In this document: positions 1-58,478 of the stretch, one piece after another
How the letters are laid out: each line of letters starts with the position of its first letter
Numbering within the stretch: the stretch's first letter is position 1
DNA from: Ardenticatenales bacterium
GTDB lineage: Bacteria; Chloroflexota; Anaerolineae; Promineifilales; Promineifilaceae
DNA: 58,478 bases
Assembly: GCA_020634575.1 (NCBI GenBank)
Contig: JACKBM010000042.1
Span: 1-58,478, forward strand
Direction of reading: 5' to 3'
Notes under the pieces: model-generated
Told to the model about the DNA's origin: nothing
Databases searched by the model: none
Seen by the model: the letters and a program-made list of their open reading frames with translations, nothing else
Translations under genes and position numbers: made by a program

Positions 1-556
1 TGCGATTCTCGTTGGGCCGATACTGGCAGGCAATAAGAAGCGCTGGATTCGCCGGGGCTTGCGCTGGTCACGCCGCTTTCCCCCGCTGGGCCGGCTATTT
101 ACCAGAGGGGTGCGTTCACCCTGGAGCGGCTACATCATGGAGCGCTTTATCAATTCGCGTCACTACGACCCCAGCATGACCGCCAGCTTTCGCAACCTGG
201 GCCGGCGCCAAATCCGCCCCGAGGCTTACCTGCCCATGGGGCGGTCGGCCTTTCAGGTTGAGATCGAGGCCGTTCTGGCGGCGACTCAGACGCCGGTCCT
301 GCTGGTATATGGCGAATATGATAAACATGCCCGGCCGGAGCAGCTGGCAACATTGTGCCGGCTGCGCCCGGGTATCGCCGCCTGCTGTATTCCCGGCGCC
401 GCTCACAATTCGCCTTACGAAGCGCCGGCCGCCTGCGCCGCCGTCATCGACCAGTTTTTAGCCAGCGTGCCCGGCCCCTTACGGAACGATGAGATGGCTG
501 CGGATGATGCGATCCAACTCACCGCTGGCTTGCAATCGGGCCAGCGCCTCGTTTAG
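1..556 (+). CDS. Alpha/beta-hydrolase family protein, C-terminal part (start outside window)
   Basis: The frame is open from base 2, so the true start lies left of the window. What remains resembles the cap and C-terminal half of an alpha/beta hydrolase. A strand with VLLVYGEYD would carry the acidic triad residue, and GAAHNSPYEAP supplies the histidine; the nucleophile elbow would lie upstream. Substrate cannot be inferred. The last 26 codons overlap the 3' end of the convergent solute-binding lipoprotein gene by 78 bp. The family assignment rests on the D and H motifs only. Confidence 0.6.
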   Translation, partial: AILVGPILAGNKKRWIRRGLRWSRRFPPLGRLFTRGVRSPWSGYIMERFINSRHYDPSMTASFRNLGRRQIRPEAYLPMGRSAFQVEIEAVLAATQTPVLLVYGEYDKHARPEQLATLCRLRPGIAACCIPGAAHNSPYEAPAACAAVIDQFLASVPGPLRNDEMAADDAIQLTAGLQSGQRLV

Positions 557-1237
557 CTTCTCCAGGAGCAGTTCATCATCGGCCCTAACGACCAAGGCAT
601 AAGGCTCGTTGACGATGGGCTCGCCGCGATAGCTCAACGCGCTTTCATGATTGAGTAAGTAAAGGCCGCTGCTGATGGCATCAATAAGCACTGCGGCGGA
701 GCGGCCTTCCTCGGCCGCCTGCAGGGCTTCTTCGGGCGTGTTGAACTGGTCGATTTGTAACGAAGTCAGCCGCCGACTCCATTCGATAGCCTGCACATGC
801 CCTTCAGAACCGAGCTCCACAGCTACGCTGCGGCCATCGAGATCGGCCAGCGACTGGATGGTGGGATCATTGGCCAGCAACATCTGGCCGGCGTTGAAAT
901 ACGGATCGCTGTAGCTAAAGTCACGGGTACGTTCCGGCTGGATAACCAGGGCCGAAAGCAAGAGATCAACCTGGCTGGTACCCAGTCCATCATAAAGTCC
1001 GTCGTAGCCAAGATAGGTGTAGGCCACGGTGAGGCCGAGGTCAGCCGCCAACGCTTCAGCCAGGTCGACATCCAGGCCACGCAGGCCACCGCCTTCATCG
1101 ACCTCAAAGGGTGGGTAGGTGGGGTCCAGGCCCACGCGCAGGACGCCATCCCGCTCGATACGCTGCCAGGTTTCGCCGGAGCCGCCGCAGCCGGAGAAAA
1201 GCAGTAGCAGCATTGCCAAAAACAGGAGCCGCTTCAT
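479..1237 (-). CDS. Family 3 extracellular solute-binding lipoprotein (amino-acid ABC transporter type)
   Basis: 252 residues. The N-terminus is a lipoprotein signal (MKRLLFLAMLLLLFSGC), with the lipobox ending in Cys17, so the mature protein is probably membrane-tethered outside the cell. The mature part starts with the family 3 pattern (GVLRVGLDPTYPPFEV, then GLDVDLAEALAADLG) typical of polar amino-acid or opine binding proteins. No permease or ATPase gene lies beside it, so it may serve a distant transporter or act as a sensor. Its ATG overlaps the stop of the upstream glycosidase-like gene in an ATGA, so translation is coupled. Ligand unknown. Confidence 0.85.
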   Translation of the reverse strand: MKRLLFLAMLLLLFSGCGGSGETWQRIERDGVLRVGLDPTYPPFEVDEGGGLRGLDVDLAEALAADLGLTVAYTYLGYDGLYDGLGTSQVDLLLSALVIQPERTRDFSYSDPYFNAGQMLLANDPTIQSLADLDGRSVAVELGSEGHVQAIEWSRRLTSLQIDQFNTPEEALQAAEEGRSAAVLIDAISSGLYLLNHESALSYRGEPIVNEPYALVVRADDELLLEKLNEALARLQASGELDRIIRSHLIVP

Positions 1238-2319
1238 GGCCCGTTTCCCGTCCGCTCCTGCAGGGCCGTATAGAGCGGTTTGGCGATAAATTCTGGCGTC
1301 ACCAGCGTGAAATAATCCATGTAGCTTTTGGTCGGGGCCGGTGTGCGAAACATCCAGAGCGCCATCATTTCCAGGTAAGGCCAGTTGGCGGCGGCATAGT
1401 CATAAGCGTCGACGGTGTAGGTGATGCGCTGGCCGGGACGGACAGCACGTGTCCAGCGGGGATGGTCGTTCCAGCCGGTTTCGGTGATGTAGACCTTTTT
1501 GGCCGCATCACCGTTGGCAACCATCACTTCGCGTAGCAACTCGACGCGACGGAAATTGAGCAGGTCGGGGGCCGGGTCCATTTCTGGCGGGAAGACAAAG
1601 CCGTAGGTATGGGCGGCCAGGCCGTCGAAGTGGGCGGCGGCGCCGGCGTCGTACATGCCCTGGAGGTAAGCCATCTCATTCAGCCCCCAGGGGGAGTCCG
1701 CGCCTTCCAGGTTGGGCGCCAGGGCGCCGGCCAGGACGGTGACCTCAGGGTTGGCGGCTTTGATGGCCGGGTAGCTGGCAGCCAGGAGAGCGGCATAATC
1801 GGCCGGGGTGGTCTGCTGATAGCCCCATTCAAAAAAGAGATTGGGCTCGTTCCAGATGATGATGGCGGCCACTTTATCCTGATAGCGCGCGGCAAAGGCG
1901 GCGGCAAAAGCGGCGAAGTCGGCGTAGGCCGTGGCGTCGAGATATTGCAGGGGGGTATCGGCCGGCCGGGCCCAATCCGGCGTCAGGCCGATGCGGGCAA
2001 TCAGTTTCAGGCCCTGGGCATGGGCATGTTCGACCACCAGATCCGGGTGTTCCCAGGCAATCTGTCTGTCCTCGCCCTGGTAATAGGCCCAGGGGAAATA
2101 TTCGACGATCCAGGGGGAGCCCATTTCGCGCACCATCTGCAGGGTGCGCTGAATTTTCCAGGGCTCAACTTCGTCGGTCAGGCGGGTGTGGACGCCCAGC
2201 TGGGGCAGGTTCGTTGCAACGGTTTGCGGCGGACCGAGCGAGACGAGGACGGGGTCCGGCTGTAGCCAGCTAATGATAAAAGCCAGACAGAGAATTATCA
2301 GAGCGGGGCGCCAGCGCAT
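1234..2319 (-). CDS. Membrane-anchored or secreted glycoside-hydrolase-like protein (TIM-barrel, clan A type)
   Basis: 361 residues from the ATG at 2319, which overlaps the upstream stop as TGATG. An earlier in-frame start 60 bp upstream would overlap the neighbour more and lacks support. An N-terminal hydrophobic stretch (ALIILCLAFIISW) is a signal anchor. The rest reads as a (beta/alpha)8 glycosidase: IIIWNEPN carries the probable acid/base Glu after Asn, and VYITETGW carries the probable nucleophile Glu, as in GH5/GH39-like clan A enzymes. Substrate unknown. Middle gene of a three-gene operon. The LysM glycosidase at 42399-43835 has a related barrel. Confidence 0.75.
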   Translation of the reverse strand: MRWRPALIILCLAFIISWLQPDPVLVSLGPPQTVATNLPQLGVHTRLTDEVEPWKIQRTLQMVREMGSPWIVEYFPWAYYQGEDRQIAWEHPDLVVEHAHAQGLKLIARIGLTPDWARPADTPLQYLDATAYADFAAFAAAFAARYQDKVAAIIIWNEPNLFFEWGYQQTTPADYAALLAASYPAIKAANPEVTVLAGALAPNLEGADSPWGLNEMAYLQGMYDAGAAAHFDGLAAHTYGFVFPPEMDPAPDLLNFRRVELLREVMVANGDAAKKVYITETGWNDHPRWTRAVRPGQRITYTVDAYDYAAANWPYLEMMALWMFRTPAPTKSYMDYFTLVTPEFIAKPLYTALQERTGNGP

Positions 2320-3557
2320 CAAGGGCTCTCGTTTTGCGCCGCCTGAGTTGCCAGAGAGAGATAATGGTCGGCCCACCAATTCAGGTGGTACATCGTCGAT
2401 GCGACTCGCTCGGGAAAAGTATATTCACGTCGCAAGAGGGGTTGATCGGGCAGCGCCCGGTCAATTTTGAGGAGGCGTTGAAACAGCTCGTGCTGTAGCT
2501 GAACATTGAGCAGCCGGTTCTGGAAATCATGCACCAGTTTGCCCAGTTCTTCATCAGTGGCGGCCAGGTAAGCTGATGGCAGGGCTTCCAGCTGGATCTG
2601 GGCCGGGGTGCGGGCCGCTTCCAGAAAAACAAGCCGCATCTCTACCGGCAGGTCGGCCAGAAAATCAATGCCCCAGGCATGATCATAATGGCGCAGCTTC
2701 AGGCTAATGGGTGAGTAATATTGCAAGGCGGCCTGAAGCTGTCTGGGCGTACATAGGTGGAGACTGCCATAATCAGCCGCGACACGCTCCGCAACCTCCG
2801 GCCAGTCGATGCTGGTGAGTGTATCAGCATCCAGGTCTGGCATAATCAGCATGAGCTGATCGACTTTTTCGTAGATGGCAAGCAGCGCGGGCAGGGGCGG
2901 TGGCGCATCCGGTTGTTCCGGCAGATCCGGCTCGGCCAGGCCGAGCGCATCGGCCATCAAGTTCAGGCGGGTTTGCACGAGGGCAAGCAGGGCCACGTCT
3001 GATTGCGCATTCAAGGGAGCGGGACCGAGTTGGCGGGCCAGCCCGCGCAGATTCTGTTGGGCATTTGCCCTGGCTTCGGGATGCAGCAGGCCGGGAGCCA
3101 GGCTGGCTGAGGCGTCACGGGCGCGGCAGCAAAGCTCGCCGTACGCGAGAAGTTGGTCATTCACCACGCCGGTGACGGGTAAGGTGCCCTGCAAAATCTG
3201 ACCGGTATTTTCAACCTGGTAGACAAAGTGAGGTTTCAGGAAGGCATAGCGCTGCCAGCTGGCCTGGCTGGCGACCAGAGGGGCGCGGCGCAGGTGTGGG
3301 CCGTGCTGTTGCCAGACCGGCCGGTACGCCTCCCGCAGCTCTTGCCAGGGCGGCTCTCCTTTCGTCAGAAGCAACAGATCAACTGTGGATTCGCCGACCT
3401 GGAAATAGCCACCAGCCAGATCCCCAAATAAGACGGCTGTCAGCAATTCATCACCCAGGAGCTCGTTCGCTACTACCAGCGTCGCCTCCAGGGCGGCTTC
3501 TATCTCAGGGCTAAACATAACAGGGATTATAACAGTTTCCTTTACGCTTTCATCCAT
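2319..3557 (-). CDS. Conserved-looking hypothetical protein with a possible degenerate nucleotidyltransferase domain
   Basis: 412 residues, soluble, no signal or membrane segment; I do not recognise the family. Residues about 40-65 (LTAVLFGDLAGGYFQVG, then VDLLLL) vaguely recall the GS...DIDLLV core of minimal nucleotidyltransferases, but the Gly-Ser and paired Asp are not intact. The C-terminal third is helical and rich in Leu, Gln and aromatics. It is the first gene of the minus-strand operon with the glycosidase-like and binding-protein genes. AGGAAG lies about 13-14 bases before the ATG, a rather long spacing; Met14 is an alternative start. Confidence 0.6.
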   Translation of the reverse strand: MDESVKETVIIPVMFSPEIEAALEATLVVANELLGDELLTAVLFGDLAGGYFQVGESTVDLLLLTKGEPPWQELREAYRPVWQQHGPHLRRAPLVASQASWQRYAFLKPHFVYQVENTGQILQGTLPVTGVVNDQLLAYGELCCRARDASASLAPGLLHPEARANAQQNLRGLARQLGPAPLNAQSDVALLALVQTRLNLMADALGLAEPDLPEQPDAPPPLPALLAIYEKVDQLMLIMPDLDADTLTSIDWPEVAERVAADYGSLHLCTPRQLQAALQYYSPISLKLRHYDHAWGIDFLADLPVEMRLVFLEAARTPAQIQLEALPSAYLAATDEELGKLVHDFQNRLLNVQLQHELFQRLLKIDRALPDQPLLRREYTFPERVASTMYHLNWWADHYLSLATQAAQNESP

Positions 3558-3599
3558 TTACGCTAAAGTAGCTTCCTATTACACTGCAAAGGGAGCTTC

Positions 3600-4556
3600 A
3601 TGCGTGCCTTCGTTACGGGTGGGACCGGCTTTGCCGGCTCACATTTGGTAGAACAGCTGCTGACCTCCGGCGCCGAGGTGTATGCCCTCGTACATGGTCC
3701 GACAAGCCATCAGGATATTCCCGAACACCCCGCTTTTCACAGCGTCGCCGGCAATCTTCTGGATGCCGCTGAGCTCATTTCGCTCCTGGTCGACCTCTGT
3801 CCCGATGTGATTTTTCATCTGGCCGGGCAGGCGTCGCCGCCCCGTTCCTGGGAGATCCCGGCAGCTACCTTCAACGTCAACACCATCGGTACGATCAATG
3901 TGCTGGAAGCGGCGCGCCAATGCGGTCAGCCGCGGGTTGTTATTGTCACCAGTGCCGATGTGTATGGCATTGTCAAACCGGATCAGCTGCCCCTGACTGA
4001 GGCCAGCCAGCCAAGACCGCGTCACCCATACGGTGTGAGCAAATTAGCCGCCGGCATGTTGGCACCCATTTACTGGGAGCATTACCGGCTGCCAGTCATC
4101 GAAGCGCGGCCCTTTAACCATGTCGGCCCGCGGCAGATGTTGGGCTTTGTGGTGCCGGATTTTGCCAGCCAGGTCGCCCAGGCCAAGCTTGGCCTGATCC
4201 CCACCCGGCTGCGCGTTGGCAACCTGGACGCCCAGCGTGATTTTACCGATGTGCGCGATGTGGCTCGTGCCTATCGCCTGCTGGCGGAAAAGGGGCAGCC
4301 CGGTGAAGAGTACCTGATCTGCTCGGGGCAACCTGTTAGCATCCATTATCTCCTGACGACGCTTCTGGAGCTGGCCGGCATCAAGGCGGATATCGAATAC
4401 GATCCGGCCCGGATGCGGCCCTCCGACACCCCCTGTCTCTACGGCAGCTTCCGCAAGATCCAGCAGGACACGGGCTGGCAGCCGGAAATCCATCTGCGCC
4501 AGGCCCTGGCCGATGCGCTGGCCGAGTGGCTGGATCATTTTCAGGCGAATACCTGA
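3600..4556 (+). CDS. NAD-dependent sugar-nucleotide epimerase/reductase, GDP-6-deoxy-D-mannose reductase-like
   Basis: 318 residues, extended short-chain dehydrogenase. The Rossmann motif GGTGFAGSHL is at residues 7-16 and the catalytic YGVSK supplies Tyr and Lys. RPFNHVGPRQ is the signature I associate with GDP-4-keto-6-deoxymannose reductase (Rmd) rather than generic epimerases. It would make activated deoxysugars for surface glycans. Start ATG is preceded by AAGGGAG. It is transcribed divergently from the unknown gene ending its 5' side at 3557 and ends 3 bp before the convergent TolB-like gene. Exact product (rhamnose versus other deoxysugar) is uncertain. Confidence 0.82.
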   Translation: MRAFVTGGTGFAGSHLVEQLLTSGAEVYALVHGPTSHQDIPEHPAFHSVAGNLLDAAELISLLVDLCPDVIFHLAGQASPPRSWEIPAATFNVNTIGTINVLEAARQCGQPRVVIVTSADVYGIVKPDQLPLTEASQPRPRHPYGVSKLAAGMLAPIYWEHYRLPVIEARPFNHVGPRQMLGFVVPDFASQVAQAKLGLIPTRLRVGNLDAQRDFTDVRDVARAYRLLAEKGQPGEEYLICSGQPVSIHYLLTTLLELAGIKADIEYDPARMRPSDTPCLYGSFRKIQQDTGWQPEIHLRQALADALAEWLDHFQANT

Positions 4557-4559
4557 CCC

Positions 4560-5891
4560 TTACTCCCAGGACCAGAAAGCCAACAAGCCGTCGCCCAGAT
4601 GCTGGGGTAACCCTTCACTGTCCGTATCCAGCAGCAGGATTTCGCCGCCGGCGATATTCAGCGATTGGGCGCTGATGGCCAGGTAACGGCTGTCTGGCGA
4701 CCAGATCGTGGCGGAGCGATGGTACTGGTCAAAATAGGGGATGACGTTGAGAAATTCGCCCGTCGGTGCGAAGCTATGCAGGTAGCGGCTGCGGCCACTG
4801 TCCAACTCGTAAACATACAGATCAAAGGCGATTTCGCTATTGCCCTGCTGGGCCAATTTCGTTTGCTGGCGGCCATCGGGATCGAGTGTGATGTAGGCCA
4901 GCTTCTGCCCATCCGGTGACCAGAAACAGGCAACGACTGGGCCGGCGGCGATTTGCCGGGGATCAGTGCCGGCGCCGATTTCCACCAGGGCCAATTCGCC
5001 AATGGCGCCAGCGCCCAGCTGTAAGTCACTGGTGATATAGGCAATATGCTGGCCGGTAGGCGCCGGCACGAAGGCGGCAGTAGCCTCCAGCGTGGCCAGC
5101 TCTTCCACGATGGCGCCGTCCCGATCAATCAGGACGAGACTATCGGTCCCTTCTTGTTCGATGGCGACGACGAGCTGCTGGCCATTTTGCAGAAACGCGG
5201 GCGCCTGAAAGGAGGTGGGCTGCAGGGCGAGGGCTGTGCTATCTGAGCCGGCCGGATCCAGAAAGGCCAACCGGCCGGCCCGGCGCCCGCCCGTGTGCAC
5301 AAACAGACTGGCGCTATCCGGGGCCCAATCCCAATAAAAGGGCTGGCCATTCTCCAGGACACGCGGCTCGCCAGGCACCGTCGAAATCAGGTAGAGGCCC
5401 AGCGGTTCTGGCGGGCTGCCCTGGCCCAAAAAGGCGAGGGTCTGGCTGTCCGGCGCAAAATGGAGATAGAACGGGATGATGTCGGTGCTTTGGAACAGCT
5501 CCGTTCTGCGCCCACTGGCTGTGTCTGCCAGCCAGAGCGAGGCTTCGATGTGACCCCGACCCGGGCCGGCGACGACATCGTTTTGCACAAAGGCGAGCCC
5601 CCGCGAATCAGGTGCCCAGGTGATGTAATGATAGCTACGCTGGCTGTCGCCGCCGGCGTCGGTGGTGAGCTCGGTGCGGCCGCTGCCATCGGGGTTCATG
5701 AGATAAATGTTGTGATCCGTGCCGATGATGGCCAGTTGACCGGCCGGTGTCGCCCCAGCCAGCGCAGCCCGGGCGCTGTTCTGACCAGCCGCCACAGCCT
5801 GGCTGCTACCAAGGCTGGTTGTCTGGCAGGCAAGGCTCAGACCAAGCAAAAGCAGGAGGATGTAAACAAAGGCCGGCAGACGTGTTTTCAT
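4560..5891 (-). CDS. TolB-like beta-propeller lipoprotein
   Basis: 443 residues from the ATG at 5891. A longer in-frame reading exists, but the signal peptide begins here (MKTRLPAFVYILLLLLGLSLAC, lipobox LSLAC). The mature protein contains repeated propeller blades of the TolB/PD40 type, seen in phrases such as ITWAPDSRGLAFVQ, FAPDSQTLAFLG, FWSPDGQKLAYI and IWSPDSRYLAIS. It is probably an extracellular or membrane-tethered binding propeller; partner unknown. The start is divergent from tlyA, with a 124-bp shared upstream region. Confidence 0.8.
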   Translation of the reverse strand: MKTRLPAFVYILLLLLGLSLACQTTSLGSSQAVAAGQNSARAALAGATPAGQLAIIGTDHNIYLMNPDGSGRTELTTDAGGDSQRSYHYITWAPDSRGLAFVQNDVVAGPGRGHIEASLWLADTASGRRTELFQSTDIIPFYLHFAPDSQTLAFLGQGSPPEPLGLYLISTVPGEPRVLENGQPFYWDWAPDSASLFVHTGGRRAGRLAFLDPAGSDSTALALQPTSFQAPAFLQNGQQLVVAIEQEGTDSLVLIDRDGAIVEELATLEATAAFVPAPTGQHIAYITSDLQLGAGAIGELALVEIGAGTDPRQIAAGPVVACFWSPDGQKLAYITLDPDGRQQTKLAQQGNSEIAFDLYVYELDSGRSRYLHSFAPTGEFLNVIPYFDQYHRSATIWSPDSRYLAISAQSLNIAGGEILLLDTDSEGLPQHLGDGLLAFWSWE

Positions 5892-6003
5892 GAGCAAGGT
5901 CTCGTCGGGCGTGCATGGGTCCGGATCATGGCGGTCAGTATAGCGCACATAGGCTGTTGGCGACGTCATTTTGCCTTCATTTCGCCATTCACTCATTTCT
6001 ATT

Positions 6004-6009
6004 TACAAT
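6004..6009 (+). promoter_or_regulatory. Candidate -10 box of a leaderless tlyA promoter
   Basis: TACAAT ends six bases before the tlyA ATG, with TTCGCC 17 bp upstream as a weak -35. This would place the transcript start at or next to the start codon. No good ribosome-binding site is present, which fits a leaderless message. Confidence 0.4.
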
Positions 6010-6015
6010 GGAGCG

Positions 6016-6807
6016 ATGGCAAAAGGGAAAGAACGTTTGGATAAGCTGCTGGTGCAACGCGGCCTGGCCGAATCACGGGCCAAGGCGCAGGCATACATCA
6101 TGGCCGGTGAGGTGCTGGTCAATGGCGAGCCGGCGTTGAAGGCCGGCATGACCGTGCCGCTGGCAGCAGAACTGACAGTTAAGGAAAGTCTGCAGTTTGC
6201 CAGCCGGGGTGGCCTGAAGCTGGACGGCGCCCTGGATGAATTTGCCATCCAGGTGGCCGGGCGGGTAGCGGCGGATGTGGGCGCCTGTACGGGCGGCTTT
6301 ACGGATGTGTTGTTGCAGCGGGATGTGGCCCGTGTTTATGCCATCGATGTGGGCTATGGCCAGTTGAACTGGCGGGTACGGCAGGATGAGCGGGTTGAGG
6401 TCATGGAGCGCACCAATGCTCGCTATCTGGAGAGCCTGGCCGAGCCGGTGAGCCTTGTGGTGATCGATGTCTCGTTTATCTCGCTGCGGCTGATTTTGCC
6501 GGCGGTGCGCCGCTGGCTGACGCCGGATTTTGATGTGGTGGCTCTTATCAAGCCGCAGTTTGAGGCCGGGCGGCAGCAGGTGGGCAAGGGGGGCATCGTC
6601 AAGGACCCGGCCGTCCATCGCGAGGTGGTGGAAGAATTGTTGGCCTGGGTTGGCGAGGTGGGGATGGCACCGGCCGGTCTCATCCGCTCCCCGATCAAAG
6701 GGTCGGATGGCAACGTCGAATATCTCGTTTGGCTCTGCCCGCCGGAACGGGCCACGCTGGCTGTGCCGGCGGCGATTGATGCGGTGCTGGCGGAGGCTGA
6801 GGAGTAG
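6016..6807 (+). CDS. tlyA: TlyA-family rRNA 2'-O-methyltransferase (hemolysin A family)
   Basis: 263 residues. An N-terminal S4-like RNA-binding domain (RLDKLLVQRGLAESRAKAQAYIMAGEV) is followed by an FtsJ-type methyltransferase fold: ADVGACTGGFTDVLLQ binds AdoMet, VVIDVSFISL is the catalytic strand, and ALIKPQFEAGR is the Lys motif. The family methylates ribosomal RNA and was historically called hemolysin A. The start was chosen at MAKGKERLD because it aligns with the S4 domain; the 15 codons upstream look non-coding. Confidence 0.9.
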   Translation: MAKGKERLDKLLVQRGLAESRAKAQAYIMAGEVLVNGEPALKAGMTVPLAAELTVKESLQFASRGGLKLDGALDEFAIQVAGRVAADVGACTGGFTDVLLQRDVARVYAIDVGYGQLNWRVRQDERVEVMERTNARYLESLAEPVSLVVIDVSFISLRLILPAVRRWLTPDFDVVALIKPQFEAGRQQVGKGGIVKDPAVHREVVEELLAWVGEVGMAPAGLIRSPIKGSDGNVEYLVWLCPPERATLAVPAAIDAVLAEAEE

Positions 6808-6864
6808 CGGCGGGGAAGTGCGAGCACGCGGCTGTGTCAAAAACACCGTGCTGATAGGGGCGGA

Positions 6865-6883
6865 AGTGCCCTGAAGAGGCACT
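6865..6883. other. Small hairpin downstream of tlyA
   Basis: AGTGCC and GGCACT arms surround a 7-base loop. It shares its stem sequence with the terminator hairpin at 6924-6942, so alternative pairing between the two copies is possible. Confidence 0.4.
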
Positions 6884-6923
6884 CATTACCCTGAGAAAAT
6901 CATTATCGGCCTAGCTTTTCATC

Positions 6924-6950
6924 AGTGCCCCTTGAGGGCACTTTTCCTTT
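6924..6950 (+). terminator. Intrinsic terminator for tlyA
   Basis: Stem AGTGCCC / GGGCACT with loop CTTGA, followed by TTTCCTTT. A further 7-bp hairpin CGACGCT-TTC-AGCGTCG lies at 6961-6977, before the convergent sigma-factor gene ends. Confidence 0.7.
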
Positions 6951-7002
6951 ACCATCAGCACGACGCTTTCAGCGTCGCCACGCTGGCCCAACGTACCGTA
7001 CA

Positions 7003-8250
7003 TCACCCCAACGCCGCCAATTGCCGCCGCAAAAAGTGCTGATTCACCTCATTGGGTGTCAGGGCCAGCGCCTGTTCGTAGGCCTGGCGGGCTGCCTCTT
7101 TTTGGCCGGCGCGGCGCAGCAGGTCGGCGCGGGCGGCGTGGTAAAGGTAGTAGGTTTGCAGGTCGGTTTCAGCGAGCAGGCGGTCGAGTAACATCAGCCC
7201 GGCCAGGGGGCCATCGGCCATAGCGACGGCGACAGCCTGGTTGAGGCGGACGATGGGGGAGTCGGTGAAGCGGCGTAGCTCGCCGTAAAGGGCGGCGATC
7301 TGTATCCAGTCGGTCTCATCCGCCACAGGCGCTTCGGCGTGGACGGCACTGATAGCGGCCTGAATCTGAAAGGGCCCTGGCCGCCCCTGGCGCAGGGCGT
7401 CTTCCACCAGGGCAATGCCCTCGTCGATTGCGCCTCCATCCCAGCGTGATCGGTCCTGGTCAGGCAAAAGGATAAGGGTGCCATCTGCGGCCAGCCGGGC
7501 TGGGGTGCGGGCGTGGTGGAGCAGCATGAGGGCGAGGAGGCCGGTTGCTTCGGGCAGGGCCGGCATGGCTTTTTCTACTGCCAGCAGCTCGACCAGAAGG
7601 CGACCAAGGCGAATCGCTTCGTCGATGAGATCCGGCCGGATCAACGCATCCCCGCTACTGGCTGAATACCCTTCATTGAAGATCAGATAAATGATAGTGA
7701 GCACGGCCTGTAACCGCTCGCTGATCAGCTCGGGTGGGGGGACACGAAAGGGGATGCCGGCCTGGCGGATTTTGCGCTTGGCACGCACCAGCCGCTGCGC
7801 CATCGTTGCCGCTGGCACCAGGAAAGCGCCGGCTATTTCCTCGGTTGTCAAACCGCCCAGCGTGCGCAAAGTCAGGGCAACCTGGGCCTCCGCGTTAAGG
7901 GAGGGGTGGCAGCAGGTGAAGATCAGTTTGAGGCGTTCGTCAGGGAAGATATCCATCTCAAACTCCGGCTGGTCTGGTTGGGGCAATTGTTGGGCCAGGT
8001 CTGGCTGTTTGGCGACGGCCGTTTTCTGGCGGCGTAGCCGGTCTATGAGGCGGCGGCGGGCAATGGTCGTGAGCCAGGCGCCGGGCTGGCGGGGCGTGCC
8101 CTGGCGCGGCCATTGTTCCAGGGCGATGACCAATGCTTCCTGCAAGGCATCTTCAGCCAGGTCGAAATCGCCACACTGACTGATCAGGGTGGCCAGGACC
8201 CGGCCAGATTCCTGGCGAAAGGTCGTTGCGACCAGCTCTTCAGGCGACAT
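7003..8250 (-). CDS. ECF42-type RNA polymerase sigma factor with C-terminal TPR-like extension
   Basis: 415 residues from the ATG at 8250, which aligns with the usual N-terminus (VATTFRQESGRVLATLI). Region 2 (FDLAEDALQEALVIALEQWP) and region 4 (LTTEEIAGAFLVPAATMAQRL) are clear. A long C-terminal helical domain ending in ARQAYEQALALTPNEVNQHF is the SnoaL-independent, TPR-like extension that defines this class. Such factors are encoded next to a DGPF/YCII protein, as here (8310-8660), and lack a classical anti-sigma factor. A TTG at 8298 is an alternative start. The stimulus is unknown. Confidence 0.88.
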   Translation of the reverse strand: MSPEELVATTFRQESGRVLATLISQCGDFDLAEDALQEALVIALEQWPRQGTPRQPGAWLTTIARRRLIDRLRRQKTAVAKQPDLAQQLPQPDQPEFEMDIFPDERLKLIFTCCHPSLNAEAQVALTLRTLGGLTTEEIAGAFLVPAATMAQRLVRAKRKIRQAGIPFRVPPPELISERLQAVLTIIYLIFNEGYSASSGDALIRPDLIDEAIRLGRLLVELLAVEKAMPALPEATGLLALMLLHHARTPARLAADGTLILLPDQDRSRWDGGAIDEGIALVEDALRQGRPGPFQIQAAISAVHAEAPVADETDWIQIAALYGELRRFTDSPIVRLNQAVAVAMADGPLAGLMLLDRLLAETDLQTYYLYHAARADLLRRAGQKEAARQAYEQALALTPNEVNQHFLRRQLAALG

Positions 8251-8309
8251 AGCAAGGCGTGGGGAGCGGCCGGCCAGCCAGACCAACCGCGTCCCCAACT
8301 CGGCCTGGC

Positions 8310-8660
8310 CTATTCAAACTCCATAATCGGCCGGATCTCGACTGACCCATTTTTGGCGCCCGGGATCTTGGCTGCCATTTCGATGGCTTCATCCAGGTTG
8401 TCACAGTTCAGCATGTAATAGCCGCCGAGCTGTTCCTTGGTCTCGGCGAAGGGGCCATCGGTTGTCAGGATCTGGCTGTCACGCACCCGGACAGTCGTGG
8501 CGGCGGACGTATCGACCAGCGCGTCGCCACCCAGCAACAGGCCTCGATCTCTCACCTCGTTGGTGAAAGCGTTATACTCCGCCATCATGGTCTCCATTTC
8601 TTCCGGTGTCTGGGACGCATCCACCGCTTCATTTCCGTAAATCAACAACATGTAACGCAT
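8310..8660 (-). CDS. YCII-related DGPF-domain protein, partner of the ECF42 sigma factor
   Basis: 116 residues. The start at 8660 is fixed by a strong GGAGG seven bases upstream; longer readings have none. The protein carries the family-naming DGPFAETKEQLGGYYML motif. In this family the gene is the standard partner of ECF42 sigma genes, and it sits 59 bp upstream of one on the same strand. Its biochemical role is not established, although a regulatory function for sigma activity is commonly assumed. It is separated by 108 bp from the end of the kinase gene upstream. Confidence 0.88.
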   Translation of the reverse strand: MRYMLLIYGNEAVDASQTPEEMETMMAEYNAFTNEVRDRGLLLGGDALVDTSAATTVRVRDSQILTTDGPFAETKEQLGGYYMLNCDNLDEAIEMAAKIPGAKNGSVEIRPIMEFE

Positions 8661-8768
8661 TGCATAACCTCCAAAGGGTTTAAGCTCGATCGGGATAGAC
8701 AGCTCCCAAAGTATAACGTCTATCAAAACGTCGTTTGACAATGTGGCAGATCGACAGGTTGTAGAAAA

Positions 8769-11537
8769 TTAGTGGATTTCGACGTTAGTTTCGGTGGGGT
8801 CGCTGAGCAGGCGCAGGGTAAACGTAGCGCCTCTGCCAGGTGGGCTGGTGACCGTGATGCTGCCATGGTGCATATCCATGATCTCTTTGCAGATGGAGAG
8901 CCCAAGGCCAGTGCCGGAGGCTTTGCTGTCACGTCCGGTCTCGCCACGATAGAAGCGTTCAAAGAGGTGGGGGATATCTTTTTCCGGGATGCCGGTGCCG
9001 TTATCCGCCACGCTTAGCCAGACCGTACTTTTGTCATCCTGACCGCCGGAAACTGTGACAACGCTGCCTTCCGGGGTGTAGTTCACGGCATTGACAATCA
9101 AATTGGTCAGGACCCGTTCAAGCTGAGAGGCATCGGCGAGGGCGTTGGGCAAATCGGCCGGCAGCACATTTTCCAGGATGATGGATTTTTTGGCTGCGGC
9201 TGGGGCGCAATGGCGCATGGATTCATCGACAAGGAGGCTGATATCGGTTGGAATCAACTCGATGGGCATGGTGCCCATTTCCAGCTGGGAAGCGGTCAGC
9301 AGGTCCATGATCAACCGGTTGAGTTTTTCAGCTTCCTTACTGAGAATGTCGATATATTCCGGTAGACGTTTTTCCCGCCCTTTATTTAGCAGTTCCAGGT
9401 AGAGGCGGATATTCGTGAGCGGCGTCTTAAGCTCATGAGAGACATTGGAGATGATGTTGGTCTTGAGCCGGTCAATTTCCTTAGCCTGGCTGATGTCGGA
9501 AACAACACCGACGAAGCCGCTTGTTTGACCATGTTCATCGCGAATCGGTGAGGTGGAAAGGCTGACATCGACCTGATGGCCGCCGGGTTGCTGGAGCAGC
9601 AGTTGCCCGTTCCAGCCATTGCCGGCCGCGATGGCTTCCAGCAGGGGCTGAAGCATTTCAGCCGACTCAACGGTGGCATGCCAGCTACTGAGCGGTTGAC
9701 CCAATAGGGTGGAGGTTTCGTGCCCGGAAATAGAAGCCAGTGCCATATTGGCATAAAGTATAGTGCCGGCAGTATCCGCAAAGAAAATACCTTCGCCTGC
9801 ATTGTCCAGAATGGCCTGCGTCCGGTCACGTTCCGTGCGCAACTCAATGGTGCGTTCCTGGACCTGATCAGCGAGGGTATCTCGCTGATGCTGTAACTCT
9901 TCATAAAGGGTTATGTTTTCAATGACTGGGGCTATCTGGTTTGCCAGTGTATAGAGCAGATCGATATCGTTCTGCGGGTAAAAATCGTCCGGGTCGCGGC
10001 GGCCAAACAGCCAGATACCAATGATGTCATTGCGCAAGATCAGTGGAATGGTTAAACGAACCCAGGCAAATGCCCCATCATTGCTCTGCGGCGGAACGTA
10101 GCGGTTGGAGTGTGCGAGCAAGTTTTGCCGGTGTTTGATGATCTGTTGATCAATAGAAGCATCAATGCCTTCGGCATAAACGAGATGTATCTGATTACCG
10201 TCGAATAGATAAAGGGCTGACTGCCGGATAAGGAGAGCCGGTGTGATCTGGGATGTTAACAGCTCATACAGCGCGTCCCGCTTCAAAATTGAAGGGATAC
10301 GGTTGGCAAAGAGACGAATGATCTCGTCCGGATTATGCTGTGACCCATAGGCCAGCCGATTAATGAGTCGTTGACTCTGATTGTTCAACGAAGGAGAGGC
10401 CAGCACGAAGATAATGGTTGTCAGGATCAGAAAAGCATTTTTGGCGGCTATGGATTCAATCAATTGATGGCCAGCCCAAATGACAGTCACTAGAATCAAC
10501 GTGTAGAAAACGAGGAAACTATAGGTTGAGAGCAACCGGTTGGTGCGAAACTCCAGCTTGCCCAAATGCCGCTTGTAGATGGCATAAATATAAAACAGGG
10601 GCAGTATGGGAGTCGCGAATAGGGATATCTGGACGGTTGTCAGGCTGCCGGGGCTTTGCCCCAGCAAAACTGGCACAGTGGAAATGATGCCGGGGCCGAG
10701 AGCAAGCATGATACCGGCAATCATCAAGCGCACGGCAATGCGGTCTGAAGGCGATGTATGGCGACTGTAATAACGATAAGCAAGAATGGCGACAGTTGCC
10801 AGGACGCTGGATAGGAGGAGTAGGGGCGGGACGAGTAGAGGGATAATCCCGGTAAACTCTAGAAGGAGCAATACGGCAGTGAGAATATAGAGTGCCCCAA
10901 TGACACGTTTGCCCTGCCTGGGGGCCAAAAATGATGGGACTCGCCAATGCAGATGGACCATCACTGGACCCAATATGATACTGACCACGCGCAATATCTG
11001 GCGTGAAGAAAGGATTCCCAGGCTGGAAACACCACCTACAACCAGAAACAGGGCGATGAGATGCATGAACAGAACAAGGAGGACCCACCCAGTGTCGCGT
11101 GGCTGCAGGAAAATATAGGCGGCGGTTCCGGCGATCCAGAAGACGAGAAATGTGGCGAGGCTCAGGCCTCGCTCAAACTGATCGGTAAAACGCACATCCG
11201 GCATGGTTAGCTGGACCGGGTCAGCTTCCCCTGATAGCGTCACGAAAAAATGGTCGCCGGGGGACAGCGTGGTCAACCCGTAAATGGGATCAGCTGGTGG
11301 CAGATCGGTAATTGCCATGCCGTTAATGGCGACGATTATCTGATCAAGAGATAGATTTTCCTGGCTGGAGGCAATGATCTTGAGACCGGCCGGATCACTC
11401 TCGCGCGTGTAGTCAAAGCCCAGATACGGTGTGGCAAAAATGAATGTGTAGGTGTATACAACATAAATGCCAAAAGTAAGCACTGAGGTGACGATAAGTG
11501 CCCAATCTATTAAATTCAGATTTCGTTTTTTACGCAC
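8769..11537 (-). CDS. Membrane sensor histidine kinase with ComP-like input module (PDZ-like plus multi-TM), GAF and PAS
   Basis: 922 residues, GTG start with AGGT five bases upstream. Order: TM1 (about 11-34); an outside PDZ-like domain (about 40-112, DQIIVAINGMAITDLP); about eight TM segments (about 120-370); a GAF-like domain (about 400-545); a coiled linker; PAS (about 575-690); HisKA with the phospho-His in SNVSHELKTPLTNIR; and HATPase_c with N box NLIVNAVNYTP, DNGTGIP and GTGLGLS. The TM, PDZ-like, multi-TM order is that of Bacillus ComP, the ComX receptor, although ComP has a HisKA_3 core. It lies just downstream of a prenyl-synthase-like gene and a Trp-rich peptide gene, suggesting it senses that peptide. 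No response-regulator gene is adjacent. Confidence 0.85.
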   Translation of the reverse strand: MRKKRNLNLIDWALIVTSVLTFGIYVVYTYTFIFATPYLGFDYTRESDPAGLKIIASSQENLSLDQIIVAINGMAITDLPPADPIYGLTTLSPGDHFFVTLSGEADPVQLTMPDVRFTDQFERGLSLATFLVFWIAGTAAYIFLQPRDTGWVLLVLFMHLIALFLVVGGVSSLGILSSRQILRVVSIILGPVMVHLHWRVPSFLAPRQGKRVIGALYILTAVLLLLEFTGIIPLLVPPLLLLSSVLATVAILAYRYYSRHTSPSDRIAVRLMIAGIMLALGPGIISTVPVLLGQSPGSLTTVQISLFATPILPLFYIYAIYKRHLGKLEFRTNRLLSTYSFLVFYTLILVTVIWAGHQLIESIAAKNAFLILTTIIFVLASPSLNNQSQRLINRLAYGSQHNPDEIIRLFANRIPSILKRDALYELLTSQITPALLIRQSALYLFDGNQIHLVYAEGIDASIDQQIIKHRQNLLAHSNRYVPPQSNDGAFAWVRLTIPLILRNDIIGIWLFGRRDPDDFYPQNDIDLLYTLANQIAPVIENITLYEELQHQRDTLADQVQERTIELRTERDRTQAILDNAGEGIFFADTAGTILYANMALASISGHETSTLLGQPLSSWHATVESAEMLQPLLEAIAAGNGWNGQLLLQQPGGHQVDVSLSTSPIRDEHGQTSGFVGVVSDISQAKEIDRLKTNIISNVSHELKTPLTNIRLYLELLNKGREKRLPEYIDILSKEAEKLNRLIMDLLTASQLEMGTMPIELIPTDISLLVDESMRHCAPAAAKKSIILENVLPADLPNALADASQLERVLTNLIVNAVNYTPEGSVVTVSGGQDDKSTVWLSVADNGTGIPEKDIPHLFERFYRGETGRDSKASGTGLGLSICKEIMDMHHGSITVTSPPGRGATFTLRLLSDPTETNVEIH

Positions 11538-11582
11538 TTGTTACCTGATAGCGCACAGATAGACGTATGACTTTGCGGATTT

Positions 11583-11602
11583 GCTCCTGACTTCCCAGGA
11601 GC
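11583..11602. other. Inverted repeat in the leader of the kinase gene
   Basis: GCTCCTG and CAGGAGC arms surround six bases, giving a perfect 7-bp hairpin about 45-65 bases before the kinase GTG. It has no T-run on the minus strand, so it is more likely an operator or mRNA structure than a terminator. Confidence 0.35.
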
Positions 11603-11667
11603 CATTTTACCATTGACGGCGTCAGACTACATTGCTTTCCATTACCTTGGATCACAAACCTGAGGGA

Positions 11668-11673
11668 ATTATA
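11668..11673 (-). promoter_or_regulatory. Candidate extended -10 promoter for the histidine kinase gene
   Basis: On the minus strand TGATATAAT forms an extended -10 element about 130 bases upstream of the kinase GTG. No good -35 was found. It suggests the kinase can be expressed apart from the synthase gene. Confidence 0.4.
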
Positions 11674-11798
11674 TCATTACCTGTAAACAGCGGAGATTGG
11701 GAATGAGGTACTAATCTCTCCCTGCGCTAAAGTACATTGTGATGAGTTGCCTGTCCAATGGTCTTTTCAGAGCCATCATGGACGCAAAACGAGAGGCT

Positions 11799-12743
11799 TT
11801 AGCCGAGGCTATCCGTCAGGGAAATGCTGTCTTCGCCCAGCATTTCTTCCCAGAACTGACGGTACATGTCCAGCCACTGATGAATTTGTTCTGGCACGGT
11901 TAATTTCAGGGAGGTGAGCAGGCCGCGGGCTTCCTCGTATTTCTGGACCAGTAGATACACACCATAGCTGAGGGCGCCGGAACGAATCAGGATGTTCTGA
12001 GCCTGGGCCAGCACATCCGGTTGGGCGATCCTGGGCTTTAGCTCCAGTAACTGCTCTCTCTCTTCATGTTCGGCTGTACTGGCGAACATAATAAGCAAGT
12101 TGTTCCTGGATTCGTCCCAATCAGCCGTTTTCTCAGGATCAAGGGCATCCGTAATATCATCCTGAATCTGGGCAAGTTCGCCGACCAGGTGACCAATGTT
12201 GGCAAACGCCTCGACCCTGTCCGCGGAAACGCCGGCAAAAATAGCCCCAAGTTTGAAGGCCCCAGCATAAAATGGCGTACTTTTTGTGTGGACCACACGC
12301 CAATAATTCTCTTCACCCTGCAAATTTTCCGAATCCAGATGTTGGCCATGGGCTGTTCGGGTGGCCATCGCGGCGTAGAGCTGAAGTGCCGCAGTTCTGG
12401 CTGCGGTGGGAATATGGGCTCGGGTGATTGCGCCAACGCCGGCAGCTTGTAATGCCAGAGCATAATTAGCGGTCCGGCCGGTGCCAAATTCATGGAAACC
12501 CCCGCGCGGATCGTTGTCCAATATATCGTCCACCAGCACAATGCTGACTTGCAGACAAGCCAGCGCCACGGCTGCCGGCAGACTTGGTTCGATCGGTTGC
12601 CCGAGCGATTGGGCCACGATCATGGGAATATGCCAATCCGCGGAGCGTCCACGTTTCAAGAGTTGAACCAAAACCGGCCAATCCAACATTTCTGGCTGTT
12701 GGGCAATTTCGGCCATCACGAGTTCGTGGAGATTCTGCGACAT
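11799..12743 (-). CDS. Polyprenyl-diphosphate-synthase-like protein, candidate ComQ-type peptide prenyltransferase
   Basis: 314 residues, all-helical isoprenoid synthase fold. The first Asp-rich motif is VDDILDND and the second is QIQDDITDALD, so both Mg-diphosphate sites are present. The family makes polyprenyl diphosphates, but ComQ of Bacillus is a member that instead transfers an isoprenyl group to a Trp of the ComX precursor. Two neighbours favour that role here: a small Trp-rich peptide gene 282 bp upstream and a ComP-like kinase downstream, all on one strand. AGAGGAA lies eight bases before the ATG. An ordinary chain-elongating synthase is the alternative. ComQ-like function is inferred, not shown. 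Confidence 0.75.
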   Translation of the reverse strand: MSQNLHELVMAEIAQQPEMLDWPVLVQLLKRGRSADWHIPMIVAQSLGQPIEPSLPAAVALACLQVSIVLVDDILDNDPRGGFHEFGTGRTANYALALQAAGVGAITRAHIPTAARTAALQLYAAMATRTAHGQHLDSENLQGEENYWRVVHTKSTPFYAGAFKLGAIFAGVSADRVEAFANIGHLVGELAQIQDDITDALDPEKTADWDESRNNLLIMFASTAEHEEREQLLELKPRIAQPDVLAQAQNILIRSGALSYGVYLLVQKYEEARGLLTSLKLTVPEQIHQWLDMYRQFWEEMLGEDSISLTDSLG

Positions 12744-12771
12744 GTGACAATTCCTCTAGCAACAGGAACAG

Positions 12772-12807
12772 AAAAAGTAAGAAAGCGTGTAGAGACTACA
12801 CGCTTTC
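12772..12807 (-). terminator. Intrinsic terminator/attenuator between the Trp-rich peptide and synthase genes
   Basis: A perfect 12-bp stem (GAAAGCGTGTAG / CTACACGCTTTC) with a 3-base loop is followed on the minus strand by TTACTTTTT. It lies between the peptide stop and the synthase start, ending about 28 bases before the ATG. Most transcripts would end after the peptide, with read-through supplying less of the enzyme. Confidence 0.8.
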
Positions 12808-13024
12808 TAGGCGAAAAGGCTATTTGGCAACAAACAAGCATCGCCCAGACATGAAACACCACAAGATGTTTGCCTGAAACTCAATCTGTTTATTGCCGGT
12901 AAGGCTAAAAAGCGACCCAGACCAATAATTTGGCAAGCACATGTTCTACGGAGGAACCGGAAAAGCGCGAGCTCAACAAATCAGAAATAGTCTGTTACTA
13001 ACCTGAACTGATAATGCGAAACTA

Positions 13025-13201
13025 TCAGCCCCACCACCACCAGCCGGACCAAACTTCCGAACGGGTGGGAGCGTTGCGCTTCGGCAGCAAATTCTTGCTA
13101 TTTGCCGCGGTCAGTTGACGCAAAACAGCCAGGGTTGGGGTGCCTTTGCTTTGGGATTTCAACATTGAGTTGAATCCCTGGATACTGGTGTGATTTTTCA
13201 T
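13025..13201 (-). CDS. Small Trp-rich peptide, candidate ComX-like pheromone precursor
   Basis: 58 residues from the ATG at 13201: a Lys/Ser/Thr-rich body and a C-terminus reading RSEVWSGWWWWG, with Trp at 51 and 54-57 and a final Gly. ComX precursors are likewise about 55 residues with an isoprenylated Trp a few residues from the C-terminus. AAAGG lies four and GGAG ten bases upstream of this ATG. A TTGACT-17-TAATAT promoter sits about 75-100 bases upstream, and a strong terminator follows. A longer in-frame reading to 13327 would pass through the promoter and is rejected. There is no signal peptide, also as in ComX. Assignment rests on size, Trp placement and neighbourhood. Confidence 0.7.
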   Translation of the reverse strand: MKNHTSIQGFNSMLKSQSKGTPTLAVLRQLTAANSKNLLPKRNAPTRSEVWSGWWWWG

Positions 13202-13242
13202 ATTGCCTTTACTCCAAATGCACACTATGAGGTTGACAAGGG

Positions 13243-13266
13243 GGACCAGTACTGTAGTACTAATCC
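13243..13266. promoter_or_regulatory. Dyad operator candidate just after the peptide-gene transcription start
   Basis: AGTACT-GT-AGTACT, flanked by GGA and TCC in inverted orientation, lies a few bases downstream of the predicted start near 13268. It could be a repressor site or a 5'-UTR hairpin. Confidence 0.4.
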
Positions 13267-13274
13267 TGGCCCCG

Positions 13275-13303
13275 ATATTAGGTCGCTTCAGGAGTAAAGT
13301 CAA
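13275..13303 (-). promoter_or_regulatory. Promoter of the Trp-rich peptide gene
   Basis: Minus strand: -35 TTGACT (13298-13303), a 17-bp spacer, and -10 TAATAT (13275-13280). The predicted start is near 13268, giving a leader of about 66 nt. Confidence 0.65.
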
Positions 13304-13317
13304 GGAACTGTAAAAGA

Positions 13318-13350
13318 AATTACGCATATTTACGGATTCATCACGTAATT
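13318..13350. promoter_or_regulatory. Inverted repeat upstream of the peptide promoter
   Basis: AATTACG and CGTAATT half-sites are 19 bp apart and centred about 66 bp upstream of the predicted transcription start, a position typical of activator sites. A link to the circuit's unknown response regulator is speculation. Confidence 0.3.
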
Positions 13351-13484
13351 GCCACCAGATCTGGCGTCAGGCGCCATTATTTTGGCTGTTTATTTGACGT
13401 AGCTCGCTTTTTCTGCCAGCGATCCTCAGCGCTGAATCGGTAGCTTTTTCATGAGTGCTGGGCCTCTGTTGAAAGCGGTTGTGT

Positions 13485-13490
13485 TATAAT
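13485..13490 (+). promoter_or_regulatory. Extended -10 box of lepA (near-leaderless)
   Basis: TGTTATAAT is an extended -10 element ending nine bases before the lepA ATG. The transcript would start within a few bases of the start codon. No Shine-Dalgarno sequence is visible. Confidence 0.55.
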
Positions 13491-13499
13491 CTCGCCGCA

Positions 13500-15305
<1,806 letters not shown>

Positions 15306-15330
15306 TGATTGCCGTCTGAATTTGATCGAG

Positions 15331-15360
15331 GGGCCACTTCAACCAGAGGTGGCCTTTTTT
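15331..15360 (+). terminator. Intrinsic terminator after lepA
   Basis: GGCCAC / GTGGCC stem with an 11-base loop followed by six T. It lies eight bases before the pyrD start, so pyrD must depend on read-through or on an unseen promoter. Confidence 0.75.
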
Positions 15361-15367
15361 ATGTGAG

Positions 15368-16411
15368 ATGATGGTTTACGAACGCGCAATTTACCCCTTG
15401 TTGGCCCAATTTGATGCGGAGTCTGTACATGAGCGAACGTTACAGGCGCTGGCGCTGGCGCAGGGTAATGGCGTCGGGCGCTGGTTGCTGCGGCGGCTGG
15501 CAGGGGAGGAGGTGAACCGGCCGGTCTCCCTCTTCGGTCTTACCTTTCCCAACATCCTGGGCATGGCCGCCGGCTTTGACAAGGAAGCCCGCGTGGCCCG
15601 CGGCCTGGCCGCCCTCGGCTTTGGCCACGTCGAAGTGGGTACCCTGACGCCGCGCCCGCAGATCGGTAACCCGCGCCCCCGCATCTTCCGCCTGCGCGAG
15701 GATGGCGCCCTGATCAACCGGATGGGCTTTCCCAACCTCGGCGTTGAGCGCGCTCTGGCCGAACTGCGCCGCCTGCAGTCGCGTGACTTCATCCTCGGTG
15801 TCAGTCTTGGCAAGCAAAAAGAGACCCCCCTGGCCGAGGCCGTGGGCGATTACCTCACCGTCATGCGCGCCGTTTATCCCTATGCCGATTACCTCGCGGT
15901 CAACATCAGCTCCCCCAACACGCCGGGCCTGCGCGACCTGCAAGGTGGTGATTATCTGGGCCATCTGCTCACGGCGTTGATGGCTGCCGGCACCGCTGAA
16001 GCCGCTCGGTTAAACTGCCCACCGCGTCCACTTCTGGTCAAGATCGCCCCGGATCTGGGCTGGGCGGAACTGGATGAGATCCTGGTCGCCATCACGGACG
16101 CGGGCATCAACGGTATCATCGCGACCAATACAACCCTGGCCCGAGCCGGCCTGACCAGCCCCAATCAAAGGGAAACAGGTGGCCTGAGCGGTACACCGGT
16201 CGGGGCACGCAGCAATGAGATCATCGCTTACATCCACCAGCAGACGGCCGGGCGCCTGCCGATTATCGGCGTGGGCGGCGTGCGCACGGTGGCTGATCTG
16301 CAGGCTAAATTGGCGGCTGGGGCCAGCCTGGTTCAGTTGTATACCGGTCTGGTGTATGCCGGCCCCCGCCTACCCGGCACTTTGCTGCGTGGCATAGCCG
16401 GTTTAGAGTAG
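15368..16411 (+). CDS. pyrD: Dihydroorotate dehydrogenase (quinone), class 2
   Basis: 347 residues. Class 2 features: the N-terminal membrane-associating helix region (YPLLAQFDAESVHERTLQAL), GMAAGFDKEA, GFGHVEVGTLTPRPQIGNPRPR, NRMGFPN, and NISSPNTPGLR with the catalytic Ser region. It oxidises dihydroorotate to orotate with quinone in pyrimidine synthesis at the membrane. Two adjacent ATG codons (15368 and 15371) are both possible starts. pyrG, another pyrimidine gene, is at 47143-48819. Confidence 0.95.
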   Translation: MMVYERAIYPLLAQFDAESVHERTLQALALAQGNGVGRWLLRRLAGEEVNRPVSLFGLTFPNILGMAAGFDKEARVARGLAALGFGHVEVGTLTPRPQIGNPRPRIFRLREDGALINRMGFPNLGVERALAELRRLQSRDFILGVSLGKQKETPLAEAVGDYLTVMRAVYPYADYLAVNISSPNTPGLRDLQGGDYLGHLLTALMAAGTAEAARLNCPPRPLLVKIAPDLGWAELDEILVAITDAGINGIIATNTTLARAGLTSPNQRETGGLSGTPVGARSNEIIAYIHQQTAGRLPIIGVGGVRTVADLQAKLAAGASLVQLYTGLVYAGPRLPGTLLRGIAGLE

Positions 16412-16434
16412 GGTAATCGTCAGCCTGACGCCCA

Positions 16435-16463
16435 TTCGACCACAGGCAGGGCCAAGTTATAAT
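16435..16463 (+). promoter_or_regulatory. Promoter for the FecR-like membrane protein gene
   Basis: TTCGAC (weak -35), a 17-bp spacer, and consensus -10 TATAAT at 16458-16463, about 40 bp before the ATG. Confidence 0.5.
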
Positions 16464-16503
16464 AAGTTTGGTCGGCCTGACCGGCCGGTTGGAATCGTGA
16501 GAT

Positions 16504-17832
16504 ATGGATAGGACAAAGAAGGAAGATTCTGTTTTCACCGCTGAGTTGGTCCTTGGTCAGAATGAGGCAATGATGTCCAGACAACGCCTGGCGTGGGTGA
16601 TCGTGCTCACCGGTTTTACCTGTTTTGTTATCCTACTCGTGACCATCCCCTTCTTACTCAACATTGTTTTGCAAAACGCCCGCCGTGATCTGGTTGTCAG
16701 TGTACAGGCCAACCAGGGGACGCTGGGGATTGAAGATGCGGATGGGCTGTTCTCGGCGTTGCGGGCCAACGATCCGCCCACAACCATTGCCGCCGGGACC
16801 ACACTGCTGACTTCCAGCAGCGATACGGCGCTGGTTCAGGTGTTTGATGTTGACGGCGTCACCATGCTGGAACGAGCCGAAGTTTACGGCAATTCCTCGG
16901 TACAGGTGGCAACTGCTGATCGACCGCGTTTTTCTGTCAGCAGCGCCAGAGCCCAGCTCATTCTGACGGTGAATAGCGGCCGGGTGCGCCTCGTCGTGCC
17001 GCCGCTTGAAAGCGATGATGTGCCGGTGGTGCGCATCGAGACGCCGCACGGCTATGCGCTGGTCACTGAGCCGGGTACTTTCTCGATTCAAGTGGTCAAT
17101 GAGGAAACCCAGGTAACTGTGCAGAGTGGCGCCGTTGCCCTGATCCGTGACCCGGAAACGCTAAATGTTTCGGCCGAGCAACGGGCCATGATATTGCTGG
17201 ATGGTTCCATAAGTGGCCCCCTCGCGGCGGAGCGTAACCTGGTTCATAATGGCGATTTTACTGAAGGTGAGGGGGGCCTGGCCCAATGGACACCGTTGGC
17301 CTGGCAAGTTGAGCGCGACGATCAGTCGGCCGGCCAGATCACCGTTCGTGAAGTGAATGGTCAGCCCAGTTTGCGGGTGGAGCGCGTGGGTGTAGGCGCG
17401 GCTGAAGTTCAGGTTCGCCAGATCATAGATGCAGATATCACGGGTTATGAATACCTGCAGCTGGTTGTCTCCATGCGGATTTTGAACCAGAGTCTGGCGG
17501 TTTGCGGTACCGTTGGCAGTGAATGTCCCCTGACGATTGAGTTTGAATTTGAGGATCAGGATGGCCAGCGGCGTTTCTGGCGCCAGGGCTTCTATGCTTC
17601 CGGCGAGATTGGCCCGGGGACGCTCGATGTTTGCCAGTTCTGTTCACCACCGCTCAATGTGCACGAGCGGGTATCCCAGGGCCAGCTGGCTTTTTATGAC
17701 AGTGGCAACATCCTGGATATGCTGAGCCAGAACGGTATTCAGGCGCGCACGATTTACAGCCTGACGCTGGAATCGGCCGGTCACAGTTTTGAAGTTGAAA
17801 TTGTGGAAGTGGCGCTGATCGCGAAAGAGTAA
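16504..17832 (+). CDS. Single-pass membrane protein with FecR-like domain and a C-terminal beta-rich domain
   Basis: 442 residues. One TM segment near residues 29-53 (VIVLTGFTCFVILLVTIPFL) leaves a short cytoplasmic N-terminus and a large outside part. Residues about 85-240 resemble FecR: a duplicated beta pattern with TLLTSSSDTALVQVFD, VRIETPHGYALVTEPG, and EETQVTVQSGAVAL. From about 245 (NLVHNGDFTEGEGGLAQWTP) a jelly-roll, carbohydrate-binding-like domain follows. It could be a regulator or a sensor of surface status. No sigma/anti-sigma partner is adjacent. Family calls are by pattern only. Confidence 0.65.
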   Translation: MDRTKKEDSVFTAELVLGQNEAMMSRQRLAWVIVLTGFTCFVILLVTIPFLLNIVLQNARRDLVVSVQANQGTLGIEDADGLFSALRANDPPTTIAAGTTLLTSSSDTALVQVFDVDGVTMLERAEVYGNSSVQVATADRPRFSVSSARAQLILTVNSGRVRLVVPPLESDDVPVVRIETPHGYALVTEPGTFSIQVVNEETQVTVQSGAVALIRDPETLNVSAEQRAMILLDGSISGPLAAERNLVHNGDFTEGEGGLAQWTPLAWQVERDDQSAGQITVREVNGQPSLRVERVGVGAAEVQVRQIIDADITGYEYLQLVVSMRILNQSLAVCGTVGSECPLTIEFEFEDQDGQRRFWRQGFYASGEIGPGTLDVCQFCSPPLNVHERVSQGQLAFYDSGNILDMLSQNGIQARTIYSLTLESAGHSFEVEIVEVALIAKE

Positions 17833-17836
17833 AACA

Positions 17837-17868
17837 GGGTGCGGAGATTTCACTCCCCGCACCCTTAA
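17837..17868. terminator. Bidirectional terminator between the FecR-like gene and terC
   Basis: GGGTGCGG / CCGCACCC 8-bp stem. On the minus strand it is followed by TGTTTTA, on the plus strand by TTAATA. It serves two convergent genes. Confidence 0.65.
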
Positions 17869-17871
17869 TAG

Positions 17872-18621
17872 CTAATGCTCAGGCATTTTCGGCTGGTTGT
17901 TCAGGCTGACAGCCTGATTAGTCCGAAAGCGAATGTTGATCATCTCGACAATGAATGAGAAGGCCATCGCAAAGTAAGCGTAGTTTTTCAGGTGCAGTTC
18001 TTCAGCTGCATGGCCGGCCCACCCTTCAATCACCAGCAGCACCCCAATGAGAATCAGGAAAGCCAGTGCGAGAATCTTCGTGGTGGGATGGCGTTTAACG
18101 AAGGACGCCACATAGCCAGAGGCAAACAGCATGATGGCGGCGGCGCTGACAATCGCCACGACCATCACCCAGAGATGGTCGGCAATGCCCACAGCAGTGA
18201 TGACTGAATCCAGGGAGAAAACCAGGTCGATCATCAAAATCTGCAGGATGACGCTGGTAAAGGTGACTTTGCCTTTGGTCGCGGCTTTGCCGCCGTGCTC
18301 AGCAGCTTCAAGCTTTTCGTGGATTTCGTAGGTGGATTTACCGATCAGGAAGGCGCCGCCAACCAGCAGGATCAGATCCTTCCAGGAAATACCTGTGCCG
18401 AAGATCGTGAAGATATCTGCTTCCAGACCCAGCACCCAGTTGATGCTCAATAACAAAAGCAGGCGGCCAACGACCGCCAGGCCGATGCCTGTCTGCCGGG
18501 CTTTTGCCTGCTGATCGGCCGGTAGCTTTTCCGAGAGAATTGACAGGAAGATGATGTTATCAATGCCCAGGACAATTTCGAGAACAAACAGCGTTAACAA
18601 CGCGATGAGGTTTTCGGTCAT
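17872..18621 (-). CDS. TerC-family integral membrane protein
   Basis: 249 residues, about seven TM segments. Family signatures are EIVLGIDNIIFLSILSEKLP near the N-terminus and IDLVFSLDSVITAVGIA in the second half; the acidic intramembrane residues are typical. TerC-like proteins are linked to metal (Mn) efflux or loading of exported enzymes and to tellurite resistance, but the role here is unknown. CAGGAAA lies eight bases before the ATG. Confidence 0.9.
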   Translation of the reverse strand: MTENLIALLTLFVLEIVLGIDNIIFLSILSEKLPADQQAKARQTGIGLAVVGRLLLLLSINWVLGLEADIFTIFGTGISWKDLILLVGGAFLIGKSTYEIHEKLEAAEHGGKAATKGKVTFTSVILQILMIDLVFSLDSVITAVGIADHLWVMVVAIVSAAAIMLFASGYVASFVKRHPTTKILALAFLILIGVLLVIEGWAGHAAEELHLKNYAYFAMAFSFIVEMINIRFRTNQAVSLNNQPKMPEH

Positions 18622-18688
18622 TTAACGATTTCCTGATGATTGGGTTTGGTTGCCAAAAGAATACAAAAGAATGAAGCCTTGCGCAAAA

Positions 18689-19333
18689 TCATCCCAATGG
18701 CTTGGTCCATGGGGAAGTCAGAAAGCCGGTGGTGGTATGGTGCTTCTCCCTGTCAAACCAATATTTCTTCAACCGCTCAGCCAGAACGTCAGGCGGTGTC
18801 TGGGTGGTATCCATGACAATGTGCGGGCCTTCGATGGGCTCCTGCGCATTGACCATCCATTGATAGACAGATAGATCGGCGTCGGAAAGGTCGCCTTCGC
18901 GGCGCTTGTCGCTGTTGCGATCACGCAGCCGCTGGGCGATGATTTGCTCCGTCGCCTGCACATGGGCGACGGTGATGACCGCCTGCATCCGCCGGGCCAC
19001 ATTAAAAAGCCGGTCGCGGCGCGCTGCCTGGTAATTGGTCCCGTCAAAAATCACCCGCTGCCCTTTGCGCAGCCGCATCTCGATGATGCGTTGGCACACT
19101 TCGTAGACCCAGACCATTTCTGAGGCGGTATAACGCGGATCAGAACGCATCAGACGGCGTACGGCATCGGTACGGATAATCACGGACGGTACCCGTTTGG
19201 TCAACGTGTCTACCAGGACCGATTTGCCGGTGCCGGGCAAGCCAACCATGACCAACAGACTACCACCTTCTCTGATGTAGGGTGTCTCTGGTAGATGCTG
19301 GTCTATGATTTTGACATGCCAGATGTTGTTCAT
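18689..19333 (-). CDS. P-loop ATPase/kinase of the AAA_33 (zeta-toxin or polynucleotide-kinase-like) group
   Basis: 214 residues. Walker A is GLPGTGKS at about residues 32-39. RTDAVRR is the family substrate-side Asp/Arg strand, and VIFDGTNYQAARRDRL is a Walker B-like strand typical of gluconate-kinase/PNK-like ATP kinases. A later VQATEQIIAQRLRDRN forms the lid. It probably phosphorylates a small molecule or nucleic-acid end; substrate unknown. No antitoxin-like gene sits beside it, so a toxin role is not favoured. Confidence 0.75.
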   Translation of the reverse strand: MNNIWHVKIIDQHLPETPYIREGGSLLVMVGLPGTGKSVLVDTLTKRVPSVIIRTDAVRRLMRSDPRYTASEMVWVYEVCQRIIEMRLRKGQRVIFDGTNYQAARRDRLFNVARRMQAVITVAHVQATEQIIAQRLRDRNSDKRREGDLSDADLSVYQWMVNAQEPIEGPHIVMDTTQTPPDVLAERLKKYWFDREKHHTTTGFLTSPWTKPLG

Positions 19334-19416
19334 GTCAGATACGATCCAATCTGAGAGCTGAATAATAAAGAATGATTATAGCGCGTCAGGAGCTAATGGC
19401 GAGTGTCATTGCTGGT

Positions 19417-19445
19417 TTGACAACTCAAAACAAGTTGGCTAATAT
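19417..19445 (+). promoter_or_regulatory. Near-consensus promoter of the ncRNA gene
   Basis: TTGACA (19417-19422), a 17-bp spacer, and TAATAT (19440-19445). It predicts a start at 19451-19452, exactly where the first RNA helix begins. Confidence 0.8.
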
Positions 19446-19450
19446 CCCTC

Positions 19451-19720
19451 GGCTTAGGTAATCGGCAAGAGGTTATCGGAACAATAGCGCGGATGGCCTT
19501 GCCGATTCCTCAAGGAAACCGCAGCGGCCAGGTCAGTTTTTTGTCTGAAAACTTGCTGCAGTTTACCTAAGTTGAAGTTGCGCAATTTTCTCTGGTAAGC
19601 GGCAATTCAAAGTCTCTGGCAGAGGCAACTCCAGGTCAGATGTGCGGGCATACCCCACACTCTGTCTAACTTAAAAAGTGATGGGAAGCGCATTGACTCC
19701 TGATCAGTGTGCTTTTTTTT
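19451..19720 (+). ncRNA. Structured non-coding RNA of about 270 nt, family unknown (or long attenuator leader)
   Basis: Between a consensus promoter and an intrinsic terminator lies a stretch with no ORF but many perfect helices. P1 is CTTAGGTAA (19453-19461) with TTACCTAAG (19563-19571). Inside it are P2, TCGGCAAG (19462-19469) with CTTGCCGA (19498-19505), and P3, GCAGC (19521-19525) with GCTGC (19555-19559), capped by AGTTTT/AAAACT; together they form a three-way junction. P4 is TTGAA-g-TTGC (19572-19581) with GCAATTCAA (19602-19610). P5 is CAGA-GTG-GGG with CCC-CAC-TCTG (19637-19664). I see no SRP, 6S, tmRNA, RNase P or T-box signature. The ABC operon begins 57 bp later, so it may instead be that operon's regulated leader. 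Confidence 0.65.
19687..19720 (+). terminator. Intrinsic terminator of the ncRNA
   Basis: Ten-pair stem AGCGCATTGA / TCAGTGTGCT (two G-U pairs), a 7-base loop, then a run of T ending at 19720. Confidence 0.85.
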
Positions 19721-19776
19721 GCTGATTACCTGGTAACTTACATTGTTCAAAAAATCTGTCTCAGGAGAGCGGAACG

Positions 19777-20757
19777 ATGTCTGACTCCGATTTAATGATC
19801 GAGGTAGAGAACCTGACTAAACAGTACGGGAGCTTTACTGCGGTCGACAACATCTCATTTTCTTGCCGGCGTGGTGAGATTGTGGGTCTGCTGGGTCCGA
19901 ATGGCGCCGGCAAAACGACCACCATGCGTATCCTGACGGGCTATATGCCGCCGACCAGCGGCGAAGCCTACATCGCTGGCTTTGACACGCTCAATGATTC
20001 CATTGCGGCCAGACGTCATCTGGGTTATCTGCCTGAAAGCGTGCCGCTTTATAAGGAAATGACCGTGGAAGCCTATCTCGCCTTTGTCGGTGAGGTGCGG
20101 CGCGTCGAAAACGTGTGGGACCGGGTTGATGATGTTTTGGAAGACGTTGGCCTCCTGGAAAAAGCCGAGAGCTTCATTGGCTCGCTATCCAAAGGTATGC
20201 GCCAGCGCGTGGGGCTAGCCCAGGCGATCATGCACGACCCGGATGTCCTGATTCTGGACGAGCCGACCATCGGTCTCGACCCGGGGCAGATTGTCAACAT
20301 GCGCTCCCTGATCCGGCGTTTGGGTGAAAAGCGGACCATTCTGTTGAGCACCCACATCATGAGCGAGGTCGAGCAGATTTGTGACCGCGTGATCATGATC
20401 ATTAATGGTCGCATTGCCAGCGATTTCTCACTGGCCAGTTTGCAGGGCGACCCGGTGCTGGCAGTGGAAATGGCCGCGCCGGCCGCTAACGCCGGTGGCA
20501 TCCTGCAAGGGCTCAATGGTGTTTCCTCAGTTCAGGCAGATGCCGGCAACCTGTTCCACATCACCTATGATGGGTCCAACGAGACCCGGGTGGCGATCAG
20601 TAATGAGATTGTGCGGCAGTCCTGGGGCATCCTGTCGGTTACCGCAGAAAGACGGTCGCTTGAGTCCATCTTCCTGAACAAGCTGGCTGAGGCCAATGCA
20701 TCGGTTGGCGCCGGCCTGGCGTCAGACCTGTTGCTGGACGCAGGGGAGGAAGAATAA
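19777..20757 (+). CDS. ABC transporter ATP-binding protein, GldA/NatA-like
   Basis: 326 residues. Walker A GPNGAGKTT, Q-loop region LGYLPESVPLY, signature LSKGMRQRVGLAQ, Walker B VLILDEPTIGLDP and switch His STHIMSE are all intact. A C-terminal extension of about 90 residues follows, as in ABC-2 ATPases. It should energise the permease encoded next. First gene of an operon of four with 1- to 4-bp overlaps or short gaps. AGGAGA lies nine bases before the ATG. The upstream terminated RNA (19451-19720) may control it. Confidence 0.93.
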   Translation: MSDSDLMIEVENLTKQYGSFTAVDNISFSCRRGEIVGLLGPNGAGKTTTMRILTGYMPPTSGEAYIAGFDTLNDSIAARRHLGYLPESVPLYKEMTVEAYLAFVGEVRRVENVWDRVDDVLEDVGLLEKAESFIGSLSKGMRQRVGLAQAIMHDPDVLILDEPTIGLDPGQIVNMRSLIRRLGEKRTILLSTHIMSEVEQICDRVIMIINGRIASDFSLASLQGDPVLAVEMAAPAANAGGILQGLNGVSSVQADAGNLFHITYDGSNETRVAISNEIVRQSWGILSVTAERRSLESIFLNKLAEANASVGAGLASDLLLDAGEEE

Positions 20758-21494
20758 TGCGCAATGCCTGGTTGATCGCCAAGCGTGAGCTTGGCGCCTA
20801 CTTCATACAACCGCTTGGTTACATCTTTGCCGTAATCGCCCTCTTCTTCGGCGGCTATTTCTTCATGTTGGGCATGGCTCAGGGGATGCAGTTCCAGGGT
20901 TCAGCACCGGCCGATCTGGGCAACGTCTTCGGCATCTTCAACTTCCTGGGGCTCTTCTTCATCCCGGCGCTGACGATGCGCCTGCTGTCTGAAGAACGCC
21001 AGACCGGTACCATCGAAGTGTTGATGACGCTCCCCATTCGTGACGGCGAAGTGGTCCTGGGCAAATTCCTGGCCGGCACCATTTTCTACACCATCATCGT
21101 AGCCTTCACTCTGGTTTTTGCCCTGATTCTCTCGCGTTACGGCAATCCGGATATCCCGGTCATGTTGACAGGCTACCTCGGCGTCATCTTGTTTGGCGCT
21201 TTGATGATAGCGGCGGGGGTCTTTGCCTCGGCGATCAGCGATAGCCAGATTACGGCCTGGATTATCGGTTTTGCGATTGCGCTGATTCTGTTCATCATCG
21301 ACTTCGCCGTGCCCCTGTTCCCCAACCTGCCTGGTTGGGCTTCTACCTTCTTTACTGAACTATCGAGCAATGCCCATTACACCACGATGTTTCAGGGCCT
21401 CATTGAGGTCAAAGACATCATCTACTTCCTGGGCTTGATTGCCATCTTCCTGTTTGCGGCGACCCGGATTATGGAAAGCCGCCGCTGGCGCTAG
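20757..21494 (+). CDS. ABC-2 type permease, GldF-like
   Basis: 245 residues with about six TM segments. It contains the ABC-2 pattern ALTMRLLSEERQTGTIEVLMTLPI, typical of GldF/NosY-like permeases. Its ATG shares one base with the preceding stop (TAATG), so expression is coupled to the ATPase. With the GldG-like and DUF4340 proteins downstream it forms the arrangement first named for gliding motility in Bacteroidetes. The role in Chloroflexota is unknown and need not be motility. Confidence 0.9.
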   Translation: MRNAWLIAKRELGAYFIQPLGYIFAVIALFFGGYFFMLGMAQGMQFQGSAPADLGNVFGIFNFLGLFFIPALTMRLLSEERQTGTIEVLMTLPIRDGEVVLGKFLAGTIFYTIIVAFTLVFALILSRYGNPDIPVMLTGYLGVILFGALMIAAGVFASAISDSQITAWIIGFAIALILFIIDFAVPLFPNLPGWASTFFTELSSNAHYTTMFQGLIEVKDIIYFLGLIAIFLFAATRIMESRRWR

Positions 21495-21518
21495 GCCAAC
21501 TGGTGAGAGGAGATAACG

Positions 21519-23120
21519 ATGCAAGAAAGATTGAAATCAGTCTCACCCTATTTCCCCTGGATAGGCCTGTTGCTTATTGTCTTTGGGGGAGTATACGCAC
21601 TTATCACGCGTGAATTTGAGCTAATCACGAATTCGTTGCTGGCGGTGGGCGCGCTGTTTTTGCTGCTGTTTGCTGTCCTGGAACCAGATCGTGTTCGCAA
21701 GCAGATTGACAGCCGGGGCGTTCGCTTTGGCTTGAGCACGGTGGTCGCGATCCTGCTTTTTTCGGCGATAATCATCTTCCTCTATTACATTGCCTATCAG
21801 AACAACGATTGGCGCTATGATGTAACGGGAGAAGATTCTTTTACCCCGCTGCCCGAAACAGAAGCCTTGCTTTCCAACCTGGATGAGCCGATTCATGTGA
21901 TCGGTTTCTTTGCCGCTGCGCAGTTTGCTCAACAGGATCAGGCCAAGCAGATCCTGGAGAACCTGGCCTCGATTACCAATCAGATAACCTGGGAGTTTGT
22001 GGACCCCGAAGCCAACCCTCTAGTAGCGCAGCAATATGAAGTCAGCCTGTCCGGCACCCTGGTATTTATTCAGGGTGAAGGGGCGAATGAGACAACCTCG
22101 CGGATGACCTTCCTGGGTAGCACTAATGCAGAAGGGGATATCCATAATGCTCTGGTGCGCGTGCTGAGTGCCGTGCAAAAGAAGATTTACTTCCTTGAGG
22201 GTCATGGTGAGTTATCAATAGATCCAACGGCTGAAATCAGTGCCAGTAGTTTGGATTCCGTTCTGAGCGACAGCGGCTTTGATACTGAAAGCCTGAATCT
22301 GGCCCTGACGGGAGCGGTGCCGGACGACGCATCGGTTATCGTTCTGATCGATCAGCTGGCGCCGTTGCAGGATAACGAACTGCAGGCGATTAGTGATTAT
22401 TTGGCTGGTGGCGGCAGCATGTTAGTGGCGCGCGACTGGCATTTCATCTCCGATGAGAGGTTAAGAGCTGAACAGGACGGGCTGCGTGCCTACCTGGTGG
22501 ACGAATGGGGGATTCAGCTCCGTACTGATGCCGTCATTGACCCGGTCAACATGCTGGCCAATGTCGCAGTGCCGATTGGGTTCGGCATCTTCGATTTTGG
22601 TGTCAGCCCGATTGTGAACGATGCCTTAAGTGGCACAGGCCTGATTGTCTTTACCGCCCGCTCGGTTGCTCTGCAGCCGGTAGAGGGTATTACACAGGCC
22701 ACTATCGCGCAGACGAGCGCTGGAGCCTGGGGAGAAACCAACCTGGATGCTCTGCTAAACCAGGGGATATTCAATTACGATGCCGAAGCAGATTCCCTGG
22801 GCCCAGTTGCCATTGCGGTCAGCGCGGATAATAGTGTGACCGGGGGACGTGTCGTCGTTGTTGGCGACACTGATCTATTCACCAATGATCTGTTGTCTGC
22901 CGGCGCCAATTACCTTCTGGCCAGTAATGCTCTGAACTGGCTATCTGACGATGAGGTCAGCATTGCCGTAACCCCGCGCGATGTTGTGCAGCGTCAGGTG
23001 GTGATCCCGCTCACGCAGATGAGCTTCCTCTGGTTCGTGTCGCTCTGCTTCCCCTCGCTCATCGCGATAATTATCGGTGTGGCGATCTTTGTTAGCCGGC
23101 GGAGGCGGGTAGTCGCATGA
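21519..23120 (+). CDS. GldG-like auxiliary ABC transport protein (IFT52-like domain)
   Basis: 533 residues: three N-terminal TM segments (about 10-105), a large extracytoplasmic domain (about 110-500) with KKIYFLEGHGE, VLIDQLAPLQDNELQAISDYLAGGGSML and RVVVVGDTDLFTNDLL, and a C-terminal TM anchor (about 505-527). This is the GldG architecture, with a GIFT/IFT52-type substrate-binding-like fold. Its 3' end overlaps the next gene by four bases (ATGA). Confidence 0.88.
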   Translation: MQERLKSVSPYFPWIGLLLIVFGGVYALITREFELITNSLLAVGALFLLLFAVLEPDRVRKQIDSRGVRFGLSTVVAILLFSAIIIFLYYIAYQNNDWRYDVTGEDSFTPLPETEALLSNLDEPIHVIGFFAAAQFAQQDQAKQILENLASITNQITWEFVDPEANPLVAQQYEVSLSGTLVFIQGEGANETTSRMTFLGSTNAEGDIHNALVRVLSAVQKKIYFLEGHGELSIDPTAEISASSLDSVLSDSGFDTESLNLALTGAVPDDASVIVLIDQLAPLQDNELQAISDYLAGGGSMLVARDWHFISDERLRAEQDGLRAYLVDEWGIQLRTDAVIDPVNMLANVAVPIGFGIFDFGVSPIVNDALSGTGLIVFTARSVALQPVEGITQATIAQTSAGAWGETNLDALLNQGIFNYDAEADSLGPVAIAVSADNSVTGGRVVVVGDTDLFTNDLLSAGANYLLASNALNWLSDDEVSIAVTPRDVVQRQVVIPLTQMSFLWFVSLCFPSLIAIIIGVAIFVSRRRRVVA

Positions 23121-23761
23121 AATGGCGTGATGTAGGTATCCTGGCGCTGATCGTTATCGTCCTGGGTGGCTACGTTTATTACTCAAACAACCGTGAGGTG
23201 GAGCCGGAAGAATTGCCGGTACCGACCCCGCCCCCGGCCGATCAACAACCGGTGAACCTTTTTCCCGCTGTCACCCCGGCGGAGGTGACCTGGCTGGAGA
23301 TTCGTTATAGCGGCGGCGTCACGGAAACGGTCATTACTCGGGATGAAGCAGGACAGTGGGCGCAGACGATTCCTGATCCCGAGCCGCTGATCTCGACGAC
23401 CGTCGATAGCCAGGTGGGCCAACTGCTGACCCTGACATCGCGGCGTACCCTGGCTGCGGACGCCAACCCGCTGTCCGCTTACGGCCTGGAAGTGCCTACC
23501 GCCGAAATCGTCCTGGTCATCGCCGGTGCTGATGGCAGTTCTGTGCGCCACACGCTGCACATCGGCGACGGGGTGACTGGTGGGACCGGCTATTACGTCC
23601 AAAAAGTGGGTGATAGCAAGGTTTATATCGTCACGAATACGACGATTGACACAATTTTACGTTTAACAAGCGCGCCGCCCCTGGTGCCGACGCCGACCCC
23701 TGAGCCAACGGCCACCGAGCCGGCTGAAGAGGGTGAGGCGACGGCAACACCAGCCCCTTAA
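23117..23761 (+). CDS. DUF4340-type membrane-anchored protein with Pro/Thr tail
   Basis: 214 residues. An N-terminal TM (LALIVIVLGGYVYYS) is followed by a DUF4340-like domain: WLEIRYSGGVTETVITRDEAGQW, TLAADANPLSAYGLEVPTAEI, and HIGDGVTGGTGYYVQK. It ends in a Thr/Pro/Glu-rich tail of about 28 residues. DUF4340 proteins usually follow GldG-like genes, as here. Function unknown; probably an extracytoplasmic subunit of the ABC system. Confidence 0.85.
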   Translation: MKWRDVGILALIVIVLGGYVYYSNNREVEPEELPVPTPPPADQQPVNLFPAVTPAEVTWLEIRYSGGVTETVITRDEAGQWAQTIPDPEPLISTTVDSQVGQLLTLTSRRTLAADANPLSAYGLEVPTAEIVLVIAGADGSSVRHTLHIGDGVTGGTGYYVQKVGDSKVYIVTNTTIDTILRLTSAPPLVPTPTPEPTATEPAEEGEATATPAP

Positions 23762-23782
23762 TGAGGGTTGCCGACGAAATGA

Positions 23783-23811
23783 TTGACCTGGGTTGGGCGG
23801 TTCGCTATAAT
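23783..23811 (+). promoter_or_regulatory. Promoter of rpsO
   Basis: TTGACC (23783-23788), a 17-bp spacer, and TATAAT (23806-23811), about 80 bp before the rpsO ATG. Confidence 0.75.
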
Positions 23812-23892
23812 CCTTTGGCTTTGCTAGGTGACCGGACGTTTTTCGGCATGACCGTCTCCTGGCAACCATTATTCAACAAGTAGGAGTATGGC

Positions 23893-24162
23893 ATGGATGT
23901 CACCACTGCCAGTAAAGCCGAAGTAATTGCAGAGTTTGCAACTACTGAAGGCGACACTGGATCACCTGAAGTACAGATTGCATTATTGACCCAACGCATC
24001 CTTGGTTTGCAGGGACACCTGAACGAGCATAAGCACGATCAGGGTTCGCGCCGTGGGCTACTGAAATTGGTCGGTAAGCGGCGCCGGTTGTTGGCCTATC
24101 TGCGCAACAACCACCCGGAGCGTTATCGCTCCACTCTCGAGCGCCTTGGTCTGCGTCGTTAA
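23893..24162 (+). CDS. rpsO: 30S ribosomal protein S15
   Basis: 89 residues, the standard S15 length. Signatures are [41 protein letters not shown] and the Arg-rich C-terminus. It binds 16S rRNA in the central domain and nucleates the platform. TAGGAG precedes the ATG. As in many bacteria, pnp follows, here separated by a strong terminator. Confidence 0.98.
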
Positions 24163-24173
24163 CATGTGAGATA

Positions 24174-24210
24174 CGAACGCGTAGGTGATTCACCTACGCG
24201 TTCGCTTTTA
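24174..24210 (+). terminator. Intrinsic terminator after rpsO
   Basis: Near-perfect palindrome: CGAACGCGTAGGTGA and its complement flank a single T, giving about 14-15 pairs, followed by CTTTTATTGG. Confidence 0.85.
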
Positions 24211-24362
24211 TTGGTTATTGCTTGGGTTTGAGGTTAGGAATTGGGCGTTGTCCCGTACGATGAGTCAGGGCATAGGGTTTCTCTGACATAATGGCGGAAC
24301 GTACGAGCCAAAGCCCAGTGCCTAACTCCCCAGCATGCAAGGCAACCTGATAATTGCGGAAG

Positions 24363-24380
24363 GAGAACCGGCCGGTTCTC
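24363..24380. promoter_or_regulatory. Perfect 18-bp palindrome in the pnp leader region
   Basis: GAGAACCGGCCGGTTCTC lies about 90 bp before pnp. Hairpins in pnp leaders serve as RNase III and autoregulation sites in enterobacteria; a similar role here is inference. It also contains the genome-abundant CCGGCCGG word. Apart from this and the rpsO terminator, I see nothing in 24163-24468. Confidence 0.4.
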
Positions 24381-24468
24381 AACCATCCCCCCTTGCCAAT
24401 GGGTGTCCACCCGCTGGTCGTTGCACGCTATCCCGTAACTCTCAGGTCGCAAAGAAAGGTTCTTTTTT

Positions 24469-26781
24469 ATGAAACAGGATTCTATATTCACCACTACCGT
24501 GGGCGGTCAGGAAGTGACCTTTGCCACCGGTAAACTCGCCGAGCAGGCTGGTGGCGCCGTCACCATTCGCACCGGCGATACCTTGCTGCTCGCCACCGCG
24601 ACGATGTCCAAAAATGTGCGCGAGGGCATGAACTTCTTCCCGTTGAGCGTGGACTTCGAAGAGAAGATCTACGCCGCCGGCCGGATTCCCGGCAGCTTTT
24701 TCCGCCGCGAAGGCCGGGCGACCACCGAAGGTATCCTGACGGCCCGCGTCACCGACAGAGCGCTGCGTCCGCTCTTCCCCGATGGGATGCGTAATGAGGT
24801 CCAGGTGATCGTCTATGCGCTGTCCTCTGACAACGAGAATTTGCTGGACATGCTGGCCCTCAATGCCGCCAGCGCGGCCCTGCACATCAGCGACGTCCCC
24901 TGGGGCGGCCCCGTCGGCGCTGTGCGCGTCGGCTATATCGACAACAACCTGGTCATCAACCCGACCGCCAGCCAGCTCAAGGAATCACGCCTGGATCTGC
25001 GCATGGCTGGTTCGCGTGACGCCATCGTCATGGTTGAAGCCGGCGCCAACGAAGTGCCGGAATCACTGATGGTGGATGCCCTCGAGTTTGGCCATGAGGC
25101 CATGCAGCCCCTGATTGATATCCAGTTGCAGATGCGCGAACAGGTCGGCAAAGAAAAGACCGAAGTTGTGCTGGACGAGCTGGATAAGGGCGTGATCGAA
25201 GTCGTGTCATCGCAGGTCGGCGATCGGCTGAAATCAGCCATCAGCAGCAACGAAGACCGTTACGAGCGTAACGAGGCGGTCGACGTTGTCCGCCAGGATG
25301 TCATCGAAACCCTGGTTACCGACGAATCTGACTTTGAAGAGACGCCTGTCCGTGAAGCGCTGGACAAGATGTACAAGAAGATCGTCCGCGATCAGATTCT
25401 GTACGACGGCGTTCGGCCCGATGGCCGTTCCCACAGCGCCATCCGTGAGCTCTCCGCCGAGACCGGCATCAGCCCGCGGGTACATGGCTCCGGCCTGTTC
25501 CAGCGCGGTGAAACCCAGGTTTTGTCCATCGTGACCCTGGGTACGCCCCGGGAAGCGGAGAAGATGGATGGTCTCTTCCCCGAAGATACCCGTCGCTTCA
25601 TGCACCATTACAATTTCCCGCCCTTCAGCACCGGCGAGACCTGGTTCCTGCGCGGCCCCAAGCGGCGTGAGATTGGTCATGGTATGCTGGCGGCTACCGC
25701 GATGAGCGCCGTGCTGCCGGATGAGAACGAGTTCCCTTACACCATTCGCGTGGTTTCCGAGGTGCTTTCCTCCAATGGTAGCACCAGCCAGGGCAGCATC
25801 TGTGCCAGCATTCTGGCGCTGATGGATTGTGGTGTGCCGATCAGCCGGCCGGTTGCCGGTGTGGCTATGGGCCTGATCAAGGATGGTGACAAATACGCCA
25901 TCCTGACCGATATTCAGGGTATGGAAGACCACCTGGGCGACATGGACTTCAAGGTTGCCGGTACCAGCGAAGGTATCACGGCCCTACAGATGGACATTAA
26001 GATCGGCGGTCTGACCAAGGAACTGATGGCTGAAGCGCTGGAGCAGGCGCGTGTTGGCCGGATGGAAATCCTGGACGTCATGACCGACTGCATCGCCGAG
26101 CCGCGGCCGACCCTGAGTAAATGGGCGCCGCGCATGGAATCGATCAGCATTGATCCGGAAGCGATCGGCGCCGTTATCGGCAAGGCCGGCGCGACCGTCC
26201 GTGGGCTGCAGGAAGAGTTTGATGTCACCATCGACATCCAGGAAGACGGCACCGTCTTTGTCGCGGGTGTGGATGGCCAGAAGACCGACGAGGCGATCGC
26301 CCGTATCAAGCAGATTGCCAAGGGGCCCGAGATTGGCGATGTCATCCTGGGCAAGGTTGTCCGCATCACCGACTTTGGCGCTTTTGTCGAGCTGCTGCCT
26401 GGTCAGGACGGCATGGTCCACATCTCCCAGCTTTCCACTGAGCGCGTAGCCTCGGTGGAAGACGCGGTGCAAATGGGCGACCAGCTAATGGTGATGGTAA
26501 CGGATGTGGATCCGGCCGGTAAAATCCGCCTGTCCCGCCAGGCCGTCATGGAAGGCTGGACGATCGAAGAAGCCCGCGAAAACGACCCGGCCCTGAATCG
26601 GAGCCGCGGTGGCGGCGATCGGGACCGTGGTGGTCGCAGCGGCGGCCGCGGTGGTGATCGTGGTGGTCGCGGTGGTGACCGCGGGGGCCGTGGCGGCGAC
26701 CGCAATGGCCGTGGCGGCGATCGTGGTGGTGACCGGGGCCGCAGTGGCGGCGGTGATCGCCGTCGCGAGCGTCGTGACTAA
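24469..26781 (+). CDS. pnp: Polyribonucleotide nucleotidyltransferase (PNPase) with RGG-repeat tail
   Basis: 770 residues. Two RNase PH-like domains (the first starts GGQEVTFATGKLAEQAGGAV, the second has GVRPDGRSHSAIRELSAE), then KH (AIGAVIGKAGATVRGLQEEF) and S1 (VVRITDFGAFVELLPGQDGMVHIS). The phosphorolytic core DMDFKVAGT is intact. It degrades RNA 3' to 5'. After S1, the last 60 or so residues are Arg/Gly/Asp repeats (RGGDRGG units), an unusual, probably disordered RNA-binding tail encoded by a GC-rich DNA repeat at about 26610-26760. AAAGG lies about 10 bases before the ATG. Confidence 0.97.
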   Translation: MKQDSIFTTTVGGQEVTFATGKLAEQAGGAVTIRTGDTLLLATATMSKNVREGMNFFPLSVDFEEKIYAAGRIPGSFFRREGRATTEGILTARVTDRALRPLFPDGMRNEVQVIVYALSSDNENLLDMLALNAASAALHISDVPWGGPVGAVRVGYIDNNLVINPTASQLKESRLDLRMAGSRDAIVMVEAGANEVPESLMVDALEFGHEAMQPLIDIQLQMREQVGKEKTEVVLDELDKGVIEVVSSQVGDRLKSAISSNEDRYERNEAVDVVRQDVIETLVTDESDFEETPVREALDKMYKKIVRDQILYDGVRPDGRSHSAIRELSAETGISPRVHGSGLFQRGETQVLSIVTLGTPREAEKMDGLFPEDTRRFMHHYNFPPFSTGETWFLRGPKRREIGHGMLAATAMSAVLPDENEFPYTIRVVSEVLSSNGSTSQGSICASILALMDCGVPISRPVAGVAMGLIKDGDKYAILTDIQGMEDHLGDMDFKVAGTSEGITALQMDIKIGGLTKELMAEALEQARVGRMEILDVMTDCIAEPRPTLSKWAPRMESISIDPEAIGAVIGKAGATVRGLQEEFDVTIDIQEDGTVFVAGVDGQKTDEAIARIKQIAKGPEIGDVILGKVVRITDFGAFVELLPGQDGMVHISQLSTERVASVEDAVQMGDQLMVMVTDVDPAGKIRLSRQAVMEGWTIEEARENDPALNRSRGGGDRDRGGRSGGRGGDRGGRGGDRGGRGGDRNGRGGDRGGDRGRSGGGDRRRERRD

Positions 26782-26801
26782 TTGAAAGGAGACAATGTTT
26801 C

Positions 26802-26975
26802 ATGTCTGATGAAGAAATGAACACCGAAGTATTGTCGGAAACCGAAAATTTCATTGCCTGGCGTCATGAGGACGAGGATGGGGTAACCTACCATCTGGAA
26901 CTGGGTGGTCTCACCCTCCACATCTCGGCAGACGAATGGGATGAGCTGGTTACCCTCTTCAAAGCCATCAAATAG
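26802..26975 (+). CDS. Small acidic hypothetical protein (57 aa) after pnp
   Basis: Too short for usual cut-offs but well supported. The ATG at 26802 is preceded by AAAGGAG ten bases upstream, lies 20 bp after pnp, and is followed by a terminator. The protein starts MSDEEMNTEVLSETENF and has an alternating pattern (TYHLELGGLTLHISADEWDE) suggesting a small beta-alpha fold. It contains many Asp and Glu. I do not recognise it. Co-transcription with pnp suggests a role in RNA metabolism, but that is a guess. Confidence 0.75.
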   Translation: MSDEEMNTEVLSETENFIAWRHEDEDGVTYHLELGGLTLHISADEWDELVTLFKAIK

Positions 26976-26997
26976 ATTGGCACTGACGTAAACTTCA

Positions 26998-27031
26998 AAA
27001 GGCTTGCTCCGCGAGGGGCAAGCCTTTTTTT
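26998..27031 (+). terminator. Intrinsic terminator of the pnp operon
   Basis: GGCTTGC / GCAAGCC stem, flanked by AAAA on the left and TTTTTTT on the right. Confidence 0.85.
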
Positions 27032-27032
27032 G

Positions 27033-27065
27033 TTGACATGGGTTAGGGGTAGTCCCCTAACCCAT
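27033..27065. promoter_or_regulatory. Hairpin next to a consensus -35-like hexamer upstream of radC
   Basis: TTGACA at 27033-27038 shares its last base with a perfect 12-bp inverted repeat (ATGGGTTAGGGG / CCCCTAACCCAT, loop TAGT; 27038-27065). No -10 box is found at the normal spacing. Confidence 0.35.
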
Positions 27066-27082
27066 ATCAAATATCCAAACTC

Positions 27083-27117
27083 ATGGCGGCAAAATGCCCC
27101 CAACAGCGTTGAGTGTC
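27083..27117 (+). repeat. Shared upstream motif, copy 1 (before radC)
   Basis: The pattern CATGnCGGCAAAA, then 8 variable bases, then ACAnCGTTGAGTGT recurs with the same spacing at 35482-35516, before the GIY-YIG gene. It may be a shared regulatory site or a remnant repeat. Confidence 0.4.
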
Positions 27118-27161
27118 TGTAGCGGCTACAAACAAAACCATCAATCCGCAGGAGACACCCT

Positions 27162-27878
27162 ATGCTGGCAACCAACTCAAATACACAAACCCCTTTGATA
27201 CGCGATCTGCCTGAAACAGATCGGCCGCGTGAACGGCTGCGCCAGGTGGGCGAGCGGGCGGTCGCCACGTCTGAACTGCTCGCCATCATGCTGCGCACCG
27301 GCGTGGGCGGTGAGAGCGTTAACCGGCTGGCTGAACGATTGCTGGTCGCCTTTGACGGCCTGCCCGGCCTGGCCCGGGCGTCACTCAATGAGCTGACGAC
27401 GGTTAAGGGGATTGGGCCGGTCAAGGCCATCGAGATTAAGGCGGCCCTGGAGCTGGGCCGGCGCCTGCTGGCAACCACGCCGGAGGAGCGCCCCCAGATC
27501 GCTTCCCCGGCCGATGCCGCCAACCTCCTGCTGTCGGAAATGGGGCTGCTGGAGCAGGAGCATCTCCGCGTCATCCTCCTGGACACGCGCGGCCGCGTCA
27601 TTCGTATCCCGACAGTTTACATTGGCAGCCTGAATACGTCGGTCATCAGGGTGGGGGAGCTGTTCAAGCTGGCCATCCGGGATAACGCAGCCGCGGTGAT
27701 CGTCGCCCACAACCATCCCTCCGGGGATCCGCAGCCGTCAACCGAGGATGTGGCGGTGACGCGGCAGATCATCCAGGCGGGCAAACTGCTGGATATCCCG
27801 GTGATGGACCACATTGTGATCGGCCGGGGGCGCTATGTTTCCCTGAAAGAAAGGGGATTGGCGTTCGCCGACAAATAA
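27162..27878 (+). CDS. radC: RadC-family JAMM/MPN protein
   Basis: 238 residues. An N-terminal helix-hairpin-helix-like part ([45 protein letters not shown]) is followed by the RadC/JAMM domain with the metal motif [14 protein letters not shown]. The name is historical; a role in recombinational repair is doubtful. The fold is a metal-dependent isopeptidase-like hydrolase. GGAG lies before the ATG. The next gene starts 16 bp after its stop. Confidence 0.95.
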
Positions 27879-27894
27879 AGTAAGCTGGAACCAT

Positions 27895-29112
27895 ATGAGT
27901 GAGTTAAACCTGCTTCGTAACGGTGATTTTGCTGGTGAACTGTTTCCCTTTCGCAAGGATGAGCGGCTGCGCTTACCGGCCGGTTGGGCCCCCTGGTGGC
28001 AATCGCAGCGGGAAGGTGAGCCGACCTGGAAGAACCAGCTACCCGAGTTTGGCGCTACAGTTGAGGATGGCACGCCGCTGATGGTGGTGCGCTCCCCCTT
28101 TGCCACACATACGGCCGGTGTCATGCAACAGCTACCCGCCGCCCCCGATGACCGCTATGAGCTGGTTGTCGACGCCAAAGCCTGGTCGAGCGAAGCCGAA
28201 ACGCCCGGCGAATTGCGTGAATCCAGCGACGTCAATGCCCAGATCGGCATTGACCCGACCGGGGGACAGGACCCTTTCAGCCCACTGGTGCAATGGAGCA
28301 AGCCGGCCCAGCCATTAGGCCATTGGCAGACGCTCCGGCTGGTGGTGCAGGCCCAGGCCAACCTGATGACCATCTTTCTCAAATCGGCGCCGGAACTGCC
28401 CAAGCGCCAGCAAAGCGTCTTTTGGCGCGGCGCCATGCTCAAGCCTTTGGGCAAATACCGGCGTACGATGACGGTGGTCGGCCTGGGCGATACGCACATC
28501 ACCCTCAAGCCGCTCCAGCCGCAGCCCGGCGAACAGCTCGAAGTGCTGGTTTCGGCCAATCGCAACCATATTTACGTGGATTTAGAGGTTGAGGAGCCGG
28601 AAGGGACGTCGGCTGAAGTGAAGACGCTGGGTTACGCTGAGGAAGCGGGGCGGCATATCTGGCGCTATCAATTTGTACCGGCCGGTGCCGGCGTCTACGA
28701 CATCCGCTTCGTCGGCGACCACGGTGCCCGGCTGCTGGCGCAGCAACTGCTGCGCGTCAGCACCGAGGCCGTCCTGGCGGCGCAGGCCAAAGAGGCGCCC
28801 AGCGGCAAGGCCCGCGTCGACTATCAGCGGGTCTATGTACTGCTGCCGCCGACGGCGGATGTCTGGTGGTTTGTGGCCGCCGCGCGCGGCTCGTTTGATG
28901 GCCGCTACACCATCGGTTTTTCCGCCGATGATGCCGGCGTGGGCGAGCTGGCGGCCCGCCATGTGCTGGCGGTGAATCCGCATCATTGGCCGGAGCCCTT
29001 AAGTGCCAGCTGGTTTCACACCAACTACCCCGGCACGACCTTCACCGCCCTTGTGGCCAACTCGCCGGAAGATCTGGAAAGCTGGCTCAAAAACTGGGAT
29101 GGTGAGAGCTAG
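27895..29112 (+). CDS. Hypothetical protein with N-terminal carbohydrate-binding-like beta domain
   Basis: 405 residues, no signal peptide or TM segment. It starts NLLRNGDFAGELFPF, the usual opening of CBM4/9-like jelly-roll domains; that domain runs to about residue 200. A second beta-rich region (GLGDTHITLKPLQPQPGEQLEVLVSA) and a C-terminal domain with aromatic residues follow. The absence of a signal is odd for a sugar-binding fold. It may be co-transcribed with radC. I do not recognise the complete protein. Confidence 0.6.
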   Translation: MSELNLLRNGDFAGELFPFRKDERLRLPAGWAPWWQSQREGEPTWKNQLPEFGATVEDGTPLMVVRSPFATHTAGVMQQLPAAPDDRYELVVDAKAWSSEAETPGELRESSDVNAQIGIDPTGGQDPFSPLVQWSKPAQPLGHWQTLRLVVQAQANLMTIFLKSAPELPKRQQSVFWRGAMLKPLGKYRRTMTVVGLGDTHITLKPLQPQPGEQLEVLVSANRNHIYVDLEVEEPEGTSAEVKTLGYAEEAGRHIWRYQFVPAGAGVYDIRFVGDHGARLLAQQLLRVSTEAVLAAQAKEAPSGKARVDYQRVYVLLPPTADVWWFVAAARGSFDGRYTIGFSADDAGVGELAARHVLAVNPHHWPEPLSASWFHTNYPGTTFTALVANSPEDLESWLKNWDGES

Positions 29113-29156
29113 GCCGCTACTTGCCATGAGCTGCAATATTACGTAAACTCCCCACT

Positions 29157-30242
29157 GTGGATAAAATCGATTTTCGCTCCGATACTGTAACCTGGCCGAC
29201 GCCCAATATGCGTAAAGCGATGGCCGCCGCCGAAGTCGGTGATGACGTCTATGGCGAGGATCCGACCGTCAACAAACTTGAAGAAACCGCGGCCGACCGC
29301 CTGGGCAAGGAAGCTGGTCTGCTGGTTGCCAGCGGCACCCAGGGCAACCTGGTCGCCATCCTGGCCCACGCCAACCGTGGTGAAGAGGCCATCGTCGGCC
29401 AGACTTACCATACCGTGACGGCTGAAGCCGGCGGGATGGCGGTGCTGGGCGGCATTGTGCCCAAATTTTTGCCCACAGATGCCGAGGGGCGCATGGCGCT
29501 CACGGATATTGAAGCATCCATCCGGGTAGACAACCCGCATTACCCCGTCTCGCGGCTCATTTTGCTGGAAAATACCACCGGCGCAGCCGGCGGTTATCCG
29601 CTGGAAGTCGAGTACATGGATGCGGTGGCGGATATTGGGCATCAACATGGCCTGTCGGTGCATGTGGATGGCGCCCGTCTGTTTAACGCGGCAGTGGCGC
29701 TGGGTGTGCCGGCCAGCCGGGTGGTGCAGGCGGCGGACTCAGCCACCTTCTGTTTGAGCAAGGGATTGTCCGCCCCCGTTGGTTCTGTGCTGTGTGGCAG
29801 CGCCGAGTTTATCCATCGGGCCCGGCGTATCCGCAAATTGCTGGGCGGTGGGATGCGCCAGGCAGGCGTCTTTGCGGCGGCTGGCCTGGTGGCGCTGGAT
29901 GAAAGCATCGATCGTCTGGCTGAGGATCATGCGCGAGCCAAGCGGCTGGCGCTCGGCCTCAGCGATATTGCCGGGATCGACATCGATCCTGAGCGGATCA
30001 AAACCAACATCGTCTACTTCGGTCTGGAAGATGATGCGCCGGTCACTGGTCAGGATGTGGTCAACTTCATGCGTGAAGAGGCCGGCATCTGGCTGGGGTT
30101 GACCGGCCCGCGCCGTTTCCGGGCGGTGACCCATTACTGGATCGATGATGCGGCCGTGGATAATTTCCTGGGCGCGATGAATGCGGCGATGAACCGGCCG
30201 GTTAGTGCCAAATCGGATCAAACCACCTCTTTCTATGGGTAG
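29157..30242 (+). CDS. Low-specificity L-threonine aldolase (beta-eliminating lyase family)
   Basis: 361 residues, PLP fold type I. It starts with the family signature (DFRSDTVTWPTPNMRKAM, then VGDDVYGEDPTVNKLEE). SVHVDGARLFNAAVALG gives the cofactor Asp, and the PLP Lys is in FCLSKGLSAPVGS. It cleaves L-threonine (and allo-threonine) to glycine and acetaldehyde. The start is a GTG at 29157 without a clear ribosome-binding site, 44 bp after the previous gene. Confidence 0.92.
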   Translation: MDKIDFRSDTVTWPTPNMRKAMAAAEVGDDVYGEDPTVNKLEETAADRLGKEAGLLVASGTQGNLVAILAHANRGEEAIVGQTYHTVTAEAGGMAVLGGIVPKFLPTDAEGRMALTDIEASIRVDNPHYPVSRLILLENTTGAAGGYPLEVEYMDAVADIGHQHGLSVHVDGARLFNAAVALGVPASRVVQAADSATFCLSKGLSAPVGSVLCGSAEFIHRARRIRKLLGGGMRQAGVFAAAGLVALDESIDRLAEDHARAKRLALGLSDIAGIDIDPERIKTNIVYFGLEDDAPVTGQDVVNFMREEAGIWLGLTGPRRFRAVTHYWIDDAAVDNFLGAMNAAMNRPVSAKSDQTTSFYG

Positions 30243-30254
30243 CAGGATCACCAC

Positions 30255-33200
30255 ATGACAGATCGCATCGGGCAGGTGCTGGGCCATTACCGCCTCGACT
30301 CTATGATCGGGGACGGCGGCATGGGGACGGTTTATCGGGCTCATGATTTGAACCTCGATAGAACCGTGGCCCTGAAATTGATGCATGCGCACTTTGCCCG
30401 GGTGCCGGAGTTTCGCGCCCGCCTGACCCAGGAGGCCAAGGCCGCCGCCCAGCTCGACCATCCCTCCATCGTCAGCATCTACGAATTTGGTGAGAGTGAA
30501 GAGGGCCACCTCTACATCGCCATGGAATATGTGGATGGTGGTAGCCTGCGCGCCCATATCAAGCGGCTGCAGATGAATGCTCGTTTTCTGCCGCTGGGCC
30601 AGGCACTGCAAATTGGTGCCCAGATGGCCGACGCGCTGGATTACGCCAATGGTCGTGGCTTCATCCACCGCGATGTCAAGCCGGGCAACATCATCCTCAA
30701 AAAACTGCCCCGCGCCGAAGAGCCTGACGAACATCCCTTCCGGGCTGTTTTGACCGATTTTGGTCTGGTCAAGATCTACGAGAGCGAGCTCTCCATGACC
30801 AAGAGCGGCACGACCCTGGGGACGCCGATTTACATGTCCCCGGAGCAATGCCTTGGTCAGAATCTGGATGGCCGCTCTGATCTCTATTCGCTTGGCGTGG
30901 TCCTTTACGAGCTGGTAACCAACCGGCTTCCTTTCGCCTTCAAATCATTGCCCGAAGCGATCAACGCCCACAATCGGGGCGATATGCCGCCGCCGGCGCG
31001 CCAGTTCCGCAAAGATGCGCCGCCCATGATCGAGACGATCCTGAACCGGATGTTGGCCAAGCGGCGCGAAGACCGTTATGCCTCCGGTGAGGAGCTGAGC
31101 CGCGTCCTGCGCAGTACGGCGTTTGCCCTGGAAAATCGGCCCACGCGCGTTATGTCCGTCACCGAGGCGGAAGAGATTGCTTCGCGCACGCCAATTGTCA
31201 TTCCTCAGGGCTATGAGCTGGTCATTTCCACGCCGGGTAACAGCACCAGCACGATTTCATTGACCCGGGAGATCATCACCCTGGGCCGCCATGTGGACAA
31301 CGATGTCGTTTTGCCGACGGAAGGGGTTTCCCGCCATCATGCCCGTATCCGGGCCACAAACTCTGGTTGGGGCATCATCGACATGGGCGGTATCAACGGT
31401 ACGCTGGTTGATGGGGAACGGGTGCGGGCCAACCAGATGGTGCCGATTTACAATGGCACCCGGATGCAACTGGGCCCTTATGAGCTGGTTCTGCGCGGGC
31501 CGGAAGGTGCCCCGCCGCCGCGGGAGCAGACAACCCGGCTGCAATTTGATGGACCGCTGACGCCGCCGCCGTCAGACCCGACTCTAACGACACAGCCACC
31601 GATGACCCCCAGCGGCACGGCCCTGCCCATTGAGCCGATGGCCATTTTCCTGTCGCGTGATCAGCTAACGGCGACGCCGGGGCAGCCAGAGGAGCTGGTA
31701 ATTGAGGTGCGCAACCGGACGGATGTGGCGGACCGGGTCAATTTGCGTTTTAAGGGCATACCGTCGGATTGGTTGACGTTACCGGCCGGTTTCATCGACA
31801 TCCCCGCCCAGGGCAGCACCCCCATTTCTGTGCAGCTCCTGCCACCGCGCCGCACCAATACGCCGGTTGGCCGGCAACGTTTTGTCGTCGAGCTGATTTC
31901 CCAGCAATATCCGGAATCAACCGCTACCGCTAACGGACAACTTTTCCTGTCCGATTTTGAATCTTTCACGGTAGAGTTGGCGCCACGGGAAATCAAAGTA
32001 CCGGGCAACACCACCGTCCTGATTCAGAACACGGGCAATGGGGTGGGTGAATATAGCGTCGCCGGTCGGGAATATTCTGACCAGATTCGCTTCACGGGTG
32101 AACGTGGCCGGATTACCCTGCAGCCGGGCCAAAAAGCCGAGATCCAGCTGCGCCTGGAGGCTCGTCAGGCCAATCCCTATGGCAGTCCTGATATTGTCGA
32201 TTTTGAGGTTGAGGTCACGGGCAAGGCGGGCGCCAAGACGGTCAAGAACGGCCGGGCGATTATCAAGCCGTTGCTGCCTGTTTGGGCGGTCTCGGCTATC
32301 ATGCTGGTTTTTCTCTCGCTTTGCGTCTATCTCACCCTGACGTTCATCGCCAGGGGGATTGACAACACGTTGGGTGCGGATACGTCGACGCCCACAAGCG
32401 GCTTTGTATTTGGCCAGACGCCTGACAGCACGGTGTTGCCGGGCACGCCTGGCACGACAGTGCCAGGTGCGACCCGGATAACCGCCGAAGATGCGGACGG
32501 GGATGGCCTGGCCGACAATGTCGAACGGCGCCCCGAAATTGGCACCGATCCCAACGACCCCGACACGGACGACGATGGCCTGTCGGATTACGATGAGGTG
32601 ATCACCTACGGCACGAATCCAACCGAAGTTGATACCGATAGCGATAACCTGTCTGACTTCGATGAGATCAACGTCCATCAGACCAATCCCAATAACCCTG
32701 ATACTGATCGGGATGGCGTATTGGATGGCGTTGAAGTGGCCCAGGGCACCGATCCGCGGGCACAGCCCACAGCCACGTTTACGCCGTCTGTCACGGCGAC
32801 TGCCACCGAGATAGTCACGCCCAGCGTCACCCCAACGCCGTCCGACACGCCAACGGTGACGCCAACCGGCTCACCGACGCCCACGCCCACAGCGACCGGC
32901 ACGGCAACCCAGACGCCAACATTCACGCCGACAGCGACGGCGACCGAAACCGGCACACCAACGCCGACGCAGACGCCAACGCCGGAGCCCAACCCGCTGT
33001 TGGCCTGCATTCCGACGGCTCCGGTAATAGATGGCGTGTTCGCCGCGTCCGAGTGGGGTGATGTGCCGCTGGCAACCTTCGCCGTCACGGGTATCCCGTC
33101 GGCGACGGCCACGGTTTATGTCGTTCGTGATGTGGATTTCATCTACATTGCCTTTGTCATTAATGATGAAACGGTTCAGGCAACGGATGCCGCCAGTATC

Positions 33201-33560
33201 CTTTTTGATGTGGCCAATCCGGGCGGCGATCCTGATAGCGTGGACCGGCTCATCCAGATCTCGCGGGATGGCGCGATTTCCTTGAGCAGTGGCGAGGGTA
33301 CAAACAGCGATAACAATTTCTGGGACGCCAACTATGATTCCGATCAGTGGGAAGCTGCTATGGGGACCCCGAACGCGGAACAATGGGTCGTAGAGATCGC
33401 CGTCAATGCTACGAACGAGTTTGCCAGCTTAACCAATCCATTCAACATGATGGCCCGCGTTCTCTTTAATGGGGAAGGGCTGGCTGTCTGGCCAGAAGGG
33501 GCATCATCCAACGTTGTTGACAGCTGGCAAGGTATCGACGACATCGTCTGTTCGCCGTAA
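30255..33560 (+). CDS. Transmembrane Ser/Thr kinase with FHA, Ig-like, calcium-type repeats, T/P stalk and CBM9-like outer domain
   Basis: 1101 residues. The kinase is at about 10-285 ([13 protein letters not shown], catalytic [25 protein letters not shown]). An FHA domain lies at about 335-410 ([19 protein letters not shown]). Beta/Ig-like domains occupy about 460-665, and a single TM about 675-700. Outside are Asp-rich thrombospondin-3-like repeats ([48 protein letters not shown]), a Thr/Pro stalk of about 70 residues, and a C-terminal CBM9-like domain ([18 protein letters not shown]). It probably couples an outside ligand to phosphorylation of FHA-bound partners. Confidence 0.88.
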
Positions 33561-33629
33561 AGCCTCCGGGAAATTTAATCCTAATAGACAAGGCGGACAG
33601 CGATAGCCCGGAGGGAAAGCGAGGAATAA

Positions 33630-34190
33630 ATGCTTGATTTTCAGCGTGTGCGGAACAAGGAAATTACCTATGATGAGCTGCTCGACGGCCTTGGCGTCGA
33701 CGACCTGCGCGACCTGACAAATGAGATGATTGATCTCTATCTGGATATGGTCAAAGATTGTACCGACGCAGATGTTGTCTTCCAGCCGGTCGATGAGGCT
33801 GCGGATGATCCTTATGCCGTATCGGACGACGAGGCGGACATGGCCTGGACGTTAGGGCATCTGATTGTCCATGTCACCGCTTCTTTGGAAGAGTCCGCTT
33901 TCCTGGGCGCGGAACTGGCCCGGGGCATTGAGCGGGAAGGGCGCAGCCGCTACGAGACGCATTGGACCACGATCAAGACGATGGATCAGGTGCGTGAGCG
34001 GCTGGAAGAGAGCCGGCGCATGACGTTGGCCATGCTGGATGTCTGGCCGGCCGAACCCCACACTGATCTGCGCGTGAAGAGCTATATGGGTGAAATCAAC
34101 GCCGTAGGCCGCTTTGCGGGTGGTTTGAGCCATGCGACCAGCCACATTGGCCAGGTCAAGGATGTCGTAAGCCAGGCCAAAGCGGCCTGA
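33630..34190 (+). CDS. DinB-superfamily protein
   Basis: 186 residues, four-helix bundle type. The metal His residues appear in TLGHLIVHV and SHATSHIGQVK. DinB-like proteins are often metal-dependent thiol transferases or stress-induced proteins; the substrate here is unknown. GAGGAATAA precedes the ATG. An 8-bp inverted repeat (CCTCCGGG / CCCGGAGG, 33563-33614) spans the intergenic gap. The next gene starts within 5 bases. Confidence 0.75.
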   Translation: MLDFQRVRNKEITYDELLDGLGVDDLRDLTNEMIDLYLDMVKDCTDADVVFQPVDEAADDPYAVSDDEADMAWTLGHLIVHVTASLEESAFLGAELARGIEREGRSRYETHWTTIKTMDQVRERLEESRRMTLAMLDVWPAEPHTDLRVKSYMGEINAVGRFAGGLSHATSHIGQVKDVVSQAKAA

Positions 34191-34194
34191 TGTG

Positions 34195-35451
34195 ATGCGA
34201 ATCACCCTGATCACGATCGGATCGCGGGGTGATGTTGAGCCATTTGTGGCTCTTGGTAAGGGATTAAGCGAGGCAGGCTTTCGGGTCTGCCTCGCTTCGC
34301 ATGAGCGGTTTCGCGCATTTGTGACGGCGTATGGGCTTGAGTTCCGTCCCGTGGCCGGTGACCCTCGCGAGATACTGCAAAAGGCTGAAGGCCAGACGCT
34401 TCTGGCTGGCGGCCGTTCATTTCTCCGTTTTCTCTGGAATTTGCGTCAGATTGCCCGCCCGTACGCCGGAGCGGTTTTGGCTGATTCGCTGGCGGCCTGT
34501 GCTGATGCGGACCTCATCATTTATGGGGTGCTGGCGTTTACGGGCTATCACCTGGGGGAGTATCTGGGCGTGCCGGCGCTGCCGGCTTTGTTGCAACCGG
34601 CCGGTCGGACCCGAGCTTTTCCGGTGATTTCTTTACCGGCCGGTACCAATCTGGGCGGCCCTCTCAACTACCTCAGCCACGCGCTGGCCGAGCAGTTTTT
34701 CTGGCAGGCGGGGCGGCCGGTCATCAACCCCTGGCGTGAACAACTTGGCCTGAGGCGCCTGCCTTTGATTGGTCCATACCGCCGTTATTACCAGGCCCAG
34801 CGCCCTTTTCTTTACGGCTTCAGTCCCCTCGTTGTGCCCAAGCCAGCCGATTGGTACGAGGCGATGTCTGTCACTGGCTACTGGTTCTTGCCGCCGTTGC
34901 CAGATTGGCAGCCACCAGCGCGGCTGACCGATTTCCTGGCGGCCGGTCCCCCACCGATCTATTTTGGCTTTGGCAGCATGACCGACCGCGAGCCGGCTGA
35001 GCTAATGCAGCTGACGCGCGAGGCCCTAACCCGCACGGGCCAACGTGGAGTGGTCCTGACCGGCTGGGGCGGGTTGGACGAAACTGCAAACGCCGACGAC
35101 TTACTCGTGATCGATGAGGTCCCGCACCGCTGGCTCTTCCCCCGCATGAAAATGGTCATCCACCATGGCGGTGCCGGCACAACGGCGGCCGGCCTGCGGG
35201 CCGGAGTGCCGACTATTGTCATCCCGTACTTTGCCGATCAACCCTTTTGGGGCGAACGATTGGAAACCTTGGGCGTTGCCCCAGCGCCAATCCCCCGCCG
35301 GGCACTGACGGCAGAAAAGTTAGCGGCTGCTATTCAACAGGTCCTGGCCGACGAGCCGATGCAGGCCCGGGCGGCGTCGCTGGGCCGCCAAATCGCGGCT
35401 GAGGATGGGGTAGGGAACGCCGTCCGCTTTCTCCAGCAAACCTTCGCATAG
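34195..35451 (+). CDS. GT1/GT28-type glycosyltransferase (sterol/macrolide glucosyltransferase-like)
   Basis: 418 residues. The N-terminal motif MRITLITIGSRGDVEPF is that of UDP-glucose:sterol glucosyltransferase-like enzymes. The C-terminal donor domain has FGFGSMTDREP and MVIHHGGAGTTAAGLRAGVP with IPYFADQPFWGERL, the classic nucleotide-sugar motif. It probably glycosylates a lipid or polyketide acceptor. A GTG one codon earlier (34192) is an alternative start. It directly follows the DinB gene and is probably in the same transcript. Confidence 0.9.
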   Translation: MRITLITIGSRGDVEPFVALGKGLSEAGFRVCLASHERFRAFVTAYGLEFRPVAGDPREILQKAEGQTLLAGGRSFLRFLWNLRQIARPYAGAVLADSLAACADADLIIYGVLAFTGYHLGEYLGVPALPALLQPAGRTRAFPVISLPAGTNLGGPLNYLSHALAEQFFWQAGRPVINPWREQLGLRRLPLIGPYRRYYQAQRPFLYGFSPLVVPKPADWYEAMSVTGYWFLPPLPDWQPPARLTDFLAAGPPPIYFGFGSMTDREPAELMQLTREALTRTGQRGVVLTGWGGLDETANADDLLVIDEVPHRWLFPRMKMVIHHGGAGTTAAGLRAGVPTIVIPYFADQPFWGERLETLGVAPAPIPRRALTAEKLAAAIQQVLADEPMQARAASLGRQIAAEDGVGNAVRFLQQTFA

Positions 35452-35481
35452 CCAACAATAATCAACGACTTTTGTTAATTC

Positions 35482-35516
35482 ATGTCGGCAAAACTGCTGT
35501 GACACCGTTGAGTGTA
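35482..35516 (+). repeat. Shared upstream motif, copy 2 (before the GIY-YIG gene)
   Basis: Same ungapped pattern as at 27083-27117: CATGnCGGCAAAA and ACAnCGTTGAGTGT at equal spacing. Confidence 0.4.
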
Positions 35517-35543
35517 GCAAACGCTTACCGCGGAGGAATCAGC

Positions 35544-35828
35544 ATGAAGCAATTTTGTGTCTACATTATGGCAAGCCGTAGCCGGCGTCTTTATATTGGG
35601 GTTACCAGTAACCTTGAAGAGCGCGTTGCTAGGCATAAGCTGAAATATTATCCAGATAGCTTTTCCGCTCGTTATAACATCGACAGGTTGATCTACTATG
35701 AGTTGCTGCCAGATGCTCTCACCGCGATTGCCCGTGAAAAGCAGATCAAAGGATGGCGCCGCTCTAAAAAGATTGCCCTGATTGAGTCAGTTAACCCCAC
35801 CTGGCGTGACTTAAGCGAGGATTGGTAA
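35544..35828 (+). CDS. GIY-YIG nuclease superfamily protein
   Basis: 94 residues from the ATG at 35544, chosen because GGAGG lies six to seven bases upstream. CVYIMASRSRRLYIGVTSNLEERVARHK carries the YI / YIG core and the conserved Arg; KQIKGWRRSKKIALIE is the typical tail. These small single-domain proteins may nick DNA, but their role is largely unknown. Followed by a repeat-bearing intergenic region. Confidence 0.88.
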   Translation: MKQFCVYIMASRSRRLYIGVTSNLEERVARHKLKYYPDSFSARYNIDRLIYYELLPDALTAIAREKQIKGWRRSKKIALIESVNPTWRDLSEDW

Positions 35829-35842
35829 TCACCTTCGCATCG

Positions 35843-36117
35843 TCATTCCGAGCGCCATTGGCTTACCAAAGTGCTGCTCACGACAAAGCGAGGAACCTCT
35901 ACGACAGCCTCGTACTGCGGTTTGAATTGAGGCGGGGAGCGCTGTGGTGGGTAGGCGTAGAGATCTCTCGCTCTGTCCGGGTGGGCGTTGCGGATAGTTG
36001 AGGGCGCTCGAGATGACGGTGGGTGGAGTGGGGTGCTGTAGTAGGCGAGCGTAGAGATCTCTCGCTTGCTCTGGGTGGGCGTTATGGGTGGTTAGGAGCG
36101 CTCGAGATGACGGTATG
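35843..36117. repeat. Interspersed short repeat cluster, three copies (one inverted)
   Basis: Two direct copies (35951-36020 and 36041-36117) share GTAGAGATCTCTCGC, a CTCTG...GGGTGGGCGTT middle, and a GCGCTCGAGATGACGG end. A diverged inverted copy (35843-35906) begins CGTCATTCCGAGCGCC and ends GAACCTCTACGAC. They fill the gene-free stretch 35829-36129 between two convergent genes. They resemble dispersed intergenic repeats common in environmental bacterial genomes. Confidence 0.65.
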
Positions 36118-36129
36118 ACGGTAGGGTGG

Positions 36130-39100
36130 TTAGTTGGGGGCGCTAGGGATGATGGGGAGGGACCAGAGGTGGGCGGTGCCGTCGCCGCTGCCGGCGAGGA
36201 GGATGGTGCCGTCGGGGGACCAGCTGACGGCCCAGACGGCGTAATGGCCGCCGGGCAGGGCGTGGAGTAGTTCCCCGGTGGACGCCGACCAGATATTGAC
36301 GGTGCCGTCGAAGCCGCCGGAGGCCAGGAGCTGGCCGTTGGGGGACCAGCTAACGGAGTTTACCCAGCCATCGTGCTCACGCAGCACCAGCTCACTTGCC
36401 TCAGCATCCAAATCCCAGATGCGGACCGTGCCATCGTTGCTGCTGGTGGCCAGACGCGTGCCGTCAGGCAACCAGCTGATGGCGCGGATGGCCTCGCGAT
36501 GCTCATCCAGCCGGGACAAAATGAGGCGTTCCTGCCAATCCCAGATGAGCAAAGTGCCATCTGCAGCGCCCGTAGCCAGTAAGGCGCCGTCCGGCGAGAA
36601 GGCCAGCGCTTCGACGGAGGCAGTGTGGGTGAGCGTGATGAACTGGGGCTGGCTCAGATCGGCCGTATCCCAGATGCGTACCAGTTGATCTTTGCCGCCG
36701 GAGGCCGCATATTGGCCGTCCACAGACCAGCCGACGCTATTGACGATCGCCCGGTGCGTTCCCAGTCGAGTTATCATATCGCCTGACTCTGTGTCCCAGA
36801 GACGAATCTGGCCATTGAAGTCTGCCGTCAGGAGCCGGCTGCTGTCCGGCGCAAAGCTGAGGCTGCTTACCCAGCTGCTGTGACCGGCCAGATTGAGCAG
36901 TTCTGCCTGCCCGTCGGCGCTCCAGATGCGGGCCGAATCATCGCTGAGCCCGAGGGCCAGTATGGCGCCATTGGGCGCCCAGGCGGCGCTGTTGATGGAG
37001 GTCATGTGGCCCTCTATCTGACGTTGGGCTGACCCATTGTTGCTTGCCCATGTGCGCAGGACGCCATCGATCCCGCCTGTGATTACTGAGTTTTCATCCA
37101 GCCAGGCGCCGCCCGTCACCGGTGCTGTATGTCCATTCAGCTCAGTCGCCGTCATGGTCGCCACGTTCCAAATGCGGGCCATATTGTCGTTGCCGGTGGT
37201 CAGCAGGCGGGCGCCGTCGGCCGACCAGCTCAGGCTGAAGATGGCGCCGAGATGGGCGTTGACTTCAACTATCGGGGTGCTGCCGGCAGCTTCCCAAAGG
37301 CTGAGTTGGCCGTCGATGCTGCCGGCGGCCAACCGGTTGCTGTCGTCGGCCCAGGCCAGGGTAATGATGGGGCTGTCGTCGGCCTGCACTCTGGTTTGTT
37401 CAGCACCGGCCGGTCCATAAAACACCAGCTCACCCGTCTGCAAACCTGCCGCCCAGCCCTGCCCGGCCGGCGCCCAGGCCACGCTGCGCACGCTGACGGT
37501 AAAAGCCGCCATCGTCACACCAGGGCCGCCGGCGCCCACATCCCAGAGGCGGACAGTGCCATCGCTGCTGCCGGAGAGCAGGCTGGCGCCATCGGGCGAC
37601 CAGCGCAGAGCGCGCACCCAATCGGTATGGCCACTGAACTGCTGGATGATTTCGCCGGCGGCTACATCCCAGACAAGGATGGCGCCATCGTCGCTGGCCG
37701 AAGCAATAAGCCGGCCGTCCGGTGACCAGGCCGCCGTGCGCACCGTGCGCGCGTGGCCATCCAGGTGCGCAACGGTCTCGAGGGTGATGGCGTCGTAGAG
37801 CCAGAGGCCATCACCGCCGGCGACAGCCAGCAGGTCACCGGCCGGAGCGCGCAAAATCTCCTCGATGGTGCCGCGGCCAATCTGGGCATAGGTGACCAAC
37901 TCGGCGACATTGGCGGCCGTGATCACGGCGTCTTCAGCGCCGGGCCGGGCCGTTACATTGGCGGCGACGGTTGCTGTCGGCTGTGGTGTGGTTTCGCTGG
38001 CATTTGTCGCCGTCACGGCCCTGGTAGGGGTGGCCGTATTGCTGGGCGGTGAGGGGAAACCTGCCGCCGCCTCGCCCGGCTCATCAGGGCCGGCAAAGAG
38101 TGATGGTAGCCAGAACAAGCCAGCCAGCACCAGGAAAACCAGAGCAGCAATGCCGCCATATAAGCGCCAGTTTCGCGGCGTACTGGCGGATTCGGCGGCT
38201 ATTGGGGCCACTGGTAGAGCCTGTGGCGGGACCGGCCGGGCGCGCGGCTGAATCAACGGCGGCGGCATCTCCTTGATGGAATGCCTGGCTTCGCTGGGCA
38301 GCTCGGGCAGGTCACCGGTTGCTTCATCTTCTACGGGCAGCGCAGGCAGAGGACCGGTTTCCTCAGCTGGCGTGACCTTTGGCCGCTGGCTGATAGGCGG
38401 CGGCGTGCGCATGGTGACGGGCGGGGGCGTAGCCTCACTTTGGGGTACCGCGGCCAGGGCAGCCGCCAGGGCGCTGGCGCGGGGGAAGCGCTCGTCGGGC
38501 TCTTTGGCCAGGGCTTGCTCAATGATGTCAGCCAGGGCTGGCGGCAGGTCGGGGCGCCAATGGCGGATGTCCGGTGGCCGCTCCAGGAGATGCTGCATCA
38601 TCAATTTGGCCGGAGTATCAGCGTCAAATGGGGTTTTGCCGCTGAGCATGAGATAGAGGAGCGTACCGAGGGCATAGACATCGCTGCGGCGGTCGACCGG
38701 CCGGTCCCCGTAAATCTGCTCCGGGCTCATAAACGCCGGCGTCCCAATGACGCCGCTGCCTGTCAGGCTTTTGGTCTCCTGATCAACCAGCCGGGCGATG
38801 CCAAAGTCAGAGAGATAGGCGTTTTCGTACTGGTCAAAGAGGACGTTACCGGGCTTAAGATCCCGGTGAATGACCTGGTGTTCATGGGCATGATCGAGCG
38901 CCTGGGCCAGCCGGTTGATGATGGCCGTGGCGCTTGCCAGCGACAGCGGGCCATTGTCTAGTCGCTCTTTTAGCGTGCCGCCCGACAAATAGCGCATCAC
39001 CAGATACGGTTGCTCTTCATCCTGACCAAAATCATAAACGGGGACAATGAAGGGGTGTTCCAGCGCCGCAATGACGCGCGCCTCACGCTCGAACCGTTTG

Positions 39101-39252
39101 CGGGAAACCGGGTCACGAAAATAGGCAAAGAGCAGCGCCTTCAGGGCTACATCGCGGCCAAAAAGCGGGTCGTGGGCGCGATAAACAACGGCCATTCCGC
39201 CGCGGCCAAGCTCTGAAAGTAGCTGATAACGCCCGATCATCTGGGGATGCAT
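36130..39252 (-). CDS. Transmembrane Ser/Thr protein kinase with about 14 WD40 repeats
   Basis: 1040 residues. The N-terminal kinase (about 7-270) has GRGGMAVVYRAHD, VALK, HRDLKPGNVL, DFGIAR and GTPAFMSPEQ, all intact. A Pro-rich linker, one TM (about 363-385, GGIAALVFLVLAGLFWLPS) and a Thr-rich segment lead to a C-terminal outside region of about 14 WD40 blades, each with a phrase such as VRALRWSPDGASLLSGSSDGTVRLWD. That suits two seven-bladed propellers. The outside position of the blades is inferred from the single TM. The family acts in signalling; ligand unknown. Confidence 0.92.
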   Translation of the reverse strand: MHPQMIGRYQLLSELGRGGMAVVYRAHDPLFGRDVALKALLFAYFRDPVSRKRFEREARVIAALEHPFIVPVYDFGQDEEQPYLVMRYLSGGTLKERLDNGPLSLASATAIINRLAQALDHAHEHQVIHRDLKPGNVLFDQYENAYLSDFGIARLVDQETKSLTGSGVIGTPAFMSPEQIYGDRPVDRRSDVYALGTLLYLMLSGKTPFDADTPAKLMMQHLLERPPDIRHWRPDLPPALADIIEQALAKEPDERFPRASALAAALAAVPQSEATPPPVTMRTPPPISQRPKVTPAEETGPLPALPVEDEATGDLPELPSEARHSIKEMPPPLIQPRARPVPPQALPVAPIAAESASTPRNWRLYGGIAALVFLVLAGLFWLPSLFAGPDEPGEAAAGFPSPPSNTATPTRAVTATNASETTPQPTATVAANVTARPGAEDAVITAANVAELVTYAQIGRGTIEEILRAPAGDLLAVAGGDGLWLYDAITLETVAHLDGHARTVRTAAWSPDGRLIASASDDGAILVWDVAAGEIIQQFSGHTDWVRALRWSPDGASLLSGSSDGTVRLWDVGAGGPGVTMAAFTVSVRSVAWAPAGQGWAAGLQTGELVFYGPAGAEQTRVQADDSPIITLAWADDSNRLAAGSIDGQLSLWEAAGSTPIVEVNAHLGAIFSLSWSADGARLLTTGNDNMARIWNVATMTATELNGHTAPVTGGAWLDENSVITGGIDGVLRTWASNNGSAQRQIEGHMTSINSAAWAPNGAILALGLSDDSARIWSADGQAELLNLAGHSSWVSSLSFAPDSSRLLTADFNGQIRLWDTESGDMITRLGTHRAIVNSVGWSVDGQYAASGGKDQLVRIWDTADLSQPQFITLTHTASVEALAFSPDGALLATGAADGTLLIWDWQERLILSRLDEHREAIRAISWLPDGTRLATSSNDGTVRIWDLDAEASELVLREHDGWVNSVSWSPNGQLLASGGFDGTVNIWSASTGELLHALPGGHYAVWAVSWSPDGTILLAGSGDGTAHLWSLPIIPSAPN

Positions 39253-39258
39253 GGGCGT

Positions 39259-39264
39259 ATTATA
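39259..39264 (-). promoter_or_regulatory. Consensus -10 box placing a leaderless start on the WD40 kinase gene
   Basis: TATAAT on the minus strand ends six bases before the ATG at 39252, so transcription should begin at the start codon itself. No Shine-Dalgarno sequence is visible. Confidence 0.55.
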
Positions 39265-39325
39265 ACGGTTGGCTGATGAGGGGGGAAGGTGGGGCCGCTG
39301 TTCGCAGGTACCCGAGGCAGAAAGC

Positions 39326-39386
39326 AGGCCCCCGATGCTTTTGGGCGGTGCTTAAAATATGCATCGCGCGCCAGCATCGGGGGCCT
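39326..39386 (-). terminator. Long inverted repeat downstream of the tandem-repeat protein gene
   Basis: Perfect 14-bp arms AGGCCCCCGATGCT and AGCATCGGGGGCCT are separated by 33 bases. It starts a few bases after the stop of the minus-strand gene. The following bases (GCTTTCTGCC) are a poor T-run, so termination or 3'-end protection are both possible. Confidence 0.5.
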
Positions 39387-39392
39387 AATGAG

Positions 39393-40646
39393 TTATTCTA
39401 TAGTGCTGGGGTCGATGCCCATGGCTTTAAGTTGCTTGTTGTAAGCGGAGCGCAGCTTGGAATTCTCGATGCGGGCGCGCCGTTTGTCGTCTGGGGACAT
39501 GTCGTCGGTGATTTCGGTGTAGTCTGGCGCCGGCGGGACGTTGGCAGCGGCGGGAGCAGGTGCTGCTGCTGGCGCTGCGGCTACCGGTGCTGCGGCGACG
39601 GGGGCGGCAGCGGGTGCACCGCCAATCGGCTGCATAGTAGCCGGGTCAATGCCGGCCGCTTTGAGCTGCTTATTGTAGGCCGAGCGCATCTTGGAGTTTT
39701 CGATGCGGGCCTTACGCACGTCGTCAGCCGCCATATCATCAGTGATTTCCGTATAGTTCGGCTCGGGCGGCACATTGACGGCGACCGGCGCGGCCGCCGC
39801 GACTTCGGCCGGCGGCGCCACAGCGGCAACCTGGGCGGCTCCGCCAATCGGTTGCATGGTCTTCGGGTCAATGCCGGCAGCCTTGAGTTGCTTGTTGTAG
39901 GCCGAGCGCAGCTTGGAATTTTCAATACGCGCTTTGCGAACGTCATCAGCTGACATGCTGTCGGTTACTTCGATATAGGCCGGTTCCGGCGGTACATTGA
40001 TGGCCACGGCAGCCGGAGCAGCAGCTCCAGCCGGAGCACCAGCGGCCGGCGCGGCGGCCACGGCGACCATATCCTGACCGGATGCCTTCAATGCCTTGTA
40101 GGCGGCGTATTTTGCTTTGGAATTGGCAATGCGAGTCTGCCGCTTTTCGGGACCAGACATGCCGGCGGCGACCGGGGTAAAGGCAAAATCCTTGCCCGCT
40201 TCCAGTTTGCGCTTGACCTGTTTGACCGGGCCTGCGGCTACAGCGACCGGGGCTGCCGCAGCAGCAACGGGGCCGGAGGCCGCGCCTTGCCAGGTGTGAT
40301 AGTGGGCAATCTTGACCGCTGATATCGGATCTTTTGCCAGACCTTTACTGTTGGGGCGCAATGTGCTTTCGCCGGCCCGGCCGATCCCCATATTGGCGCC
40401 ACGCGGCAGAGCGGCGGCCCGCTGGGCTGCCAGCAAACGAGCTTCTTTGAGCTGTTCTTCCATGTCTGCATTTTGCTTGATGCGGTGGCCCAGCGTGGCT
40501 CGTTCATTATAGCCCGTCGTCGCGGCTTCGATCTCGGCGTTATTGATCGTCACCAACCGGCTCAGGTAGACAAAGAGCGAGGCGATGCCAATGCCCAGCA
40601 GCAGGGTGAGGAAGATAACAGCGCTAGCGACAGAAAAGAAATTCAT
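39393..40646 (-). CDS. Membrane-anchored tandem-repeat protein with Ala/Pro linkers, family unknown
   Basis: 417 residues from the ATG at 40646 (GAGG six bases upstream). One N-terminal TM (VIFLTLLLGIGIASLFVYL) is followed by a charged helical segment. Then come three near-identical repeats of about 50 residues (YTEITDDM, DD, RKARIENSK, RSAYNKQLKAAGIDP, TMQPIGGA) and one diverged earlier copy (RQTRIANSKAKYAAYKAL). They are joined by long Ala/Pro/Val linkers like those of pyruvate dehydrogenase E2. The repeats are compact, charged and helical; a peripheral-subunit-binding-like role is only a visual analogy. Codon drift between repeats suggests old duplication. Confidence 0.65.
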   Translation of the reverse strand: MNFFSVASAVIFLTLLLGIGIASLFVYLSRLVTINNAEIEAATTGYNERATLGHRIKQNADMEEQLKEARLLAAQRAAALPRGANMGIGRAGESTLRPNSKGLAKDPISAVKIAHYHTWQGAASGPVAAAAAPVAVAAGPVKQVKRKLEAGKDFAFTPVAAGMSGPEKRQTRIANSKAKYAAYKALKASGQDMVAVAAAPAAGAPAGAAAPAAVAINVPPEPAYIEVTDSMSADDVRKARIENSKLRSAYNKQLKAAGIDPKTMQPIGGAAQVAAVAPPAEVAAAAPVAVNVPPEPNYTEITDDMAADDVRKARIENSKMRSAYNKQLKAAGIDPATMQPIGGAPAAAPVAAAPVAAAPAAAPAPAAANVPPAPDYTEITDDMSPDDKRRARIENSKLRSAYNKQLKAMGIDPSTIE

Positions 40647-40775
40647 AGGAAACCTCAAACATAATCTGCCTGATTGTGCGTGGCTAATTATGTTGCCAAT
40701 AATGAATGGCAATTATACCGTTTGTACCGGATTTCTCAAACGAATTTTGCTGGCCAGATCAACCCTTGCTGGCAA

Positions 40776-40808
40776 CAAAAAAGCCCCTCCAATTTTGGAA
40801 GGGGCTTC
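40776..40808 (-). terminator. Intrinsic terminator after tRNA-Leu
   Basis: On the minus strand AGCCCCTTCC / GGAGGGGCT pair (one G-U) around AAAATT, followed by TTTTTTG. Confidence 0.85.
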
Positions 40809-40813
40809 TTGAG

Positions 40814-40898
<85 letters not shown>

Positions 40899-40910
40899 TT
40901 AGCGGATGGG

Positions 40911-40938
40911 ATTTTACCAACGTTGTGGCAAATGTCAA
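40911..40938 (-). promoter_or_regulatory. Promoter of tRNA-Leu
   Basis: Minus strand: TTGACA (40933-40938), a 16-bp spacer, and TAAAAT (40911-40916), with a predicted start about six bases before the mature tRNA. Confidence 0.8.
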
Positions 40939-41095
40939 TATCCAGTTTGCCCTTTTCAGGCCAATTTCTGCCCTGATTTTCTTCCAGGGGACAGGCAAAA
41001 GGTGAAAGGCTTGTCCCTGGGTTGTTTCGCCCCAATTTCCGAGGTCACCCTGGGAGTGGCCACGGGGGGGACCGCGTTCAATAAGGCAAGAATCT

Positions 41096-41253
41096 GTAGG
41101 GGCTAGCCTGCCCTGAGGCCGCCGAAGGGCCTGGGCATGATGCTGGCCAGCCACTCAGGCGTACCAGGCGCCTGGCCTGCAATGTCGGTTAGCGGGCGAG
41201 GCAACCGGTGGCAAGCACAAGTCTCCGTGGCGAGCTGATAGCCCGGTTGCCTG
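41096..41253. repeat. Palindromic, MITE-like intergenic element
   Basis: Terminal inverted repeats GTAGGGGC (41096-41103) and GCCCCTAC enclose nested palindromes: CCAGGCGCCTGG, and AGGCAACCGG with CCGGTTGCCT. No ORF is inside. It makes up most of the gene-free stretch 40940-41326; the remaining part shows nothing I can name. A structured RNA is the alternative. Confidence 0.45.
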
Positions 41254-41326
41254 GCCCCTACGACGGTGCTCATTTCAGTTTTGAAGGCAGCAAAACTACA
41301 CGTTGTGGGTTTGCCTTGCCGGCGGC

Positions 41327-42229
41327 CTAACTCTCCGTGAGGAGTTTGAGTGCTTCCACGGCGACCTGGCTGGCTTCCTGGAGGCCCTGGGGCTGATCGG
41401 ATTTGGCGCCTTTGCCATTAATCCAATGGATGGGCCGGCTGGTTAGCTGTTTATCGAGGGCTTGCCAGAGATCCTGATTGGAGATGGGTTGGCCATCCTT
41501 TTTGAGCCAGTTGCGGCGGCGCCAGCCGTTGATCCAGCCGGTGGCGCCCTGGAAGACGTAGTCGGAGCTGGTGGTGATCTGGACCGGCCGGTCTGCCGGT
41601 AAAATCGCCAGCGCCTCCAGCACGCCAACTAACTCCATCCGGTTGTTGGTCGTTTGGGCCTCGGTGCCGCTATGCTGCTCGGTTTCGCTATCGTCCTCGA
41701 TGACGACGCCCCAGGCGCCCGGTCCCGGATTGCCCTTGCAGGAGGCCCGCACGTAAACCTGAATGGCGTCTTCGAACAGGGTATCAGCCGGGGTGATGGC
41801 CAGGCGGGCTTTGCGGGCGAGCTGGTCGACCCGCTCATTGTCCCGGTTGCCGGCGTGGCCCTTGACCCAGTGCCAGTTGATCTCATGTTTCTTGACCTGG
41901 GTCCAGAGCGTCTGCCACAGCTCCTGGTTGGGGATCGGCTTGCCGCCCTTACGTTTCCAGCCGGCGGCGGCCCAACCATCGATCCATTCGGTGATGCCGC
42001 GGCGGACATACTCGGAATCGGTATAGAACTCAATGTCGCAGGCGCGATTCAGGGCGCTCAGGGCGGCGATGGCCGCCTGCAGCTCCATCCGGTTGTTGGT
42101 GGTGTGAGGATCATTGCCGGTCAGGACCTTCTCATGCTCCCCATAACGCAGCAGAGCGGCCCAGCCCCCGATTCCCGGGTTCGGGTCCGCTCCGCCATCG
42201 CTGTAGATCGTTACTTTTTGCTTGGTCAC
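41327..42229 (-). CDS. Tandem ribonuclease H protein: active first domain, decayed second domain
   Basis: 300 residues, about twice the size of RNase HI. Domain 1 (about 1-147) keeps the catalytic set: Asp11 (YSDGG), Glu49 (NNRMEL), Asp71 (YTDSEYV) and Asp135 (NERVDQLA), plus His125 (WVKGHAG). It should cut RNA in RNA/DNA hybrids. Domain 2 (about 155-300) is clearly a copy ([29 protein letters not shown]) but has Arg161 and Ser221 where Asp11 and Asp71 would be. It also lacks the DQLA motif and its His, so it is probably catalytically dead and may bind hybrid. Confidence 0.9.
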
Positions 42230-42275
42230 GGGGGGGATTATAGAGGGTTTTGGTCTTTACAGCACGGCAAGGCGA

Positions 42276-42364
42276 TCGGTACGCTGCGCTTTCAGCCGTC
42301 GGTACGGACCTGCGGTCCTTTCAGTGATTTTGAATTCATAACCACTGAAAGCGCAGCGTACCGA
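42276..42364. repeat. Large perfect inverted repeat between the LysM glycosidase and RNase H genes
   Basis: 20-bp perfect arms (TCGGTACGCTGCGCTTTCAG and its complement) are separated by 49 bases, which contain a further GGACC-TGC-GGTCC hairpin and partial copies of the arm (CGGTACG, TTTCAG). It looks like a nested palindromic or REP-type element, and it may also serve as terminator for the glycosidase gene. Confidence 0.6.
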
Positions 42365-42398
42365 CAGCCGAAAGTGAGCTTAGCGAACGTACTGACCA

Positions 42399-43835
42399 CT
42401 ATCGCCCCCCCGTCACCGCCCTTATCGTCTCACACGCCGGGCAGCTGCCATCCGGCCGGATCATGGCGAAGCCGGCCTGGGGGTCGTGGCCCGCGTCGTA
42501 GAAGGTGAAGTTGAAGTTGAAGACGATGAGCAGGCGGACGCGGCCGCTGGCGTTGGCCAGGGTGGCCGCTTCGCCGAGCCATTGGGCGTGTTCAGCCACT
42601 GAGGTGCCGGCGGCCCAGCCGAAGTTGGCCGGCAGGCCAGGATAGCCGTCGCCGGAAAGATAACCCAACTCGGTGATGCACAGTTTGCGAGCGCCGCCGA
42701 AGCTGTTGTAGTAGAGATCGACAGTCGGTTGATAGTACCAGCTGTAATGGCTGCCGCCCGGGTGGCCGGTCGCCTGATACGGCGAAGTCGCGCCGGCGTT
42801 GTGATGGACGCCAATGCAATCCGCATAGTTGGCCGCACCAGCTGCCGCCATGCCGGCGAGGTAGCGGTTGTCCGCCCAGGCGTTGTGATCGTTGTCGAAG
42901 CCGGTCGGGGCCGGGGCGCCGCTGACGACGAGGATGTTGGTGTTGACACTCTTGATGGCATTGTAGGCCGGCGCCAGCATGTTATTGACGTAGCTGCTGG
43001 GGCTGATCTGGCCGGCGGGCCATTCAAAGTCGATGTTCATCTCATTCCAGACTTCGATGGCATCCGGCCCGTAGCCGGCGACGCCGCGCAGGAATTCGAC
43101 GTAGGCGCCGAAGTCGATGCTGCTGGGATAAGGATTGCCAGGAATGCTGATCAGGACTTTGAACCCTTTGTTGTGGGCTTCCTGAATGGCGCCGGCGACG
43201 ACATCGGCTGATTGGCCGGCGGTCCATTTATGCTGGACCTTGACCCAGGTGAAGCCGGCGTAATTCATCTGGTCTTCGTGACCGTAGCCGGCGATCTGGC
43301 CGCCGATTTCAAAGCCGCCGCCCAGGCCGCCAGGGGGCGGAACGGTGCCGCCGCCACCCCCGCTGGTGCCGCCGGAAGAGCCGCCGGTGGAACCAGACGG
43401 TAACTGCAATACCTGGCCCACATAGATCAGGTTGACATTGGCGATACCATTTAACTGAGCGATAGCTGCCACGGTTGTGCCGTGGCGGGCGGCGATGCTG
43501 CCGAGGGTGTCACCAGGGACCACAGTGTAGGTGCCGCCGCCCCCGCTGGTTGTACCACCGCCACCCCCGCCGCTGGTTGTGCCGCCGCCCCCGCCAGAAG
43601 GCGGGTTGGTAGCGCCGTCAGGAATGGTCAGGACCTGACCGACGACGATGAAGTTTGGGTTGGTGATGTTATTGGCCGCCACGATCTCGTTGACGGTGGT
43701 GCCAAATTGCCGGGCCAGGCCGGAGAGGGTGTCCCCGGGCTGGACGGTGTAGCTGGTGGCAGCATACGCCGGGGCAACAACAAAGAGAGCTACCGTGACT
43801 ACGGCAGCCATCAGGATCGAAAACCATCGTTTCAT
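42399..43835 (-). CDS. Secreted glycoside-hydrolase-like protein with two LysM domains
   Basis: 478 residues. Signal peptide with an AYA-A-type cleavage site. Two LysM domains follow (YTVQPGDTLSGLARQFG and YTVVPGDTLGSIAARHG), separated by Gly/Ser-rich linkers, which should bind peptidoglycan or chitin-like glycans. The C-terminal TIM-barrel (about 175-478) has IEVWNEMN (probable acid/base Glu) and LCITELGYLS (probable nucleophile Glu), as in clan A glycosidases. Substrate unknown; a cell-wall or matrix role is inferred from LysM. Divergent from the CBS gene. Confidence 0.85.
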   Translation of the reverse strand: MKRWFSILMAAVVTVALFVVAPAYAATSYTVQPGDTLSGLARQFGTTVNEIVAANNITNPNFIVVGQVLTIPDGATNPPSGGGGGTTSGGGGGGTTSGGGGTYTVVPGDTLGSIAARHGTTVAAIAQLNGIANVNLIYVGQVLQLPSGSTGGSSGGTSGGGGGTVPPPGGLGGGFEIGGQIAGYGHEDQMNYAGFTWVKVQHKWTAGQSADVVAGAIQEAHNKGFKVLISIPGNPYPSSIDFGAYVEFLRGVAGYGPDAIEVWNEMNIDFEWPAGQISPSSYVNNMLAPAYNAIKSVNTNILVVSGAPAPTGFDNDHNAWADNRYLAGMAAAGAANYADCIGVHHNAGATSPYQATGHPGGSHYSWYYQPTVDLYYNSFGGARKLCITELGYLSGDGYPGLPANFGWAAGTSVAEHAQWLGEAATLANASGRVRLLIVFNFNFTFYDAGHDPQAGFAMIRPDGSCPACETIRAVTGGR

Positions 43836-43944
43836 ATTCCGTCTCCAGGGAGTGAAGCGGGGGAGAATCCGGGATCTAGTGGGCTCCGTACCGGTTCACC
43901 GGGCACATTTCCCCATTGGAAGTGCCAATTGCCTATAGGATTTG

Positions 43945-43966
43945 TATTGTAAAGAGCTTTACAATA
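43945..43966. promoter_or_regulatory. Operator-like dyad in the LysM-glycosidase/CBS divergent region
   Basis: TATTGTAAAG and CTTTACAATA arms flank AG, giving 10-bp arms. The site lies about midway (roughly 100 bp) between the two divergent starts and overlaps a TACAAT-type -10 on either strand, so a repressor could control one or both genes. Confidence 0.45.
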
Positions 43967-44063
43967 ACCGCCAGTGAAATATGCGTGGAAAACCCATTTG
44001 ATGTATCCTTTTTCTGAGCTATTTCCCAACCTATTTCTCTGACATTGAGCTGAAGGTATACCC

Positions 44064-45512
44064 ATGACAACTGATTCTGTGCTAGATCGCCCGCCGGCTG
44101 GCGAGGACACTGCCGCGTTGATGTCTGTTCATCAGAGCATCATGGAGACGATTGGCAATACCCCGTTGGTGCGGCTGAACTCGGTGGCTTCGGATGTGCG
44201 CTGCCAGATGCTGGCCAAGGTGGAGTTTTTTAACCCGGGTGGTTCGGTCAAAGATCGGATCGGGCCGGCCATCATCGAAGATGCGGAAAGGCGCGGCGTG
44301 TTGAAGCCGGGTGGCACCATCGTCGAATCAACCTCGGGCAATACCGGGGTGGGGCTGGCCATCGCGGCGGCGGCTAAAGGCTACAAATGCATCTTTGTCA
44401 TGCCGGATAAGATGTCGCAGGAGAAAATCTTGCTGTTGCGCGCCTTTGGCGCCCGGGTCGTGGTGACGCCGACGGCGGTGGAGCCGGAAGATCCGCGCAG
44501 CTATTATTCGGTAGCCAAACGGCTGGTTGAAGAGACGCCGGGCGCCATCCTGGCCAACCAGTATCACAACCCCGTTAACCCGCAGGCCCATTTTGAGACA
44601 ACCGGGCCGGAAATCTGGGCGCAGACGGCGGGCAAGGTCACCCATTTTGTGGCCGGTATGGGCACGGGCGGGACGATATCGGGGACCGGCCGGTTTCTCA
44701 AGAGCCAGAACCCGCGCGTTAAGGTTGTCGGTGTAGACCCGATTGGCTCGATTTTGTATGAGCTGCATCGATCCGGCCGGTACACGACGGCCGAGAGCTA
44801 CAAAGTTGAGGGTATCGGCGAGGATTTTCTGCCCAGCACAACCGACATGAGTGTGGTTGACACCATCGTGCAGGTCAACGACCGGGAAAGCTTCATGATG
44901 ACCCGGCGTCTGGTCCGTGAGGAAGGGATTTTCTGTGGCGGCTCCTGCGGCGCGGCCGTGGCCGGCGCCCTGAAGTATGCTCGCGAACGCAATCTGGGAC
45001 CGGATGACATCGTCGTGGTTATTTTGCCAGACTCTGGCTCACGCTACCTGAGTAAGGTTTTTGATGATGACTGGATGCGCGAAAATGGTTTCCTGGAAAG
45101 CAGCTGGGTGGACCATCGTGCCCAGGATATCCTGGCGGACCGCGACCCGGCCCAGGTGCTGACGGCGCGCAAAGACGACGCGCTGACCGCCGTCGTGGCC
45201 ATGTTCAAGAAGAACGGGATCTCGCAGATGCCGGTGGTTGATGAGGACGGTAGCCTGGTCGGGATGGTACGGGAAATCGACTTGCTGAAGCATCTGCTCG
45301 AGGCGGATCATGCCCACACGCGGGACGAGACCATCGCTGATATGGTAGACCGCAATGTGACCGTGGTTCGGCCCAGCACGCCGTTGGAGACCCTGATGAG
45401 CATCTTCAGCAATGAACGCTTTGTGGTGGTTTCCTCGGGTGAGCAAATCCAGGGCATCCTGACCCAGATCGATATTCTTGATTTCCTGGCGTCGCAACTG
45501 GGCAACAAATAG
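44064..45512 (+). CDS. Cystathionine beta-synthase (PLP domain plus CBS pair)
   Basis: 482 residues. The fold type II PLP domain has the cofactor Lys in NPGGSVKDRIG, ESTSGNTGVGLA, and GMGTGGTISGTGRFLK. The C-terminal 130 residues are two CBS motifs (GISQMPVVDEDGSLVGMV and IFSNERFVVVSSGEQIQGIL), the usual regulatory module. It condenses homocysteine or O-acylserine with serine or sulfide. GAAGGT lies seven bases before the ATG. With the CysQ-like phosphatase downstream it suggests a sulfur-metabolism pair. Confidence 0.92.
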   Translation: MTTDSVLDRPPAGEDTAALMSVHQSIMETIGNTPLVRLNSVASDVRCQMLAKVEFFNPGGSVKDRIGPAIIEDAERRGVLKPGGTIVESTSGNTGVGLAIAAAAKGYKCIFVMPDKMSQEKILLLRAFGARVVVTPTAVEPEDPRSYYSVAKRLVEETPGAILANQYHNPVNPQAHFETTGPEIWAQTAGKVTHFVAGMGTGGTISGTGRFLKSQNPRVKVVGVDPIGSILYELHRSGRYTTAESYKVEGIGEDFLPSTTDMSVVDTIVQVNDRESFMMTRRLVREEGIFCGGSCGAAVAGALKYARERNLGPDDIVVVILPDSGSRYLSKVFDDDWMRENGFLESSWVDHRAQDILADRDPAQVLTARKDDALTAVVAMFKKNGISQMPVVDEDGSLVGMVREIDLLKHLLEADHAHTRDETIADMVDRNVTVVRPSTPLETLMSIFSNERFVVVSSGEQIQGILTQIDILDFLASQLGNK

Positions 45513-45624
45513 GATCGCAACTTGCCGATTTTCACCTGTTTTTTCTGGCAGCGGCGGCCAGATTGCGCTTTATTAAATGATGTGACCGGGGCCGTGAGTT
45601 AACCGGCCTGATTGGGGAGATGTT

Positions 45625-46428
45625 TTGAAGCTTGAGAAATTACAGCCGGACGTGACCGAAATTGTGCGGGCGGCCGGCGCCACCATCATGACCTACTTTA
45701 AAGATCGGGATTCGTTCTCGGTGGCGGATAAAACGCCGGATAACCCGGTGACGGATGCCGACTATGCGGCGGACACTTTGCTGCGGGAGCGGTTGCTGGC
45801 GCTATTGCCAGCGGCCGGTTGGCTGAGTGAAGAGACCGTGGATAGCCCGGACCGGCTGGAAAAAGAGCTGGTCTGGGTTGTGGACCCCCTGGATGGGACG
45901 AAAGAGTTTGTCCTTGGCATCCCGGAGATTTCGGTTTCTGTGGCCCTGGTGCAGAATGGTTTGCCGGTGATGGCCCATATCTTTAACCCGGTTACGGCGG
46001 AAATGTATGTGGCCGTGAAGGGGCAGGGGTTATGGGTAAATGACATACCGGCGACTGTTTCCGGGCGGCGCGAATTGGCAGGGGCGGCAATTGATGCCAG
46101 CCGATCGGAGCGTAAACGGGGCGAATTTGAGCCCTTTGAAGCGACGATGGCGATCCGGACGGTGGGCAGTATCGCCTACAAGCTGGCCCGGGTCGCGGCC
46201 GGCCAGGCTGACGCGACCTGGAGCCGGGGGCCCAAAAACGAATGGGATATCTGCGCTGGCGTGTTACTGATCCAGGAAGGGGGTGGCCAATGCGTCGCCC
46301 TGGATGACAGCCCATTTACGTTTAATCAGGCGTGGCCGAAGGTGCCGAGCATTATTGGCGACAACGGTCATTTGCATGGCCAGATTCTGGCGGCTTTGGC
46401 GCCGTATGGGGCGGCCCGGAAGGATTGA
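45625..46428 (+). CDS. Inositol-monophosphatase-family phosphatase, CysQ-like (3'-phosphoadenosine phosphatase)
   Basis: 267 residues, TTG start supported by GGGGAGA about five bases upstream. Metal-binding motifs are VVDPLDGTKEF and WDICAGVLLIQEGGG, with NPVTDADYAAD and LSEET further N-terminal; all required acids are present. The DGTKEF form is typical of CysQ/PAP phosphatases, which clear PAP made during sulfate assimilation. The cystathionine synthase just upstream supports this. Inositol phosphatase activity is the alternative. Confidence 0.82.
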   Translation: MKLEKLQPDVTEIVRAAGATIMTYFKDRDSFSVADKTPDNPVTDADYAADTLLRERLLALLPAAGWLSEETVDSPDRLEKELVWVVDPLDGTKEFVLGIPEISVSVALVQNGLPVMAHIFNPVTAEMYVAVKGQGLWVNDIPATVSGRRELAGAAIDASRSERKRGEFEPFEATMAIRTVGSIAYKLARVAAGQADATWSRGPKNEWDICAGVLLIQEGGGQCVALDDSPFTFNQAWPKVPSIIGDNGHLHGQILAALAPYGAARKD

Positions 46429-46468
46429 TCCGGCCGGTTCTTATAGGAGTAAATAACCAGTGAATGGT

Positions 46469-46497
46469 TTGACACGCCTATTTCACTATGTTATTAT
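46469..46497 (+). promoter_or_regulatory. Promoter of the roadblock gene
   Basis: TTGACA (46469-46474), a 17-bp spacer, and TATTAT (46492-46497), about 63 bp before the ATG. Confidence 0.75.
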
Positions 46498-46559
46498 CTG
46501 CGGGTCCTGAAGCTTACATAAAATCACCTTCGGGAGCCAGCATAAGCTAGGAGAATTCA

Positions 46560-46928
46560 ATGAGATCGCGTACCGAGATGATGGTCGACCGCCTGCGGGA
46601 TTTGCAAGCAGGCACTCCTGATATTGAAGCATCTGCTGTAGTGAGTGTGGACGGCTTGATTATGGCCTCGTCCCTGCCTTCCGGCGTAGATGAAGACCGT
46701 ATCTCAGCGATGTCTGCGGCGATGCTATCATTGGGTGATCGGATCGCCTCCGAATTAAAGCGCGGTTTGCTGGATCAGGTGTACATTCGTGGCTCTGAGG
46801 GTATCATTGTGCTGATGGCTGTGGGTGATGAAGCGGTGTTGACCGTACTGGCCCGTAGCAGCGCCAAACTGGGTCTCATTTTCCTGGATATGAAGCGCGC
46901 CGCAGAGGATTTGGCCAGATTGCTCTAA
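46560..46928 (+). CDS. Roadblock/LC7-domain protein
   Basis: 122 residues, complete roadblock fold: IEASAVVSVDGLIMASSLP opening and VYIRGSEGIIVLMAVGDEAVLTVLA core. Family members such as MglB regulate small Ras-like GTPases or form signalling scaffolds. No GTPase gene is next to it, so its partner is elsewhere. TAGGAG lies six bases before the ATG. It is monocistronic between its own promoter and a strong terminator. Confidence 0.9.
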   Translation: MRSRTEMMVDRLRDLQAGTPDIEASAVVSVDGLIMASSLPSGVDEDRISAMSAAMLSLGDRIASELKRGLLDQVYIRGSEGIIVLMAVGDEAVLTVLARSSAKLGLIFLDMKRAAEDLARLL

Positions 46929-46999
46929 ACTTATGCAGGTAAACGGACGTTTAATACGGTTGCTGCCGCAACAGGCGCGGCCAATAACGTAGGAATTCA

Positions 47000-47043
47000 G
47001 GTGGGGCATTTCACTGTAGATGAAATGCCCCACCTTTCTTTTT
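47000..47043 (+). terminator. Intrinsic terminator of the roadblock gene
   Basis: Perfect 14-bp stem (GGTGGGGCATTTCA / TGAAATGCCCCACC), a 7-base loop, then TTTCTTTTT. Confidence 0.9.
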
Positions 47044-47094
47044 GGGCCGGGAACGGTCGCCCAGGCAGCGTTGCCCCGGCTCGTGGGGGGATGA

Positions 47095-48819
<1,725 letters not shown>

Positions 48820-48846
48820 GCACTGAAGCGAAATACAAAAAGAAAG

Positions 48847-48914
48847 AAAAGGCAGCTATGCTCTTAGCGGCTGGGAAAGGGATCCCGGCCGATTGAGAGC
48901 AAACTGCCTTTTTT
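48847..48914 (+). terminator. Compound intrinsic terminator after pyrG
   Basis: Outer stem AAAAGGCAG / CTGCCTTTT, inner stems GCTCT / AGAGC and GGC-GGGA / TCCC-GCC, then TTTTTT. The rest of the gene-free stretch 48915-49300 shows nothing I can name. Confidence 0.75.
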
Positions 48915-49324
48915 CCTTGGTTCGGTCTAATCGCCAACGAGCGCATGTGGGGCGCTGATGTTGGCTTGACTGGACGCTCAAGGACGATTTCTCATGTGCA
49001 ACTAGTAGGTCAGTAACATTTTCGCCTATTTGCAGTGCAATCTACTTTACAGTGACCATACTTTATGACCAGTATAGTTTTTGTCAGGTATGGGTGGATC
49101 GCTATGAAACTATCCACTTCAAGCGAGACCCAGGCGCGTGTCCATACGCGTAATCAACTTTGATCTGACCTTTTTTGTCTGGTTGGGAATGGGTTGAATT
49201 GCCTGGTAGCGAATGTAGGTGCCGGACCACGTATTTGCTGAGACTATTGGTCCACTCAGTCAGCTCTGGTAGTGGTAACGAATAGGAAATGATGGCTACT
49301 TTCGTCTTGACGATTATGGCCCAT

Positions 49325-49332
49325 GCTATAAT
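49325..49332 (+). promoter_or_regulatory. Extended -10 promoter of the surface-structure operon
   Basis: TGCTATAAT, with TTGACG 14 bp upstream (too close for a standard -35). It predicts a start near 49339 and a leader of about 135 nt. Confidence 0.55.
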
Positions 49333-49360
49333 GGCAGGAGTCGGGAGTGTGAGGAATTTC

Positions 49361-49402
49361 GTCTACGAGCGGTAATCAGGGAACATTTCTGTTCTCGTAG
49401 AC
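49361..49402 (+). promoter_or_regulatory. Leader hairpin and stand-alone GGAGGAG in the surface-operon 5' UTR
   Basis: GTCTACGAG and CTCGTAGAC form a 9-bp stem with an inner GAAC/GTTC pairing. Just after it, ATGGAGGAG opens a nine-codon reading frame (49404-49433). It may be a leader peptide or a regulatory ribosome-binding site. Confidence 0.4.
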
Positions 49403-49474
49403 TTATGGAGGAGAAGCGCGCTGACCTTTCTTAGGCCTGCTTCCATCCACAATGCTGACTCTTTGTAGGTTATT

Positions 49475-51754
49475 ATGGAAAGACATAACAGGCGACTAAG
49501 TAAACCTCAGTCTGGCTCCGGGGTTGTTTCTGGCTCTGCGCAGCCGGTATATCGTCGCACCCAGCACAGTCGTCGATGGACGCAATTGAACCGTCTCCCT
49601 ATTCGCATCAAGCGCAAGAATGCGGAAGGCGGTCAGGCGTTGGTGGAATTTGCCCTTATTCTGATTGTCTTGCTGTTGCTGGTCTTCTTTATTGTAGAAG
49701 CGGGCCGCATCTTGTGGGGTTGGGCGATGGTGCAGAACGCTGCCCGGCGCGCCTCACGTTATGCAATCACCGGCAACTTTGAGCCGGACCTGGCCTGTTT
49801 GCAGGCCATTCCGGCGACCTGCGCCACAGATGAGGCGCGGGTTATTTCCATTCACCAGGTTGCCCTGGATGCGATGACCGGCCTGCCAACAGATGAGACT
49901 ATCCCCTTCGATGAAGATTTTTATCTGCTGATCGAAGTCTGGGGTGTCAACGAGTTTGGTGAATTTGAGAATGATTTTGCCGGTATCCCCGGCCAGCCCA
50001 TGATGGTACGCGTTGTCTACAACGTGCCCATCATCACGCCGATCCTGTCGGGCATTGTGGAAAACGTGCCCGTGTTGGGTCAGGTCGTAATTAACAACGA
50101 GCTATTTAACCAGGTTGGTGGTATCTCATCGGGACAGAGTTTGCCGCCTATTGTGCCGCCTGTGCCAACGGCTGGGCCGACGGCGACACCGACGCCAACG
50201 GATACACCAACGACGACGGCGACGTTCACACCGGGTCCCTCGCCGACCAATACGCCGACGAGCACCCTGACGCCCAGCGCGACTCCAATTCGCTGTGCGG
50301 TACGCTTTAATGAGATAAGCCAAATCGTGGACGGGGCAAATTCATTTGATGTAACGGGGGACTTTAACTCGGGGAATGATTTCCTGGGCACTCCCTACAA
50401 TTTGACGGTCATTGACCTGACAACGGGAACCACCCTGGCCAGCGGCATTCCGATGGTCAATGGTGGTGGCAACTTTGATTGTCCGGGCTTCCGCAACATA
50501 ATTCTGCCCGGCGGGCAGACATTGCAGGCCAACCACATCATTATCGTCCAGAGTGAAGACGGTACCTTTGATGTAGCGACCGTGGCTACTGTCGTGCCTA
50601 CGGCGACGTTGATCCCAACGGATACGCCAGAGCCGACATTTACCTACACGCCAACCCCGTCGACGACGCCTTCGGCGACGCCGGTGACGCCCTACATTGT
50701 GCTGGACCCAACCTGTGCCATCGGGCCGAACCCGACGTTCCGCGTGCGTGGTTTCAACTGGCCGACCAGTAACCAGGTGACGTTGTTCTGGGATGGAGCA
50801 GTTCAGGACATCATACCGGCCGGTCACTCCGGCTCCTTCATCCGCACCTGGAATATGACCAGCATCGCCAACGGCTTCTATACCGTGCGGGCTAATAACG
50901 GAACAACCAACTACACCGTCCAGATGCAGATCTCGAACAACTGCGGCTTTGTCACCTCGACCCCCATACCGGCCACCCCGACCAACACGCCGAACCCGGC
51001 CGACCTGGTCATCGTGGGCGACCCGGTGATGCAGATTACCCGGCCGCTGGCTGAGCATACACCGGTTGTTGTGCGGGTAGTCATCAGCAATACCGGTGAG
51101 GTGGACATCAACAGCCAGTTCTTCGTCGACGTTTACTTCGACCCGGATCCGGCTGATCTGAACCTGCCGACCAGTATCAACGTCAACAGCAGCTCTGGCT
51201 ACATGGCGGTCAGCTCCCTGGCCGGCCGAACCAGCCGGGTGATCACCATCACCGCGCCGCTCGGGTTTACCGGCGGGCTGACGGTGACGCGTGAAGTGTA
51301 TGCGATGGTGGACTCGCTGCGAAATATTGACGAGGATCCGGCCGGTGGCGAAGACAACAACATCGCCGGCCCCATCTACGTCGCTAATGTGACGCCTGGG
51401 CCGACGCCCACGGCAACCTCGGTCTTCACGTCGGGGCTGCGGATCAGTGGTGTGGTGCGGACGCTCCTGGGTAACTGGGTGCCGCAGCACCGGGCGGCTG
51501 TCTATCTCTTTTATGTCGATGGCCCATCGGGCACGATGACCATGACCAACCAGACCACGTCGGCGCAGAATGGAACCTATCTGTTTGATAATCTGCTGGC
51601 GCCGGATCTGAATGATTATTATCAGGTTGTGGGCTGTATCACGTTTGATAGCATCGACGTCTTTACCGGGTATCGTACGGCAATTGTCCCGACGAATGAC
51701 TTTGTCGATATCTTTATGTTGCCCGAGCTAGCCGGCTGTCCGGTTGGCCCCTAA
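49475..51754 (+). CDS. TadE-like pseudopilin fused to T/P linkers, CARDB-like and carboxypeptidase-regulatory-like domains
   Basis: 759 residues. A basic N-terminus of about 50 residues leads to the TadE signature GGQALVEFALILIVLLLLVFF and further pilin-like sequence to about 225. A Thr/Pro linker follows, then a beta domain, a second T/P linker, an Ig-like segment, a CARDB-like domain (about 507-640, ADLVIVGDPVMQITRPL) and a last CNA-B-like domain (LRISGVVRTLL; FLFYVDGP-type strand). It is likely a very large minor pilin or wall-spanning exoprotein. First gene of the operon to the right edge. Confidence 0.8.
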   Translation: MERHNRRLSKPQSGSGVVSGSAQPVYRRTQHSRRWTQLNRLPIRIKRKNAEGGQALVEFALILIVLLLLVFFIVEAGRILWGWAMVQNAARRASRYAITGNFEPDLACLQAIPATCATDEARVISIHQVALDAMTGLPTDETIPFDEDFYLLIEVWGVNEFGEFENDFAGIPGQPMMVRVVYNVPIITPILSGIVENVPVLGQVVINNELFNQVGGISSGQSLPPIVPPVPTAGPTATPTPTDTPTTTATFTPGPSPTNTPTSTLTPSATPIRCAVRFNEISQIVDGANSFDVTGDFNSGNDFLGTPYNLTVIDLTTGTTLASGIPMVNGGGNFDCPGFRNIILPGGQTLQANHIIIVQSEDGTFDVATVATVVPTATLIPTDTPEPTFTYTPTPSTTPSATPVTPYIVLDPTCAIGPNPTFRVRGFNWPTSNQVTLFWDGAVQDIIPAGHSGSFIRTWNMTSIANGFYTVRANNGTTNYTVQMQISNNCGFVTSTPIPATPTNTPNPADLVIVGDPVMQITRPLAEHTPVVVRVVISNTGEVDINSQFFVDVYFDPDPADLNLPTSINVNSSSGYMAVSSLAGRTSRVITITAPLGFTGGLTVTREVYAMVDSLRNIDEDPAGGEDNNIAGPIYVANVTPGPTPTATSVFTSGLRISGVVRTLLGNWVPQHRAAVYLFYVDGPSGTMTMTNQTTSAQNGTYLFDNLLAPDLNDYYQVVGCITFDSIDVFTGYRTAIVPTNDFVDIFMLPELAGCPVGP

Positions 51755-51776
51755 CTTGTAGATAAGGTGAGGCTCT

Positions 51777-53144
51777 ATGCGCTTATTCGCCAGGCGTTAC
51801 TTCTTATTGCTTTTGTTGCTGGTGCTGCCGGTTTTGTTATACCGGCCGGTCGACGCTCAAAGAGACCCCTGGTACACCACGGCAACGGTCTCGCCGGATG
51901 GGCCTGTCTGGTCAACCTTCCCCGGTGTTGAAATTTCCGCGGAAGGCGCCGGTATCCCGCAGATTGCGGCGGCCCCAAATGGCGATCTGATGATCGTTTA
52001 CAACCATTGGGTGAATGGCCGCACGGACCGTGACCCTTACTTTGCCGTATCCTTCAATTCCGGGCAGAGCTGGACCGATGGGATACCGATAGCGACCAGC
52101 GCCAACGTGGACTCGCTGCAGTTGGACGTCACGTACGACAATAACAACAATGCTCATGTGGTCTGGGTGGAGCTGGCCAATAACAATTTCCAGCTCAAAT
52201 ATAGCCAGAGCAGCTCGGCCAGCCCGGGTGTCTGGGGCACAAATCGGACCATTTCCAATGTTGCCTCTTCTAACCCGTTGATGGCCTCGCCGTCGATTTT
52301 CGCCAGCGGGAGCAATACCCTGGATGTCGTTTGGGTAGAGGCGGACCAGAATAATGGTTTTAACCCAACGCTGGATGTTTACCATGCCCGTTCCGTTGAC
52401 AATGGGTCGTCCTGGACCAAGACGGGGACGGTGATTTCTAATCTGTTCCCCACGTCGCAGAACCCTGACCTGTTTGTGGATGGCAGTGGCATTGTTTATA
52501 TCGCCTGGGAGGAAGCGGCGCCGTTAGGGGCATCCGATATTCGCTTTGTGAAGAGCGATGCGCCGCCGAATACAGTTTCGGCGACCTGGACTGAAATTGA
52601 CAGCCCGCTAAATAGCCTCGATTCGGCTATTACTCAGGCCCAACAGCCGGCCCTGACCTTTGACAGCGGCCAGTTTTATGTGGCATTTACCGATCTCCGG
52701 GACAATGGCGATACCCAGACGGTGGTGATGGCTAATTGCGCCACCAATTGTACGGCGATAGCGAATTGGTCATTACAAACGATTTCCGGGGAAGCGGTTG
52801 GTGTTAACTCGGCTGACCCATTCTCCGTGGTGCCGCAGATCGCGCGCGGTAATGACACCGTTTTTGTCTATTTCCACGGCACCGATCCGGGCCTGGTGGA
52901 CGAAAACGAAGTTGTCTGGGGCATGAACCAATGTGAGAACTGGGCCGCCTTTGGCCGTGACCAGGTGACGCCGACCAATACCCGGTCGATTAACCCGGCT
53001 ATCACGACGACAGCCGGCAAGTTGCATCTGGCTTATGAATTGGTGACGCCTGGTACGCCAAGCGAAATTCACCAGATTCAGTACATGTCGGGAGACTTTG
53101 ACTGCCAGCATTTCGTTTTCTTACCTATAGTGAATCGCCGCTAG
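51777..53144 (+). CDS. Secreted BNR/sialidase-like beta-propeller with Chloroflexota-type C-terminus
   Basis: 455 residues. Signal peptide (RYFLLLLLLVLPVLLYRPVDA). Repeated Asp-box-like phrases, such as FAVSFNSGQSWTDG and ARSVDNGSSWTKTG, mark a six-bladed BNR propeller. The catalytic residues of true sialidases are not evident, so binding is likelier than cleavage. It ends HFVFLPIVNRR; an FLP/YLP-LV-R tail is a recurrent end of secreted Chloroflexota proteins in my knowledge and may be a sorting mark. It lies between pseudopilin genes in one operon. Confidence 0.75.
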   Translation: MRLFARRYFLLLLLLVLPVLLYRPVDAQRDPWYTTATVSPDGPVWSTFPGVEISAEGAGIPQIAAAPNGDLMIVYNHWVNGRTDRDPYFAVSFNSGQSWTDGIPIATSANVDSLQLDVTYDNNNNAHVVWVELANNNFQLKYSQSSSASPGVWGTNRTISNVASSNPLMASPSIFASGSNTLDVVWVEADQNNGFNPTLDVYHARSVDNGSSWTKTGTVISNLFPTSQNPDLFVDGSGIVYIAWEEAAPLGASDIRFVKSDAPPNTVSATWTEIDSPLNSLDSAITQAQQPALTFDSGQFYVAFTDLRDNGDTQTVVMANCATNCTAIANWSLQTISGEAVGVNSADPFSVVPQIARGNDTVFVYFHGTDPGLVDENEVVWGMNQCENWAAFGRDQVTPTNTRSINPAITTTAGKLHLAYELVTPGTPSEIHQIQYMSGDFDCQHFVFLPIVNRR

Positions 53145-53157
53145 GGGAAGCGCGGGC

Positions 53158-53823
53158 ATGAGTCGAACCGAATGGATTTTGGGTCTGGTACTGGCGGCGT
53201 TATTGATCGCCGTAGGTTACTTTGCTATCGCGTATTGGTTGGGACCGTCTGATCTGCCGGTAACGGTGGATGGGACGGTCGTGGCGCCGACACGGGCCGT
53301 GGAGGTTGGGGCCGTGCCGACGCCGGCATTTGTGGGCGATACTGCCCTACTCGCTTTTGGCCTGGCGCAGCAAGAGATAGCTGGCTGGGAGGCAGATGCT
53401 ATTTTGCTCAGTGCCAAAGCGACATTCCCCTACGGGAATGCGTTGGAAGACAGCCGGGAGGGTCGTTCCAACTGGACTTTTACGTTTTATTCGCCCGCAG
53501 CGGCTCAGGTCAAGACGGTTTCCGTCGTGGCCGGGACCGTGAGTGTGGTGGGTGAGCGCGCTGTGGAGGAGGCGTTTACACCGGCCGGTGTCGGCGGGTG
53601 GCGCTTAGACAGCAACGAAATCTTGGCTCTTTTTCTGGAGCAGGGTGGAGAGGAATTCCTATCACAAAACAATGTCTCGACGTTAACCATGGCGTTAACC
53701 ACGGACAACGAGAGTGGTCGCATTGAATGGCTCATTGCCTTATTCGGTGATCAGACCAATCGCTCGCTGACGATGACGATGGATGCTGGTTCAGGCGAGA
53801 CTTTAGAAATTGTGAGGAATTGA
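53158..53823 (+). CDS. Hypothetical membrane-anchored protein in the pilin operon
   Basis: 221 residues. An N-terminal TM (WILGLVLAALLIAVGYFAIAYWL) is followed by a short Pro/Thr linker and an outside domain with two alternating beta/alpha halves (WTFTFYSPAAAQVKTVSVVAG; STLTMALTTDNESGRIEWLIAL). The repeat of 'aromatic-x-F-Y-S' and 'IEWLI' strands faintly recalls PepSY domains. Not recognised. It starts 13 bp after the propeller gene and ends one base before the next gene. Confidence 0.65.
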   Translation: MSRTEWILGLVLAALLIAVGYFAIAYWLGPSDLPVTVDGTVVAPTRAVEVGAVPTPAFVGDTALLAFGLAQQEIAGWEADAILLSAKATFPYGNALEDSREGRSNWTFTFYSPAAAQVKTVSVVAGTVSVVGERAVEEAFTPAGVGGWRLDSNEILALFLEQGGEEFLSQNNVSTLTMALTTDNESGRIEWLIALFGDQTNRSLTMTMDAGSGETLEIVRN

Positions 53824-53824
53824 G

Positions 53825-55153
53825 ATGATAACATCACTGCCAACAAAAAATCGACGCGAGCGAGGGCAGAGTCTGGTTGAAACCGCTCTGCTGTTGCCCA
53901 TTCTCCTTCTCATCATCGCGGGCCTGGTGGAGATCAGCAACCTGATCATTATTCAATCCAAGGTTGATACCGCCGCCCGAATCGGTGCTCGCTTTGGCGC
54001 CAATGGTGGCGAACCGGCCGGTATCCGCGTGGCTGCCCTGAATTCCGTAACCCAGACGTTGGAACTGGAAGAAGGGATGTGGGACATGTGGGTGTTCGAA
54101 GGGACGCTCAATAGCATCGGCACGGCATTTTCAGTCTGGAATTGGGAACATGTCTATGGCGAAGGCCAGACGGAAGCCTATGCTGGCGTTCAGGAGATTG
54201 AACTACAGCAGGATGTGCTGGAAAACCTGCGCAGCCAGGGCGACCAGAATGCGGCCGGTGTCAAGATCGTCGGTATGCTGATTCACCACGATGTTGAGAC
54301 GATCCTTGGCCTGGAAAACTACATTCAAGGGCTAAACAGCGTGCGCGGCTTTGCCGTGATGGAAGTGGCCCCGGTCATGGAGATCAATACACTCGACGGT
54401 TGTGACGCCTTCCCGCTCATCATTGAGTACGGGCAGCGCTCTACCAACGAGACTGAATACAATAGCATTCGCCGCCAGGATTGGGATTATCCCCGTAACA
54501 ACAACATTCCAGCTTTTTCAAGCTTCGTCGGCCATGTCGATGACATCCCGCTTGCTGAAGCCATTGAGGGTTCACTCTATCTTTTCCGTTCCTCACAGAG
54601 CGCAGCGGCAGGTAACTGCCCTCCCGGTGGCTGTAATGTCTACGAAATTGGTGGTGTAAATACCAATTTTGACTTCGTCGCCTGGAACGTGGACCCGGCC
54701 TATGAGCCAGACTCCTGGAACAACCTGCAGGAAGCGCAGGCCAGCTTGACCTGGCCCGGCAATAGCGGCAGCACGGATCCGGCGGTGGCATACATTGACC
54801 CGGTGATTGGGCCCAGCTCCCAGAATGGGATGCATGCCTGGGATCCCATAACCGGTGCTTATGACACGGTCAGCCAGACCAAGTTTAACTCCAACTACGG
54901 TATCATTAAGCAGCTCTTTGATGTCATGATTGACCGGGGACGCGTTCTCCGCTTCCTCGCCTATGACCGGGACCTGCCAGGTGGTGGTTGGGTTGAGACG
55001 CCGCGGGTAAACATCACAGATTCTGAAGGCGCTTACAAGATTCGGGGCTTTGTCCTGGGTCGCATCGTCGGCTATAAACTCAGTGGCTCTGACCATTGGA
55101 TCATGATCGAAATGCTGCGCTGGGATGATTCCTGCGGCCAGCGAGCCCCGTAG
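53825..55153 (+). CDS. TadE/TadG-like pseudopilin with large extracytoplasmic domain
   Basis: 442 residues. N-terminus RRERGQSLVETALLLPILLLIIAGLVEI is the TadE class pattern, with Glu at +5 of the hydrophobic helix after the GQS processing site. The outer part (about 60-442) is unrecognised and includes two cysteine pairs (C268 region and the last residues). GAGGAATT precedes the ATG. Expected to be processed by a prepilin peptidase and assembled with the other pilins of this operon. Confidence 0.8.
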   Translation: MITSLPTKNRRERGQSLVETALLLPILLLIIAGLVEISNLIIIQSKVDTAARIGARFGANGGEPAGIRVAALNSVTQTLELEEGMWDMWVFEGTLNSIGTAFSVWNWEHVYGEGQTEAYAGVQEIELQQDVLENLRSQGDQNAAGVKIVGMLIHHDVETILGLENYIQGLNSVRGFAVMEVAPVMEINTLDGCDAFPLIIEYGQRSTNETEYNSIRRQDWDYPRNNNIPAFSSFVGHVDDIPLAEAIEGSLYLFRSSQSAAAGNCPPGGCNVYEIGGVNTNFDFVAWNVDPAYEPDSWNNLQEAQASLTWPGNSGSTDPAVAYIDPVIGPSSQNGMHAWDPITGAYDTVSQTKFNSNYGIIKQLFDVMIDRGRVLRFLAYDRDLPGGGWVETPRVNITDSEGAYKIRGFVLGRIVGYKLSGSDHWIMIEMLRWDDSCGQRAP

Positions 55154-55201
55154 CGCGCGCCAGGCTTCAGTGGGTTAGGTGAGCAAGGATTGGTAATTCT
55201 T

Positions 55202-57154
55202 ATGAACAGACAAAAAAGTGCAAACCGTAGGCGGTCTGAAAGTGGCCAAAGCCTGGTCCTGATAGCTTTGCTGATGGTCGCGATGCTGGGGTTTGCTGGT
55301 TTGGCCGTTGATGTTGGCTTTGTCTGGTGGCGGAGCTCCGAGTTGAGCAAAGCCGTCGATGCTGCTGTGTTGTCCGGGGCCACGGAACTTGGTATTGCCA
55401 ATGACCTGCCCTCAGCTGATACACGGGCGCGACAGTTCCTGACCACCAATGAGGTTCCCAATGCCTCACTGTTAACCCTGGATAGTAGCTCAGGTAACAA
55501 CATCCTGGGTGCTGTGACCTATTCAATCACGGTGACCTGGGATGTTGAACTGTACTTCCTCAAGTTGGTGGGGCAAAATTCAATTGAAATTGACCAAAGC
55601 GCTACGGCTGCCTTCTTCCCGTTAGTAGATCTTTATGCCAGCCGGCGGGTGGAAGACGGCATCCTGAGTACGTCAACACAATCGATATTTGGCCCTGATA
55701 TCTGTACCGCTTACGGTGATCCGTTTACACCACAGAACCCCTGGGTGGAGCGGCCGTATGCCTATCGTTATCGCATTGGTATTCCGGATGATTATGAGGC
55801 CAAGGCCGGCACGAATATCTTGCGCGTCGAAATATTTGACGCGGATTCGATGAATGCAGCCACGACCGACACTTTCCAGATTGTTCACACGGACGTCTTT
55901 TCCAACGCCAACCCGGCCATTGGCCAGATTGAACCGCCGCGGACCTGTTCGCAGAGCACTGATCGTAAAGATCCTTGTCTGCAACGTACCTGTGAATGGG
56001 AGGACCAGAACTGTAGTGGTGTCACAGATTACCCGCTGGATAACAGCAACCCCTTCTGGTTTGTGCGCGTGGACGAAAATCGTGGCGCCGGTAGCGGCAA
56101 TGGCAATGGCACTTGTGGTGAACCTGGTTCATATACCTTAAGGTATAACACCGAACTCCAGTTCCGCCTGCGTTACTTCCGTCGGGCTGCCGATGGTACC
56201 CTGGCTGATGTGCCGCTAGCAACCTATACCGGACAAACGGGGGATAGCGCCCGTGACCTTGACACCTGGAGCCACGAGACGGATATCGCCTGGGTTTCGC
56301 CCGGTGGTTTTAACTCTGTTGGTGCCCAAGGTGGTGTCCCCACCGATTGTGGTAGTCCGCTGGGTGGGTATTCCATGCCCGGTGATGATGCCAATGGGGA
56401 TGGCTTTGACGATGGTGGTACCCGCTGTGCCGGGCAGCCCCACAAGCCGATCAATTCGGATGGCTCCAGCCCTTCCGGCTTTGAAATTGACCTTTCCCGT
56501 GATACGCCCAATATCCTGGTCGACTCTCTGACCGGGCAGCGCTTCATTTACCTGGATGTGATCGCCATGTCTGGTGCATCAGAGAATGACTTTGAAATCT
56601 GGGCCGGGCCACCTTACTACGATCTACCGGCCAACGGTAATCTGCGCAATGTACAGCGCCTTAATGAGTTGAACGCTGGCAACAACACATACACTTCATA
56701 TGGGGCGACGGTCTATGCCATTGGTGTGTTGCCCATGAACTCAACCTTCAATAACCGCGTTGATATTCCTTTGCTTTACGTTGGGCCTCAATTTGCTGGC
56801 AGTGAGATTGAGGTTTCATTGTTTGATCCGGATTCGGGTACAAACCCACCCATTACATTCTACTTTGACACGGTTTCGCAAGACGATTACAAACTTGAGT
56901 TCAATACACAGGGGTGCTGGGGCACATCAGGCTGCAACGACAGGTGGGTCGGCCCACCTGGTAGCCCGGATACTGCTTTCATCATCAAGATCCCGGATCT
57001 GACTCCCGAATGTACGGATCCCACTGACCCCAGCCAGGGTGCAGTTTGTACTCCGTTCTATGGTGGTCGCCTGATGATCAATTATCAGGCCGGTGGTGCA
57101 GATACGTATCGTTGGGTGGTCAATTTGGCGACGCAACCTTATCTGATTGATTAA
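55202..57154 (+). CDS. TadG-like pilus-assembly protein with large Asp/Cys-rich outer domain
   Basis: 650 residues from the ATG at 55202. N-terminal SESGQSLVLIALLMVAMLGFAGLAVDVG is the TadG signature (N-terminal helix with the DVG motif), followed by KAVDAAVLSGATEL. The long outer part is Asn/Asp/Gly-rich with several Cys residues (CSQSTDRKDPCLQRTCEWEDQ) and may bind calcium. A vWA domain with an intact MIDAS was not seen. It is followed by a palindromic terminator, so the last gene needs read-through or its own promoter. Confidence 0.8.
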   Translation: MNRQKSANRRRSESGQSLVLIALLMVAMLGFAGLAVDVGFVWWRSSELSKAVDAAVLSGATELGIANDLPSADTRARQFLTTNEVPNASLLTLDSSSGNNILGAVTYSITVTWDVELYFLKLVGQNSIEIDQSATAAFFPLVDLYASRRVEDGILSTSTQSIFGPDICTAYGDPFTPQNPWVERPYAYRYRIGIPDDYEAKAGTNILRVEIFDADSMNAATTDTFQIVHTDVFSNANPAIGQIEPPRTCSQSTDRKDPCLQRTCEWEDQNCSGVTDYPLDNSNPFWFVRVDENRGAGSGNGNGTCGEPGSYTLRYNTELQFRLRYFRRAADGTLADVPLATYTGQTGDSARDLDTWSHETDIAWVSPGGFNSVGAQGGVPTDCGSPLGGYSMPGDDANGDGFDDGGTRCAGQPHKPINSDGSSPSGFEIDLSRDTPNILVDSLTGQRFIYLDVIAMSGASENDFEIWAGPPYYDLPANGNLRNVQRLNELNAGNNTYTSYGATVYAIGVLPMNSTFNNRVDIPLLYVGPQFAGSEIEVSLFDPDSGTNPPITFYFDTVSQDDYKLEFNTQGCWGTSGCNDRWVGPPGSPDTAFIIKIPDLTPECTDPTDPSQGAVCTPFYGGRLMINYQAGGADTYRWVVNLATQPYLID

Positions 57155-57163
57155 TCCATTCTG

Positions 57164-57217
57164 CGGGGGCACCAGCGCTGGTGCCCCCGTTCTGGCTTTT
57201 ATCCTTTTATTGTCTTT
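57164..57217 (+). terminator. Palindromic terminator between the TadG-like and Flp-like genes
   Basis: A perfect 26-bp palindrome (CGGGGGCACCAGC and its complement, 57164-57189) is followed by several T-rich patches. It may act as a partial terminator. Confidence 0.65.
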
Positions 57218-57231
57218 TTGGAGGCCTTATC

Positions 57232-58478
57232 GTGCACCGACTCCTAAAATGGTTGCGCCGGCAGCGCCGGGATAGGGAACAGGCGCAATCCCTCACCGAG
57301 TATGCGATCATGCTGCTCCTGGTGGGGATTGCTGTTGTTTTGGTCCTGGTGCTTCTGCAGGCGTCAATCGAAAACGCATTCCGGCGTTTTGTCGATCGGG
57401 CACCGGTCGCCCCGCCTAATATCGGGCCCATCGGCGGCCAGTTTACGCCCCGCCCACCGACAGACACGCCTGTACCGACAAATACGCCAACCAATACGCC
57501 GGGGCCCTCACCCACGGCCTCGGACACACCCATCGTCTCGCCCACCTTCACCAACACACCAACCGAGACGCCAACCCCGTCCCTCACGCCAACGGCGACC
57601 GGCACACCGACGAATAATTTTGTGTTGTTCGTGGTTGGGGATGCCGCTAATCTTAGTGCGGCGGATCAGGCGATCGTCAACCGGTTGGAAGGGACCCATG
57701 GCTGGTCAGTGACGCTGGCGACAGAGAGTGATGTGTCGGCCGGCACCGCGGCTGGCCAGGACCTCATCATCATGTCGTCCTCCATCGTGACTGCGGAGAT
57801 GCCGAACCCGGCCGTTTTCCGGGACAGCAGTCTGCCGGTTATCGTCTTTGAGTTCAACCTGTTTGGGCCTATGTCCATGGCGGGCATCGGCACAGGCACT
57901 GTGGGCGGCGCGAGCAACATTAACATCATCGCCAGCCATCACCTGTCCGCTGGTTTTGCTGGAATTCAAACAGTTGTCAGTCCAGCTGCTGAAATGACCT
58001 ACGGTAACCCCCTCGGTCCGGGTGCTTTGCGGATCGCTACCGTGGATGGTAACCCGACACTGGTCACCATCTTTGCCTACGATCAGGGTGGCGCTCTGGA
58101 GAATCTGACGGCGGCACAGAACCGTCGTGTTGGCTTCTTCCTGTCAAATGACACAGCGACCAGCCTTACAACTTCAGCCGGCTGGCCCCTGTTCGATGCG
58201 GCGGTGACCTGGGGCATGGAAAATGGTGGTAGCTCCGGCAACCCGCCGACCCTGACACCCACTGCGACTGCGTCACTCACGCCTACACCTTCGAACACGC
58301 CAACGCAGACGCCGACGCCGACCAATACGCCGTCGCCGACGAATACGCTGACGCCGACCAATACACCAACGGCCACGCCAACGGAACCGCCGACCGGCAC
58401 ACTGCTCTACATGGTTGTTGATGGCACCATCACCATACCTGGGACTGGTATCACAGCCCGCAATGAGGATGTGATCGT
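57232..58478 (+). CDS. Flp-pilin-like helix fused to a large T/P-rich exoprotein (runs off the window)
   Basis: GTG start at 57232, with GGAGG about eight bases upstream; open to the right edge (415 codons, no stop). The N-terminal basic stretch and QSLTEYAIMLLLVGIAVVLVLVLL form a Flp-type class III pilin signature, with Glu after the processing site. A Thr/Pro stalk follows (about 75-125), then a compact domain (about 128-330) starting VLFVVGDAANLSAADQAIVNRL, and a second T/P stalk. Normal Flp pilins have only 50-80 residues, so this is an extended pseudopilin. Further domains lie outside the window. Confidence 0.8.
   Translation, partial: MHRLLKWLRRQRRDREQAQSLTEYAIMLLLVGIAVVLVLVLLQASIENAFRRFVDRAPVAPPNIGPIGGQFTPRPPTDTPVPTNTPTNTPGPSPTASDTPIVSPTFTNTPTETPTPSLTPTATGTPTNNFVLFVVGDAANLSAADQAIVNRLEGTHGWSVTLATESDVSAGTAAGQDLIIMSSSIVTAEMPNPAVFRDSSLPVIVFEFNLFGPMSMAGIGTGTVGGASNINIIASHHLSAGFAGIQTVVSPAAEMTYGNPLGPGALRIATVDGNPTLVTIFAYDQGGALENLTAAQNRRVGFFLSNDTATSLTTSAGWPLFDAAVTWGMENGGSSGNPPTLTPTATASLTPTPSNTPTQTPTPTNTPSPTNTLTPTNTPTATPTEPPTGTLLYMVVDGTITIPGTGITARNEDVI
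58240..58395 (+). repeat. Thr/Pro codon repeat tract
   Basis: Low-complexity ACG/CCG/ACA/CCA runs encode TPT-type stalks. Similar tracts lie at about 32764-32990, 50155-50285, 50590-50690 and 57440-57615. They look like DNA repeats but remain in frame. Confidence 0.8.

What the first reader, a model, noticed from the sequence alone, without database searches (positions are those of the whole stretch)
8769..13303. ComX-ComQ-ComP-like quorum-sensing cassette outside Firmicutes
Three same-strand genes follow one another: a Trp-ended peptide, an isoprenoid-synthase-like protein with both Asp-rich motifs, and a histidine kinase with a ComP-type input module. Each alone is weak; together they match the logic of ComQXPA. 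To my knowledge that system is described from Bacillales and Clostridia-like Firmicutes. Differences: the order is X-Q-P instead of Q-X-P, the kinase core is HisKA with added GAF and PAS, and no ComA-like regulator is within the window. This would be a new branch of prenyl-peptide signalling.
Basis: partly seen in the sequence, partly recalled or inferred. Interest (0 to 1): 0.93.

Follow-up and report, generated by a model that had tools for sequence, protein, structure and literature searches.

The report
ComQXPA-like peptide signalling in Chloroflexota
Bacteria of the phylum Chloroflexota carry a conserved gene cassette (a tryptophan-ended small peptide, an altered isoprenoid-synthase enzyme and a sensor with the same kind of membrane input module as Bacillus ComP) that likely lets cells signal to each other with a peptide predicted to bear an isoprenoid tail, as Bacillus does.

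Summary
On the minus strand lie X (58 aa, ...VWSGWWWWG), Q (divergent trans-isoprenyl synthase) and P (ComP-type input on a HisKA kinase). A search with Q alone gave 58 related loci; 49 carry the same receptor input beside Q, and 55 of 59 loci (window included) have an X-like precursor upstream of Q at E<0.01, mostly with W-x-x-W near its end. P's input is homologous to ComP's over about 400 residues (hhalign 99.7%; membrane-protein controls at most 0.11%). Q forms a clade apart from housekeeping synthases of the same genomes and lacks the Lys of their IPP-binding loop. In 22 loci a NarL-type regulator (ComA's kind) sits beside Q, and L024 has X-Q-P-A on one strand. It is no strict member: X is not of the ComX family (0 of 37), Q keeps a full second Asp motif reported unsuitable in ComQ, and prenylation, export and sensing are untested. 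New: one input on HisKA, HisKA_3 or HD-GYP-type outputs, a conserved X-Q hairpin, and stand-alone receptors.

The parts
13025..13201 (-). X: 58-aa precursor peptide MKNHTSIQGF...VWSGWWWWG
   Evidence: translation; profile hit E 4.2e-9 (window not in training); alignment; ribosome-binding site
13031..13051 (-). predicted core: W51-S-G-W54-W-W-W57, the W-x-x-W signature
   Evidence: W51 and W54 are in columns at least 90% identical over 37 X peptides
13206..13215 (-). Shine-Dalgarno-like GGAG and AAAGG before X
   Evidence: read directly
12780..12808 (-). 13-bp perfect hairpin followed by a T-rich tract, between X and Q (terminator or attenuator-like)
11799..12743 (-). Q: trans-isoprenyl-synthase-like enzyme, predicted peptide prenyltransferase, 314 aa
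12516..12530 (-). first Asp-rich motif of Q (D72-D-I-L-D76)
12147..12161 (-). second Asp-rich motif of Q (D195-D-I-T-D199)
8769..11537 (-). P: 922-aa membrane sensor histidine kinase, GTG start
10278..11537 (-). ComP-type input module of P (residues 1-420)
11202..11429 (-). predicted extracytoplasmic PDZ-like domain of P (residues about 37-112)
   Evidence: model m8beb3faee6ce; weak Foldseek PDZ matches
9915..10265 (-). GAF-like domain of P (below Pfam's cut-off)
9492..9824 (-). PAS domain of P
9276..9464 (-). HisKA phospho-acceptor domain of P
8808..9134 (-). HATPase_c domain of P

Best explanation
The locus is a ComQXPA-like cassette of Chloroflexota in which enzyme Q is predicted to attach an isoprenoid to a C-terminal tryptophan of peptide X, and the secreted product would then likely be sensed by the ComP-type membrane module of kinase P. 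Shown by sequence: the three genes, their repeated association in relatives, the Trp-rich end of X, the homology of P's input module to that of ComP, and the altered IPP site of Q. Inferred: allylic diphosphate (geranyl or farnesyl) binds the first Asp motif; the peptide's Trp takes the place of IPP; the leader is removed and the product exported by unknown proteins; the product binds the PDZ-like domain and membrane helices of P. P would autophosphorylate on its HisKA histidine and phosphorylate a response regulator coded outside this window; in many relatives a NarL-type regulator lies beside Q, and in two the same input is fused to an HD-GYP-type domain instead. The hairpin between X and Q would let X be made in excess over Q.
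For: Linkage: the Q-only scan gave 64 loci, 58 kept (six weak ones, L059-L064, dropped); receptor input within about 2.2 kb of Q in 49 of 58 (L044 confirmed). In 14 carrier genomes all 14 full-length input modules lie within 3 kb of a PF00348 gene. X: 55 of 59 loci at E<0.01, 34 of them outside the training set; WxxW near the end in 47 of 57 X against 201 of 5261 small ORFs, X included. P: hhalign with ComP input 99.71%, E 2.1e-25, 396 columns; three control membrane families at most 0.11%. Q: own clade, support 100; Lys of GGKxxRP 29/29 housekeeping, 1/32 cassette, 2/11 ComQ; first Arg after the first Asp motif 29/29, 0/32, 0/11. Regulator: NarL-type beside Q in 22 of 22 divergent loci with room, and X-Q-P-A collinear in L024. 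Variation in group 2: X least and the regulator most conserved, as the census reports for ComX and ComA.
Against: Q has a complete second motif (DD..D, 32 of 32), whereas ComQ needs ND or GD there and an N-to-D change drastically cut geranylation (PMC5331326 section 7); a 2026 review, however, implicates the first Asp of that motif in Trp recognition in related enzymes (PMC13290415 section 9). Other IPP-site residues are only partly lost: the loop's Arg aligns in 11 of 32 cassette Q, and the second Arg after the first motif is kept in 24 of 32. X has no ComX-family match (0 of 37). Cassette Q plus ComQ against housekeeping has support of only 77, in a quick tree with long ComQ branches. Receptors without Q exist (3: L134, L135, L141), and a four-locus clade has X and Q with no receptor found (L043, L050, L051, L053). 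Among the neighbours scanned no exporter or protease for X was recognised. The V before the first Asp motif and the motif itself are partly by construction, because the locus scan used LVDD[IM]LDx[DE] as its pattern. In group 1 the P input, not X, is the least conserved part. Nothing biochemical is shown.
Confidence: 0.77

Rival explanations
1. X is the precursor of a prenylated antimicrobial peptide, and P is an autoinducing regulator of its production, as in lantibiotic clusters; signalling is secondary.
For: X is RiPP-like with a variable C-terminus; three WxxW copies in one precursor in L049 and second precursors in L012 and L038 would suit a product made in bulk; related trans-IDS-like enzymes modify RiPPs.
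Against: No immunity or ABC export gene was recognised among the cassette neighbours that were scanned, a part of all; the receptor is present in 49 of 58 loci, and its input is the ComP type.
Confidence: 0.12
2. Q is an ordinary short-chain prenyl diphosphate synthase whose free isoprenoid product is the signal sensed by P; X is a small regulatory or structural protein.
Against: Loss of the IPP-binding Lys in 31 of 32 and of the first Arg in 32 of 32; each of 14 cassette genomes has other, typical PF00348 genes; X is found beside Q in 55 of 59 loci.
Confidence: 0.07
3. The three genes are unrelated neighbours and the Trp-ended ORF is a chance reading frame.
For: X is short; it has no Pfam family.
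Against: Window X found by a profile of other loci at E 4.2e-9; X-Q-P linkage repeated in records titled Chloroflexota and Acidobacteriota.
Confidence: 0.01

Closest known systems
ComQXPA of Bacillales and Clostridiales
   Same: Short precursor with Trp near the C-terminus, trans-isoprenyl-synthase-like enzyme with intact first Asp motif and without the IPP-loop Lys, ComP-type input, and in many relatives a HisKA_3-type core with a NarL-type regulator.
   Different: Order X-Q-P; precursor not PF05952; W-x-x-W end; full DDxxD second motif; HisKA plus GAF and PAS in the window, HD-GYP-type in L002 and L016; receptor often divergent and regulator convergent.
PalX-PalQ-PalP of Paenibacillus alvei (PMC10853753)
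   Same: Histidine kinase, Trp-ended precursor and trans-IDS-like Trp prenyltransferase in one cluster.
   Different: PalX has an NHLP leader and Trp as last residue; window X has neither. PalQ's sequence was not fetched. L143/L144 in Chloroflexota have a LigA/NHLP-like leader ending GPMGGWF and look Pal-like.
Ord1, farnesyltransferase of free tryptophan (PDB 9v4i)
   Same: All-helical trans-IDS-like enzyme acting on indole; 9v4i is among the sequence hits (E 0.002) and the fold hits.
   Different: Acts on free Trp; no peptide or sensor partner is known to me.

Membership tests
ComQXPA | precursor belongs to ComX family (PF05952) | tested here: not met
   0 of 37 X peptides match at E<=1; 4 of 4 real ComX match
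ComQXPA | precursor about 50-60 aa with Trp near the C-terminus | tested here: met
   window X 58 aa with W51 to W57; WxxW in last 35 aa in 47 of 57 X
ComQXPA | Q of the trans-isoprenyl-synthase fold with intact first Asp motif | tested here: met
   (in relatives the motif is partly fixed by the search pattern)
ComQXPA | pseudo second Asp motif (N or G then D) of ComQ | tested here: not met
   D in 32 of 32 cassette Q, N or G in 11 of 11 ComQ; requirement from PMC5331326 section 7
ComQXPA | Q falls in the ComQ clade | tested here: inconclusive
   cassette and ComQ are two separate clades; together against housekeeping with support 77
ComQXPA | sensor with the ComP input module | tested here: met
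   hhalign 99.71%, E 2.1e-25 over 396 columns with controls
ComQXPA | HisKA_3-type kinase core and adjacent NarL-type regulator (ComA) | tested here: not met
   window has HisKA and no regulator; met in 22 divergent loci and L024
ComQXPA | Trp prenylation of the peptide and activation of the sensor by it | not testable with these tools
   needs biochemistry
PalXPQ | NHLP-type leader and Trp as the last residue | tested here: not met
   no NHLP model among the Pfam matches of 37 X or the NCBIfam matches of the window X; window X ends WG
PalXPQ | enzyme clusters with PalQ | not tested
   PalQ sequence not fetched
housekeeping polyprenyl diphosphate synthase | GGKxxRP IPP-binding loop | tested here: not met
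   Lys 29 of 29 in housekeeping, 1 of 32 in cassette Q; Arg 29 of 29 and 11 of 32

The most novel reading that the evidence does not exclude
Prenyl-peptide signalling is not a Firmicutes speciality but a modular system also used by Chloroflexota, Acidobacteriota and perhaps Myxococcota: one ComP-type input reads double-Trp (WxxW) prenyl peptides and is plugged into HisKA, HisKA_3 plus NarL regulator, hybrid, or HD-GYP (cyclic-di-GMP) outputs, with stand-alone receptors that would eavesdrop, and an X-Q hairpin that sets the peptide-to-enzyme ratio.
Probability: 0.5. Interest if true: 0.92.

Novelty: new variant of a known kind. Interest (0 to 1): 0.86.

Why it matters
[quoted passage not shown] My searches of an open-licence library showed no title or abstract that describes such a system in Chloroflexota; the nearest, PMC8895600, says only that they contain the kinase-regulator pair (passages). 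If right, this gives Chloroflexota a predicted peptide language with a defined enzyme, precursor and receptor, adds a family with at least 80 homologues to the candidate Trp prenyltransferases, with a different second Asp motif from ComQ, and offers output swaps (kinase versus HD-GYP type) as natural experiments on how the ComP input transmits its signal.

Tried and rejected

Rows dropped: six weak loci (L059-L064). The tree used 32 of 59 cassette sequences, 11 ComQ (one, P0158, is ComQ-like by search only), and 29 housekeeping sequences (28 of 30 fetched loci plus P0159; L096 too short; L098, which is the cassette place of G014, gave no match). One of 12 training rows of X profile B was a wrong ORF (L040_7373). 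Output classes were called for 43 of 50 receptors. L033 and L034 are the same sequence over at least 7.8 kb, so 22 divergent loci are 21 distinct ones.
Full report
WHAT IS THERE. On the minus strand of the window X (13201-13025), Q (12743-11799) and P (11537-8769) follow one another. X is MKNHTSIQGFNSMLKSQSKGTPTLAVLRQLTAANSKNLLPKRNAPTRSEVWSGWWWWG with GGAG and AAAGG before its ATG; Q has AGAGGA before its ATG. Q matches polyprenyl_synt at E 4.5e-20 and no NCBIfam model above its cut-off. P has a membrane part of about 400 residues, then GAF (weak), PAS, HisKA and HATPase_c. Upstream and divergent lies lepA; after P, same strand, come a YCII-domain gene and an ECF-type sigma factor gene. The window's LepA is 81% identical to two genomes of the Chloroflexota sample, G158 and G386; neither is among the 11 genomes with the receptor input at E 1e-15: the cassette is patchy.

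RELATIVES. Q has 80 homologues at E<=0.001 among 5.8 billion proteins. A scan of one genome per species with the Q alignment gave 64 loci; I keep L001-L058 (E 1e-13 or better) and drop L059-L064. Most kept records are titled Chloroflexota or groups in it; L006, L012, L020, L021, L036, L038 and L045 Acidobacteriota, L049 Deltaproteobacteria, L029 just 'bacterium'. Bins can be wrong, but five of these Acidobacteriota sequences with L049 form one supported clade (99). The scan knew nothing of X or P, so their presence is a fair test; it did fix LVDD[IM]LDx[DE] in Q.

THE RECEPTOR. tblastn with P residues 1-420 finds the input near Q in 48 of 58 loci at E<=1e-3, and L044 by profile: 49 of 58. In 25 it is downstream on the same strand, in 23 divergent, in L003 upstream on the same strand. 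The nine without: L005, L020, L056, L057 (contig ends right after Q), L049, and the clade L043, L050, L051, L053, which has an OmpR-type regulator next to Q instead. In 14 carrier genomes a profile of the input (A2) gives 14 full-length hits, all within 3 kb of a PF00348 gene, two of them second, diverged cassettes (G009 C46, G013 C71); five more hits are partial. In 400 sampled genomes of the phylum, 11 have the input at E<=1e-15. Of eleven full or nearly full copies with flanks read, eight have a Q beside them (five of these, G002, G025, G032, G078 and G238, were already in the Q-found set) and three (L134, L135, L141) do not; copies at contig ends (G025 C640, G002 C360) and a 133-aa fragment (L142) were not counted. 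L141's own genome also holds a full cassette, L136. L134 and L135 have a NarL-type regulator beside the lone receptor. L136 is a new complete X-Q-P found through the receptor alone (X at E 8.9e-15).

The input is ComP's. comQ-comX loci were fetched from plasmids of Bacillus velezensis, Anoxybacillus, Lysinibacillus and Priestia; the Anoxybacillus and Priestia ones are whole comQXPA loci and gave ComP. Profile against profile, the group 1 input (17 sequences, window included) and ComP input (11) align over 396 columns at 99.71%, E 2.1e-25; group 2 (19) at 99.54%, E 2.6e-22; ComEC, NuoL and NuoH controls give 0.11% at most. The AlphaFold model (pLDDT 87.7) shows one helix, a five-stranded domain at 41-111, then further helices. 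Foldseek's list, all at weak E (0.077 or worse), holds several PDZ proteins aligned over about 90 columns, DegS with bound YQF peptide among them (that they lie on the 41-111 domain is inferred from their length). ComP's first loop is modelled as a PDZ domain too (PMC9620489, passages). PDZ domains bind C-termini (my knowledge), which would suit a Trp-ended ligand: inference.

OUTPUTS DIFFER. Of 50 receptors (49 and the window) 43 were classed by BLAST to prototypes: 23 HisKA_3, 18 HisKA, 2 HD. Pfam scans of examples agree: HisKA in the window, L004, L012 (hybrid), L027 and L054; HD_5, which I take for HD-GYP, in L002 and L016; HisKA_3 in L001, though under its cut-off there. All 22 divergent-type loci with room have a NarL-type regulator convergent to Q; Anoxybacillus ComA itself matches 19 of these at E<=1e-6. 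L024 has X, Q, P (HisKA_3 type) and a NarL-type A on one strand, A 30% identical to ComA over 215 residues, E 2.6e-19. That is the ComQXPA gene set in the order XQPA.

THE PEPTIDE. Profiles from 10 group 1 and 12 group 2 X ORFs were run against all 8077 ORFs of 25-130 aa in six frames of 59 loci. At E<0.01, 55 of 59 loci have an X upstream of Q on its strand, 34 outside training. Misses: L021 and L031 (Q lies at the contig start), L036 (E 0.21) and L049 (E 0.064), both with WxxW ORFs at the right place. The only other hits at E<0.01 are second precursors in L012 and L038 and the one wrong training ORF. In 37 aligned X the columns F10, W51 and W54 are at least 90% identical. WxxW in the last 35 residues: 47 of 57 X, 201 of 5261 small ORFs in all. 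No Pfam family matches more than one of the 37; ComX itself is recognised in 4 of 4 controls. L049's precursor holds three WxxW copies (WAQW, WTPW, WEPW).

THE HAIRPIN. Between X and Q the window has a 13-bp perfect stem and T-rich tail; the 281-nt spacer folds with z -5.3. A perfect stem of 10 bp or more lies in 35 of 57 X-Q spacers, 0.17 expected from shuffles, 3 of 414 random stretches; a terminator-like stem with T-tract in 11 of 57, 0.8 expected. Eleven spacers share CGTGTGG...CCACACG or a compensated form (window CGTGTAG...CTACACG; L037 CGCGTGG...CCACGCG), against 1 copy elsewhere in 871,564 bases (the motif was chosen after seeing some of them). In 14 genomes the unmutated form occurs at five places, four of them at the cassette; the backwards control pattern occurs at three. 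A partial terminator that keeps X above Q is the simple reading; the conserved letters suggest more.

VARIATION. Median identities, group 2, 91 pairs of 14 loci (not independent): X 33, P input 42, P core 51, Q 53.5, regulator 58%; in group 1 (28 pairs of 8) P input 39, X 41, P core 43, Q 60.5, neighbouring ComEC 61%. The core beats the input in 82 of 91 and 24 of 28. The census gives ComA>ComP>ComQ>ComX in Bacillus and relatives: the ends of that order agree in group 2, the middle does not.

LITERATURE. PMC4008528 (abstract, first part of results), PMC5331326 (passages, section 7), PMC10853753 (passages, section 6), PMC13290415 (passages, section 9), PMC9620489 and PMC8895600 (passages). Other papers were seen in listings only. 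The library lacks most subscription journals and preprints, so prior description elsewhere is possible.

VERDICT. A real, conserved, repeatedly assembled cassette that most likely works like ComQXPA but is not a member by two tested features (precursor family, second Asp motif). Trp prenylation, secretion and sensing are predictions.

Noticed in passing
window 12780-12808 (-) and X-Q spacers of L002, L007, L008, L013, L018, L024, L029, L037, L055, L057: Conserved hairpin CGTGTRG...CYACACG (CGCGTGG in L037) between X and Q with compensated changes; one other copy in the loci searched. Could be an RNA or DNA control element.
   Followed up: partly
L049:7688-7951 (+): Precursor with three WxxW copies after one leader in a record titled Deltaproteobacteria: possibly several peptides from one gene.
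   Followed up: partly
L002:7393-9876 and L016:6962-9766: The receptor input is fused to HD_5 (HD-GYP-type) domains, which would turn the peptide signal into cyclic-di-GMP breakdown.
   Followed up: no
L134:4082-6325, L135:4010-6274, L141:3002-5242: Stand-alone receptors of the same type without Q or X detected nearby, two with a NarL-type regulator: possible eavesdroppers.
   Followed up: partly
L143:6275-6484 (-) and L144:7060-7269 (-): Distant cassettes whose precursor ends GPMGGWF and has (tested in L143) a LigA/NHLP-like leader: a Pal-like system in Chloroflexota.
   Followed up: partly
L043, L050, L051, L053: X-Q pairs (X ends VWGW[YN]WDW) with an OmpR-type regulator but no receptor nearby; genome G009 of L053 has a second, diverged synthase-receptor pair on another contig.
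   Followed up: no
L007:11406-14036 (-); homologous genes beside P in L010, L013, L018, L019, L029, L055 and, less alike, L011: A ComEC-type DNA-uptake gene (Pfam in L007; 59-76% identical in six others, 40% in L011) is convergent with P, and mutS precedes X in L007 (also L013, L019, L029 by identity): a hint at competence.
   Followed up: no
L012:9201-9404 and L038:9304-9519: Second X-like precursors, in L038 with a second synthase gene.
   Followed up: no
window 7003-8298 and 8310-8741 (-): ECF-type sigma factor with DUF6596 and a YCII protein follow P on the same strand; they might be co-transcribed.
   Followed up: no
window 36130-39252 (-) and 30255-33560 (+): Ser/Thr protein kinases with WD40 repeats and with an FHA domain.
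   Followed up: no
CP065518.1 (L069): A plasmid labelled Stenotrophomonas rhizophila holds a ComQ-like gene 31% identical to the recalled B. subtilis ComQ; it may be a mislabelled or contaminated record.
   Followed up: no
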